Assembly (NCBI GenBank): GCA_945905765.1
Contig: CAMDPZ010000009.1
Span: forward strand, 1-46,309
Direction of reading: 5' to 3'
Source of the DNA: Nitrospira lenta
GTDB lineage: Bacteria > Nitrospirota > Nitrospiria > Nitrospirales > Nitrospiraceae
DNA length: 46,309 nucleotides
The notes under the pieces were generated by a model. It saw nothing but the letters and a program-made list of their open reading frames with translations. It searched no databases and was not told the DNA's origin. The position numbers and the translations under genes were made by a program. Every line of letters begins with the position of its first letter. Positions within the stretch are counted from its first letter, which is position 1. Of this stretch, positions 1 to 46,309 are shown in pieces.

Positions 1-1559
1 TGCTGAATCGGCAAACTCATCAAGGATTCCTGCAACCGGCGCAGCGAATAGAGTCTCGCGCTGGAGGTCGGCGTGCTGTCGAACAGCAACAACGACACGG
101 CCCCGGTCGTGGGGTCCACGACGCCTCTGCCCGTGATCGAGACATAGACTACGGTGGTCAGGTCCAGATGCATCGGCAGCCACTCGTCCAAGACCTCGAC
201 CAGGTCGCTCTTGAGGGCATGGGCATCCAGGAGGGTGCGCACGCGCTCGTGAGGAATGCCTCCGACCGATTTGAGATAGCTGGCCATAGCCTCCGCATCC
301 CGCGTGGCATACTTGACCCGGGCCAGGCTGCTCTCCCGGAACTGCCCCACGCCGATGACGATGCCGACGGCCTTCGGCTGTTTGAGCAGGCCCGTCCACT
401 TCGGCACCTGATCCACATCCACCGGCTGCGCCTGGGCTTCCTTCGCGGACTCAGGCTTCATGGCCACTAGAAACTTTTTGGCGTTGGGCAGCTGGACGGA
501 CGAGGACCCGGCCCGCAAAACCAGCGTCAATTCCGCCTGCACCGCCTCTTGGACCAGGCCGACCTTACCGTCCACCGTCACACGCTTGACCTCGCCTGGC
601 TGGAGATCGCCGATGGAAACCAGGCTGGGGATTCGCTCGATCAAGGGAGGCATGGCGGTCACAGACAATTCGACCGCCTTAGCAATGCCCGGCCCTTCAT
701 TTTTGACTTCCAGTTCGATCGCGATGGCTTCCCCGCTGTGGACCACCTGATTGCGGTTCTCGTCACGGACGATCGCCCGGAAGATCACCTTTGCCGATTC
801 GTCCACTGGAGCCGGCGCAGAAACTGATACAGCCGATTGCGGCGCAACTGGCTTGGGCGCCGGAACGGAAACCCCGCTGCCTGCCACAGGAGAGGGAGGA
901 GGAACGGATGCTGCTGCAGCCTGGGCGCGTCCTGCCTTCCGGGCGTCTGCTGCATTGAGGATCCTGCTCGATGTCCCCAGTTGCTTGGCCATGCCGTCCG
1001 TCACGAGGCCGAAGGCCTCTTGGGCAATCTTATCCAGGCCCTTCACTTCGCAGGAAGAGGCGGTGACCTCGACCTCACCGCGGCCGATGCTTTGGATTTT
1101 CTTACTATGCAAAACCGTGCCATCGGCAGCCGTGTAGGCGAAATCCAATCCCACCGTGACAGTGGCTGGATAACTTCTGTTGGCCTGTCGCACGACCGCC
1201 AGATCGAGATGGATGATGCCCAGCGCCACATCGACATAGCCGTCCGGCACAGACGAGGGGCCTGCCTCGCCGGTCAGGACCTTTTCGAAGACGCGGCCTG
1301 TTTTATGTTTGAGCGCATCCTGTAATGGAGCGGCGAGCGATAGGGATTGCGGCTGGCCGCAGGCATCCTGATAGGCCAGCTGCGCCCCGGCGATGCTGGC
1401 ATCCGCGCGGAGCTGAACCGTGAGCGGGAGATAATAGCCAATGGTCGCGCCATTGCGGCCGGAGAAAAGCGAGCAGCTCGTCAACGCCACGATACAGATC
1501 CCCGCGCTCACCCAGGAGGTTGCGCGAAGGAGAACGGACGATCTTGCTGAATTAATCAC
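1..1559 (-). CDS. Lipoprotein with CARDB-like and degenerate caspase-like (C14) domains, 3' end outside window
   Basis: An open frame of about 519 codons runs from a GTG at 1559 to the window edge without a stop. The first 29 residues form a lipoprotein signal: a charged start, a hydrophobic stretch and the lipobox LTSC with Cys29, so the protein is probably anchored on the periplasmic face. A Pro/Ala-rich linker follows, then a beta-rich segment (about 245-345) resembling CARDB adhesion-type domains. From about residue 395 the pattern matches a caspase p20 fold: a VIGVGQF strand, then ATRDAEAMASYL, GGIPHERV, and VVYVSITGRG before a LYSLRRLQESL segment. Family members normally have GHG with the catalytic His; here codon 126-128 is Arg. 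The catalytic Cys would lie beyond the window. GTG codons at 1565 and 1568 are alternative starts, and no clear ribosome site is visible. It is likely a scaffold or binding protein rather than a protease. Confidence 0.8.
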   Translation of the reverse strand, partial: MINSARSSVLLRATSWVSAGICIVALTSCSLFSGRNGATIGYYLPLTVQLRADASIAGAQLAYQDACGQPQSLSLAAPLQDALKHKTGRVFEKVLTGEAGPSSVPDGYVDVALGIIHLDLAVVRQANRSYPATVTVGLDFAYTAADGTVLHSKKIQSIGRGEVEVTASSCEVKGLDKIAQEAFGLVTDGMAKQLGTSSRILNAADARKAGRAQAAAASVPPPSPVAGSGVSVPAPKPVAPQSAVSVSAPAPVDESAKVIFRAIVRDENRNQVVHSGEAIAIELEVKNEGPGIAKAVELSVTAMPPLIERIPSLVSIGDLQPGEVKRVTVDGKVGLVQEAVQAELTLVLRAGSSSVQLPNAKKFLVAMKPESAKEAQAQPVDVDQVPKWTGLLKQPKAVGIVIGVGQFRESSLARVKYATRDAEAMASYLKSVGGIPHERVRTLLDAHALKSDLVEVLDEWLPMHLDLTTVVYVSITGRGVVDPTTGAVSLLLFDSTPTSSARLYSLRRLQESLMSLPIQ

Positions 1560-1683
1560 ATGCACCACATTCTTATACAGAAAATCAGTCAACGAGCACA
1601 ACCGGCGCCACAGCCAAATTATTCCCTACAAGGCCACAACAAATGGTTAAAGATCATCCTCCACGCTCCTCAGCATTTTTTCA

Positions 1684-1780
1684 GGGATGGAGGCTGATTG
1701 ATCTTCCACTGCGCGCGTCCAACGAGGGCCTTCCGAGGCTGCGCGTTGCGCGAGCACAGAAGATCATCAGCCTCCATCCC
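1684..1780. repeat. Hairpin repeat element A (shares core with 4591-4683)
   Basis: The left arm 1684-1706 and right arm 1759-1780 are complementary over 22 bp with one bulged T. The interior contains a core (from CACTG at 1707 to the AGAAG ending at 1762) that is nearly the same as in the element at 4591-4683. The arms have a different sequence from that second element but are still self-complementary. It lies between the divergent caspase-like lipoprotein and ubiA genes, just upstream of the ubiA promoter. Function unknown; it could be a mobile palindromic repeat or a structured RNA. Confidence 0.8.
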
Positions 1781-1795
1781 CCTACAAGCCACTCG

Positions 1796-1824
1796 TTGAC
1801 AGCCCCTCCCCCCTCGGCTAAGTT
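1796..1824 (+). promoter_or_regulatory. Sigma70-like promoter of ubiA, leaderless
   Basis: TTGACA (1796-1801), a 17-nt C-rich spacer and TAAGTT (1819-1824). The expected transcription start is around 1831, directly at the ATG at 1832, so the mRNA would have essentially no leader. This placement supports the 1832 start over the longer upstream frame. Confidence 0.5.
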
Positions 1825-1831
1825 CAAGCCC

Positions 1832-2719
1832 ATGATTGAATCTTCGTCACCGGCGCCGGGACCGAAACTGTCCTGGTCTGCCATCAGCCGGCTCATCCGC
1901 CTGCAGAGCCAGACCGGAACCTGGCTGCTCCTGCTCCCGACCCTCTGGTCCCTGGTCTTGGCGGCTCGCGGCCTGCCGCCCCTCCACTTGCTGGCCATCT
2001 TCGTCGCAGGGTCTTTCGTGATGCGCAGCGCGGGAGTCGTGCTGAACGATTTGGCGGACCGCTCGTTCGACCGCCATGTGACCCGCACGCTGGTGCGGCC
2101 CCTCGCCTCCGGCGAACTCAGCGTCCCTCATGCCCTGCTGACCCTCGGCTTCTTTCTCGCTCTGGCTGGTCTGCTCGTGCTGCTGCTAGACCCTCTGACG
2201 ATCCTCCTGAGCCCGATCGCCATCCTCCTGGCTGCCCTCTATCCCTTTGCGAAACGGGTCATCCATATTCCGCAAGCCATGCTGGGGATCGCCTTCGGCT
2301 GGGGCACCATCATGGCCTGGGCCGCTTCGCGGGGCGCCATCGACGCGCCTGCCTGGTGCCTCTTTGCTGCGACGGTCTGCTGGGCGATCGGATACGACAC
2401 GATCTACGCCCTGCAAGACAGGGAGGACGATCGCAGGATCGGCGTGAAATCATCGGCCCTGCTGTTCGGCCCATCCACCTGGATCGCCGTCGGCACGGCC
2501 CTCTGCGCGATGTTGCTGCTGCTGGGATTGGCTGGCTGGCTGACCCAGATCGGCTGGGTCTACTATGCAGTGCTTGCTGCTGTGGGAAGTTGGTGTCTGA
2601 GGCAAGCAGGACAGATCAGGGAAGTTGTCTCGGCCCCTACCGCCTTCCACATGTTTCAACAACATGTGTGGGTAGGAGCCGTAATTCTGCTAGGAATGAT
2701 CGCGGGATTTCTGCTCTGA
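1832..2719 (+). CDS. ubiA: UbiA-family 4-hydroxybenzoate/aromatic polyprenyltransferase
   Basis: An integral membrane prenyltransferase that attaches a polyprenyl chain to an aromatic acid in quinone synthesis. The protein has 295 residues and about eight hydrophobic helices. The first Asp-rich motif is NDLADRSFD (residues 72-80) and the second is LQDREDDRRIG (about 194-204); these bind Mg-diphosphate. The N-terminal segment with LPTLWSL and the RPLASGELS stretch closely resemble enterobacterial UbiA. The frame stays open 63 codons upstream, but that part crosses the hairpin repeat and promoter and does not look like protein, so ATG 1832 is chosen; it gives the usual family length. The gene is convergent with the respiratory operon: its stop at 2717-2719 abuts the next gene's stop at 2720. 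If the organism makes menaquinone by the futalosine route, the substrate could differ (MqnP-like), which the sequence alone does not settle. Confidence 0.88.
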   Translation: MIESSSPAPGPKLSWSAISRLIRLQSQTGTWLLLLPTLWSLVLAARGLPPLHLLAIFVAGSFVMRSAGVVLNDLADRSFDRHVTRTLVRPLASGELSVPHALLTLGFFLALAGLLVLLLDPLTILLSPIAILLAALYPFAKRVIHIPQAMLGIAFGWGTIMAWAASRGAIDAPAWCLFAATVCWAIGYDTIYALQDREDDRRIGVKSSALLFGPSTWIAVGTALCAMLLLLGLAGWLTQIGWVYYAVLAAVGSWCLRQAGQIREVVSAPTAFHMFQQHVWVGAVILLGMIAGFLL

Positions 2720-3736
2720 TCAGCCGGCTGGCTTTTCGATCGGGGCATCAGGCTTCGGCGCTCGCAACGTACCCAAATACATCGTGATGGCCTTCGCATC
2801 GGCATCGCTAAGCCCGAGCGCCGGCATTCTGGTCTCCGGCTTCATCGCCTGAGGATTCTTCACCCAGCGATAAATCCAGGTCCCGTTCAAGCGGAATCCT
2901 GCCCGGTCGAGCGCCGGTCCGACTTTGCCGCCCTCTGTGCCGATGCTGTGGCAGCCGTTGCAGCCGTACTTGTTCGAATAGAGACGCTTGCCCTGCTCCA
3001 CCATTTCCGCGACCAGTTCCGGCTTCACGGTCAGATCGGGACGGGCAACGTTCGCGCCTTTCCCAGGCCTGGCGGTGAAATTGGTCACAGCCATCTGCGC
3101 CACGTCGAGTTCTTTTTTCGCCTGGATCATGGCCGCCAGTTCTTTGGCGTAAGTGGACTCGTCTGCCTCCACGTCCTTCTTCAACTCTTCGCTCTTCTTT
3201 TCCGCTTCGTCGCTCGCCTTCTTTTCGGCCGCCTCGTAGGCCTGCTTGGCCTGGTCCGACTTGCTCTGAGCCGCTTGGAGCGCTGCCGCCAGCTCCTTCT
3301 TCCGTTCCTCGACTTTAAACTCCAGCTTCATGCCGTGGAGGCCGCGGACATAGCCGACGATCGCCCAGATCTCGTCTTCCGACAGGGTGTACTTGAAGGT
3401 CGGCATGGTGGGCACGGCGAAATCGTCATCGCCGATCTTGTCGCCACCGGGACTCGTGTCCTTCATGTCGCGGGAAATCGTATTGAAAATGTCTTCGTCC
3501 TTGAAGGTGCCCATCTCCGACTTGTTCGAGAGATCTTTGGGCTTCGGGTCCGGCATCGACGACCAATTGAACCCTTCGTTCTGACGACCGTTCTCGCCGT
3601 GGCAATGCATGCAGTAGTGGCTGTAGAGTTCATGCCCCTTCTGCTGTTGCTCGCTGGCGCAGCCGCCTGCCACCATGGCCCAGAGGCCGATCAGTCCACC
3701 AACCGTTCCTAGTGCAAAGAGCCGAGCCGCCTTCAT
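2720..3736 (-). CDS. Dihaem cytochrome c lipoprotein with central coiled coil
   Basis: An electron-transfer protein of 338 residues, last gene of the respiratory operon. The signal sequence ends in a lipobox with Cys26. Two class I haem sites are visible: CMHCH at 42-46 and CNGCH at 259-263. Met-containing segments after each (MPTF, RMPALG) are candidate axial ligands. Between the two haem domains lies a long Ala/Glu/Lys-rich stretch (about 140-215) predicted as coiled coil, which would hold the domains apart. A longer open frame runs upstream, but it overlaps the NxrC-like gene; ATG 3736 overlaps that gene's stop by 4 bp (ATGA), indicating translational coupling. It is likely the soluble-side electron donor or acceptor for the complex encoded upstream. 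Confidence 0.87.
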   Translation of the reverse strand: MKAARLFALGTVGGLIGLWAMVAGGCASEQQQKGHELYSHYCMHCHGENGRQNEGFNWSSMPDPKPKDLSNKSEMGTFKDEDIFNTISRDMKDTSPGGDKIGDDDFAVPTMPTFKYTLSEDEIWAIVGYVRGLHGMKLEFKVEERKKELAAALQAAQSKSDQAKQAYEAAEKKASDEAEKKSEELKKDVEADESTYAKELAAMIQAKKELDVAQMAVTNFTARPGKGANVARPDLTVKPELVAEMVEQGKRLYSNKYGCNGCHSIGTEGGKVGPALDRAGFRLNGTWIYRWVKNPQAMKPETRMPALGLSDADAKAITMYLGTLRAPKPDAPIEKPAG

Positions 3737-4560
3737 GCTGATTGCCCTTTCTTTAGCTTGCGGATCAGAATGAACTGAAATCCGAGAGCCAGGCCCACGG
3801 CGAGAGCCGCGTAGTAATAACCGGAGTAGTCCGGTGGCGCTTCTGCGCGGAAATACCACCAGGAAGAGACCGCCTTTTGCGACCCCTTCTCTTTCAGCTC
3901 GCCGCTTGCGTCCTTCTTCCCGTCCCAGACGGCGAAGGCGATGTTGATGAAGCCACCGGTCGTGATCTGCGTATCTTCCTCCGGATGTCCGGTGGTGAGC
4001 GGCCTGGTGAAGACCACTTTCCAGGTGCCGTTGGCATAGGCGCCCTTGGCCTTCACGTCCTGGTGCGGCTGCACGCTGAGCGTGCCGAAGCCCTTGGCAT
4101 TCATGTCCACGCCTTTGGCGTCTTTGTTCTTCCAATACCAGATGTTGACCGGGCCGCCTTCCACCTGCGCCATCGGCTGGCCATGCGCGAAGTGGGCTTT
4201 CTTGTCGCCCACCATGAATTCAATGGCGGCGGCATCGTCCGGATCTTCCGAGGGATCGGTATATTCCAAGAGGATGGCGACGTTCGTCCCGTCGTGCAGG
4301 GCGCGCACGCTCAGGTCCCGGACCGTCGCTTCCAGAATGCGGTTCGGCCAATGGACTTGCGGCGACATCGGGAAGGTAGCCGGAATCGCGCTGGCCCAGA
4401 CCGCCGCGTTCGGGTCATCGGCAGGCAAGGAGCCCTTCACCATCGGGGCGCGAACCGCAATGCCCTCTTGAGCTGCAACAGGTTCCGCAACGAGGAACCC
4501 CATGGCCAGCAATACACCGGCAACGACGCCCGTGGCGATTTTACTCAGTCCATGCTTCAT
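3733..4560 (-). CDS. NxrC-like haem b subunit (ethylbenzene dehydrogenase gamma family), membrane-anchored
   Basis: The 275-residue product starts with a Sec-type signal peptide (hydrophobic 9-27, then VAAQEG). It continues as a beta-rich domain resembling the haem b-binding gamma subunit of DMSO-reductase-type enzymes such as ethylbenzene dehydrogenase and nitrite oxidoreductase. Typical signatures are the VRALHDGTNVAILLEYTD stretch, the HFAHGQPM segment and the late FINIAFAVWDG. A C-terminal membrane helix (about 250-268) followed by KKGQ anchors it. ATG 4560 is preceded by AGAGAGGA at good spacing; a GTG at 4584 is an in-frame alternative. Here the gene sits inside a cytochrome operon without NxrA or NxrB, so it probably passes electrons to or from cytochromes c. 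The exact role is inferred. Confidence 0.78.
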   Translation of the reverse strand: MKHGLSKIATGVVAGVLLAMGFLVAEPVAAQEGIAVRAPMVKGSLPADDPNAAVWASAIPATFPMSPQVHWPNRILEATVRDLSVRALHDGTNVAILLEYTDPSEDPDDAAAIEFMVGDKKAHFAHGQPMAQVEGGPVNIWYWKNKDAKGVDMNAKGFGTLSVQPHQDVKAKGAYANGTWKVVFTRPLTTGHPEEDTQITTGGFINIAFAVWDGKKDASGELKEKGSQKAVSSWWYFRAEAPPDYSGYYYAALAVGLALGFQFILIRKLKKGQSA

Positions 4561-4590
4561 AAATTTCGTCCTCTCTCTACTCACGTCTCA

Positions 4591-4683
4591 GAGGGTGGGG
4601 CTTTGTGCCTTCCACTGGCGTCCACCGAGCACCTTCCGAGTCTGCGCGGTGCGCGAGCACAGAAGGCATAGAGGCCTACCCTC
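4591..4683. repeat. Hairpin repeat element B (same family as 1684-1780)
   Basis: The left arm 4591-4612 pairs with the right arm 4662-4683 over 22 positions with one mismatch and three G-T wobbles when read on the + strand. The core shares the CACTG start, the CCTTCCGAG segment and the GCGCGAGCACAGAAG end with element A. An inner helix is CACCG/CGGTG here against CAACG/CGTTG in element A, a compensatory change. It fills the gap between the NxrC-like gene and the upstream cytochrome c gene, whose stop codon begins 2 nt away. Confidence 0.8.
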
Positions 4684-4685
4684 GT

Positions 4686-5405
4686 CTACTCCCACGTTCT
4701 GGGAGATTGATGCGCGCCATCATACTCGCCCATGATGATTTTCCAGATCCACTCGTCGGGCAATTCGACTTCCCAGCGCGGCATCGCAGACTTCCACGGC
4801 ATGCCCTCGATCGGGAGGCCGACGCCGCCCTTCTTGATGCGCCAGAAGAGATAGCTTTCCTGGAGCATGGCGATCGTCGTGGGATCGGAGAAGTTGGCCG
4901 GAGGAGGATTGAATCCTCTGGCGGCCGGGCCCTTCCCGTCGAAGTTTCCGCCGTGGCAGGGGGAACAGAATGCGGCATAGAAGCCCTTCCCCTGCTGAAT
5001 CGTATCCGGTGTCTTCGCGACAGGATTCGAGAGACCGGTATATTCGCCTGGCGGAGCCGGATGGATCGTCCGGTTTTCGGCAGGCGGCGCATCGCTGGTC
5101 GCCGTGCTGTTGTAGGTCTGCCAGCCGACGATCAGAGGGAACAACAAGAGCACTCCGTACCGGAGCACTTGCAAGCTGCCGATGTTCTCTCCGGTCAGAA
5201 ACCGCTGGATCGGACCCCAGAACGCGTCTTTGGACTCTCCGCTCAAGGTGGCGAAGATCACAATGCCCGACGTCGTCAGCATCAGATACAGGAAGATCAG
5301 ACTGGCCGGCAGCGGCGCCGAGCCAGGGATATTCGGCACAACGAACTTCAAGATCGTATAGACGATCCCGATCAAGATGACCGGCTTAAGCAACGAGCCC
5401 CCCAT
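4686..5405 (-). CDS. Membrane-bound monohaem cytochrome c
   Basis: The 239-residue protein has three N-terminal membrane segments (about 5-24, 36-54, 83-95) followed by a periplasmic class I cytochrome c domain. The haem site is CSPCH (147-151), with later Met residues (EGMPW, SAMPRW) as likely axial ligand candidates. GDG-like segments (GNFDGKGPAARG) after the haem match other small cytochromes c in this operon. An AGGAGG ribosome site precedes ATG 5405 with 6-nt spacing. It lies 9 nt downstream of the next cytochrome c gene, so the two are certainly cotranscribed. It is probably a tethered electron carrier of the CydA-like/bc module; partner not known. Confidence 0.87.
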   Translation of the reverse strand: MGGSLLKPVILIGIVYTILKFVVPNIPGSAPLPASLIFLYLMLTTSGIVIFATLSGESKDAFWGPIQRFLTGENIGSLQVLRYGVLLLFPLIVGWQTYNSTATSDAPPAENRTIHPAPPGEYTGLSNPVAKTPDTIQQGKGFYAAFCSPCHGGNFDGKGPAARGFNPPPANFSDPTTIAMLQESYLFWRIKKGGVGLPIEGMPWKSAMPRWEVELPDEWIWKIIMGEYDGAHQSPRTWE

Positions 5406-5414
5406 ACGTTCCTC

Positions 5415-6038
5415 CTAGTGCGCTTGCGCCACGTCGACTGGACCGGACTGAGCTACCTTCACCGGGGCGGCAGACGCCTGTCCCGGCACTTCGAGTTCAG
5501 CGACAGTGACGGAAATCGGTTCCCCGCTCATTTGCTGCAGGAAGGCGATGACCGACAGAATTTCATTCTTGGACAGCCCGATCGGGTTCTTATTGATGTA
5601 GGGCATCCGGGCCGGATATTCCTTCGGCTGGCCTTCATGGCGGTAGTCGAGATAGATGTAGGCCTGGGGCTGCGTCAAACTCTCAAAGAGAAATTCGCGG
5701 CTCAGCTTGGCGCCGATCCCTTTCAGGTCCGGGCAACGGGCCGATTCGCTGGGCCCGATCGTATGGCAGAGCGCGCATTGGCCCTTGCTGAAGAAAATCT
5801 TTTGCCCGATGGTCGCTATGTCGGTCGGCGTTTTCACCGTGGCAATGTCGAACTTCTCCTCGACCGGCGGCAGAGATGCCATCTGCGGCACCGACAGCGC
5901 GACGAGCGTAAAGAGGCCGAGAACGATCGCGACGAATCCGATGACCCGGACGAACTGGGCTCGAATCAGAAGCAGAATCAGGGCCCCGCTCCCCACAATC
6001 ATCAGACCGATCAACTGCAATTTAGCAACTTCGCTCAT
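5415..6038 (-). CDS. Membrane-bound monohaem cytochrome c
   Basis: 207 residues: two membrane helices at the N-terminus (about 8-26 and 33-50), then a class I cytochrome c domain with CALCH at 88-92. A Met in ARMPYINKN is the likely distal haem ligand, and the NEILSVIAFLQQMS helix is the conserved C-terminal helix of such domains. The C-terminal tail is Ala/Val-rich. AGAGGAG lies 6 nt before ATG 6038. It sits directly downstream of CydA-like protein 1 and upstream of a second membrane cytochrome c, which suggests that these two cytochromes are subunits of, or donors to, the CydA-like protein. A cytochrome c rather than a quinol donor would fit the lack of a recognisable quinol site there. Confidence 0.86.
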   Translation of the reverse strand: MSEVAKLQLIGLMIVGSGALILLLIRAQFVRVIGFVAIVLGLFTLVALSVPQMASLPPVEEKFDIATVKTPTDIATIGQKIFFSKGQCALCHTIGPSESARCPDLKGIGAKLSREFLFESLTQPQAYIYLDYRHEGQPKEYPARMPYINKNPIGLSKNEILSVIAFLQQMSGEPISVTVAELEVPGQASAAPVKVAQSGPVDVAQAH

Positions 6039-6065
6039 AGGACTCCTCTTGCGAAATCGATCGCC

Positions 6066-7844
6066 TCAGCTATGCGGCGCCTTCGCCTTATCGCTCATCG
6101 TGGCTACCCAGAAGATGAACGCGACAATCATGCAGAAAACAAATGTATTCAAAGCCATGATCGCAGCCGCATACCCAAGCGCCGGCGAAAATGCGTATTG
6201 CGACGAATCCCGGAGCACGCCATACACATGCCAATGGACGCGCGAGGACGACCTGGCGTAACCCATCAGCGTCATGAGCAGGATGACCATGATCGCATTC
6301 AGGACGAGGGCGTAGCCGGCGCGAGGCGGCATCTTGCCCCAGACCATTTCCGTCGTGGTCTTGGCGCTCTTCAGCAGCAAGGCCGTCAACGGCGTGATCG
6401 TCAACATGACGAAGAGCACGATCAACACTTGCGACGTCGAGAAGTAGTTGATGCGGACGATGGCCGGCACGAAGTAGCCCCAGACGCCCAGGACGACGAC
6501 GGCGATTCCGGCGAGGACCAGCAAGGAGCTCATGACCGCTTTCGCGGCCTTCGCCCATCCGGCGGTTTCTTCCTTACCCGCGCGCCAATACATGATGAAG
6601 CTCATGAAGGTGACGAGAATCATCAAGTTCGACACGGTCATTTTCGCCGACATGACGCCGAAGACTCCCAACAGCGGATGGTGGGTGCCTCCCATCTTTC
6701 TCGCTTCTTCCAAGCTCGCCACGAGGGAGTGAGGCGTCATCCAGACACCGAGACACAAGAGCAGAATGATCAGCATCGACAGCATCGGCTTCCGGTACTT
6801 CAGCTCGGAGCCGGGAATGCGATAGGTGATCCCCAGCCAGAAGTCGTAATTCGAGCCGAGGAAGAGCACGCCGATGAGCATGGCCTGGAGAATGAAGAGC
6901 CAGGAGAGGAAGCCGCCCATGAGCGTGATGCCCATCTGCTGGTTGTACTGATAAATTTCGCGCATGAGCCAGTAACCGGCAAAGGGGAGCGGCAGGAGGC
7001 CGAACACCCCGATGAAGTTCCCGACATAACCCATCCAATCGTAGTGATCGCGCTCTTCCGCGTTCCTGGCGGAGAGGTAGCGAATCCCGGCGTAGGCGCC
7101 GCAAATGTAACCGCCCAACACCACGTTCGCGATCAAACGGTGAATGTTCACCGGCCACCAGGTCGGATTCCAGGTTGCAGCCCAGGCCCTGGCGAGGTCC
7201 GAGCCCTCGGCCAGCACGACCGGACTGGCCTGGAACGTGGCCCAGGAGTTCGGCACGATCATGATGAAGAAGGCGAAGAAATTCAGCATGAAACCGAGGA
7301 AAATATGGAACTTCTTCTTGCCGCCATCCTGCATCGCATCCCAGCCATACCAATAGAGGTACAGGGTCGCGGTCTCAACCAAGAACAGGAGGCAATAGAC
7401 GATGAACGACGGGAAGAAAATATCCGTCAGGTAGTTCATCAACTTGGGATAGAAGGAGATCAGCAGGAACAAGAGAATGCCGCCGAAGAGCGCCGTCGTG
7501 GCATAGGCGGAGGTCAGCAGCTTGGTAAACTCCTTGGCGAGTTTATCGTAGCGCTTTTCGCCGGTCTTCCAGGCGACGACTTCGCACAACCAGGCGAAGA
7601 TCGGCACGCCCAGCACAAACCCTGCGAGCAGCAAATGGAGCTGCGCGACAACCCAGACGAGATTGCGGCTGCCGATGTAGGGAATATCGCGATATTCGGT
7701 CGCGGCGGCCGGTGCGACATCGGCCCCGAAGGCCAGCGCGGGAAGACTGAGGAGGCCGACGGCCCACAACAGCCCTGAGAGCATCCCCCCCTGGCCCTTG
7801 ACGGCCTGGAGAAATCTCTGAATCCATCCACCCTGTTGTTGCAT
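6066..7844 (-). CDS. CydA-like (cytochrome bd superfamily) membrane protein 1
   Basis: 592 residues with many membrane helices, homologous in layout to cytochrome bd subunit I. Residues resembling the CydA haem ligands are His70 (AQLHLL) and His235 (NIHRL), with an acidic Glu157 in LVETATLYLYWYGW. The usual GRQPW quinol-oxidase motif is not seen; instead there is a WMTPHSLVA segment. An unusual feature is a clear N-terminal signal-like segment ending ALAFGA (about 21-41) before the first His helix. The start ATG 7844 follows GAGGTGA with 5-nt spacing; a GTG at 7868 is an alternative. No CydB gene is present in the window. Neighbours are cytochromes c on one side and complex III on the other. 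Nitrospira genomes are known to carry several such bd-like proteins proposed as oxidases or as parts of reverse electron flow; which applies here is open. Confidence 0.82.
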   Translation of the reverse strand: MQQQGGWIQRFLQAVKGQGGMLSGLLWAVGLLSLPALAFGADVAPAAATEYRDIPYIGSRNLVWVVAQLHLLLAGFVLGVPIFAWLCEVVAWKTGEKRYDKLAKEFTKLLTSAYATTALFGGILLFLLISFYPKLMNYLTDIFFPSFIVYCLLFLVETATLYLYWYGWDAMQDGGKKKFHIFLGFMLNFFAFFIMIVPNSWATFQASPVVLAEGSDLARAWAATWNPTWWPVNIHRLIANVVLGGYICGAYAGIRYLSARNAEERDHYDWMGYVGNFIGVFGLLPLPFAGYWLMREIYQYNQQMGITLMGGFLSWLFILQAMLIGVLFLGSNYDFWLGITYRIPGSELKYRKPMLSMLIILLLCLGVWMTPHSLVASLEEARKMGGTHHPLLGVFGVMSAKMTVSNLMILVTFMSFIMYWRAGKEETAGWAKAAKAVMSSLLVLAGIAVVVLGVWGYFVPAIVRINYFSTSQVLIVLFVMLTITPLTALLLKSAKTTTEMVWGKMPPRAGYALVLNAIMVILLMTLMGYARSSSRVHWHVYGVLRDSSQYAFSPALGYAAAIMALNTFVFCMIVAFIFWVATMSDKAKAPHS

Positions 7845-7869
7845 GGCCCTCACCTCATCATCTCCCACG

Positions 7870-8886
7870 TTACGGTTTCTTGGCGGCAGGCGGAGCCGGC
7901 GCGGTTGTCGCCGGCGTTTTCACTGCAGCTGTGCCTGCCTTACCATTGCCCTTGCTCTTCTTCGTATTGGCCGCGTCGGCTTCCGCCTTCTGCTTTTCCA
8001 GCGCCTCGACTTGCGCAGTGAGCTGCGCCAGCATCTTCTCGTCTTTATTCAGCGTCTCGACCGGCTTGAAGACGTGCGCCGCCTTCACTTCCGGCTTCTT
8101 ACAGCATTCATGCGGGTGCGGCGTAAAGACCGGCAAGGACGACCAGAACAGGAGCGACAAGACCACCGCCCCTCCGGTCAAGGCCGTCAACATCAACCCC
8201 TGGTCCGCCGGCACCCGCATCAGGTCCCAGCGGGTAATCAGCTGTTGATAGCTCTCCGACGCAGGAGCGGCCGACTCCACTGTGCCGCGGATGATCCGCC
8301 CCACGAGCCACAGTCCAACGACTGACAGGCCCAGCAACATTCCCGTGGCCACTGTACCCCAGAGGACCAGCTCAATACTGATTTTTTCCGCAACCGGCAC
8401 GAACTTGAGGAAATCCATCTCGAACATCGAATGGGAAGTCGCAATCGCCGTTTCCGTCGTGAAACTCACCGTCACCCAGAGGGCAGGCAGAAAGAGTCCG
8501 CCGACCAGCGCGCATTTCCACCAGAGCGTGAGCCCTAACCCCTCTTGCGGTTCACGCTTCAACTGTTCGAGGAAAAATGTGCGGCCCACGACCCCGAGCG
8601 CCCAGATATCGATCGGGATCGACATGAGAAAGAGCAAGGGGATACCGACCCCTTCCCCGAGGTGCGAATCCAATCCCAAGATGATCGTAGGAAGCGCAAA
8701 CACCGTGACAGGGCTCGTCAGGAGCATCAAGAAGGCGAGACCGATTCTGGCCTCAAAATGCACCATCCCGAGCGAGAGAAACAGGAGCACCAAGGCCAGC
8801 TTAATCGGCAAACCGGTCCAGAAGGCGGGCCAGAGGATGCCGAACCCGAGCTTTGTGGGACACATTGAATCGCGTTCGTTGCTCAT
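7870..8886 (-). CDS. Unknown polytopic membrane protein with C-terminal coiled coil, in bc operon
   Basis: I do not recognise a named family. The 338-residue product has about six hydrophobic segments spread over residues 15-255. After the last one comes a His/Cys-containing stretch (HPHECCKKP), then a Leu/Glu/Lys coiled coil (about 280-305) and an Ala/Pro/Lys-rich tail. It lies between cytochrome b and CydA-like protein 1 with short gaps (31 nt to cytochrome b, 25 nt to the next start), so it is cotranscribed with both. It has no haem c motif. Position suggests an accessory or bridging subunit of a bc/CydA-like assembly, but this is inference. The paired cysteines next to His might bind metal. 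ATG 8886 is used; an in-frame ATG lies seven codons later, and neither has a strong ribosome site. Confidence 0.75.
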
Positions 8887-8917
8887 AGCAGGCCGAATCC
8901 GTTCTGCGAGATCGCCA

Positions 8918-10030
8918 CTAATCCAAAAACTCTCGGTTGATAATGGCAGAGATCGTGAAAATCAGGATCGCCGCCATGACCACCACCCATCCGATTAGCG
9001 CAACAGGCCGTTTGAAAATATTCCGCTCCGGGTCCCGGTCGATGAAGGGCAAGACGGCCAGCAAGGCCATGAAGGCGCCTGGCAAAGCCATCGCCCCGAC
9101 AAACTGTCCGAGCTCGCCGGAGAACATCTTCAAACGCAACAGCTGAAACAAGAAGAGGAAATACCACTCCGGCTCCGGGTGATAATCGCCCGGGTCAGGC
9201 GTCGCCTCTTCCAGCAACACCACCGGCTCCCAGAAAGCCAGAGCGCAGATGCAGGCAAACACGGTCGCCATCCCGACGATGTCTTTCCAGATCTGTCGCG
9301 GGAAGAAATAATCGGTCTTCGCCTTCAGCTCTGCCGGTGTGCCCCGGAATGGACCGGCTGGTCCGGCGGATCTGAAGAGGAACAGATGCAGCCCGGCCAA
9401 CCCCATCAGGGCTGCGGGAAGCACCATCACGTGGATGACAAAGAACCGGCTCAGCGTCATTTGCCCTGGAGTGGCGCCTCCCTTGAGAAACCGGGCGATG
9501 AAATCGCCGATCAACGGCGTCTTGTCCATGATCTCGACGCCGACGGTCGTGGCCCAATAGGCCCGCTGGTCCCAGGGGAGCAGATAGCCTGTGAAGCCGA
9601 ATCCCATGACGATGCCGAAGAGCGCCAGGCCCACCAGCCAGATCAGTTCACGCGGCTTCTTGTACGCGCCCCAGAGAAAGACTTGGGACATATGGGCAAA
9701 CACGCAGACCACCATGGCCGTAGAGCCCCAGAAATGGTAGCTCAGCAGGAACCAGCCATAGTCAACGTCATGCAGAATGTATTGGGTGCTGGCATAGGCA
9801 TGGTCAGCGGTAGGCACGTAGTAGAACATCAACAGCACGCCCGTGATGGCCTGCATGATGAAGATGAACAACAGCACCGACCCGAAGACATAGGCCCAGC
9901 GAGAGCCGCCAGGGACCGGCTCGTTGAGCATCTTGGCGACAAGGAGCTTCAGCCCGACCCGTTCATCGACAAAGTCGATGATTTTTTCGACGATCGTTGC
10001 CTGCGCGTTAGGAGAAGGGGTGTGGCTCAT
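8918..10030 (-). CDS. Cytochrome b of a bc-type complex III
   Basis: The 370-residue protein fuses the cytochrome b6-like part and the subunit IV-like part. Haem ligands in helix B are His99 and His113 (13 residues between). Those in helix D are His200 and His215 (14 between), the longer spacing typical of b6-type proteins. The quinol-oxidation motif PEWYF is at 287-291 and the [10 protein letters not shown] segment of the Qo site is present. The ATG at 10030 directly abuts the Rieske stop (TAG then ATG), so translation is coupled. The complex passes electrons between quinone and cytochrome c; in nitrite oxidisers such complexes are also proposed to run backwards to reduce quinone. No separate cytochrome c1 is recognisable; a membrane cytochrome c of this operon probably serves instead. 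Confidence 0.92.
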
Positions 10031-10963
10031 CTAGACAATCCGCGTTTGGGACTTCGTCCCGGCTTTGAATTCCATATCGATAATTTGCACTTCTCCGCTC
10101 GCGGATATCTGAATCGGCAGCGGGTCGAGCGGGCGCGGCGCCGGACCATCCAACACCTTGCCTGCCGCATCGTAGATGCTCAGGTGGCAGGGACAGAGGA
10201 ACACTTGCCCGAGGACTTTATGCTGGCGCCATTTGAATCCGCATCCGAGATGGGGACATTTACCGGAAAATGCGATGTACGGGACATCCTTCTTATTGGT
10301 CCAGATCGTCTTCCCCAGGGCATCGCGGAATTCCATATCTTTGCCCTGGTATATTTTTTCGAGGACTGCAGGCGTCGCCTTGAGCACCCACACGTTCTTT
10401 TCGATCTCGGCTTCCGGCAGATAGGCCTCTTTGACCTTGCGCTTATACTTGAACTGGGTGCCTGCGTCGTCCGCCTTGATCTTCCCGACGTTGCCGATCT
10501 TCAGCCAGCCGTTGTCGAACGGGGCATACATCGGCTTCATCAAGTACTTCAGCACGGGGAACGCCAGCGGCAACCCGATAAAAAGCCCGATCACATGGGT
10601 CAAGTTCGTGAAAAACGTCCGCCGCTTAACGTTGCGCTCCAGCTCAGGGAACGGCACGAGCACTTCGCCCGGCGTGACGTCAAGATAATCCTCCAGGTGC
10701 GGGATTTCCACTTCATGCGTCGTGACATAGTCCTCACGCTTGAACGGCGCGAACTCCAGGAAATCCGCCTTGGTCATCCGCAACTGCACCACACCGTCCG
10801 TCACAGTCTCCACCGCGCACATCGGCACCTGCCGATCTTCCGTGCCGCTGACCGACACGACCAGGTCGCTGATCTCATGCGACAGCGGGTCGACGATGAC
10901 CTTGGTCAGTTCTCCGATTTCTTGATCCGCGCCGCGGACTTTTGATTTCAGTTTAGGCTGCAT
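10031..10963 (-). CDS. Rieske iron-sulfur protein with N-terminal PRC-barrel-like domain
   Basis: 310 residues. The C-terminal Rieske domain carries both cluster loops: CPHLGC (236-241, giving Cys236 and His238) and CPCH (256-259), the ligands of a [2Fe-2S] cluster. A single membrane helix lies at about 119-141. It is preceded by KRRTFF, a twin-arginine-like motif, which fits Tat export of a folded Rieske domain. Unusually, the first 85 or so residues form an additional domain with the pattern of a PRC barrel (GELTKVIVDPLSHEISDLVVSV and the VPMCAVETV segment). It would stay on the cytoplasmic side. ATG 10963 lies 1 nt after the stop of the cytochrome c gene upstream. It forms complex III with cytochrome b. 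The barrel might regulate or assemble the complex; no function can be proven from sequence. Confidence 0.9.
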   Translation of the reverse strand: MQPKLKSKVRGADQEIGELTKVIVDPLSHEISDLVVSVSGTEDRQVPMCAVETVTDGVVQLRMTKADFLEFAPFKREDYVTTHEVEIPHLEDYLDVTPGEVLVPFPELERNVKRRTFFTNLTHVIGLFIGLPLAFPVLKYLMKPMYAPFDNGWLKIGNVGKIKADDAGTQFKYKRKVKEAYLPEAEIEKNVWVLKATPAVLEKIYQGKDMEFRDALGKTIWTNKKDVPYIAFSGKCPHLGCGFKWRQHKVLGQVFLCPCHLSIYDAAGKVLDGPAPRPLDPLPIQISASGEVQIIDMEFKAGTKSQTRIV

Positions 10964-10964
10964 G

Positions 10965-11771
10965 CTACTTCTTCTTAATCGGCTTCGGCGTGGCCACCGA
11001 GGTATTCTTGAATGTCCCCAACCAGGAGGCGAGCGCCACGACGTCCTTCTCCTCCATGAGGTCCTTGTACTTATCAGGCATCTTGCCCTTCTCGTACTCC
11101 TTCTCGAAACCCTCAGCCATGAAGCTCTTGGGGTCGAGAATCTTCTGCTTGATCTCGTCGACTGAGAGATATGTGGCGATGTTGTCCAACTCCGGACCGC
11201 GCTTCTTGCCGCCCTCGCCCTTCAGCTTGTGGCAGTTATAGCATTCTTGCAGCTGCCACTGCTCTTCACCCAACTTCATGAAGTCTCCGGACGCCGCGCC
11301 GGTCGTGGCCGGAGGCGCGCCTGGCCCGCCTGCCGCCTGATCCTTCGTCGCCTGGTCTCCGCCCAAATCTTTGAGTCGCGCTGACAACACCTTCACTTGC
11401 TCGTCCAACGCCTTGGCCCGCGCGATCAACTCATCCGCCTTGCCCTGCTCGGTCGCGGCCCGCTTCGGCTTCAAAATCTTCTCGATCTTGCCCTTTTCGT
11501 CCTCCGGGTCATATTGCGGCCACATCGAAGCGCCGGAAATATAGACCGTGCAAAGCACGATATAGAATGCCACCAGGACCGCCACGGACTTGATCCCGCT
11601 CATCGGCTTGACCGCCGGCGCATCCAGGATCATGAAGACGACGGCCCCCAGCATCGCATAGGCGAAGAACATCATCTGGAAGATGACGGGAAATTCGAAC
11701 GCCCTCGTAAAACCTACGAGCGCGCCTCCCACCACCAGGCCGATCACCAGCTTCTTAATCACATTCCCCAT
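10965..11771 (-). CDS. Membrane-bound cytochrome c, candidate c1 equivalent
   Basis: 268 residues. Hydrophobic segments at about 5-22, 30-50 and 60-80 anchor the N-terminus. A charged helix with coiled-coil character (about 105-136) and a Gly/Ala/Pro-rich linker follow. The single haem c site is CYNCH at 177-181, and DKYKDLMEEKDVVALASWL at the end is the usual C-terminal helix. Met residues in EKGKMPDKY are likely distal ligands. AGAGGA precedes ATG 11771 by 8 nt. The gene is immediately upstream of the Rieske gene (1-nt gap), so this protein is the best candidate for the cytochrome c1-like subunit of complex III. It is not a classical c1 by sequence, so this role rests on position. Confidence 0.86.
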   Translation of the reverse strand: MGNVIKKLVIGLVVGGALVGFTRAFEFPVIFQMMFFAYAMLGAVVFMILDAPAVKPMSGIKSVAVLVAFYIVLCTVYISGASMWPQYDPEDEKGKIEKILKPKRAATEQGKADELIARAKALDEQVKVLSARLKDLGGDQATKDQAAGGPGAPPATTGAASGDFMKLGEEQWQLQECYNCHKLKGEGGKKRGPELDNIATYLSVDEIKQKILDPKSFMAEGFEKEYEKGKMPDKYKDLMEEKDVVALASWLGTFKNTSVATPKPIKKK

Positions 11772-11841
11772 ACAAATCCTCTTTCCTTCAGTAGGCGTTC
11801 CACACCCCGGTTACGTGGCCCCGGCAGGGACTGGACTACCC

Positions 11842-13512
11842 TCAGGCGTGCCCCTTCGAATCGGAAGGCCGCAGGGTCACGAGAATGGCGAAACTCACGA
11901 CTGCATAAAAGACGACCGTAATCCCGGTGATCCACCAGGCGGAGTACGACAGCGTCGGCGTGAAGGACTCCGCGGTAAAGTCGGGCAACAAATTGTACGT
12001 GTGGTAGTACTTCCGCAGCAGCGAACGGACGGCGCCCATCAAGCCCATTGTCCAAATCGCGCTGAAGGCCAGGAAGATCAGGACGAACTGGGAGATGAAA
12101 TCGATCTTCCCCCAGACGATCGTGCCCTGGCTGATAGCCCGGTTGTAAATCACGTAATTGACGACCGTGACGAACACCAGCGTGAAGGCCGCCGAGTTCT
12201 TGGCCGGCATCAAGGCCAGGAAGTTCCAATCAGACGGCAGCTCCAACTCTGCTACCAACTTGGCGCCGGTCGGCACGAATCCATGAGGCGTGAGCCAGAT
12301 GGCATCGCCCACGACGACCATCAAGAACCCGACCTTGATGACCGTGCTCGCCGACACGGTCAGCGGAATAAAACGACCGATGGTAAAGGGCGCCAGCAAC
12401 ATGGGCAGCAAGAAGGCCAGCGACATCGGATCCGGAACCGGATAGTCGGTCAGCACCTTGGTCATGACCAGGGGGAGCAGCACCATTATGATTGGAGCCA
12501 GGATCGTCATCCGAACCTTCTCGACCCCTTCGATGCGCTTCATACTGAGCCAGATATAGTAGTTACTGGCCAGGAAGATGAGCCCGATCATTGCGCCCTG
12601 CATTTCAAAGAACATCGAGAGCTGGTCCGCCATCATGTAGGGGCAGATCGACGCATCGTAGTCGCAGAGCTCATAGGCCAGCAGATAGCCCATGAAGGGC
12701 AAGAACAGCAACGCGCCCACGCCGATCAGATTGCCGACAAAGCCCATCCAATCGTAATAGGCCCGCTCTTCGTCCTTCTTCGCCCCCATAAACATATAGG
12801 CCGCAATCAGGCCCGCCACGAACCCGCCGAACGTCACGTTGCCGACGAGGCGGTGGAGGTTCAACGGCATCCAGCTGTAGTTGAAGATCTTGTCCCACAG
12901 GGACGCGGTGGCGAGAAACTCTTGCGGCGAAATCCCCTCGGCTTTCACCGGCGTATTCATAAACGAGGTCGGCCCGTCGATCACGAAGAGCGTGATCGTG
13001 CCGATCAGATTCAAGAGCACACCCAGGGCGATATGGCGGGCCTTCTTCTCACCCTTCCAGGCGTCCCAGGTATAGAAATACATGTACAGCAAGATCGTTT
13101 CGCTGATGAACAACAGTGGATAGATCACTGCGAACAACAGATAGAAATGATTGATGAGCCATGTCGTGAACTGCGGATAGGTCGCCAGCAACACGAAAAT
13201 AAAGAGGCCCCCGGTCAGGGCGGTCATACTGTAAAGGATGACCGTGACCTTCGTGACCTCTTTCGCCAGGCGATCGTACCGGGGATCCTGCTTCCGATAC
13301 CCCAACCATTCCGAAATGACGACGAAGATTGGAGCGCCGAGAATGAACCCGGCAAATAGAATGTGAAGCTGGGCGACGACCCATACCGCGGTCCGGTTCC
13401 CCGTATAAGGGAACTCCACGGGTGGCGCGCCGGGAGCCTGGGCATATGCCGCTCCTCCGAACAACGCCAGAAGCGCGAATGCCGCCACGAGACTGCGCTG
13501 CCACGTTTTCAT
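11842..13512 (-). CDS. CydA-like (cytochrome bd superfamily) membrane protein 2
   Basis: 556 residues, clearly a paralogue of the protein at 6066-7844: both share VWVVAQLH near the start, a HRL segment (His220), the DWMG-VGN-IG pattern and a W-TPH motif. His50 and His220 match the positions of CydA haem ligands, and Glu138 sits in FISETILLYMYFYTWD. A cleavable signal peptide is likely (hydrophobic 8-22, then AYAQAP), unusual for a polytopic CydA homologue. No GRQPW quinol motif and no CydB partner are seen. It lies between the lipoprotein cytochrome c and the complex III genes. Two such proteins in one operon, one on either side of complex III, suggest a heteromeric core (compare CydA/CydB or CydA/A' pairs) rather than duplicates with the same job; this is inference. 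Confidence 0.82.
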   Translation of the reverse strand: MKTWQRSLVAAFALLALFGGAAYAQAPGAPPVEFPYTGNRTAVWVVAQLHILFAGFILGAPIFVVISEWLGYRKQDPRYDRLAKEVTKVTVILYSMTALTGGLFIFVLLATYPQFTTWLINHFYLLFAVIYPLLFISETILLYMYFYTWDAWKGEKKARHIALGVLLNLIGTITLFVIDGPTSFMNTPVKAEGISPQEFLATASLWDKIFNYSWMPLNLHRLVGNVTFGGFVAGLIAAYMFMGAKKDEERAYYDWMGFVGNLIGVGALLFLPFMGYLLAYELCDYDASICPYMMADQLSMFFEMQGAMIGLIFLASNYYIWLSMKRIEGVEKVRMTILAPIIMVLLPLVMTKVLTDYPVPDPMSLAFLLPMLLAPFTIGRFIPLTVSASTVIKVGFLMVVVGDAIWLTPHGFVPTGAKLVAELELPSDWNFLALMPAKNSAAFTLVFVTVVNYVIYNRAISQGTIVWGKIDFISQFVLIFLAFSAIWTMGLMGAVRSLLRKYYHTYNLLPDFTAESFTPTLSYSAWWITGITVVFYAVVSFAILVTLRPSDSKGHA

Positions 13513-13550
13513 GATGTTTCGCCGCCCCTCCTCACGTGATTGAAATCCGC

Positions 13551-14132
13551 TTACTTGCCTGCCGGAACTGCTGGAGCTGCTGCTGCCGGCGCTGCTGCCG
13601 GTGCCTCTGCTGGGGCCGCTGCCGGTGCTGCCACTGCTCCTGCCGCCGATAGGCCCGCCGCATCAACCCAGGCATTCTTCTCGGTGTCCCAGCCCTTGCC
13701 GGCCAACCCGAAGTTCCGCTCAAACAACACGAGCTTCCAGCGATCTTCGTCTGACAGCTTGCTCTTCCAGGCCTTCATCTTCGTGTTCGGCACCCCTTCG
13801 GAAATCCGCCAGAACCACACGGAATCGGAATAGAGGCTCATCCGATCGCCCTTCCGGAAATCGCGGGCGCCCGCCTTGACCGGCTTACCATCCTTGCCGT
13901 GGCAGCTGGCGCAATTCACATCGGGGTTCGTCTCGCCGATGAAGAGCTTCCGTCCCTCTTCCAGCTTGGCTGCATCGGTCCACCAACCGGCCGGCATATG
14001 ATTCGCCGCATACTCAGCAGGGGCTGGCGGGGGCGGAACGACCGGCCCTTCACTTTCTCCCCCACCGCAGGCCACCAAAAAGAGCCCCATACCCAACACC
14101 ACTGCCAACTGCGTCGCCTTCATCTGCTTCAT
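13551..14132 (-). CDS. Monohaem cytochrome c lipoprotein with Ala/Pro-rich tail
   Basis: First gene of the respiratory operon; 193 residues. The signal ends in a lipobox with Cys22 (LVAC then GGGE), so the protein is lipid-anchored. The haem c site is CASCH at 74-78, followed by GKDGKPVKAGARDF and a SLYSDSVWFWRISEG segment. That layout is also seen in the membrane cytochrome c at 4686-5405 (LFWRIKKG), so the two domains are related. The last 40 residues are almost pure Ala/Pro/Glu, encoded by GCT/GCC-rich DNA; length variation here would not be surprising. ATG 14132 has AAGGAGC upstream at 8-nt spacing; an in-frame start 13 codons earlier lacks support. It probably shuttles electrons at the periplasmic face to or from the CydA-like/bc assembly. 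Confidence 0.87.
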   Translation of the reverse strand: MKQMKATQLAVVLGMGLFLVACGGGESEGPVVPPPPAPAEYAANHMPAGWWTDAAKLEEGRKLFIGETNPDVNCASCHGKDGKPVKAGARDFRKGDRMSLYSDSVWFWRISEGVPNTKMKAWKSKLSDEDRWKLVLFERNFGLAGKGWDTEKNAWVDAAGLSAAGAVAAPAAAPAEAPAAAPAAAAPAVPAGK

Positions 14133-14180
14133 AACTCTTGCTCCTTTGTTCCAGACCCTATCGATTTCCACACCAAGACG

Positions 14181-14226
14181 AAAAAAGCGCTTTCGCCAGG
14201 GGGCAAATCACCCCTGCAAAAGCGCT
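14181..14226 (-). terminator. Rho-independent terminator after the 14322-14861 gene
   Basis: On the - strand an AGCGCT-bounded stem (14186-14226) of about 16 bp, with one extra base and one mismatch, closes a short loop. It is followed by six T residues (14186-14181). The stem contains AGGGG/CCCC(T). It ends transcription from the upstream gene only 48 nt before the start codon of the cytochrome operon. Confidence 0.8.
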
Positions 14227-14321
14227 AATCCTAACGAATTCTGTGACGCCACTCGTACTCTCCCGCCACTTCAAAATTGACCGCCCCGCGAGGCGCACAT
14301 CAGCCCCACGGACCGCCTAAA

Positions 14322-14861
14322 TTATGTTCGTCGCTTCCCCTGAGACTGTCCTCGTTTCTGTTCCCGCTTCCGCCGTGACCGGAGCATTTTCGCCCCGACA
14401 AACCCGCCGACTGCGACCGCTACAGCCCCTAACCCAAGATAGACCCACTGAGGAGCCCGCTCTCTGTCGTGGATACAGCCGGTCCCGAAATTCACCTGGA
14501 TCTTGCGTTCCGCCTCAAGATCCTTCGGGTCAAACCAAATTTTCTGCTGCTGCTGCTCTTCTCTGGCTTCAATCAACAACGGATCGCCAAGATTATCGTT
14601 ATGGAGGTGAAACGTCGCTTTATAGTACCCGTCTCCATCCGTCTTGACGATCTGCCCGTAAGAGATTCTCGTATCCTTGACGAGCACGTCTACGTTCGCA
14701 CTCGCTGCCCCATCAGTCCCGCAGACGAAGCCTTCGACCGTAAACCGATGGTCCGCTTCATGCGTCGCTCCCGCGACCGACGGGAGGCCACCCACCATGG
14801 CAATGACGAGGATCCACTCCCGCCACCGCGACTCACTCTGTACGGTCTGTCTACGCCTCAC
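14322..14861 (-). CDS. Periplasmic protein with carboxypeptidase-regulatory-like fold and C-terminal membrane anchor
   Basis: Not a family I can name with certainty. The 179-residue product has an N-terminal signal (hydrophobic 17-28, then VAGATHEA). The beta-rich domain reads like a carboxypeptidase-regulatory/transthyretin-like fold: FTVEGFVCGTDG, VLVKDTRISYGQIVKTDGDGYYKATFHLH. Two cysteines (FVCG and TGCIHD) may form a disulfide. A C-terminal helix (about 140-160) and a very basic tail (RSRRKREQKRG) anchor it with the tail in the cytoplasm. The start is a GTG at 14861 without a strong ribosome site. It is transcribed alone: a promoter-like sequence lies upstream (14963-14991) and a strong terminator follows. 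Its position next to the respiratory operon suggests an envelope role, unproven. Confidence 0.72.
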   Translation of the reverse strand: MRRRQTVQSESRWREWILVIAMVGGLPSVAGATHEADHRFTVEGFVCGTDGAASANVDVLVKDTRISYGQIVKTDGDGYYKATFHLHNDNLGDPLLIEAREEQQQQKIWFDPKDLEAERKIQVNFGTGCIHDRERAPQWVYLGLGAVAVAVGGFVGAKMLRSRRKREQKRGQSQGKRRT

Positions 14862-14962
14862 GTGCTCTAAACTGATGCCTCTTTCCGTCGCCGAGCTCTT
14901 GGATCCGCCTCACACAACTGAAAGTTCGATCACCAACGAATCCGGCCATTTTGAGGCCGACC

Positions 14963-14991
14963 CTTTTAACATAGCCCCTACCCTTTGTCAA
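14963..14991 (-). promoter_or_regulatory. Promoter-like sequence upstream of the 14322-14861 gene
   Basis: On the - strand TTGACA (14991-14986), 17 nt and TAAAAG (14968-14963). The -35 box is embedded in an inverted repeat, GTCAA-N4-TTGAC (14987-15000), which could bind a regulator. The rest of the 252-bp gap 14862-15113 shows nothing recognisable. Confidence 0.4.
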
Positions 14992-15113
14992 CGAATTGAC
15001 AGCATGGTCGAACAGGGAGTAAAGCCCCGTTCCACGCGCCCTGAGAGGGCCAGCTTCGATGAGTTTGGCATGGAAAAACGAAGAAGAAATGATGCGGTCA
15101 GTCGATGGAGAAC

Positions 15114-15509
15114 CTACAGAATTCCGCGTGCTTTTGCGTCGGCGGCGACCCGCTCCACTTCAGCCCGCCGCTCCGACTCTTTCTTGGTAATCCAGGTCTC
15201 CCAGGATTTCCCCGTCGCCGTGTCTTCGCCGGTAAAGGCGATCGTCGCGATCTGATCGTAACGAATTTTCTGCGCGATGGAACTATCGGAAGGAAACAAC
15301 TCCAAAGAAGATTCGGAGCCGCTCACTTGCCGATTGAACAGATAGCCGACGAGGGACTCGCCGGACTTCAGCGCGATCGTCACATCGCCGCGATAGTCGA
15401 ATGCCAACTCCACCGCTTCCGCCAACTCAGCGAACGAAGCAGGCCGAAACACACGGCCCTCCAGCGAGCCAGCCACATTATCGACGCCAGGGTTTTTCGT
15501 ATCAGTCAT
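15114..15509 (-). CDS. Small conserved-looking soluble protein downstream of hpnH
   Basis: 131 residues, no signal peptide or membrane segment. I do not recognise a named family. The central part alternates short strands (DVTIALKSGESLVGYLFNR, SLELFP, IRYDQIATIAFTG), reminiscent of a small beta-barrel such as an Sm-like fold. A charged helix ends the protein (KKESERRAEVERVAADAKARG). It is the gene directly downstream of hpnH on the same strand, separated by a 45-bp gap that is largely a heptamer repeat array. Cotranscription with hpnH is likely, so a link with hopanoid metabolism or its membrane is possible, but nothing in the sequence gives an activity. The coding frame is convincing: it is free of stops over a well-formed protein-like composition, with ATG 15509. 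Confidence 0.75.
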   Translation of the reverse strand: MTDTKNPGVDNVAGSLEGRVFRPASFAELAEAVELAFDYRGDVTIALKSGESLVGYLFNRQVSGSESSLELFPSDSSIAQKIRYDQIATIAFTGEDTATGKSWETWITKKESERRAEVERVAADAKARGIL

Positions 15510-15513
15510 TGCG

Positions 15514-15541
15514 CACTCGTCAAACGTAAAATGTGAAACGT
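15514..15541. repeat. Heptamer-period array, unit like NAAACGT
   Basis: Four consecutive 7-nt units with CGT or TGT at the same phase, between the small protein gene and hpnH. One of seven intergenic arrays in this window with period 7 but different unit sequences. Confidence 0.55.
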
Positions 15542-15554
15542 AGAACAGGACCTG

Positions 15555-16571
15555 TTAGCGCGAAGTCGGGCTCATAGTCAGCTTGACGGTCCGTCCGAAC
15601 CCCGACAATGTCCCGAACGTATCTTCGACCGCGGAAGCTTCGTAACCGCAATGCACCATACAGTCGGCGCATTTCTCATTCCGCCCTGTTCCGTAGTGAT
15701 CCCACTCCGTGCTCTCCATCAGCTCACGGAAGGTCTTGGCGTAGCCCTCTTGGAGCAAATAACAGGGCTTCTGCCACCCGAAAACGTTATAGGTCGGGTT
15801 GCCCCAGGGCGTGCATTCATACTCCCGACGGCCCATCAAGAAGTCCAAGAATAACGGCGACTGATTGAACTGCCACCCCTTCTTCGGGCTCCCTAAAATA
15901 CGGGAGAATAACTCTCTCGTGCGCTCCCGCTTCAGAAAATGCTGTTGATCCGGCGCCTTCTGGTAGCTGTATCCTGGCGAGATCATCATGCCCTCGACAC
16001 CGAGCTCCATCATGGCATCAAAAAACTTCCGCACCCGCTCCGGATTGGCATCGTCAAAAAGCGTCGTATTGGTCGTGACCCGATGTCCCCGCTTCAACGC
16101 CGCCTTGATCGCCTTCACCGCCACGTCATAGACGCCATCGCGGCACACGGCCAAATCGTGCTCGTCCTTCAAGCCATCCATATGGACGCTGAACGTGAGG
16201 TATTTGGACGGCTGATACTCGTCGAGCTTGCGCTCCATCAAAATCGCATTAGTGCAGAGATACACATACCGCTGCTGCGCAACCAGCCCGCTGACGATCG
16301 CCGCCATCTCAGGATGGATCATCGGTTCGCCGCCGGGGATGCTGACGATCGGGGCTCCACATTCCTCCGCCGCAGCCCAACATTCTTCAGGCGTCAGCCG
16401 CTTGTCGAGCACATGGTCGGGATATTGAATCTTCCCGCAACCAGCACAGGCCAGATTGCAACGGAACAAAGGCTCCAACATCAGCACGAGCGGATACCGC
16501 TTCACCCGCTTCACTTTCTGGGTGAGCACGTACTTCGTGACGGTAAACATCTGGGAAATCGGAACGGCCAT
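15555..16571 (-). CDS. hpnH: Radical SAM adenosyl-hopene transferase HpnH
   Basis: HpnH attaches the 5'-deoxyadenosyl group of S-adenosylmethionine to diploptene, making adenosylhopane, the first step of hopanoid side-chain growth. The 338-residue protein has the radical SAM motif CNLACAGC (Cys38, Cys42, Cys45) that binds a [4Fe-4S] cluster. It is followed by the GGEP segment, which contacts SAM. A C-terminal Cys-rich segment (CADCMVHCGYEAS) is typical of the HpnH/SPASM-like end. Length and the start MAVPISQ fit the family. AGAGGAG lies upstream of ATG 16571. It is on the same strand as, and upstream of, a small unknown gene, and downstream of tRNA-Cys and the ispG/dxs/shc block. SAM would be supplied by MetK, also encoded in this window. 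Confidence 0.94.
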   Translation of the reverse strand: MAVPISQMFTVTKYVLTQKVKRVKRYPLVLMLEPLFRCNLACAGCGKIQYPDHVLDKRLTPEECWAAAEECGAPIVSIPGGEPMIHPEMAAIVSGLVAQQRYVYLCTNAILMERKLDEYQPSKYLTFSVHMDGLKDEHDLAVCRDGVYDVAVKAIKAALKRGHRVTTNTTLFDDANPERVRKFFDAMMELGVEGMMISPGYSYQKAPDQQHFLKRERTRELFSRILGSPKKGWQFNQSPLFLDFLMGRREYECTPWGNPTYNVFGWQKPCYLLQEGYAKTFRELMESTEWDHYGTGRNEKCADCMVHCGYEASAVEDTFGTLSGFGRTVKLTMSPTSR

Positions 16572-16612
16572 TCCGCTCTCTCCTCTTACTTATTCTGTAT
16601 CTGTAGGGTGAA

Positions 16613-16631
16613 CAGCTGCGAATCGCAGCTG
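16613..16631. repeat. 19-bp perfect palindrome upstream of hpnH
   Basis: CAGCTGCGA and its exact complement TCGCAGCTG flank one A. It lies 42-60 nt upstream of the hpnH start codon, so it could be an operator or a 5' leader hairpin. The rest of the gap 16572-16800 shows nothing recognisable. Confidence 0.6.
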
Positions 16632-16800
16632 GGCTTGCGCCGAAAAAAGGTTCTCAATCCTAACATTCTCTTCCATGAGCGTCAATTTTCCCTACCTGCC
16701 CCGCCGCAACATTCAACTGGCGAGAAATAGGCGGCGCGAAATTCCGAGGGTCTCGAAAACCACGCGCCCTCACAGGACCGGGGATCACGCATACGAGGGT

Positions 16801-16876
16801 TGGAGGCGCCGAGCGGGGTCGAACCGCTGCATCGCAGTTTTGCAGACTGCTCCCTTAACCACTTGGGTACGGCGCC
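16801..16876 (-). tRNA. tRNA-Cys (GCA)
   Basis: On the - strand the acceptor stem is GGCGCCG/CGGCGCC with discriminator T and an encoded CCA end at 16801-16803. The anticodon stem GCAGT/ACTGC encloses the loop CTGCAAA, giving anticodon GCA. The T arm contains GGTTCGACCCC. A D arm with CC/GG pairing and a GTGGTTAA loop is present. It lies between ispG and hpnH on the same strand. Confidence 0.95.
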
Positions 16877-16959
16877 CCGCGCGCATTATAGCGAGCCTTG
16901 TTCCCGTATCTCAACTTGCCATTTAGCGGAAGAGCGAATGGCCCGCGGCAGGCAGGCGA

Positions 16960-18141
16960 TCAGCGGTTGGGCAACACGGGGATTTCTTTCCCGAGCGTCG
17001 ACGGTTCATCCGACGGCGGAGTCATCGGCTCCCATCCTTCGTTCGACGAAGCCACCGACTCCCCGTTTCCTTCAGCTTCCTTTTCCTTGGCCATCTGCTC
17101 GACCTCTTGAATCAAGGTGTCCATCAACTCTTCGATGGGCACCTTGCGGACGAGCTTGCCCTTCTTGAAGAGGATCCCCTTGCCTTCACCGCCGGCAATC
17201 CCGATATCCGCTTCCTTGCCCTCGCCGATCCCGTTCACGACACAGCCGAGGACCGACACATTGAGCGGGGTCTTAATATGGCCCAGCTTCTTTTCTAATT
17301 CATTGGCCAGCTTCACCACATCGATCTCGACACGGCCACAGGTCGGACAGGCGATCACGTTGATCCCGCGATGGCGCAGTTCGAGCGACTTCAAGATCTC
17401 GAACCCCACCTTCACTTCCTCGACCGGATCAGCAGCCAGGGACACACGCAAGGTGTCGCCGATGCCCTGCGAGAGCAAGTAGCCGAGCCCCATGGTCGAT
17501 TTGACGGCCCCCGTCATCGCGGTGCCAGCCTCCGTGATCCCGATGTGCAACGGATAATCGGACTGGTGCGCAAACAGCCAATAGGCATCGATGGCATGAT
17601 GCACATCGGACGCCTTCAGCGAGACCTTCATGTTCGTGAAGCCCACGTCCTCTAGCGCATGGACGGCATTAAGCGCCGACTCGGCCAAAGCTTCCGGCGA
17701 CGGCCAACCATACTTATCCAGCAGCGGACGCTCAAGCGAGCCTCCATTGACGCCGATGCGGAGGGGAATGCCTCGCTCGTTGACGGCCTTGATGACTTCT
17801 TCGACTTTCCACCAGGCCCCGATGTTGCCGGGATTGATCCGGACGCAGTCGACCGTCTCGGCAGCTTTCACCGCCAGCCGGTGGTCGAAATGAATATCCG
17901 CGATCAAGGGCACCGTCATCGCCGCTTTGATCTGGGGCAACACCGCCGCCGCTGCGTCGTCCGGCACGGCCACGCGAATGACTTCACACCCGGCCGCCTC
18001 CAGCTGGCGAATTTGCTCGACCGTAGCCGCAACATCGCGCGTATCGGTCGAACACATCGACTGCACGGAAATCGGCGCATCTCCGCCGATCTTCAGCTTG
18101 CCGACCGTAATCTGCCTGGTTTTCCGTCTCGTAATATGCAT
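16960..18141 (-). CDS. ispG: 4-hydroxy-3-methylbut-2-en-1-yl diphosphate synthase (flavodoxin) IspG
   Basis: IspG (GcpE) reductively opens methylerythritol cyclodiphosphate to HMBPP, the penultimate step of the MEP isoprenoid pathway. The 393-residue product contains the TIM-barrel part (VAVPDDAAA, INPGNIG, GVNGGSLE, KASDV) and the [4Fe-4S] ligands in CPTCGR and VLGCVVNGIGE. The last 35 or so residues are an Asn/Ser/Pro-rich tail beyond the normal end. ATG 18141 gives the usual MHITRRKTR start; no Shine-Dalgarno is visible, and the gap to dxs (54 nt) is largely a heptamer array. The gene follows dxs on the same strand, so the two MEP enzymes are probably one transcript with the hopanoid genes further upstream. 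Confidence 0.95.
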   Translation of the reverse strand: MHITRRKTRQITVGKLKIGGDAPISVQSMCSTDTRDVAATVEQIRQLEAAGCEVIRVAVPDDAAAAVLPQIKAAMTVPLIADIHFDHRLAVKAAETVDCVRINPGNIGAWWKVEEVIKAVNERGIPLRIGVNGGSLERPLLDKYGWPSPEALAESALNAVHALEDVGFTNMKVSLKASDVHHAIDAYWLFAHQSDYPLHIGITEAGTAMTGAVKSTMGLGYLLSQGIGDTLRVSLAADPVEEVKVGFEILKSLELRHRGINVIACPTCGRVEIDVVKLANELEKKLGHIKTPLNVSVLGCVVNGIGEGKEADIGIAGGEGKGILFKKGKLVRKVPIEELMDTLIQEVEQMAKEKEAEGNGESVASSNEGWEPMTPPSDEPSTLGKEIPVLPNR

Positions 18142-18160
18142 GACTGGTGTTTGTCCGGTA

Positions 18161-18195
18161 CTTTTACCTTTTCACTTATTCATTTTGCCTTGCAC
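18161..18195. repeat. Heptamer-period array between dxs and ispG
   Basis: Five degenerate 7-nt units (type CTTTTAC, CTTTTCA, CTTATTC) lie directly after the dxs stop and upstream of ispG, which has no visible ribosome site. Confidence 0.45.
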
Positions 18196-20144
18196 TAGCT
18201 GCCCTGCTCGTCTCCATGCGGCAACCGATCGGATAAGGATGCGAGCGTGCGCTGCTCGCGCGAGGGAGCCGGCGCCTGACCGATCAATTCCTTCACGCTC
18301 TGATAAATGCCTTCTGCGGTCAGCCCGTACCGTTCGCGCAAGAAATCCTGCGGCCCCTGCTCGATGTACCAATCAGGCAACCCGAGGACCTTCGTCCTCA
18401 CATCCGTGACGCCACCGTCGGACAAAGCCTCAAGGACCGCGGAGCCGAACCCGCCCATCTTGCAGCCCTCTTCCACCGTCACCACATAGCGCACCTTCTT
18501 CGCCACCTCGACGATCAAATCCTGATCCAACGGCTTCACGAAGCGCGCATTCACGACTGCGGTGGAAATGCCTTCTTGCTCAAGCCGCTTCGCCGCCGTC
18601 ACCGCATGCCAGACCGGCACGCCGATCGCGATGATCGCGACATCCGTACCTTCCTGCAGCAGCTCGCCCTTCCCCATCGGCAAGGCCTTCGGCTCCTCAT
18701 CCATCGTGACGCCCAGGCTCAGTCCGCGCGGATACCGCACCGAGGCAGGCCCGTCATGCTGGACACAGGTTTTCATCATATGCTGTAACTCATTTTCATC
18801 CTTCGGCGCCATCACGACCATGTTCGGCATATGACGCAGGAACGCATAATCGAAGGCCCCGTGATGCGTCGTCCCGTCTTCCGCCACCAACCCGCCACGA
18901 TCGATGCAGAAAGTTACAGGCAGATTCTGCGTCGCGACGTCATGCACCACCTGGTCATAGGCCCGCTGCAAAAACGTAGAGTAGAGCGCCACGACCGGGC
19001 GCAGGCCCTGCGTCGCAAGGCCTGCCGCAAAGGTCACCGCATGCTGCTCGGCAATGCCCACGTCATAGATTCGGTCCGGAAATTCTTTCTCGAAAATATT
19101 CAAGCCGGTCCCCTCGCACATCGCAGCGGTAATCGCGACGATCCGCTTGTCCGCCCGGGCCAGCTTCACCAATGATTCGATGGCAATCTGCGTATAGGAC
19201 GGGCGGGCCGCTTTTTTCGCAGGCACTCCGGTCTCCCGCACAAAGGGAGGACAGGCATGGAACCACACGGGATTCTTGACCGCCGGCTCGTAGCCCAACC
19301 CTTTTTTCGTGATGACATGGAGCAGCACCGGCCCCTTCATCTTCAGCACATTTTCCAAGGCGGGCAACAGATGCTCGAAATTATGTCCGTCAATCGGTCC
19401 CGCATACCGGAACCCCAATTCTTCAAAAAGCAACCCCGGAAGGATCGCGCCCTTGGCCAGCTCTTCGGCTCGACGAGCCCACTTCTGCATGTCATGCCCG
19501 ATGTGGGGAATTTTCCCCAGCAAATGGCCCGTTTCTTCCCGCATCTTGGTGTAAAACTCTCCGGTGAAGGTCCGGTTCAAATAGGAGGAAATCGCGCCCA
19601 CATTCTTCGAAATGGACATTTGATTGTCGTTCAAGATCACCAGGAAATCTTTATCCAGGCCGCCTGCATGGTGCAGACCTTCCAGCGTCATCCCGGCCGT
19701 CATGGCGCCATCCCCAACCACACAAACCACTTTATTTTTCAGCGCCAACTGTTCACGAGCTGCAACCATGCCATAGGCGGCAGATACACCGGTGCCGGCA
19801 TGGCCCGCGTTGAACGTGTCGTAGACGCTCTCCTCGCGCTTCGTGAAACCGCTCATGCCCCCGTACTGACGAAGCGTGTGGAATTGCTCCCGGCGGCCGG
19901 TGAGCAGCTTATGGGCATAGGCTTGATTGCTGGTGTCCCAGACGATCTTGTCCTTGGGCGTATCCAAGAGGTAGTGCAGGGCGACCGTCAGCTCAATCAC
20001 GCCGAGGTTCGAGGCCAAGTGGCCTCCGACGTTAGAGACCACGCCGATAATCTGTTCCCGCAACTCCTGGCACAAGGCAGGAAATTGCGCCGGTGATAGC
20101 CGCTTCAGATCAGCAGGGCTTTGAATGGTCTTCAAGATCGACAT
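18195..20144 (-). CDS. dxs: 1-deoxy-D-xylulose-5-phosphate synthase Dxs
   Basis: Dxs joins pyruvate and glyceraldehyde-3-phosphate with thiamine diphosphate, the first step of the MEP pathway. The 649-residue protein shows the ThDP-binding GDGAMTAGM followed by NDNQMSIS, the GHAGTGVSAAYG segment, and the transketolase-like central motif DVGIAEQHAVTFAAG. The C-terminal domain (RFVKPLD, VTVEEG, GGFGSAVLE) is complete. ATG 20144 follows AAGGAGC at 7-nt spacing; a TTG 24 codons upstream is unlikely. It lies downstream of the Omp85-like gene after a 211-bp gap which contains a TTGACA but no convincing -10. Clustering with squalene-hopene cyclase suggests coordinated precursor supply for hopanoids. 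Confidence 0.96.
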   Translation of the reverse strand: MSILKTIQSPADLKRLSPAQFPALCQELREQIIGVVSNVGGHLASNLGVIELTVALHYLLDTPKDKIVWDTSNQAYAHKLLTGRREQFHTLRQYGGMSGFTKREESVYDTFNAGHAGTGVSAAYGMVAAREQLALKNKVVCVVGDGAMTAGMTLEGLHHAGGLDKDFLVILNDNQMSISKNVGAISSYLNRTFTGEFYTKMREETGHLLGKIPHIGHDMQKWARRAEELAKGAILPGLLFEELGFRYAGPIDGHNFEHLLPALENVLKMKGPVLLHVITKKGLGYEPAVKNPVWFHACPPFVRETGVPAKKAARPSYTQIAIESLVKLARADKRIVAITAAMCEGTGLNIFEKEFPDRIYDVGIAEQHAVTFAAGLATQGLRPVVALYSTFLQRAYDQVVHDVATQNLPVTFCIDRGGLVAEDGTTHHGAFDYAFLRHMPNMVVMAPKDENELQHMMKTCVQHDGPASVRYPRGLSLGVTMDEEPKALPMGKGELLQEGTDVAIIAIGVPVWHAVTAAKRLEQEGISTAVVNARFVKPLDQDLIVEVAKKVRYVVTVEEGCKMGGFGSAVLEALSDGGVTDVRTKVLGLPDWYIEQGPQDFLRERYGLTAEGIYQSVKELIGQAPAPSREQRTLASLSDRLPHGDEQGS

Positions 20145-20355
20145 AGCAGATGCTCCTTTGCGTAGATGCAGGGGTCTCGCACCACGAACTGAACTCAGAT
20201 AGGTATGGCGCAGCAATATAGCAGCTTAGACGTTGGCAGGGGCAGCTTCACACAAAAGTCACGTATTGTCAAGTGGTTAGCCAGCTTCATCCGCGGACCC
20301 ATACCCCGTATGGTTCGAACCGGAAGCGCGCAGCCCCTCACCTCGAAACAGTCGA

Positions 20356-21558
20356 TCAATAGGGGAAGTCCAGGCCCGCAAAGATCGCTCCCCCCTCACG
20401 GCTATAGCCATAGTCGACACGACCGACAACATTAGGCCGAACGACGCCGCGGAATCCGACACCAGGAGTCAATCTGTAGCTATGAAAACTGACCTTTTTG
20501 TAGTCGCTGAAGACCTGCCCCGTATCCAGGAACGGGGCAATCTCGAAGTCCGCGTTGACACCCGCCACCTTTGCGCGGGCCAGGTGAATCCGCTCTTCGA
20601 TGCTGAGCGACACAAGGTGCTTGTCGATGAAACGATCGCCGCCGAATCCGCGCAAATTGTTTTGTCCGCCCAGCGAACTTTGCTCGAAGAACGGCACTTG
20701 CGACCCGATCGTCGCTTGCAGATCCCCGCGCACAACCAGGATCGCCCGCTTCGATTCGCTGGGAAACAACTTCTTCACCTCGATCTCATAACGGGAGTAG
20801 ACGGGATGATCGCCGTTACGGAGACTTTGGTTGAGCTCCGCGTAGGCCGTCACGGCCATTCCATCGGTCGGCGTGACAAGATTGTTGCGCGTATCGTAAT
20901 AGAACGTCGCCCGATGCCCGAGAATAAGCGACTCGCCCTGCACCCCATCCACCTGGGGGAATCGGTCGCCGGTAAAGGGGAGATCCGTTGCGCCCCTCTG
21001 CAGATGCACGTCGCGAAGCCGCTGCCCGACGGAAATCTGCGTCACTTCGTTTGCATGGACTCCGAACCGCCAGTTCAGCCTTGTTTCACGCGCCGTATAG
21101 TTCGTTTCCTTCGACTCCTGCGTGGCTTGCCCGAGATCAAAGAACCGCGAGGTGGCGTTTTTAAAAAACGAGGCGCCGAAATTCAGCGAATAACGGCCCT
21201 GATCGAACGCCGGATCGGCATAGCTAAACACCACTTTGCGTTCGATCCGCTCCGTGAAAGAGCCGATAAATCGCATCTCCCGCCCGCCAGGCTCGTAGCG
21301 AAATACATTGAGCGCGCCGCGCGTCCCGACGATGGAATTCCGAATGATCATCGGCGCGACGATATACTTCAGCTCTCCGTCCGGATCCGTGATCAGAATC
21401 GGCACAAGCAGGCCGGCGTCACTCCCGTCGTTGCGAGTGCTCGACACGGAAGGAACCGGAAAATATTCGACGCCGGCTGTGACCTGCTCCGGCAGCGCAA
21501 TGAGACTCGCCGCACACAACACGAACACAACGGCGATGAGGCCGCGCAGGCTGATCAT
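20356..21558 (-). CDS. POTRA-less Omp85/surface-antigen beta-barrel in mla-hopanoid operon
   Basis: 400 residues: a signal peptide (hydrophobic 8-22, then TAG), a short periplasmic linker, then an outer-membrane beta-barrel of the Omp85/bacterial surface antigen type. The signature is the loop segment LGGQNNLRGFGGDRF, matching the GG-LRGF motif of BamA/TamA/FhaC barrels. The C-terminus ends in aromatic Tyr (AGLDFPY), the usual BAM signal. POTRA domains, normally in front of the barrel, are absent: the barrel begins by about residue 45. ATG 21558 has AGGA upstream. It directly follows mlaC on the same strand (17 nt), so it probably works with the MlaC-D-E-F system, perhaps as an outer-membrane exit or entry for hopanoids or phospholipids. 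Confidence 0.83.
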   Translation of the reverse strand: MISLRGLIAVVFVLCAASLIALPEQVTAGVEYFPVPSVSSTRNDGSDAGLLVPILITDPDGELKYIVAPMIIRNSIVGTRGALNVFRYEPGGREMRFIGSFTERIERKVVFSYADPAFDQGRYSLNFGASFFKNATSRFFDLGQATQESKETNYTARETRLNWRFGVHANEVTQISVGQRLRDVHLQRGATDLPFTGDRFPQVDGVQGESLILGHRATFYYDTRNNLVTPTDGMAVTAYAELNQSLRNGDHPVYSRYEIEVKKLFPSESKRAILVVRGDLQATIGSQVPFFEQSSLGGQNNLRGFGGDRFIDKHLVSLSIEERIHLARAKVAGVNADFEIAPFLDTGQVFSDYKKVSFHSYRLTPGVGFRGVVRPNVVGRVDYGYSREGGAIFAGLDFPY

Positions 21559-21575
21559 GGAATTCCTGAAACGAG

Positions 21576-22229
21576 TTACGGAGCTTTAATCTTATCGGAT
21601 TTTTTACGAAGCTGTTCCACGAGGTCGGCGTACGACGAGTCACGAAGGATCTTTGAAAACTGTCCGCGGTAATTATTCACCAGGCTCACCCCGTCCACCA
21701 CCACGTCGTAGACCCGCCACTCCACACCCTTGTTGAGCAGCCGGTAGTCGAGAGGGATTTCGGTCTTGCCCGTGAGCACCTTCGTGCGCACCTCGGCATA
21801 ATCCTTTTCCGTCCGTTCATTGATGTATTGCACGCCCTCACCGGAATAGGTCTCGATCTTGTCCGCATAGGAGCTGGTGAGCAGCGTCCTGAACAATCCG
21901 ACGAACTCCTGCCTGTCTTTGTCGGCCAACGTTTTCCACGGAGCCCCGAGCGCCCGGCTGGACATTTCTTGATAATCGAACCGGTCCCCGACCGCTTTCT
22001 CCAAGCGTTGCCGACGTTCTTCCGCTCTCGGCGATTGTTTAAGCTCCTTGTCCTGGATAATTTTCAACACGTCATCGATGGTGCCTTTCATGGCCTCAGT
22101 TGCGCCACCAGCCACTGCCGGCTGGACAGCCACCCAGCCAAACACCACGAGCGCGCAGACCGCTCCGCTCGCAATCTTCCCCCAGCTCCATCTCTGCGCC
22201 TGCACCACGGCAGATCCCTTGATCTCCAT
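21576..22229 (-). CDS. mlaC: MlaC/Ttg2-family periplasmic lipid-binding protein (HpnM-like)
   Basis: 217 residues with a signal peptide (hydrophobic 22-40, then VAGGA) and the tolerance-to-toluene/MlaC fold: helices with ERRQRLEKAVGDRFDYQEMSSRALG, the FVGLFRTLLTSSYADKIETY segment and late strands VEWRVYDVVVDGVSLVNNYRGQF. MlaC binds a lipid in a hydrophobic pocket and carries it through the periplasm between the MlaFED transporter and the outer membrane. In hopanoid loci its counterpart is called HpnM. ATG 22229 follows a GGGGGG-type purine run; a start nine codons earlier is possible. It lies between mlaD and the Omp85-like barrel, giving a full inner-membrane to outer-membrane path in one operon. 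Confidence 0.9.
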   Translation of the reverse strand: MEIKGSAVVQAQRWSWGKIASGAVCALVVFGWVAVQPAVAGGATEAMKGTIDDVLKIIQDKELKQSPRAEERRQRLEKAVGDRFDYQEMSSRALGAPWKTLADKDRQEFVGLFRTLLTSSYADKIETYSGEGVQYINERTEKDYAEVRTKVLTGKTEIPLDYRLLNKGVEWRVYDVVVDGVSLVNNYRGQFSKILRDSSYADLVEQLRKKSDKIKAP

Positions 22230-22278
22230 ATCTCGCCCCCCTTTTATACGTGCCACATCCGGCGCCGCCGCCGACCTA

Positions 22279-22722
22279 TCAATTCACTTTGCCATGCACA
22301 TACTGGCTGACCAATTCCTCCAGATCGAGACCCGATTCCGTATCGCGGATCGTTTCACCGGGCTTGAGCGGATCGCCCCCTCCGCCGGGAGACAGGGCCA
22401 AGAACTTCTCGCCGATGATCCCGCGAGTCTTGATCGAGGCAATGGTGTCCGTGTAGAGCTTGACGGTATTGTTGACCGCCAGCTTCACCATCGCACGGTC
22501 CCCGCTAAGCGTAATCCCGCGCACCCGCCCGACTTCGACGCCGGCGATTTCAACGGTCGACCCGGACTTGAGCCCCGAGGCCGTATTGAACTGCGCGTCG
22601 ACTTCATAGACGTCGCCCCCGACCAGCTCGAGCTTCCCGAGCTTGATCGACAGATACCCGAGGCACAAAATGCCAATGAGCACAAAGAAGCCGACCATGA
22701 TCTCCAACTTAGCTTTTTCCAT
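22279..22722 (-). CDS. mlaD: MlaD-type MCE-domain substrate-binding protein
   Basis: 147 residues: one N-terminal membrane helix (about 9-27) and a single MCE domain (YEVDAQFNTASGLKSGSTVEIAGVEVGRVRGI), then an FLALSPGG segment and a short tail. MlaD forms a hexameric ring at the periplasmic side of the permease and passes lipid to MlaC. ATG 22722 is chosen because GGAGGAG lies 8 nt upstream; an open frame 62 codons longer would overlap mlaF and is not protein-like. The ring-forming MCE core is present, but the C-terminal tail that follows it in longer MlaD proteins is short here. Confidence 0.92.
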   Translation of the reverse strand: MEKAKLEIMVGFFVLIGILCLGYLSIKLGKLELVGGDVYEVDAQFNTASGLKSGSTVEIAGVEVGRVRGITLSGDRAMVKLAVNNTVKLYTDTIASIKTRGIIGEKFLALSPGGGGDPLKPGETIRDTESGLDLEELVSQYVHGKVN

Positions 22723-22738
22723 TTTCACTACTCCTCCC

Positions 22739-23503
22739 TCACCCCACGTGCGATCCTGGCAAGACCACTGTCCCGCCGACGGAAATGAATTCTTGAATAT
22801 CCGGATCGGCAATCTGCTGGAACTCGGCGGCCGGGGCCATCGCCGCAATCTTGCCGTTTCTGAGCATCGCCACCCAATCGGAAATCGCGAAGATCTCCGG
22901 AATTTCATGGCTGACCATCACCGCCGTAAAACCGAACCGTCGTTGTGTCGCGACGATCAAATCATGAATTGATTTCGCCATCAAGGGATCCAGCCCGGTC
23001 GTCGGCTCATCGAACAGGATGATCTCCGGCTCCATGACCAACGCGCGCGCCAAACCCGCCCGCTTGCGCATGCCTCCGCTCAATTCGGCGGGAAACTTGT
23101 GGCCCATCCCCGTCAACCCGACTTGCGCCAGCTTCTCCTCGACCCGCCGCGCCACCTCCGGCCCCTTCATCCGTAATTTCTCTCGCAACGGAAACGCCAC
23201 GTTCTCAAAAACAGAAAGGGAATCGAACAGGGCCGCGCCCTGGAACAGCATGGCAAACCGCTTCCGCACATCGTTCAACTTCGTGCCGGACAAGCGGGAT
23301 ATCTCCACATCGCCGATCCAGACTTCGCCGCGATCAGGCTGCAGGAGCCCGATCATGTGCTTGAGGAGCACGCTCTTTCCAGACCCGCTGCCACCGATGA
23401 TGGTCGTCAGCTTGCCGACAGGGATCGAGAGATCCACCCCTTGCAGCACCGGCTGCCCACCCAACTTCTTTTCGATACCAATCAGCTTGATCATGGATGT
23501 CAT
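22739..23503 (-). CDS. mlaF: MlaF-type ABC transporter ATP-binding protein
   Basis: 254 residues. Walker A is GGSGSGKS, the signature is LSGGMRKR, Walker B is IILFDEPTTGLD and the H-loop is MVSHE. The GLDPLMAKSIHDLI stretch is characteristic of the Mla/Ttg2A branch. It powers lipid transport by the MlaE permease. The start ATG 23503 overlaps the mlaE stop by 4 bp (ATGA), and another ATG three codons later is possible. The intact motifs suggest an active ATPase. Confidence 0.93.
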   Translation of the reverse strand: MTSMIKLIGIEKKLGGQPVLQGVDLSIPVGKLTTIIGGSGSGKSVLLKHMIGLLQPDRGEVWIGDVEISRLSGTKLNDVRKRFAMLFQGAALFDSLSVFENVAFPLREKLRMKGPEVARRVEEKLAQVGLTGMGHKFPAELSGGMRKRAGLARALVMEPEIILFDEPTTGLDPLMAKSIHDLIVATQRRFGFTAVMVSHEIPEIFAISDWVAMLRNGKIAAMAPAAEFQQIADPDIQEFISVGGTVVLPGSHVG

Positions 23504-24273
23504 AACAAAACCGAAGTGAGGAAATAATCCCACACGAGAATGACCACAGAGCTCAGCACCACCGCTTCCGTCGTGGCCGTCCCCAGCCCCTCCGCGCTCT
23601 GTCTCGTATGGTACCCCTTATAGGAGCAGATCCAGGTGATGATCAGCCCGAAACTGATCGACTTGAGAATCCCGCCGTAGATATCTTTCCATTCCACGGC
23701 CGACTCAATCGAGTTCCAATAAGACCCTGCGTTGACTCCCAGCAGATCCACCCCGACGACATAGCCGCCATAGATACCGACCACATCGAAAATGGCCACG
23801 AGCAACGGCACCCCGATCAACCCGGCGACGAGCTTCGGGGCGATCAAATACTGCATCGGATTGATCGCCATGGTATCGAGCGCATCGATCTGTTCCGTAA
23901 TCCGCATGATGCCGACTTCCGCCGTCATCGCCGAACCGGCCCTGGCGGTCACCATCAAAGCGGCCAACACCGGCCCCAATTCCCGGATCATACTCAAGGC
24001 CACCGCAGAGCCCAGCAATCCCTCTGAGCCGAACTTCCGCAAACTATAGTAGCCTTGCAACGCGAGAACCATGCCGGTGAACCCGGCGGTCAGGACCACC
24101 ACGAATGTCGATTTATACCCGATGAAATGGAGCTGCTTCAGCATGTGAGAAAACCGGAAGGGAGGCCTTGTCAGCCAGGCAAAGGCCGACAAGACAAACA
24201 GCAACATGCGGCCCATCTCCTGCACACGCGTGACTACCGACGCACCAAGCCGTTCAACCATATTCAATACCAT
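23500..24273 (-). CDS. mlaE: MlaE-type ABC transporter permease
   Basis: 257 residues with five to six membrane helices. Family features: GFTGMVLALQGYYSLRKFG, then ELGPVLAALMVTARAGSAMTAEVGIMRITEQIDAL, the most conserved region of MlaE/YrbE permeases, and a late CYKGYHT-like segment (CSYKGYHTRQSAEGLGTAT, here with Ser between). MlaE forms a dimer between two MlaF subunits and the MlaD ring. The gene starts 4 nt downstream of the hpnG stop. With mlaF overlapping its end, the transport genes are translationally coupled. Confidence 0.93.
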   Translation of the reverse strand: MVLNMVERLGASVVTRVQEMGRMLLFVLSAFAWLTRPPFRFSHMLKQLHFIGYKSTFVVVLTAGFTGMVLALQGYYSLRKFGSEGLLGSAVALSMIRELGPVLAALMVTARAGSAMTAEVGIMRITEQIDALDTMAINPMQYLIAPKLVAGLIGVPLLVAIFDVVGIYGGYVVGVDLLGVNAGSYWNSIESAVEWKDIYGGILKSISFGLIITWICSYKGYHTRQSAEGLGTATTEAVVLSSVVILVWDYFLTSVLL

Positions 24274-24276
24274 CAG

Positions 24277-25101
24277 TTACCTAAGCTCACGACGTAAGCC
24301 GCCGCCCGCTTCCGCATAATGTTGAAACCATTCCGTCAACCGATCCGCGGCTATCCGGCTCTGCCGTCGAAGCCGATTCAACCCCGCCAAACTGGACGGA
24401 CGGCTGACGAGCGACCATAAACCTTGAGCCCAACCAGTGGGCCTGAGAAAGAGATTGAAGTCAAGCGGAAGATCTTCATCCTCTAGATCGGAGACCGTCC
24501 GCATAATCGCCATGGGGCTTCCTTGTCCCCGAGCCGCCGATGCAATGGCGGCGCTTTCCATATCAAGTCCTGTCGCATCGGTCAACCGCCGCAGTCGGCG
24601 CTTCTCCTCAGCCCGCCACAGTACGACCGGCGAAGAGACAACCGTTCCCGTTCGCACGACCAGCCCGGCATCCTGCGCCACGGCAACACAGCCGGAGCGC
24701 ACCACCTCATCGCACAGCAGAGGCTCACCCTTCACCGCCCCGACCTCTTCGATATCGAAAGGAAACACCTCCGTGCCCAACAGGAGGTCTCCCACCTGAG
24801 CCGGCGCAAGCGCACAGGCAAACCCCGTTGATATAACCAATGACATGGCCTGTGCCGTCAGCACCGCTCGCGCAACCCTGCCAGCCTCCACAGGGCCAAC
24901 GCCGGTCTGGATCAACCAATAGATCTGATCCCCGCTCTGCCCGATATGACAACGGATGCCTGAGACCGTTGCAACACGATCCGTGGGAAGCGCGCGCCTG
25001 ACAGCCTGCAGCTCCCAACGAGTCGCGACAAAAATGCCAATGGGAAGCATCGAAGATTCTGATCGGGATGGCCCCACGCCAACAACGGAAGTCGGCGGCA
25101 T
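24277..25101 (-). CDS. hpnG: Hopanoid-associated nucleoside phosphorylase-family protein HpnG
   Basis: 274 residues. HpnG removes adenine from adenosylhopane, giving (phospho)ribosylhopane for further side-chain elaboration. The nucleoside phosphorylase/MTA-SAH nucleosidase pattern is visible: LVISTGFACAL early, and DMESAAIASAA, the ribose-binding Met-Glu region, followed by IMRTVSDLEDED with the catalytic Asp position. The end is a basic helix. The start is uncertain: a GTG at 25125 overlapping shc, ATG 25101 just after the shc stop, or ATG 25050 are all in frame. The gene directly follows shc and precedes mlaE, so synthesis and transport genes are on one transcript. Confidence 0.87.
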   Translation of the reverse strand: MPPTSVVGVGPSRSESSMLPIGIFVATRWELQAVRRALPTDRVATVSGIRCHIGQSGDQIYWLIQTGVGPVEAGRVARAVLTAQAMSLVISTGFACALAPAQVGDLLLGTEVFPFDIEEVGAVKGEPLLCDEVVRSGCVAVAQDAGLVVRTGTVVSSPVVLWRAEEKRRLRRLTDATGLDMESAAIASAARGQGSPMAIMRTVSDLEDEDLPLDFNLFLRPTGWAQGLWSLVSRPSSLAGLNRLRRQSRIAADRLTEWFQHYAEAGGGLRRELR

Positions 25102-25103
25102 GT

Positions 25104-27284
25104 TCACTGATCGGCTCGATGGCACCCAGACGCCAATACCTGCTGCCGCACTTCATCGGCCCGCATGTGCCCGCGTGTCCGTAAATTCCGATACATCGCT
25201 AAGGCCCACAAAGGGAAATATTGGCAGTACCAATGGTAGCGGAGATAAAACACCCGCGGGAATCCTGTGCCGGTATGGCGAACCTCTTCCCAGGAACCGT
25301 CTTTCATTTGATGACGCAACAGATACTGGATGCCGCGCGCGACACTGAAGGCGTCGGTCATCCCGGCCGACATCAGCCCCATGATGGCCCAGGCTGTTTG
25401 GGACGGGGTGCTGTCCCCCTTCCCGCTCCACTCAGGGTCGTCGCCGTAGGAATGACAGGACTCGCCCCAGCCGCCATCGGGATTCTGCTTCGACTCAAGC
25501 CAGGCGACGGCCCGACAGATATAGGGCTCCGACAGATCCACGCCGATCGCACGAAGACCGGCCAGCACAGACCAGGTGCCGTAAATATAATTCACACCCC
25601 ACCGGCCGTACCAGCTGCCGTCAGCCTCCTGCTCCCGCTTGAGGAACCGGAGAGCCGGCGCCACGGCAGGATGAGTCTGATCGTAGCCCAGAGCCGCCAG
25701 CATCTCGAGGCAACGTCCGGTCAAATCCGACGTACTGGGATCGAGCAGCGCATGGTGGTCGGCAAAGGGAATGTAGTTGAAGACGATGCGATTATTATCC
25801 TTGTCATAGGCCCCCCAGCCGCCATCGGACCCTTGCATGGCAAGGACCCAATTCGTCCCCCGCTGGATAGATTCTTGTAGCTCGGTAGCCTGAGCCATCC
25901 GGACTTTCGAGAGCGCCATCAAGACCACGGCTGAGTCGTCCACGTCGGGATAGAGTTCGTTTTCAAACTGGAAGTACCAGCCGCCCGGCTCCGCGTTCGG
26001 AGATGAAAACTTCCAATCGCCGACCAACTTCGTCTGGCGCGAGGCCAGGTAAGCCGCCGCTTTCTGAAGTGAAGGATGGTCCTGCGACATCCCGGTTTCG
26101 ATCAAGGCATTCATGAGCAAGGCCGTATCCCAGATCGGCGAATGGCAGGGCTGAAGATGCAGCGTCTCGACGCGCTGTTCGCCGATCGACAGGGTATCGT
26201 AGACTTCCAACGCTTCGATTTCCTGAAACGCCTTCCGCACCAAGGGATCATCGACCTCATAGCCCAGGCAACGAAGGGCCACGATTGAATTCGCCATAGC
26301 CGGATAAATCGCCCCCAACCCGCCGCTGCCCTTGATATGGTCCAACATCCAAGTAGCAGCCCTGTGCAGGGCCTTCTCGCGCAGCCAACTGAGCGGCATC
26401 TTGTCGTAGAGCTTGAGCACCCCGTCCAATTGCACAAAGAAGTTATGCGGGGTGAACCATCGCTGATCCTTATTGAAAGGCGGCACGTCGCGATAACGAA
26501 TCTGCGCCCGGGGAAAGAGATAGAGTTCGTCAATCCCCTGCTCCTTGGGAATACGGCAGACGGGCCGATTCGCGAACACCACCAGCAAGGGAATCAGGAC
26601 CGCGCGAGACCAATAGGAAATCGCATAAATACTGAAATAAAACCGCTTCGGCAGGAGCATGATCTCCGGCGGCATGCTCGGCAGACCTTCCCAATCGTAC
26701 TGTTCGAACAGGGCCAGGGTGATTTTCGTAAAGACGTTCGCGGAGACCACGCCACCCTTGGCATGAATGCAGTCGCGGGCCCGCAACATGTAGGGCTCAT
26801 CGGCCGAAATTCCGCTCAACTTCAACGCGAAATAGGCCTTCACCGACGCGCTGATCTCCGAGGGGCCTCCGTAGAAAATCGGCCAGCCACCATCGGGCAA
26901 TTGCATGGCGCGGAGATAACGGACGGCCTTGCGCTCACGCTCTGGATCGACCCGATCGAGAAACCGCCGCAACAGAATATACTCAGAAGTTAAGGTCGTA
27001 TCGGCTTCGAGTTCGGCAACCCAATAGCCTTCGGACTCATGTTGTCTGGACAAAAACCAGGCTTGACTGCGTCTGACCGCGTCATCGAGCGCATCCACCT
27101 GACTGACCGAATGGCTGGTGGGGCGGCGAGCCGCAATATCGAGCGGAACGGAGAGCGGAGACTTGTCCGACACCAAACGCAGCGGTGGGGCCTTGGGCAA
27201 CTCAGTCGCCAAGCCCAACTTCTCCGGAACGGAGACGAAGAGACTGTCCGATAGGCGGCCTAGAAACGCTCGAATCAGGTTCAT
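25104..27284 (-). CDS. shc: Squalene-hopene cyclase (HpnF)
   Basis: The membrane-associated cyclase folds squalene into hopene/hopanol, the core of all hopanoids. 726 residues, usual length plus a 60-residue N-terminal extension. The protonating motif D-x-D-D is DVDD (447-450), followed by Ser rather than the common Thr. Several QW repeats are visible (QLPDGGWPIFYGG, GSDGGWGAYD, QEADGSWYGRWG, QNPDGGWGES, QMKDGSWEE). It heads the operon: a good promoter with a palindrome at the transcription start lies about 115 nt upstream. ATG 27284 lacks a strong ribosome site. The genes after it (hpnG, mla genes, barrel, dxs, ispG) are all in the same direction. Confidence 0.96.
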   Translation of the reverse strand: MNLIRAFLGRLSDSLFVSVPEKLGLATELPKAPPLRLVSDKSPLSVPLDIAARRPTSHSVSQVDALDDAVRRSQAWFLSRQHESEGYWVAELEADTTLTSEYILLRRFLDRVDPERERKAVRYLRAMQLPDGGWPIFYGGPSEISASVKAYFALKLSGISADEPYMLRARDCIHAKGGVVSANVFTKITLALFEQYDWEGLPSMPPEIMLLPKRFYFSIYAISYWSRAVLIPLLVVFANRPVCRIPKEQGIDELYLFPRAQIRYRDVPPFNKDQRWFTPHNFFVQLDGVLKLYDKMPLSWLREKALHRAATWMLDHIKGSGGLGAIYPAMANSIVALRCLGYEVDDPLVRKAFQEIEALEVYDTLSIGEQRVETLHLQPCHSPIWDTALLMNALIETGMSQDHPSLQKAAAYLASRQTKLVGDWKFSSPNAEPGGWYFQFENELYPDVDDSAVVLMALSKVRMAQATELQESIQRGTNWVLAMQGSDGGWGAYDKDNNRIVFNYIPFADHHALLDPSTSDLTGRCLEMLAALGYDQTHPAVAPALRFLKREQEADGSWYGRWGVNYIYGTWSVLAGLRAIGVDLSEPYICRAVAWLESKQNPDGGWGESCHSYGDDPEWSGKGDSTPSQTAWAIMGLMSAGMTDAFSVARGIQYLLRHQMKDGSWEEVRHTGTGFPRVFYLRYHWYCQYFPLWALAMYRNLRTRGHMRADEVRQQVLASGCHRADQ

Positions 27285-27386
27285 TATCGTATTGGTCTAT
27301 GGAAAAATGCAGGTGGATGGAACAGCGCAGGGACTCTGCGTTGCGCCCATGAAGCTCGAAAGACAAGCGGCATATTTATCGCATTG

Positions 27387-27428
27387 CCCGCATGCGGGTA
27401 TATACCAGACCCCCCTGCGTCGAGTCAA
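27387..27428 (-). promoter_or_regulatory. Promoter of the shc operon with palindromic operator-like site
   Basis: On the - strand TTGACT (27428-27423), an 18-nt spacer and TATATA (27404-27399). Directly downstream, at the expected transcription start, lies the perfect 12-bp palindrome CCCGCATGCGGG (27398-27387). The leader to the shc ATG is about 105-110 nt. The palindrome position fits a repressor site. Confidence 0.55.
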
Positions 27429-27482
27429 GAAATGAGGAACGGAAGTCCTCTGAAATACAACGGTTTTGCCAGTCCTTCCTGT

Positions 27483-30400
27483 TCAAACGGACTGCAAATT
27501 TCCGAGTCTCACCGACACGATTTTCGAGATGCCAGGCTCTTCCATGGTCACCCCGAACAACGAGTCGGCGATGGCCATGGTCCGCTTGTTGTGAGTAATG
27601 ACCATGAACTGCGCTCCCGCGGAGAGCTCGCGTAAAACGCCGGTGAAACGTCCGATGTTCTCTTCGTCCAGCGGCGCGTCGATTTCGTCGAGAATGCAGA
27701 ACGGCGTCGGCCTGATCAGGAAGCTCGCAAAGAGCAGCGCCATTGCCGTCAAGGTCTTCTCGCCACCCGAGAGCATCGTGATGCTCTTCAAGCGTTTGCC
27801 CGGCGGCTGCACCACGATATCGACTCCCGGCTCCTGCGGTCCGCGCCCTTCCGTGGTTTCATCCGCCAGCACTTCAACCAGCTGAAGTTCGGCCCTGCCA
27901 CCGGGAAAGAACTTCACGAACACCTCACTGAACTTCTGTTGAAGCTCGGCAAACGTCGCGGCAAACATATCTTTCGTCGTGAGATTGATCTTCTGAATAA
28001 TTTCCTTGAGCGAACTGATCGACGTGGAGAGATCCTGCTCCTGCGTCGTCAGGAACTGATACCGCTCATCCAACTCTTGATGCTCATGAATGGCAGCCAG
28101 ATTGATCGGACCCAAACGGTCAAGCTTCTCGCGAAGCTTCTGCAACTGCTCCCTGAGCGCCATCTCGTCCACCGCTGGCCGCTCTTCCGGAACAGGCGCC
28201 TCACCGAGAGACAGTTGCTCATCCGTCATCTCGACCATTGGCGCATTGAGCAACGTCGCAGGGTCAACCTGGTAGGTTCCACACAGAGTGGACTCGACCG
28301 TGCCCAATTGCACCCGAACTTCCGCCTTCTTGACCTCCAGCGCCATGCGGGATTCGCGAAGAGACGAGACCAAGTGGCGCACCTCCTCCAATCCGGCATC
28401 GAGCTGATGCGCCAAGGCCATGTCCTGCGCCTGAGCTTCTTGCAGTTCGACCAACTGGGCTTTGACCAGAGAGGACGACTCGCCCAGCTCACGGCAACGC
28501 CCTTCTTGCTGCTCCCGTTCAATCCGGCTCTGCTCGATCGAAACTGCGAGTCCCTCGACATGGCGCGTTAAGGCCTCAATCCTCGCGCTCGCGTCCTGCT
28601 GCTGCTGCGAGAGCCGCAGGAGGTCGCGCCGGTGATGTTCGCGGGTCGTCCTGATTTCCTGCGCCACCAGTTGCGCCTCGGTGAATCGCTGCTGGAGCCC
28701 CTGCGTATCCTGGTCGATCTGCGCCACCCGGTCGCGCACACGACCGACCTCGGCCTCCTGGCCTGCCTTCTCCGCCATCCACTGGACGAGCTGCGCCTGG
28801 GTGGATTGCACCTCATGATTGAGCCGCTGCACCTCGGCCGAGCCTCGCTGCGCATCGTTCGTCAAGGTATCGATCCGCCTGGTCAAATCTCCCAGCATAT
28901 GCTGGAGCCCGGCTTCGTCTTTCTGTAGTGAGAGACCCCGCATTTCCGCGTTCCGTAGCGACTCCACCAGTTGCCGGCTCTGCTCGCGCAGTTCCTGCCC
29001 CTGCGCCAGCAACCGTTCCCGCCGCTGCTTGCCCTCTTCGACAGCCCCGGTCAATGAAACGCGCTGGGACTCCAAGTGCAGCACCTCTCGCCGCCGCTGC
29101 AACAAGCCTCCGGTCTCGCTGACCTGTCCGCCCGTCATCACGCCTGCCGCATCCAACACTTCCCCGGCGCGCGTGACAAGCACTGGTCCATCGGGAGCCG
29201 CATAGGCCTGCTGTGCCCACAGGGTCATGGCCTCCGTCAGCGTCTCCACGAATACGATCCGGTCGAACAGATAGTCACGGGCCGCTTCGCGCTCACCCTG
29301 GACAGCAATCAAATCGACCGCGCGGCCGATCACCCCGGACTGGCCCTCCAGCGCAGGCCACCAGGACTGTGACGCCGCGTCCCGAGCGGCCCAACGGGGC
29401 TGCTGCGGAATAAAGGTGCCTCGACCGAGATCTTTCCCTTTGAGAAACGCAATCGCCTCACAAGCCGCGGCGGGACTATCGACAAACCAGCCCTTCACCC
29501 GTTCGCCCAAAATCGCTTCCACCGCCCGGTCCCAGCCTGCGGGGACGACCAGCCACTCGGCAATCGCATCACGAACCCCGGCGCAGGCCTTAAGGGCCGT
29601 CGACTCTTCGTCGCCGCGCCGCCCGTACCCCATATCTTCCTGCAACACGCCCTGCAATGTCCGGAGATGCGAGTCCACCGCGGCCAACTCTTCCGACTGA
29701 CGCAAGACCGACTGATCGACTTCGACCAACTCAGCCGCGACATGCTCGCTCGATTCCTCAACTGCCTGCCGCTGCCGGCGCAGATCCGCAACCAACTGCT
29801 CCGCCTCCTGGCAGGCCTGCTGAAGCGTCTGACGCTTATCCGCGGCGGTCACATGCTGCGAACGGAAATCTTCCTGTTCACGAATCAGCCGCGCCTCACG
29901 ATCCGTCGCCTCCTGAATGCGCGTCGCCAACTGCACCAGCGTCTGCTCGGTATTGGCGACCAGCACCGCCAGGTTGAGGACATCCCGGCGCCCTCGTTCT
30001 TCTTCAGCCAGGACAGCGGTTCGTTGCTGCACCAGCTCCTTCATTTCCCCTTCGAGCGTGGCGAAGGCCTGTTCCCGCTCCGTACATTCACGCTCCAACG
30101 CGACCAGCATATCTTCGAGGGAGGCCGCTTCCGCCGCGCTCTGCTGCTGCTCCTGGGTCAGGCGTTCAAGCTCCTGCCCTCCCTGGCTCTGCTGCTGCGC
30201 ATAGAGCTCACCGCGATTACGCTCGACTTCCGACGCCGTCAAGGCCTGACTCTGCTGTTGCTCCAGCTTCGACAGTTCATCCCGCCGTTGTCCGATCGCC
30301 TCGCTCGCCGTGGCAATCGTAAACTTGACCTGCTCAAGCTCGGCATTCAAACGCGCCAGTTCGGCGGCCTGGCCTGACTCGCGATCCTCCAGCTGCTGGA

Positions 30401-31169
30401 GCTCCGTCTCGACATCCGTGATCGTCGTGTGGAGGACCCGATATTCGTTCGTCAGCAGCTGGATCTCCAGCGACTTGGCCTCTTCATGCAGCGTCTGATA
30501 GGAGCGCGCCTGCCGCGCCTGCCGCTCAAGCGAATTCAACTGCTTCTTCACCTCGGCGATGATGTCCCGCACGCGCAACAGATTTTGCTGCGTCGAGTCC
30601 AACTTGCGCAACGCTTCGGCCTTCTGCTTCTTATAGCGAATGATCCCCGCCGTCTCTTCGATTAATTCCCGCCGATCTTGCGGGGAGGCGTTGAGAATCT
30701 GATCGATTTGCCCCTGGGCAATGACCGTATGCCCCTTGGTCCCGGCCCTGGTATCCAGCAGGATGCTCCGGACATCCTTCAACCGGCAGACAGTCTTATT
30801 GATGAGGTATTCGCTCTCGCCATTCCGATAGAGACGGCGCGTAATCATCAGCTCCTGATATTCCGACAGCTCGCTCGACAGATTGGACTGAGGGTCCACA
30901 TTGATCCGGTCCAGTCCGCTGATCACGAGCGACACCTCGGCCATACCGAGCGGCTTTCGCAATTCAGTCCCGTTAAAAATCACATCTTCCATCTTCTCGC
31001 TACGCAAGGCCTTCGTGCTCTGCTCACCGAGTACCCAGAGGATCGAGTCCACGACATTGCTCTTTCCGCTCCCGTTCGGCCCCACGATGGCGGTGACGCC
31101 ATCCGGGAATTGGATCTTGGCTTCAGCGAACGACTTAAACCCCAGCATCTCAAGGGATTTCAGATACAT
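27483..31169 (-). CDS. smc: Chromosome segregation ATPase SMC
   Basis: 1228 residues with the full SMC plan: N-terminal Walker A (GPNGSGKSN), a long coiled coil, a hinge (about residues 510-680, with [10 protein letters not shown] at its end), a second coiled coil, then the ABC signature LSGGEKT and Walker [16 protein letters not shown]. The coiled coils are very rich in Gln, Glu and Leu. SMC with ScpAB compacts and separates chromosomes. ATG 31169 has AAGGAG at 8-nt spacing. It is followed, 199 nt later, by the shc operon with its own promoter, so smc is probably a single-gene unit. No scpA or scpB is in the window. Confidence 0.96.
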
Positions 31170-31224
31170 CGGCGACTCCTTCGGTAGCGTGTCTCGAAAG
31201 GACTCAAGCGGAATAATGTCGAAT

Positions 31225-31253
31225 TTTGTAGCACAGGGCTAAAAAGAAATCAA
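31225..31253 (-). promoter_or_regulatory. Promoter-like sequence of smc
   Basis: On the - strand TTGATT (31253-31248), a 17-nt spacer and TACAAA (31230-31225), 56 nt before the smc start codon. Confidence 0.45.
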
Positions 31254-31333
31254 AGAAAAATACTGCCAGTGGTAGGCAGGCGAGCAAGGACCTACAACAT
31301 TTAGGGAGAGGGGTACTATGCGACGAAAAACTG

Positions 31334-32296
31334 TTACCCGGCCTGAACCCCGACAGATTTGCCGGAAGACTCGATAGTAATCAGTTCTTTAGGGAGAAGA
31401 AACTCGACGTCTTCTTCGACCACGGTCAGGTCTTCGACCTCTGCCGGACCGAAAGTCTTGAGGTAAGTCACCACCTCTTCAACTAAAACTTCCGGCGCCG
31501 AGGCGCCGGCGGTAATCCCGATCGCTTTCGCATTCGAAAGCCAAATGGGATTGATATCGGAAGCGGCATCGATCAAGTAGGAGGCGATCCCGCACCGCTC
31601 ACCCAATTCCCGCAAGCGGTTGGAGTTCGAACTATTGGGAGACCCGATGACCAGAATGACATCCACCAGCGAGGAGAGCGCCTTCACCGCATTCTGGCGG
31701 TTCTGCGTCGCATAACAAATATCTTCCTGATGCGGCCCCTTGATATGCGGGAACCGCTTATTGAGCGCGCCGACGATATCCCGGCATTCATCGACGCTCA
31801 ACGTCGTTTGCGTGACATAGGACAAATCGTGGGTATTCTCGACCTGCAGCTTCTCGACATCTTCCACCGAAGAGACCAGATGGAACTTGTCCGGGATCTG
31901 ACCGAGCGTCCCGATCACTTCAGGGTGGCCGGCATGGCCGATCAAGATGAGATCATAGCCCTGCGTATAGTCGCGATTGACCTCGTTATGGACCTTGATG
32001 ACCAGCGGACAGGTGGCATCGATCACATGCAGCCGACGCCGATTCGCTTCTTCCCAGACCGACTTGGCGACCCCATGGGCACTGAAAATCACGACGGACC
32101 CTTCCGGCACTTCTCCCAATTCCTCCACGAACACGGCGCCCTTGGTGCGCAGCGAGTTCACCACATGCCGGCTATGGACGATTTCGTGCCGCACGTAAAT
32201 CGGCGCCCCGTACTTCTTCAGCGAGAGATCAACGATATCGATCGCCCGGTCGACTCCGGCGCAAAACCCGCGTGGATTGGCGAGATAGATCTTCAT
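31334..32296 (-). CDS. ispH: 4-hydroxy-3-methylbut-2-enyl diphosphate reductase IspH
   Basis: IspH (LytB) converts HMBPP into isopentenyl and dimethylallyl diphosphate, the last MEP step. 320 residues. The [4Fe-4S] cysteines are in GFCAGV, DATCPL and [10 protein letters not shown]; substrate contacts appear in [15 protein letters not shown] and [14 protein letters not shown] 32296 gives the canonical [12 protein letters not shown] start, with GGAAAGG upstream; an in-frame start 11 codons earlier lacks support. The last 30 residues ([14 protein letters not shown]) are acidic and normal. With dxs and ispG it makes three MEP genes in one window. A promoter-like sequence lies at 32345-32374, divergent from that of the response regulator. 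Confidence 0.96.
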
Positions 32297-32344
32297 CAGG
32301 ATACCTTTCCTTCGTCCCCATATACGCACAAATCACTGCCGTTC

Positions 32345-32374
32345 ACCTTACGTCAGAGCAACCGGCTCCGTCAA
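32345..32374 (-). promoter_or_regulatory. Promoter-like sequence of ispH
   Basis: On the - strand TTGACG (32374-32369), an 18-nt spacer and TAAGGT (32350-32345), about 49 nt before the ispH ATG. Confidence 0.4.
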
Positions 32375-32448
32375 CATAATTGGCCCCGATCGACAGGCCC
32401 TGCAGGCCTCTGATCGGCCCCCGGCACACGAGGCCCTCCCGCCAAGTC

Positions 32449-32477
32449 TTGACAGTCTGCCCCCTCACCCGTAGGCT
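32449..32477 (+). promoter_or_regulatory. Promoter of the response regulator gene, near-leaderless
   Basis: TTGACA (32449-32454), a 17-nt pyrimidine-rich spacer and TAGGCT (32472-32477). The expected start is near 32484, about 7 nt before the ATG at 32491, leaving no room for a ribosome-binding site. It resembles the ubiA promoter in its TTGACAG and C-rich spacer. Confidence 0.5.
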
Positions 32478-32490
32478 GGCGACACCAACC

Positions 32491-33192
32491 ATGCCAAGCC
32501 TGGGACACAAAAAAATCCTCGTCGTCGAAGATGAGCAGGACATTCTCCAATTGATCACCCTCTATTTGGAGAAAGAGGGCTTTCGAACCGTATCGGCCAA
32601 AACCGGAGCCGAAGGCCTCCGGCAAGTGAAACAGGAAAAGCCGGATCTGGTCGTCCTCGACTTGATGCTGCCGGAGATGGACGGCCTGGAGGTCTGCAAA
32701 CGTCTACGGTCCGCTCCGGACACAGCGCTCCTCCCCATCATTATGCTGACCGCCAAGGCGGAGGAGTCCGACACCATCATTGGGCTGGAACTGGGAGCCG
32801 ACGACTACGTCACCAAACCCTTCAGCCCCAAGACCCTGGTTGCCCGCGTCAAGGCTCTCTTCCGGCGACTTGAACGGAAACCGGATGAGAATTCCACCCA
32901 ATATCACTATGGCGACCTCATCATGGATCTGGCACGGCACGAAGTCCGGGAGAAGAACACCGAAGTTCCCCTCACGGCAAAAGAATTCGGCCTGCTCGAA
33001 CAGCTCTTACGCAATCCCGGCCGGGTCCTGACAAGGGAAATCCTCCTGAGCACCATTTGGGGGTACGACTACTACGGCACGACGAGGACCGTCGATGTCC
33101 ATGTCCGCAGACTCAAGCAAAAGCTCCCCTCGCTCAACGACGCGATCATGTCGGTCAAATCTCTGGGCTACAAACTGAAGGAGCCGTGTTAA
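32491..33192 (+). CDS. phoB: PhoB-type response regulator
   Basis: 233 residues: a receiver domain with the phosphorylation site Asp57 (VVLDLMLPEMDG), the acidic pair EDE (13-15) and Lys109 in TKPF, then an OmpR/PhoB winged-helix domain (about 135-230) with LTAKEFGLLEQLL and the TRTVDVHVRRLKQKL recognition region. It probably activates phosphate-starvation genes when phosphorylated by the kinase encoded next, because a PiT transporter and its partner follow. An open frame extends 37 codons upstream, but the promoter sits there and ATG 32491 gives the usual start. Naming as PhoB rests on domain type and on the neighbouring PiT genes; another signal is possible. Confidence 0.87.
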   Translation: MPSLGHKKILVVEDEQDILQLITLYLEKEGFRTVSAKTGAEGLRQVKQEKPDLVVLDLMLPEMDGLEVCKRLRSAPDTALLPIIMLTAKAEESDTIIGLELGADDYVTKPFSPKTLVARVKALFRRLERKPDENSTQYHYGDLIMDLARHEVREKNTEVPLTAKEFGLLEQLLRNPGRVLTREILLSTIWGYDYYGTTRTVDVHVRRLKQKLPSLNDAIMSVKSLGYKLKEPC

Positions 33193-33231
33193 GTCATGGA
33201 TGACGCGCGACGGGTTAGCCCCCTCTCCCTT

Positions 33232-33259
33232 TCACCCATCACCCATCACTCATCACTAT
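33232..33259. repeat. Heptamer-period array (TCACCCA type) before phoR
   Basis: Four 7-nt units of the form TCACYCA (the last is TCACTAT) end 4 nt before the phoR ATG and occupy the place where a ribosome-binding site would be. Confidence 0.75.
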
Positions 33260-33263
33260 CTCT

Positions 33264-35102
33264 ATGACACTCTCCATCCGATGGAAGGTCACAATCGGAA
33301 CGCTGCTGGTCCTCGCCTGCGGACTGCTCATCGCGCGCACCCTGGCGATTCGCTCCCTCGAGCAACAGGAAATCGTCAGGTCGGAACAGATACTGGAAAC
33401 CCGAACCAGCCTCGTCGCCTACGGGCTGCAACCGTTTCTGGCGCAACCACGCGCCCAGGCTTCAACCGCCCAGCTCCAGGCAGCCATACGGGATCTCAGC
33501 TCGCGGGCCCTCGCGCGTGTGACCGTCATCGCGCCCGATGGACAGGTCTTGGCTGACAGCGCCGTGCCGGACGGCAGCCTTGCGACGGTGGAGAACCATC
33601 TGGCGCGGACGGAAATTCAGCAAGCCATGACCACGGGACGAGGGACGGACCTGCGCAGGAGCCACACGACCGGTGAGCGCACCCTCTATCTGGCCATCGG
33701 ATTACCCATCCAGAATCAATCGACCGCCTCCGTCTTCTTGCGGCTCGGGCTGCCAATGACCTCCTTCGATCGTGAAGTGGACAAGCTGCACAAGAACCTG
33801 GCCCTCGCCTTCGGGATCGCCTTCCTGATTGCCATCGCGCTGAGCGTGGGGCTCGCGCGCAGCATCACGAAGCCTCTGTCCGATATTGCGATCGCCGCGC
33901 GGCAACTGGCAGGCGGCGATCACGACGTTCGTATCAGAACCGGCTCGCGGGATGAGGTCGGCCTCCTGGCCGACACCCTCAACCAGATGACGGACCAGCT
34001 GAAAGCCAAGATCCATGAACTCTCCGAAGACCGGGGCCAACTCCTGGCCATGCTGACCTCGATGGTCGAAGGTGTGATGGTCCTGGACAATCGTGGCCGC
34101 ATCCTCCAAGTGAATCCGGCCTTGGAACGCATGTTCGCCGTCACACGATCAGAGACCCGCGGACGCCCCTCCTCCGATGTATTCAGACATCCCGAATTGA
34201 ATACCCTGATCGCAACCGTGCTCGCCACGAGAACCGGGCAGCAAGACGAGATCGTCCTGATGCCGGGGGGGCAATGTCTCCACATCGAAGCGGCGATCGC
34301 AGGAGGAGAGCGGGAAAACGACGCCTGCGCAGTCCTCGTCTTCCACGACATCACCGAACTCCGGCGGCTGGAAACGATTCGAAAAGATTTCGTCGCCAAC
34401 GTCTCGCATGAGCTTCGAACCCCCCTCACCTCGATCAAGGGCTATGTCGAAGCCCTGCTCGACGGCGGGAAAGACGATCCGGCCACCAGCGCCAAGTTCT
34501 TGGATATTATCCTCAAGCAAAGCGACCGGCTGAACTTCATCCTGGAAGACCTCCTCCAGCTCTCACGGATCGAATCGGGAAAGATCCAGTTTAAGCGGGA
34601 CCCTCTGCCGATCCAGCGAGTCATCGAGCGGACGCTGGCCATGATCAAGCCTGCGGCGGACAAGAAGGGCCATAAACTCCTGGCTCTCGTGGCAGACGAT
34701 CTTCCTCCGGTGCTCGGCGATGAAGACCGGCTGATGCAAGTCCTCTCCAACTTGCTCGATAACGCCGTCAAATACACCCTCGAGAACGGCACCATCACCG
34801 TCGCGGCCCGCCCTGTTTTTGACAAGACCGAACGGCCCACGCTGACTGCGGCGGTCGAACTGAGCGTGACCGATACCGGCATCGGCATCCCCGAACGGGA
34901 TCGCCCTCGCATTTTCGAACGGTTTTATCGAGTCGATAAGGCCCGCTCGCGGGAATTAGGCGGCACAGGGCTCGGATTGGCGATCGTCAAACATATCGTC
35001 GAGGGACTGGGAGGGCGGGTCTGGGTCGAAGCGAACATGCCAACCGGCAGCCGTTTTGTCGTCCGACTGCCGGCTCAACCGATTAACCCACCGGTCAGCT
35101 GA
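33264..35102 (+). CDS. phoR: PhoR-type membrane sensor histidine kinase
   Basis: 612 residues. Two membrane helices (about 8-25 and 178-198) enclose a periplasmic sensor domain of about 150 residues. Then follow a HAMP domain (198-250), a PAS domain (about 258-370), the HisKA dimerisation helix with His382 in VSHELRTPLTS, and the ATPase domain with N box (NLLDNAVKY), G1 (DTGIGIP) and G2 (GGTGLGLAIVK). The large periplasmic domain and PAS resemble PhoR-like kinases. No ribosome-binding site is visible; the space before the ATG is a heptamer array. The stop overlaps tail-to-tail by 8 bp with the PiT transporter gene. Pairing with the response regulator 71 nt upstream is clear. Confidence 0.9.
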   Translation: MTLSIRWKVTIGTLLVLACGLLIARTLAIRSLEQQEIVRSEQILETRTSLVAYGLQPFLAQPRAQASTAQLQAAIRDLSSRALARVTVIAPDGQVLADSAVPDGSLATVENHLARTEIQQAMTTGRGTDLRRSHTTGERTLYLAIGLPIQNQSTASVFLRLGLPMTSFDREVDKLHKNLALAFGIAFLIAIALSVGLARSITKPLSDIAIAARQLAGGDHDVRIRTGSRDEVGLLADTLNQMTDQLKAKIHELSEDRGQLLAMLTSMVEGVMVLDNRGRILQVNPALERMFAVTRSETRGRPSSDVFRHPELNTLIATVLATRTGQQDEIVLMPGGQCLHIEAAIAGGERENDACAVLVFHDITELRRLETIRKDFVANVSHELRTPLTSIKGYVEALLDGGKDDPATSAKFLDIILKQSDRLNFILEDLLQLSRIESGKIQFKRDPLPIQRVIERTLAMIKPAADKKGHKLLALVADDLPPVLGDEDRLMQVLSNLLDNAVKYTLENGTITVAARPVFDKTERPTLTAAVELSVTDTGIGIPERDRPRIFERFYRVDKARSRELGGTGLGLAIVKHIVEGLGGRVWVEANMPTGSRFVVRLPAQPINPPVS

Positions 35103-36087
35103 ATCTGGTCACCAGCACATAAATGAGCGACCCCAGCAGGGCGGAGCCTGGCAGGGTAAAGACCCAGGCGTAGAGAATTCTGGTGGTGAGCCCCCAGCGG
35201 ACCGCCGAGAGCCGTTTGATCGCGCCGACCCCCATCACCGAGGTCGTGATAGTCTGAGTCGTACTGACCGGCAGACCGATGTGCGCCGTCACGAGCAGCA
35301 CCGCCGCCGCGCCGGTCTCCGCCGCAAACCCATGCACCGGCTCCAGCTTCACGATGCCCATCCCCAGCGTCCGGAGGATCTGCCAGCCTCCCACCGCCGT
35401 CCCCAATCCCATCGCCACCGCGCAGGCGCCGATTACCCAAAACGGCACTTCCCCGGAAGGAATCTGCCCGGCAGAGAGCAAGGCCAGCGTAATGATCCCC
35501 ATGGCCTTCTGCGCATCGTTGGCTCCGTGACTGAAAGCCATGAAACAAGCGGACACGAGTTGCAGCCGTTTGAACAGTCGCGTGGCCAGACTCCTAGTCA
35601 CACCAAAAAAGACCCAGCTGATCACCACCATCAAGGAAAGCCCGATGGCGAAGCCAAAGAACGGCGCGAGCACCATGGCTTCCATCACAGGCCGGAGCCC
35701 TGACCACTTCACCATGGTCCAGCCGCCATGGGTCACCGCCGCCCCGACCAGGCCGCCGATCAAAGCGTGAGACGAGCTGGTCGGCAAACCCAACAACAGC
35801 GTGAAAAGATTCCAGAGGATCGCACCGGCCAAGGCCGCCGCCACCACTTCCTGGGTGACTAGCGCCGGATTGACGATGCCAGACCCCACCATCTTGGCCA
35901 CAGCGGTGGACATGAAGGCCCCTGCCACATTGAGGACGCCGGCCGCCATCACCGCCACAAAGGGACTCACGACTCTCGTCGAGACGACCGTCGCAATCGC
36001 GTTGGCGCTATCATGCCACCCGTTCGAAAAATCGAACAGGAGCGCCAGCACCACGACCACCAATAACATTCCAGTCAGTTCAGGCAT
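35095..36087 (-). CDS. pit: PiT-family inorganic phosphate transporter
   Basis: 330 residues, about ten membrane helices, with the two inverted PiT signatures: FDFSNGWHDSANAIAT (about 17-32) near the start and FMAFSHGANDAQKAMGI in the second half. The transporter brings in metal-phosphate with protons or sodium. ATG 36087 is chosen; an open frame 19 codons longer exists only because the upstream 7-nt repeat happens to be stop-free. The gene follows the DUF47 gene (97 nt), the usual partner. It lies opposite the PhoB/PhoR pair, with overlapping 3' ends. No high-affinity Pst system is in the window. Confidence 0.93.
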   Translation of the reverse strand: MPELTGMLLVVVVLALLFDFSNGWHDSANAIATVVSTRVVSPFVAVMAAGVLNVAGAFMSTAVAKMVGSGIVNPALVTQEVVAAALAGAILWNLFTLLLGLPTSSSHALIGGLVGAAVTHGGWTMVKWSGLRPVMEAMVLAPFFGFAIGLSLMVVISWVFFGVTRSLATRLFKRLQLVSACFMAFSHGANDAQKAMGIITLALLSAGQIPSGEVPFWVIGACAVAMGLGTAVGGWQILRTLGMGIVKLEPVHGFAAETGAAAVLLVTAHIGLPVSTTQTITTSVMGVGAIKRLSAVRWGLTTRILYAWVFTLPGSALLGSLIYVLVTRFS

Positions 36088-36100
36088 GGCACCGCCAACG

Positions 36101-36128
36101 CTGAGTGCTGAGTGCTGAGTGCTGAGCG
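36101..36128. repeat. Heptamer tandem array, unit CTGAGTG
   Basis: Three exact copies and one variant copy (last unit CTGAGCG) of a 7-nt unit, 13 nt upstream of the pit start codon. Confidence 0.85.
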
Positions 36129-36149
36129 GAAAAATCCCGGGCATTATTG

Positions 36150-36184
36150 TTCATCGTTCATCGCTCACAATTCATCGTTGTCAC
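36150..36184. repeat. Heptamer-period array, unit TTCATCG
   Basis: Five 7-nt units, three of them exactly TTCATCG, directly after the DUF47 gene stop in transcription order. Together with the array at 36101-36128 it fills most of the gap between the DUF47 gene and pit. Confidence 0.75.
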
Positions 36185-36805
36185 TTAATGATGTTTGATC
36201 GCAATCCGCTCAAGAATATTCGCGACATCTTCGCAACGGTCGGTTCCCGCCTCGAAGTTCTCGTAAATCTCTTTCCACTTGATCACCGCGATCGGATCGG
36301 TTTCTTTTTCAAAGAGGGCCGAGATCGCATCGCGGGAGACCCGGTCCGCCTCATTCTCAAGGCTATTCACACGCACGCTGCATTCCTTCAACTCGGGATG
36401 CGCCAGCCCCAACCGGTCCACGCCGCTCCCCACGGCCACAGACGCCTGATACAGAATGTCCGCCAGCTTGATCGCCATCGGGGTCGGCTTCGTCACTTTG
36501 TATAACACGAAGCGGTCGGCGATCGCCTCCGTCACATCCAGGATATCGTCGAGGGCGCTGGCCAGATCGTGGATATCTTCCCGATCGATCGGCGTAATAA
36601 AGGTCCGGTTCAGGCGAAACGCAATGTCATGCGTGATGCCATCGCCAATATGCTCGACGTCTTTGATCCCCTGGGCCTGTTCGATGGGGGACCGGAAGTC
36701 TTCCATCATCACCTTGAGGAGGCGGCTCCCCTCAATCATATTATGTGCGGCCTTCTTGAACAGCTCAAAAAAGGCCTCTTCTCGAGGGATCAATCCAAAT
36801 AACAT
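36185..36805 (-). CDS. DUF47/PhoU-like phosphate transport regulator (Pit accessory)
   Basis: 206 residues, all-helical, of the PhoU-like DUF47 (YkaA/TIGR00153) type: FGLIPREEAFFELFKKAAHN, DIEHIGD-like KDVEHIGDGITHDI, PIDREDIHDLASALDDILD, and the late NEADRVSRDAISALFE. Such proteins accompany PiT transporters and modulate phosphate uptake, often binding metal through the Glu/Asp residues of the paired E/D-x-x-x-D motifs. ATG 36805 has AGGAG at 7-nt spacing; a start 20 codons earlier is not supported. It precedes pit on the same strand, so cotranscription is likely, with repeat arrays between them. Confidence 0.92.
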   Translation of the reverse strand: MLFGLIPREEAFFELFKKAAHNMIEGSRLLKVMMEDFRSPIEQAQGIKDVEHIGDGITHDIAFRLNRTFITPIDREDIHDLASALDDILDVTEAIADRFVLYKVTKPTPMAIKLADILYQASVAVGSGVDRLGLAHPELKECSVRVNSLENEADRVSRDAISALFEKETDPIAVIKWKEIYENFEAGTDRCEDVANILERIAIKHH

Positions 36806-36884
36806 CGCGACACTCCTCGGTTCAGATACAATGAGCTTCGTGCGCGGCCGAATAATGGCCTGCACACCGAGCCGTCACAGACTT

Positions 36885-37877
36885 TTACCAGCGAACCAAC
36901 CCTGCCGCCCACGTCACGCCTCCGCCAAAACTGCCCAGGAGGACCATGTCATCGGGCGAAATTTTCCCCGAACGAACGGCATCATCGAGCGCAATCGGCA
37001 AGGAAGCCGACGAGGTATTCCCGTAGCGGCCGATCACAGAACTGACCCGCTCCGGCGAGACCCCCAGCCGCTTCGTGAGCTGACCGAGAATCCGCCCGTT
37101 GGCCTGGTGCAAAACCAGTTGTGCAAGATCTTGCAGATCGACACCGAACTCTTTCACGATCTCCTGAATCGCCTGCTCCAGCCGCTTGACCGCCAGACGA
37201 AAGAGCGGCGCTCCTTGCATTCGCAACGTATGACGTTTGCCCGCGACCGTTTCCGCCGTCGTCGGCATCCGCGAGCCTCCGGCGGGAATCGTAATCAAAC
37301 CATGCTGAGACCCGTCTGCATGGAGGCGGATACCCAAAATACCGCGCCCTGGCGGGCCGGTCTCCGGCTCGCCCAGCAAGACCACCGCGCCGGCTCCATC
37401 GCCGAACAAAAGCACGGTATCGCCATCGGCCGGGTCGAGGGAGCGAGACTTCACCTCCGCTGCCACCACCAAGCAAGTCTTGACCTGGCCGCTCCGAATC
37501 ATCGCATCGGCCATCGAAAGTCCATAGAGGAAACCCGAACAGGACGCCGCCACATCGAAGGCCGGAATCGTGGCACAACCGAGCATCCGCTGCACATGAC
37601 AGGCCGTGGAGGGAAAGACCGAGTCGGGAGAGGTCGTCGAGAGCACGATCGCCCCCAGCGCCGACACCGGCAGCCCTGCCGCTTCAAGCGCCCGCCTGGC
37701 TGCCTCCACCGCAAGATCGGAAGAGGCCTGGGAGTCCGCGGCCCAACGCCGTTCCTCAATCCCGGTTAAGCGAGAGACGACCGCCGGATCGAGGCCTAAC
37801 GAAGCCCCCACCTCGCAATTCGACACCACCCGTTCCGGAAGGTACGAGCCGGTCCCAATAATTTTTGTCCGTATCAT
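36885..37877 (-). CDS. fabH: Beta-ketoacyl-ACP synthase III (FabH)
   Basis: FabH condenses acetyl-CoA (or a branched starter) with malonyl-ACP to start fatty acid synthesis. 330 residues. The catalytic Cys is in DVAASCSGFLYGL, His in VLHQANGRI and Asn in GRYGNTSSAS, the full triad. ATG 37877 gives a normal MIRTKIIGTGSYLPE start. A near-consensus promoter (TTGACC, 17 nt, TATAAT) lies 43 nt upstream, divergent from bamD. No other fatty acid genes are adjacent. Confidence 0.95.
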   Translation of the reverse strand: MIRTKIIGTGSYLPERVVSNCEVGASLGLDPAVVSRLTGIEERRWAADSQASSDLAVEAARRALEAAGLPVSALGAIVLSTTSPDSVFPSTACHVQRMLGCATIPAFDVAASCSGFLYGLSMADAMIRSGQVKTCLVVAAEVKSRSLDPADGDTVLLFGDGAGAVVLLGEPETGPPGRGILGIRLHADGSQHGLITIPAGGSRMPTTAETVAGKRHTLRMQGAPLFRLAVKRLEQAIQEIVKEFGVDLQDLAQLVLHQANGRILGQLTKRLGVSPERVSSVIGRYGNTSSASLPIALDDAVRSGKISPDDMVLLGSFGGGVTWAAGLVRW

Positions 37878-37919
37878 AGGTCTGAATACTACTATGCGAG
37901 CCGTAACAATGTCGGCGGG

Positions 37920-37948
37920 ATTATAGGTCTCGGTGCCACAGGGGTCAA
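37920..37948 (-). promoter_or_regulatory. Near-consensus promoter of fabH
   Basis: On the - strand TTGACC (37948-37943), a 17-nt spacer and a perfect TATAAT (37925-37920). It is the best promoter match in the window. Confidence 0.65.
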
Positions 37949-37965
37949 CTCATCGGCCCAAATCG

Positions 37966-37994
37966 TTGCATTCAACGCACTCTCCTGTTACATT
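37966..37994 (+). promoter_or_regulatory. Promoter of bamD, leaderless
   Basis: TTGCAT (37966-37971), a 17-nt spacer and TACATT (37989-37994). The expected start (38001-38003) is within a few bases of the GTG 38003/ATG 38006 start codons. Confidence 0.45.
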
Positions 37995-38005
37995 TTTAGG
38001 CAGTG

Positions 38006-38938
38006 ATGATACGCGCCTTCCCCATAGTGACCTCTACTTCACGTCTCGCAACAGCCCTCGGCCTGTGCGCGTTCGTCTTCTGCGTCGTCACTGCCTGTTC
38101 CAGCACACCCAAAACGCAAGATGCCGCGAAGAAGGCCCTGAGCGGCACCGACGAACAGATCTTCCTGGGCGATACGATCGAGAAAAACTACGACCCCAAC
38201 GTCATCATGAAACGGGGCGAAGCCTTCTTCGAAAAAGAGGAATACGGGGAAGCGATCACCGAGTACAACCACTTCCTCGATCTCCATCGCACCCATACCC
38301 TCGCCTCCTATGCCGCATTCCGGATCGGAGAAAGCCAGATGAAACGGGGTAAGGGAATCGATCGTGACCCGGAGCCAATTCAGAAGGCCATCGAAGCCTT
38401 TGAACGGCTGCGGAAAGACTTCCAGGGAAGCAAGTACGAAAGCCAAGCGCTCGAGAAGATCCAGGAATGCCACGATCTCCTGGCGCAGATGCATCTCTTC
38501 GTGGGCGAATTCTACTATCAGCGAGGCTCCTATCTAGCCGCCGCCCATCGCTTTGAACAGATCATGAAAATATACCCGGACAAAGCCGTCGCGCCGGACG
38601 CCCTCTACTTTCTCGCGCGCAACTACCATGATTTAGGTGCAGACGATTGGGCCAGTGAACAACTGACCCTGTTAGCGCAAAAATACCCTGGCAGTAAATA
38701 TTCCCGAGAAGCCGCCAGCCTGCTCGCAAAAATCAGCGGAGGAAAATCCGCGACATTGCTGGCTAAACAGACCGAACCAGCTCCCGCTTCCAGCGCGCAA
38801 ACAACGCCGCCATCGAGCGATCAGCCGAGTCTGGCATCAGGGCTCATCCCCTCTGCCACGACTGACTCGTTCCGTCTTCCCTCCGCCACGGCATTGGGCC
38901 GATCTTTCGTGACCTGCCGCCTCGGCGCCTGGTGCTGA
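38006..38938 (+). CDS. bamD: BamD-like outer-membrane assembly lipoprotein
   Basis: BamD is the essential lipoprotein of the BAM complex that inserts beta-barrels into the outer membrane. 310 residues. The lipobox is VTAC with Cys31. TPR-like helical repeats follow (about 55-245): AFFEKEEYGEAITEYNHFLDLHRTH, KAIEAFERLRKDFQGSKYESQ, FYYQRGSYLAAAHRFEQIMKIYP, and YHDLGADDWASEQLTLLAQKYPGS. After about residue 250 comes a Ser/Thr/Pro-rich tail ending in two cysteines, beyond the usual BamD end. GTG 38003 is an alternative start. The barrel at 20356-21558 would be one of its clients. No other bam gene is adjacent. Confidence 0.87.
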   Translation: MIRAFPIVTSTSRLATALGLCAFVFCVVTACSSTPKTQDAAKKALSGTDEQIFLGDTIEKNYDPNVIMKRGEAFFEKEEYGEAITEYNHFLDLHRTHTLASYAAFRIGESQMKRGKGIDRDPEPIQKAIEAFERLRKDFQGSKYESQALEKIQECHDLLAQMHLFVGEFYYQRGSYLAAAHRFEQIMKIYPDKAVAPDALYFLARNYHDLGADDWASEQLTLLAQKYPGSKYSREAASLLAKISGGKSATLLAKQTEPAPASSAQTTPPSSDQPSLASGLIPSATTDSFRLPSATALGRSFVTCRLGAWC

Positions 38939-38955
38939 TCTTCAAGCAGCGTTGA

Positions 38956-38983
38956 AGCTATCAGCTGTCAGCCATCAGCTTTC
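38956..38983. repeat. Heptamer-period array, unit like AGCTRTC
   Basis: Four 7-nt units (AGCTATC, AGCTGTC, AGCCATC, AGCTTTC) lie 17 nt after the bamD stop, next to the palindromic element that follows. Confidence 0.75.
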
Positions 38984-39011
38984 CGGAAGCTGGCCACTGA
39001 AGGTTGATACC

Positions 39012-39142
39012 TGGAAGGATGCTCAAAACGTTCGTCCAGCGAGGCCGCAGGCGAGTCGAAACCGGAGGCGTACCCCCAGGGGTACGTTGAGGATTTCGAT
39101 GAGCCGAGAACGAAGCTGGCGGACGTTTTCAGCATCCTTCCA
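39012..39142. repeat. 131-bp imperfect palindromic element between bamD and ccdA
   Basis: The ends TGGAAGGATGCT and AGCATCCTTCCA are perfect 12-bp inverted repeats, and complementarity continues inward (AAAACGT-CG-CCAGC, then TCGAAA) to a central GTACCCC/GGGGTAC hairpin at 39070-39085. Left and right halves match imperfectly over about 60 bp. It sits between convergent genes and just overlaps... or touches the 3' region of ccdA, whose stop is at 39144. It could be a non-autonomous mobile palindrome (REP/MITE-like) and would also act as a two-way transcription barrier. Confidence 0.75.
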
Positions 39143-39143
39143 A

Positions 39144-39890
39144 CTACTGGCCGAGGTACCAGCCAACCCCATGCTGCTCCAGGAAGCTGGTAATCATTGT
39201 GAGGGTATTGGCGTAAATCATGATACCCACGATGATCAGCAAGACCCCGCTCACAGTCGAGACGCCCCATAAATACAAGCGCGCCTGCTTAAAGTAGGCG
39301 AGGAACCGATCCACTCCCAGCGCCGTCAGAAACAACGGCAGCCCCAAGCCCAACGAATAACTCGTCAGCAACAGCACCCCGTTCATCATCGAATCGGTCG
39401 TACTGGCATACAATAAGATCGTTCCGAGCACCGGCCCGACGCAGGGAGTCCAGCCGGCAGCAAACGCCACGCCAATCAAAAACGACCCCACATAGCCGAC
39501 CGGCCGGCTTCTGAATTGGAAGCGATGTTCCATTTTCAAAAAACTGATATTCAGAACCCCCAGTAAATAGAGGCCGAACACGATGATCAGGATCCCGCCA
39601 ATCCGTCGGATGTGGTCTTGATAGGTGATCAAGGCCTGACCGATGAAACTGGCCGACGCGCCGAAGGACACAAACACCGCGGTAAACCCCGCGATGAACA
39701 GCAGCGCGTTCACGATAATGGATTTCTTAAACTTCGACCGCACCGTCGCATCGGTAAGTTGCTCGATGGACAGTCCCGTGATGTAAGAAATGTAGGAGGG
39801 CACCAGCGGAAGCACACAGGGGGACACGAACGAGAGGAGGCCGGCCGAAAAGGCCGCGACAAGAGAAATGTTCGTGATCGATTGCGACAT
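39144..39890 (-). CDS. ccdA: CcdA/DsbD-family thiol-disulfide transmembrane protein
   Basis: 248 residues with six membrane helices. The two redox-active cysteines lie in FVSPCVLPLVPSY (Cys near residue 26) and AGWTPCVGPVLG. CcdA carries reducing power from cytoplasmic thioredoxin to periplasmic thioredoxin-like proteins, which keep apocytochrome c cysteines reduced for haem attachment. It is the last gene of the operon resB, ccsA, two TlpA-like genes, ccdA, all on the - strand with overlaps or short gaps. That is the System II cytochrome c maturation set. Confidence 0.94.
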   Translation of the reverse strand: MSQSITNISLVAAFSAGLLSFVSPCVLPLVPSYISYITGLSIEQLTDATVRSKFKKSIIVNALLFIAGFTAVFVSFGASASFIGQALITYQDHIRRIGGILIIVFGLYLLGVLNISFLKMEHRFQFRSRPVGYVGSFLIGVAFAAGWTPCVGPVLGTILLYASTTDSMMNGVLLLTSYSLGLGLPLFLTALGVDRFLAYFKQARLYLWGVSTVSGVLLIIVGIMIYANTLTMITSFLEQHGVGWYLGQ

Positions 39891-39922
39891 GGCTAAGCGG
39901 GATTGTGCATGAATGATCCGGC

Positions 39923-40462
39923 CTAGGACTTCATCAACAGCTGCACCAGCTGATGCGCTTCCGTCGCGCCCCAGTCACGCGCGCCGAAAATCTGATGGCG
40001 GACGATGCCCTGCCGATCCACCATGAAGGTCATCGGGAGGCTCCTGGCCCCATAGGTCAATCCCACGCGATAATCGGCATCGTGGAGGATGGGAAAAGTC
40101 AGACGGTTCTCTTGCTGAAAGGGCCTGGTGACCGAGGCCCCTTGTGCATCGGTCGACACGGCAAGAATCTCAAAGTCATTCCGCGAAAACGCCCGATACA
40201 ATTTTTCCATCGCCGGCATTTCCACCCGGCAGGGGCCGCACCAGGTGGCCCAAAAATTCAGCAGCACGACTTTGCCGCGCAATTCCGACAGGGCCACTTG
40301 GCGACCGTTCAAGTCACGAAGCTGAAAATTCGGCGCTGGCTCTCCTAACCTGACGACCTGACGCTCGGCAACCGGCAGGAGATCAAACGCTGTGGCACTC
40401 CCCATCCCCGCCAGCGCAACCATGAGAGAAAAGACTGTTCCGGCAATGGCCCGCTTCGTCAT
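39923..40462 (-). CDS. TlpA/ResA-like periplasmic thioredoxin 2
   Basis: 178 residues: signal peptide (hydrophobic 5-22, GSATAF cleavage region), then a thioredoxin fold of the TlpA/ResA type with the active site WCGPC in NFWATWCGPCRVEMPAMEKL and the cis-Pro region SLPMTFMVD. It probably reduces apocytochrome c before haem ligation, using electrons from CcdA. ATG 40462 overlaps the stop of the upstream thioredoxin gene by 4 bp (ATGA). Another open stretch upstream is not used. Confidence 0.92.
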   Translation of the reverse strand: MTKRAIAGTVFSLMVALAGMGSATAFDLLPVAERQVVRLGEPAPNFQLRDLNGRQVALSELRGKVVLLNFWATWCGPCRVEMPAMEKLYRAFSRNDFEILAVSTDAQGASVTRPFQQENRLTFPILHDADYRVGLTYGARSLPMTFMVDRQGIVRHQIFGARDWGATEAHQLVQLLMKS

Positions 40463-41082
40463 CCCCTCCCCGCTCCACGGTCCAAGGATTGAGTGTCTGC
40501 CGCCTTGGGTGTCACGTTCAGCAACTTGGTCAAAATCTCCAAACTGTCGAGCCTCGTCCAATCCCGCGGCCCGATGACGATTTCGCGAATGACGCCGTCC
40601 CGATCGATGATGAAGGTTTCCGGCACACCCATGCGTTTGTACGGTTTATCGGTCTTGCCCCAGGAATCGATCAGCACAGGGAAGGTGAGATTCATGCCCT
40701 TGATGAAGGGAGGAATATCCTTGGTCGTCGTGACGCGATCGATACTGACCGCCAGAATCACCAACCCGTCCTTCTCAAAATTCTTATGGAGCACTTCCAT
40801 CGAGGGCATTTCTTCGCGGCAGGGCTTGCACCAGGTCGCCCAGAAATTTAGAAAGACCACCTTGCCCCGGAAATCCGAGAGCCGCTGAGGCTTATCGTTC
40901 AGATCGGTGAGGACGAAGTCCGGCGCCTGCTTGCCCACGGCCAGCAGTTCATATTTGGCGCTCTGCATCCAGACGATGCCGAAAACCACGGCAAGAATGA
41001 CGGCGCCGACCAGGAGAATGGCCACGCGCGACGAGCCCTGCTCGCCCGCAACGTCGCTCACGCTTGGTTCAGGCTTATGCAT
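40459..41082 (-). CDS. resA: TlpA/ResA-like membrane-anchored thioredoxin 1
   Basis: 207 residues. One N-terminal membrane helix (about 18-38) anchors a periplasmic thioredoxin domain with active site WCKPC in NFWATWCKPCREEMPSMEVL. A GVPETFIIDRDG segment holds the cis-Pro. It shares the same fold and spacing with the thioredoxin gene downstream, but the middle residues of the CxxC differ (KP against GP), suggesting different redox potentials or partners. The start overlaps ccsA by 8 bp. Two adjacent ResA-like proteins in one System II operon may divide the work between apocytochrome and haem-ligase sides; this division is inference. Confidence 0.92.
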   Translation of the reverse strand: MHKPEPSVSDVAGEQGSSRVAILLVGAVILAVVFGIVWMQSAKYELLAVGKQAPDFVLTDLNDKPQRLSDFRGKVVFLNFWATWCKPCREEMPSMEVLHKNFEKDGLVILAVSIDRVTTTKDIPPFIKGMNLTFPVLIDSWGKTDKPYKRMGVPETFIIDRDGVIREIVIGPRDWTRLDSLEILTKLLNVTPKAADTQSLDRGAGRG

Positions 41083-41992
41083 AGGCGTGCAGACCTGAGA
41101 GCAAGAAGTTCACGCCCCAGAAACAGAAGATCACCATCAAGAAGCCGAAGACTGCATAGATGGCGGCACGGTGGCCCTCCCATCCGCGCGTCATCCTGGC
41201 ATGGATATAGGCGCCGTAAATCAACCAAACGATCAGAGACCAGGTCTCTTTCGGGTCCCAGCTCCAGTAGCCGCCCCAGGCATAGTTGGCCCACATGGCC
41301 CCGAGGATGATGCCGAAGGCCAGCAAGGGAAACCCGATCGTGATCGCTTTGTAGCCTAACTCGTCGATGGTTTCGAGATCAGGGAAGGCCGCGTAGAAGC
41401 GGGAGGTGCTGCCCCGCCGTTCCGCCCGTTCCTTGAAGAGATACATCACGCCCAGGCCGCCGGCCATCGCAAAGGCCGCGTAGCTGGTCAACGTGATCGA
41501 CACATGGATGTAGATCCAGTAACTGTTGAGCGCCGGCACAAGGGGCTCTGCCGTCTGATACCGGTAAGGCAGCAACGAGGCCGCGCCCATGGCAATGAAC
41601 CCGATACCTACCACGAAGGCGCCGATCGCTTTAATCTTGTAGCGCAGCTCCAGCAGCACATAGCCCAGGATGATCGCCCAGGACACATAGGCCATGGCTT
41701 CAAACTGATTCGACCAGGGGGCGAAGGTCCCGGAGGTCTGCATCCGCTCGAACGCTCGCGTAAACAAGGCGCCGGTATTGACGAGCCATCCGAACACCGT
41801 AATCAGGGTGGCGATCTGCCCCAACTGCGTGGCCCAGGCTCCATCCCGTTCATCGAAGTTGTCCGCCGAATGGCCGGCAGGAGCCAGGGTCATGACAGGA
41901 CGGCGCGCAAAGAGATAGGCGATGTAGAGGGTCAAGGCGGCGAGATAGAGCCAAAACGTCATGTCGAACAGAAACAAAGATCGGACCATCAT
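41075..41992 (-). CDS. ccsA: System II cytochrome c biogenesis protein CcsA/ResC
   Basis: 305 residues, about eight membrane helices. The haem-handling WWD-type motif WGGYWSWDPKETWSLIVWLIY is present in two parts (WGGYWSWDPKE and TWSLIVWL). Conserved His residues flank the periplasmic pocket (VSITL region, YIHARM). CcsA with ResB exports haem and attaches it to CxxCH apocytochromes. GGAGGA precedes the first two ATG codons (41992 and 41989). It lies between resB and the thioredoxin genes. Confidence 0.94.
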   Translation of the reverse strand: MMVRSLFLFDMTFWLYLAALTLYIAYLFARRPVMTLAPAGHSADNFDERDGAWATQLGQIATLITVFGWLVNTGALFTRAFERMQTSGTFAPWSNQFEAMAYVSWAIILGYVLLELRYKIKAIGAFVVGIGFIAMGAASLLPYRYQTAEPLVPALNSYWIYIHVSITLTSYAAFAMAGGLGVMYLFKERAERRGSTSRFYAAFPDLETIDELGYKAITIGFPLLAFGIILGAMWANYAWGGYWSWDPKETWSLIVWLIYGAYIHARMTRGWEGHRAAIYAVFGFLMVIFCFWGVNFLLSGLHAYA

Positions 41993-42068
41993 GTCCTCCG
42001 TCGAGCAGTTCAGGCCAATGGACGTATCGTTATCATACTCAAACCAAGAACGGTTTGACTACCAGACC

Positions 42069-43526
42069 TCAGGCCCCGCTGATTCGTGAGGGGGAGGCCG
42101 ACAAGCTCTGCAGCTTCTCCGTCAACTTACGAAATTCCCGCTGGAAATCGATCTGACTCTTATGGGTCGTGCCGCCGATATAGACCGTCACGCCCTCCGG
42201 GGCCGGAAGGATCTTCATCCAAATCCGACGGTGGAAGATAAACGAGGAGAGGGTAATGCCCACCACGATCATGGTCGAGCCGGTCCACACGATATTGATC
42301 CCGGGATTCTTGGCAATCTGCAGGCCGGTGAACTTCTTCGGCTTATAGCCCACCAGCTCGAACTGATACTTCGATTCTTTGATATCGAAGAGGTCCGGGA
42401 ACTGGTAGAAAATCCAGGGCGTCGACTGGACCGTGCTCCGTTCGTTGACGGCCAGGCGGATCGCGGGATTCGCATGTTCCACCGTCTTCGAGAAGACTTT
42501 CTTCTCGGTCGAGTTGAAGGCAAAGTCCGCCACGAAATCCGTAATCGAGAGTTTCAGGTCGAGTTCAGGGACCGCCTGCTCCTTTTGCCACTCCAGGTCG
42601 ACGGTCTTGAGGACCTTGTCCGTTTCTTTGTCCTTAATATTGATCCGCGCCACTTCGATCTGGTCCCAGGAGTCCCCGTAACTGGACTGATAGAACCAGA
42701 TGCCTTTGTAGACGAGGGGGTCGTTGACTGAAATCGTCTTGGTGACGACTGACTGGCCCCCGTCGATGACCGTCAAGGTACTATTGTAGGACTTCACGGA
42801 ACCATTCTCGTGATAGTCGATCCAGAACTTATCGACCTTGAGATCGAAGTTGCCACGCGGGATATGATAGGTCTGCCCTTCGAGACAGACCCCGAACTCC
42901 TGGAATCCATAGTAGGTGCCGATCAGGCCGCCGATGATGATGACCGTCGCGCTTAAATGCGCCATATGCGCGCCGACTCGTCCCAAGACGCCCTTCGTCG
43001 CATAGAGGGTCACCTCGCCCGGATCATTCTTCGCCAGGACTTTGTAGCCCTTCTCGATGAAGTGCTGCGCCAGCTGCTGCGCCACGACTTCCTTGCTGTT
43101 TGCGATCGAGACCTCGGCCTGCTGCTTCATCCCCTTCACGAAATCCAGCGACACGCTGACGCGGTCCTGCTTCATCGACCGCCAGACACCGGGGAAGCGC
43201 TTATAGAAACAGGTGAGGGAGTTGACGCAGAGGAGACCGAGGAGACTGGTAAACCACCAGGTATGATAGACGTCGATGAAGCCCAATCGGAGAAACCACC
43301 GGTAGGTGCTCTCTCCATATTCTTGAATATAGGATTCCGGCCGTTCGTTCTGCTGAATCACCGTCCCGATCGTGGCGGTGATGGCAATGAACAAGAAAAG
43401 GAACATCGCCAGCTTGATCGAGGCGAAGAACTCGACCAGTTCGCGGGAGAACTCCTCCCAGCCCAACCCTGGAGTCGACGATCGGGGACTCTTCTGTTCG
43501 GGAATCGCGTCCGGCTGGCCATTCAT
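42069..43526 (-). CDS. resB: System II cytochrome c biogenesis protein ResB/Ccs1
   Basis: 485 residues: three N-terminal membrane helices (from about 35; FLFLFIAITATIGTVIQQ, then HTWWFTSLLGLLCVNSL), a large periplasmic domain (about 170-415) with YHENGSVKSYNSTL and SYGDSWDQIEVARI, and a last membrane helix with the IVWTGSTMIVVGITLSSF stretch. ResB works with CcsA as the haem ligase of System II. ATG 43526 was chosen; a GTG 11 codons upstream at 43559 is possible, and neither has a strong ribosome site. A hairpin (43582-43599) lies directly upstream in the leader region. Confidence 0.93.
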   Translation of the reverse strand: MNGQPDAIPEQKSPRSSTPGLGWEEFSRELVEFFASIKLAMFLFLFIAITATIGTVIQQNERPESYIQEYGESTYRWFLRLGFIDVYHTWWFTSLLGLLCVNSLTCFYKRFPGVWRSMKQDRVSVSLDFVKGMKQQAEVSIANSKEVVAQQLAQHFIEKGYKVLAKNDPGEVTLYATKGVLGRVGAHMAHLSATVIIIGGLIGTYYGFQEFGVCLEGQTYHIPRGNFDLKVDKFWIDYHENGSVKSYNSTLTVIDGGQSVVTKTISVNDPLVYKGIWFYQSSYGDSWDQIEVARINIKDKETDKVLKTVDLEWQKEQAVPELDLKLSITDFVADFAFNSTEKKVFSKTVEHANPAIRLAVNERSTVQSTPWIFYQFPDLFDIKESKYQFELVGYKPKKFTGLQIAKNPGINIVWTGSTMIVVGITLSSFIFHRRIWMKILPAPEGVTVYIGGTTHKSQIDFQREFRKLTEKLQSLSASPSRISGA

Positions 43527-43581
43527 CGTATTGACAATCCCTTTTTCGTCACGAGCCACACAGTAGCACTGCCCATTGGAT

Positions 43582-43599
43582 GCAAGGCCACGGCCTTGC
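43582..43599. repeat. Perfect 18-bp hairpin upstream of resB
   Basis: GCAAGGCC and GGCCTTGC flank AC; the stem can be prolonged by an interrupted ATGC/GCGCAT. It lies between the divergent resB and metK genes, 23 nt upstream of the possible resB GTG. Elsewhere in the 43560-43848 gap I see only a weak metK promoter; no SAM or SAH riboswitch pattern is recognisable. Confidence 0.6.
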
Positions 43600-43771
43600 G
43601 CATAGCACGATCATGGTCCCGGGAGACGGGGCCTATCCCAAACGCGCCCCTATGGCGTCGTAGATAAAGGAGGCGAGGACCGCGGAATCCGGTCATCTTA
43701 CAAGTGCCAGAAAAGGGGTGTCAAGCAAGCAGGCCGCGATGCGACGCCACCTTTCCACAAAGTAAAAGAAA

Positions 43772-43801
43772 TAGACAACGGAAGCCTAGTCATACTAATA
43801 T
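43772..43801 (+). promoter_or_regulatory. Possible metK promoter
   Basis: TAGACA (43772-43777), an 18-nt spacer and TAATAT (43796-43801), 48 nt before the metK ATG. AACGGA and TCCGTT (around 43777 and 43813) form an inverted repeat across it. Confidence 0.35.
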
Positions 43802-43848
43802 CCCTTGGGAATCCGTTAGGTTATTGCCAACTGAACCTTGAGGAGCCA

Positions 43849-44997
43849 ATGAGAAATAACTACCTGTTCACGTCAGAGTCCGTGACCGAAGGGCATCCGG
43901 ACAAAATCGCCGACCAGATCTCCGACGGAATCCTCGACGCGATCATTACCAAAGACAAGTTCGCCCGGGTAGCCTGCGAAACGATGCTGACCACCGGCAT
44001 CGCCTTCGTGGCCGGTGAAATCTCCACCAAAGCCTACGTCGAGATTCCCGATATCATCCGCGAAGTCATCAAGGATGTCGGCTACACCGACGCCTCCTGG
44101 GGATTCGACTACCATACCTGTTCCGTCCTCACCGCCATTCACCATCAGTCGAACGATATCTCCATGGGCGTGGATTCCGGCGGCGCCGGCGACCAGGGCC
44201 TCATGTTCGGCTTTGCCAGCGACGAGACCACCGAGCTCATGCCCATGCCGATCGTCCTCGCCCATCGGCTCACCAAGCGGCTGGCGGAAGTCCGGAAGAA
44301 GAACATCCTGCCCTGGGTCCGCCCAGACGGCAAATCCCAAGTGACCGTGGAATACAAGAACGGCAAACCGGTGCGGATCGACACCATCGTCGTCTCCACC
44401 CAACATAGCCCAGACGTGACGAACAAGCAGATCACGCGCGACATCATGGAAAAAGTCATCAAGCCCGTCATGCCGAAAGGGCTCTATGACCAGGCGAGCG
44501 TGATCCACCACATCAATCCCACCGGCCGCTTCGTGGTCGGAGGCCCGATGGGCGATACGGGACTGACGGGCCGCAAGATCATCGTCGACACCTACGGCGG
44601 CCACGGCAGCCATGGGGGCGGCTGTTTCTCCGGCAAGGATCCCACGAAGGTGGACCGGTCCGCGTCCTACATGGCCCGCTACATCGCCAAAAACATCGTC
44701 GCAGCCGGATTGGCCAGGAAGTGCGAAGTGCAGCTCGCCTATGCCATCGGCGTAGCAGAGCCGGTCTCGGTGTTGGTCGACCCGATGGGCACGGAACGGG
44801 TGGCAGCCGAGAGCCTGGACAAGCTCGTGCGGAAACATTTCCCCATGACCCCGCGCGGCATCATCGAGCATCTCAAGCTCCGCCGGCCGATCTTCAGACA
44901 GACCGCCGCCTACGGACACTTCGGCCGAAACGAACCGGGCTTCACCTGGGAAAAGACCGACAAGGCCAAGCTCTTACGTAAAGACGCAGGCCTGTAG
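43849..44997 (+). CDS. metK: S-adenosylmethionine synthase MetK
   Basis: MetK makes S-adenosylmethionine from methionine and ATP. 382 residues, normal length. Signatures: [12 protein letters not shown] near the start, the [10 protein letters not shown] loop, and the [29 protein letters not shown] region, which binds phosphate and Mg/K. TTGAGGAGCC lies upstream of ATG 43849. It is followed by ahcY on the same strand after 107 nt with a strong hairpin between, so the two genes of the SAM cycle are adjacent. The product supplies methyl donors and the radical SAM enzyme HpnH. Confidence 0.96.
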
Positions 44998-45002
44998 ACT
45001 AG

Positions 45003-46309
<1,307 letters not shown>

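Follow-up and report, generated by a model that had tools for sequence, protein, structure and literature searches.

A family of stop-codon-proximal palindromes with a conserved tip and differing, paired stems in Nitrospira and close relatives

Two hairpins in a stretch of 46,309 nucleotides from Nitrospira lenta (contig CAMDPZ010000009.1, hereafter the window) are genuine, and each carries a tip that recurs, on other stems, throughout the source genome and those of its relatives. Each member has a conserved palindromic tip of 47 nt; the stem beneath it, of about 20-25 bp, varies from locus to locus. Judged from the sequences, both hairpins would be members of a REP-like family of palindromes, selfish and exchangeable, ~100 nt long and specific to Nitrospiraceae, a reading given about even odds; the hairpins do not clearly qualify as selected RNA. 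Covariation is the usual argument for a functional RNA, and here a family passes the covariation counts across copies while its orthologues drift and its tips swap, making it a natural test case for selection versus palindrome-directed mutation or exchange. Nitrospira are key nitrifiers, and the reading, if true, would give them an abundant repeat family that affects gene-end annotation.

The two hairpins of the window

On re-reading the sequence, the coordinates, arms and common core of both elements (Table 1) were found as the original prediction had given them, as was the double change of the inner helix from CAACG/CGTTG to CACCG/CGGTG. The predicted surroundings also hold: element 1 lies between divergent genes, called at 3-1592 (-) and 1832-2719 (+), and element 2 within a respiratory operon, where 2 nt separate it from the stop codon at the end of the gene called at 4686-5405 (-). 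Genes here and throughout were called by a simple gene finder based on codon usage and were not taken from annotation.

Table 1. Positions of the two elements, their parts and their neighbouring genes in the window
Feature	Position	Strand	Remarks
Element 1, whole hairpin	1684..1780	+	divergent spacer, upstream of the UbiA-like gene
Element 1, left arm	1684..1706	+	pairs with 1759-1780, one bulge
Element 1, conserved 47-nt core (tip)	1710..1756	+	inner helix 1720-1724 with 1744-1748
Element 1, right arm	1759..1780	+	
Element 2, whole hairpin	4591..4683	+	inside the respiratory operon, which is read from the - strand
Element 2, left arm	4591..4612	+	
Element 2, inner helix CACCG (4623-4627) with CGGTG (4647-4651), and tip between	4623..4651	+	
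Element 2, right arm	4662..4683	+	2 nt to stop codon 4686-4688 (- strand)
Cytochrome c family gene	4686..5405	-	element 2 comes after its stop codon
EB_dh/DOMON-like gene	3733..4563	-	operon, downstream of element 2; DOMON match below curated cut-off
UbiA prenyltransferase family gene	1832..2719	+	downstream of element 1

Folding energies on the + strand are -62.6 kcal/mol (z -8.8) for element 1 and -55.2 kcal/mol (z -5.7) for element 2, each reached by 0 of 200 shuffles; the - strand of element 2 folds more weakly (-42.8, z -2.7; reached by 4 of 200). The G-T wobbles of element 2 belong to the + strand of the window and become A-C mismatches on the - strand, from which the operon is read. Covariance model R1 scores element 1 at 97.5 bits and element 2 at 72 bits. 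At curated cut-offs, Rfam gave no match in positions 1-9000 of the window (searched to E up to 1) or in six further loci; the hits in the window up to this E value were to miRNA models only, far below their cut-offs.

Family size and position at gene ends

The original prediction had spoken of two copies only, which is true of the window and not of the genome, where 41 places match element 1 by BLAST (42 matches including element 1 itself on the reverse strand), some of them as half copies. Of 148 Nitrospirota genomes searched with a covariance model, 39 carry the hairpins, and these 39 are among the 41 genomes of one bacterial family; all 107 Nitrospirota genomes outside that bacterial family are without it. 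The family is so far known only from Nitrospira and close relatives among the genomes searched, and no prior description of such a Nitrospira repeat family was found in the open-licence literature. One genome (G020) has 11 matches only, with weaker scores, and its copies look decayed. A seed profile of 35 sequences was used, which does not include three copies near or cut by contig ends, after which a profile search re-read all loci; the 258 core matches comprise 22 partial and 236 full ones, and of the latter 208 copies remained once duplicates, copies with short flanks and those with N had been discarded. Only 3 of these 208 lie inside a called gene, and as repeated, extragenic palindromes in many copies the elements are REPs in the general sense.

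Placement is not random, in line with the original prediction. Most hairpins sit directly after genes, 74 of 140 at a distance of 15 nt or less from the stop codon, and their orientation is fixed relative to the upstream gene (94 vs. 16 in tandem gene pairs). A bias with respect to the replication strand, with dnaA taken as the origin, was seen in three of the six genomes searched (51 vs. 26), and is smaller than the bias with respect to gene orientation.

Pairing, turnover and differing tips

The two arms of a copy pair with each other: the median pairing score is 32 within the 208 copies and 15.5 when arms are dealt between copies, and 188 copies contain 68 arm clusters. Covariation across copies is real, and what had been claimed from two copies persists with many, the score being 0.416 against 0.168 +/- 0.009 in shuffles (0 of 500 reach it) and at most 0.246 with slid partners. 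Besides the two elements of the window, alignment A1 contains 48 of 66 representatives. These 48 were the best-paired ones because the list was sorted by arm pairing, and the pairing percentages of A1 in the covariation test are therefore inflated. An unselected control, in which clustering used only the left arm and 52-55 representatives were then picked at random, leads to the same conclusion with lower percentages, 65.5-67.9% of arm cells being paired against 51% with whole right arms re-dealt. In covarying across copies, the family resembles a structured RNA.

Between species, the elements turn over. At 72 orthologous gene ends in four relatives the core is present in 35 and lacking in 37, and close relatives can differ in the subtype, or have another palindrome, at such an end. 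The coreless loci could be deletions or empty sites; the 72 ends yielded no empty site that matched a filled one cleanly enough to define a junction or a target duplication, as would be looked for in a MITE with terminal inverted repeats. Strong hairpins occur in 11 of the 37 coreless slots vs. 20 of 120 control ends (out of 191 available), and with p 0.06 a conservation of the hairpin slot is not claimed. The element at site 1 is retained in 4 of 29 loci only; that at site 2 is retained in 25 of 30 congener loci, which speaks for some use there. At the gatB-eno locus, 7 of 27 loci viewed by eye (30 fetched) are of this type, one of them degenerate, too few for within-locus covariation.

Single arm changes in orthologues kept pairing 20 times where 17.7 were expected (25 of 30 orthologue pairs passed a 70% arm-identity filter). 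Double changes over all orthologue pairs, which are not independent, numbered 21 vs. 8.6 expected, and 13 of the 21 were paired (51 pairs past a 60% filter); the excess of paired doubles implies that pairing is not wholly neutral. Both filters exclude loci with exchanged arms. As for the strands, the complement folds better than the mRNA strand in 33 of the 50 best-paired copies, and the unselected set of 52-55 gives 28 to 35 (p 0.02 to 0.08). G-U outnumbers A-C on the + strand by 230 to 99 in 196 related copies, by 79 to 41 in the 68 representatives selected on how well they pair and by 93 to 70 at fixed register, with 33 to 39 in orthologues; in unselected representatives the counts are 123:102, 105:91 and 113:102, none of them significant. 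The asymmetry is not used as evidence, and the strand argument is given reduced weight.

Different tips are found on arms that stay. At two loci (L021 and a second L007 locus), the same arm carries different tips at orthologous sites, and mosaics were found at site 2 (genome G013) and at the L019 locus (G003). Three cores have a foreign palindrome as their tip, 15 of 38 GATCT-type copies follow immediately on the left half core of a different element, and whole palindromes nest inside others. The outer left arm is kept in two orthologues that lack the element (a second L025 locus in G015, the L038 locus in G001). The original prediction had ascribed the differing arms to structure selection rather than simple duplication; different arms round one core arise at least partly by tip exchange between stems. 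Two further ideas were set aside: right arms as inverted copies of host sequence after the stop codon, since deletion explains the kept outer left arm of those two orthologues equally well, and entry of the core into loops of plain hairpins, for which no plain hairpin with the same arms was seen by eye in the orthologues viewed.

Explanations and known systems

The original prediction is partly borne out. Its covariation, its placement and its suggestion of a mobile palindrome family all fit; its step from covariation alone to selection for RNA structure does not, as single changes in orthologues occur without visible regard for pairing, folding is not better on the mRNA strand, and 37 of the 72 orthologous ends lack the core. 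These same observations, together with the few coreless slots that hold a strong hairpin and the poor retention at site 1, make it rather unlikely that the element is a host-useful RNA hairpin, post-stop or intercistronic, which shields mRNA or slows ribosomes at the stop codon and is maintained by selection on its structure, even though covariation in unselected copies too, position and orientation at stop codons, retention at site 2, the excess of paired doubles and a precedent described for E. coli (PMC12306157) would all suit it. Template switching during replication, correcting the stems of palindromes and so making and keeping paired arms with neither special tip exchange nor selection, can produce hairpin stems in a single event according to the outline in PMC8794818, and agrees with well-paired, locus-specific arms and neutral-looking single changes. 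On its own, however, it leaves unexplained why dozens of stems have one tip in common, why a tip can be a foreign palindrome, why nested elements differ in their outer arms and why placement is restricted to stop codons in one orientation, and I consider it unlikely as the whole explanation.

Mobilisation by a RAYT (Y1/HUH transposase) seems very improbable. REPs with alternative complementary stem bases near 3' ends are described in PMC3733652, and Y1_Tnp genes occur in 12 of the 23 own-genus genomes searched; however, no Y1_Tnp match was found in the source genome (90% complete) or in the other 11 of the 23, all of which carry the family, and the search yielded no mobiliser. Nor is either REP tag conserved in the 68 representatives: GTAG stands at the 5' foot in 5, against 1 in a control stretch, and at the 3' foot in 3, against 2; CGTC is seen at the 5' foot in 1, against 2, and never at the 3' foot, and its complement GACG occupies the 5' foot in 7, against 3. 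Least probable of all are intrinsic transcription terminators, as which strong hairpins right behind stop codons might be taken: the mRNA strand has no U-tract, T accounting for a fraction of 0.18 behind the hairpin and a run of eight with five T occurring in 3 of 68; the position of element 2 is internal to an operon; and a terminator scan lists neither window element, a weak point given its loop limit of 3-8 bases.

Under the favoured reading of a selfish palindrome family, copies would spread as units, some together with their arms, and tips would be swapped among palindromic stems, through recombination at the DNA level or template switching at hairpins. Pairing would be established chiefly as an element arises or moves, with only weak maintenance later; as a by-product, a hairpin behind a stop codon may influence mRNA ends or the termination of translation, as E. 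coli REPs do. Points against this reading are the lack of a cleanly matched empty and filled site and of a mobiliser, the retention at site 2, the surplus of double changes, and the coreless loci, which could be deletions. More tentatively, tip exchange could be a mode of movement of its own, in which palindromes colonise the tips of other palindromes, giving one tip on many unrelated paired stems, so that gene ends throughout the bacterial family would carry nested, interchangeable hairpins that mimic functional-RNA covariation.

Among known systems, the GTAG and CGTC super-families of REPs, as characterised in PMC3733652, are similarly numerous intergenic palindromes near gene 3' ends, with subfamilies that have alternative complementary stem bases and an uneven occurrence across species. 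However, those are short palindromes of 20-40 bp with stems of 5-13 bp, whereas the Nitrospira elements measure ~100 nt with roughly 37 pairs, and differ in having no conserved tag, one tip on many stems, a fixed orientation and nesting. The E. coli REPs reported within 15 nt of stop codons, which protect mRNA or slow ribosomes in the account of PMC12306157, share the position just behind stop codons; the Nitrospira sequence is unrelated and does not fold better on its mRNA strand. Template switching, as presented in PMC8794818, can write paired changes in one event, and such hairpins likewise have stems made or rewritten at once, with apparent compensatory changes, but the cases outlined there involve neither a shared repetitive tip nor genome-wide spread. 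The insertion sequences IS1397, ISKpn1 and IS621, described as targeting REPs (PMC1525189), are likewise mobile DNA entering palindromes, whereas the sequence found in the tip in Nitrospira is a short palindrome too and carries no gene.

Anatomy and distribution of the family

In the window sequence, both elements have the coordinates, arms, core and compensatory inner helix that the original prediction assigned to them, and on the + strand both fold far better than shuffled sequence.

Features of the window around the two hairpin elements
Feature	Position	Strand
Element 1, in the divergent spacer (site 1)	1684-1780	+
Promoter-like TTGACA ... TAAGTT	1796-1825	
UbiA-like gene	1832-2719	+
Operon gene	2720-3736	-
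Operon gene	3733-4560	-
Element 2, inside the respiratory operon (site 2)	4591-4683	+
Operon gene	4686-5405	-
Operon gene	5415-6038	-
Operon gene	6066-7868	-

A BLAST search with element 1 in its own genome lists 42 matches; element 1 itself, read on its reverse strand, accounts for one of them, so that the family occupies 41 places, in part with half copies. Matches occur in 36 of 61 genomes (its own and 60 relatives), spread over 5 of 16 genera; the 36 include all 32 genomes of the own genus and none of the 24 outside the own family. A pattern scan of named genomes found at least 114 stretches, and the 80 matches listed, N. defluvii FP929003 among them, are all Nitrospira, Nitrospiraceae, Nitrospirae or Nitrospirota records. 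With a covariance model, whose filters lose some weak matches, the hairpin is found in 39 of 148 Nitrospirota genomes, that is, in 39 of the 41 of the own family and in none of the 107 outside it. One small genome of the own genus (G020, 1.8 Mb) has only 11 matches with weaker scores, and by eye its copies appear decayed, as if spread had stopped there.

From 258 core matches, 208 unique full copies were taken. Their arms pair with a median score of 32 within a copy, against 15.5 for arms dealt between copies, and the 188 copies with well-paired arms form 68 arm clusters. An alignment of 50 copies, the 48 from outside the window being the best-paired representatives of such clusters, is gap-free except in the two window elements, and reads on the window + strand as variable arm, three-base step, 47-base core, two-base step and other arm. 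Both sides change at 28 of 37 pairs, including all 21 arm pairs, and the covariation score is 0.416, as compared with 0.168 +/- 0.009 in shuffles (0 of 500 reach 0.416) and at most 0.246 with slid partners. Because the 48 copies were the best-paired ones, the arm test was run again on copies sampled irrespective of their pairing: 65.5 to 67.9% of arm cells are paired and 273 to 285 are double changes, versus 51% (highest 56.7%) and 125 to 133 (highest 179) after random reassignment of whole right arms among the copies. Sliding the partners by one base gives 59 to 62% and 202 to 243, respectively, as a one-base register shift in some arms would produce.

Placement, strand and turnover

Around most of the 208 copies, with genes called by a simple codon model, a stop codon lies on the 3' side of the + orientation. 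The flanking genes are '--' for 94 copies, '+-' for 37, '-+' for 24, '++' for 16 and others for 37; the tandem pairs '--' and '++' stand at 36 to 4 in the 68 representatives, 16 to 3 in the own genome alone, and 29:4, 28:4 and 27:3 in unselected representatives. Of 140 copies with paired arms and a stop codon on this side, 74 lie within 15 nt of the stop, and here TAG stops are commoner (44/74) than in genes at large (320/986), the copies not being independent. Element 2, 2 nt from a stop codon, obeys the orientation rule, and element 1, in its divergent spacer, does not. In three complete genomes (G166, G140, G107), orientation with respect to replication is 51 to 26, dnaA taken as origin, which is perhaps a mere result of gene orientation.

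Given this orientation, transcription of the upstream gene would place the - strand of the element in its mRNA. The operon around element 2 lies on the - strand, and its transcript would thus contain the complement, the weaker folder (-42.8 vs. -55.2 kcal/mol for the + strand). Compared with the mRNA strand, the + strand is the better folder in 33 of the 50 best-paired copies (p 0.004); in unselected copies the split is 35:19, 28:22 and 30:22 (p 0.018, 0.085 and 0.025), and the G-U excess of the + strand vanishes there. On a fair reading, none of this favours the mRNA strand.

Among 29 loci orthologous to site 1, the model detects an element in 4 (G000, G001, G011, G017), a count that omits a fifth match, in L078, located some 400 nt before the gene. 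The element of G001, whose neighbouring gene is 97% identical, is of another subtype. By eye, almost every site 1 orthologue viewed has a recognisable counterpart of the promoter-like stretch that precedes the UbiA-like gene, regardless of the repeat upstream; a consensus scan does not list this stretch. At site 2, 25 of 30 loci have an element, with differing subtypes, and in G013 a native left arm is combined with a GATCTCC-type right arm. This retention speaks for some use at site 2. When 21 stop-proximal elements of the own genome were compared with the orthologous ends in four congeners, the core was present at 35 of 72 usable ends; a strong hairpin occurs at 11 of the 37 coreless ends vs. 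20 of 120 other gene ends (p 0.06), and some slots hold other palindrome types.

Proposed exchange of tips between stems, and nesting

The tip is a module that occurs on different stems, and stems occur with different tips, as swapped tips, split cores and nesting all show. At locus L019, one core type is common to G000 and G015 and another is found in G001, while G003 has the second core and second left arm, but the first right arm. At L021, G003 has kept the arms around a GGTCTGTCTGGT-type palindrome as tip, and at the second L007 locus the left arm is common to G001 and G003 and the tips differ. A regular-expression search found 202 normal tips and 6 split cores, 3 of which contain a GGTCTGTCTGGT-type palindrome. 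Among 38 distinct GATCT-type copies, the left half core of another element stands immediately in front of 15, whose outer arms are of several kinds; 5 copies are flanked by both half cores, and their outer arms still pair variably (scores 16 to 36). Such mixing could proceed through recombination at half cores, insertion into hairpin tips, or template switching.

Other palindromes were seen at these places. A second long one of about 125 nt (type C, CAGGCTGCTGAAAAAG ... GTACCC/GGGTAC ... CTTTTTGAGCAGCCTG) stands at many Nitrospira gene ends, often with the TAG stop codon of the gene at its foot, for instance at the gatB-eno locus (L308-L333) and at L021 and L034 in G001, and the family studied here often sits inside it. 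Long hairpins made of GGTCTGTCTGGT-like repeats (type D; L299, L261, L025) also occur in the site 1 spacer of several congeners (L055-L079) and serve as tips in some members of the studied family. In orthologues of L011, L030 and L035, the slot is filled by AT-rich repeat palindromes, e.g. AAAAGTAAAAATG ... TTTTTACTTTT, or likewise by AGCTTATAGC-like repeats.

Origin of the arms and known systems

The original prediction took the covarying helices as a mark of selection for structure. Covariation across copies is real, but within orthologues single changes are close to random: in the 25 of 30 comparisons used, 20 of 61 single-sided changes keep the pair (17.7 expected at random), and of six double changes four keep and two break it. 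Across the full set of orthologue pairs, not independent of one another, 21 double changes are seen vs. 8.6 expected, 13 of them paired. Near-random single changes together with this excess of doubles indicate some co-evolution of the arms without strong constraint. Template switching, which according to PMC8794818 can write paired stems in one event, must be taken seriously as an alternative source of the arms.

My search of the open-licence literature found no report of this family. The N. moscoviensis row of a RepRanger table gives 3,788 and 635, taken here to be short REP candidates and terminators, and the passages with these figures do not name the family. Of the options originally proposed, the mobile palindrome family fits best: I file these hairpins as REP-like, yet not as REPs of the GTAG/CGTC kind, since they have neither the tag nor the size characteristic of those, and a search of the own genome for a Y1 transposase gave no match. 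For E. coli, PMC12306157 reports that REPs lying no more than 15 nt from a stop codon cause ribosomes to stall and reduce translation, and by analogy a host effect of the present hairpins at stop codons is possible.
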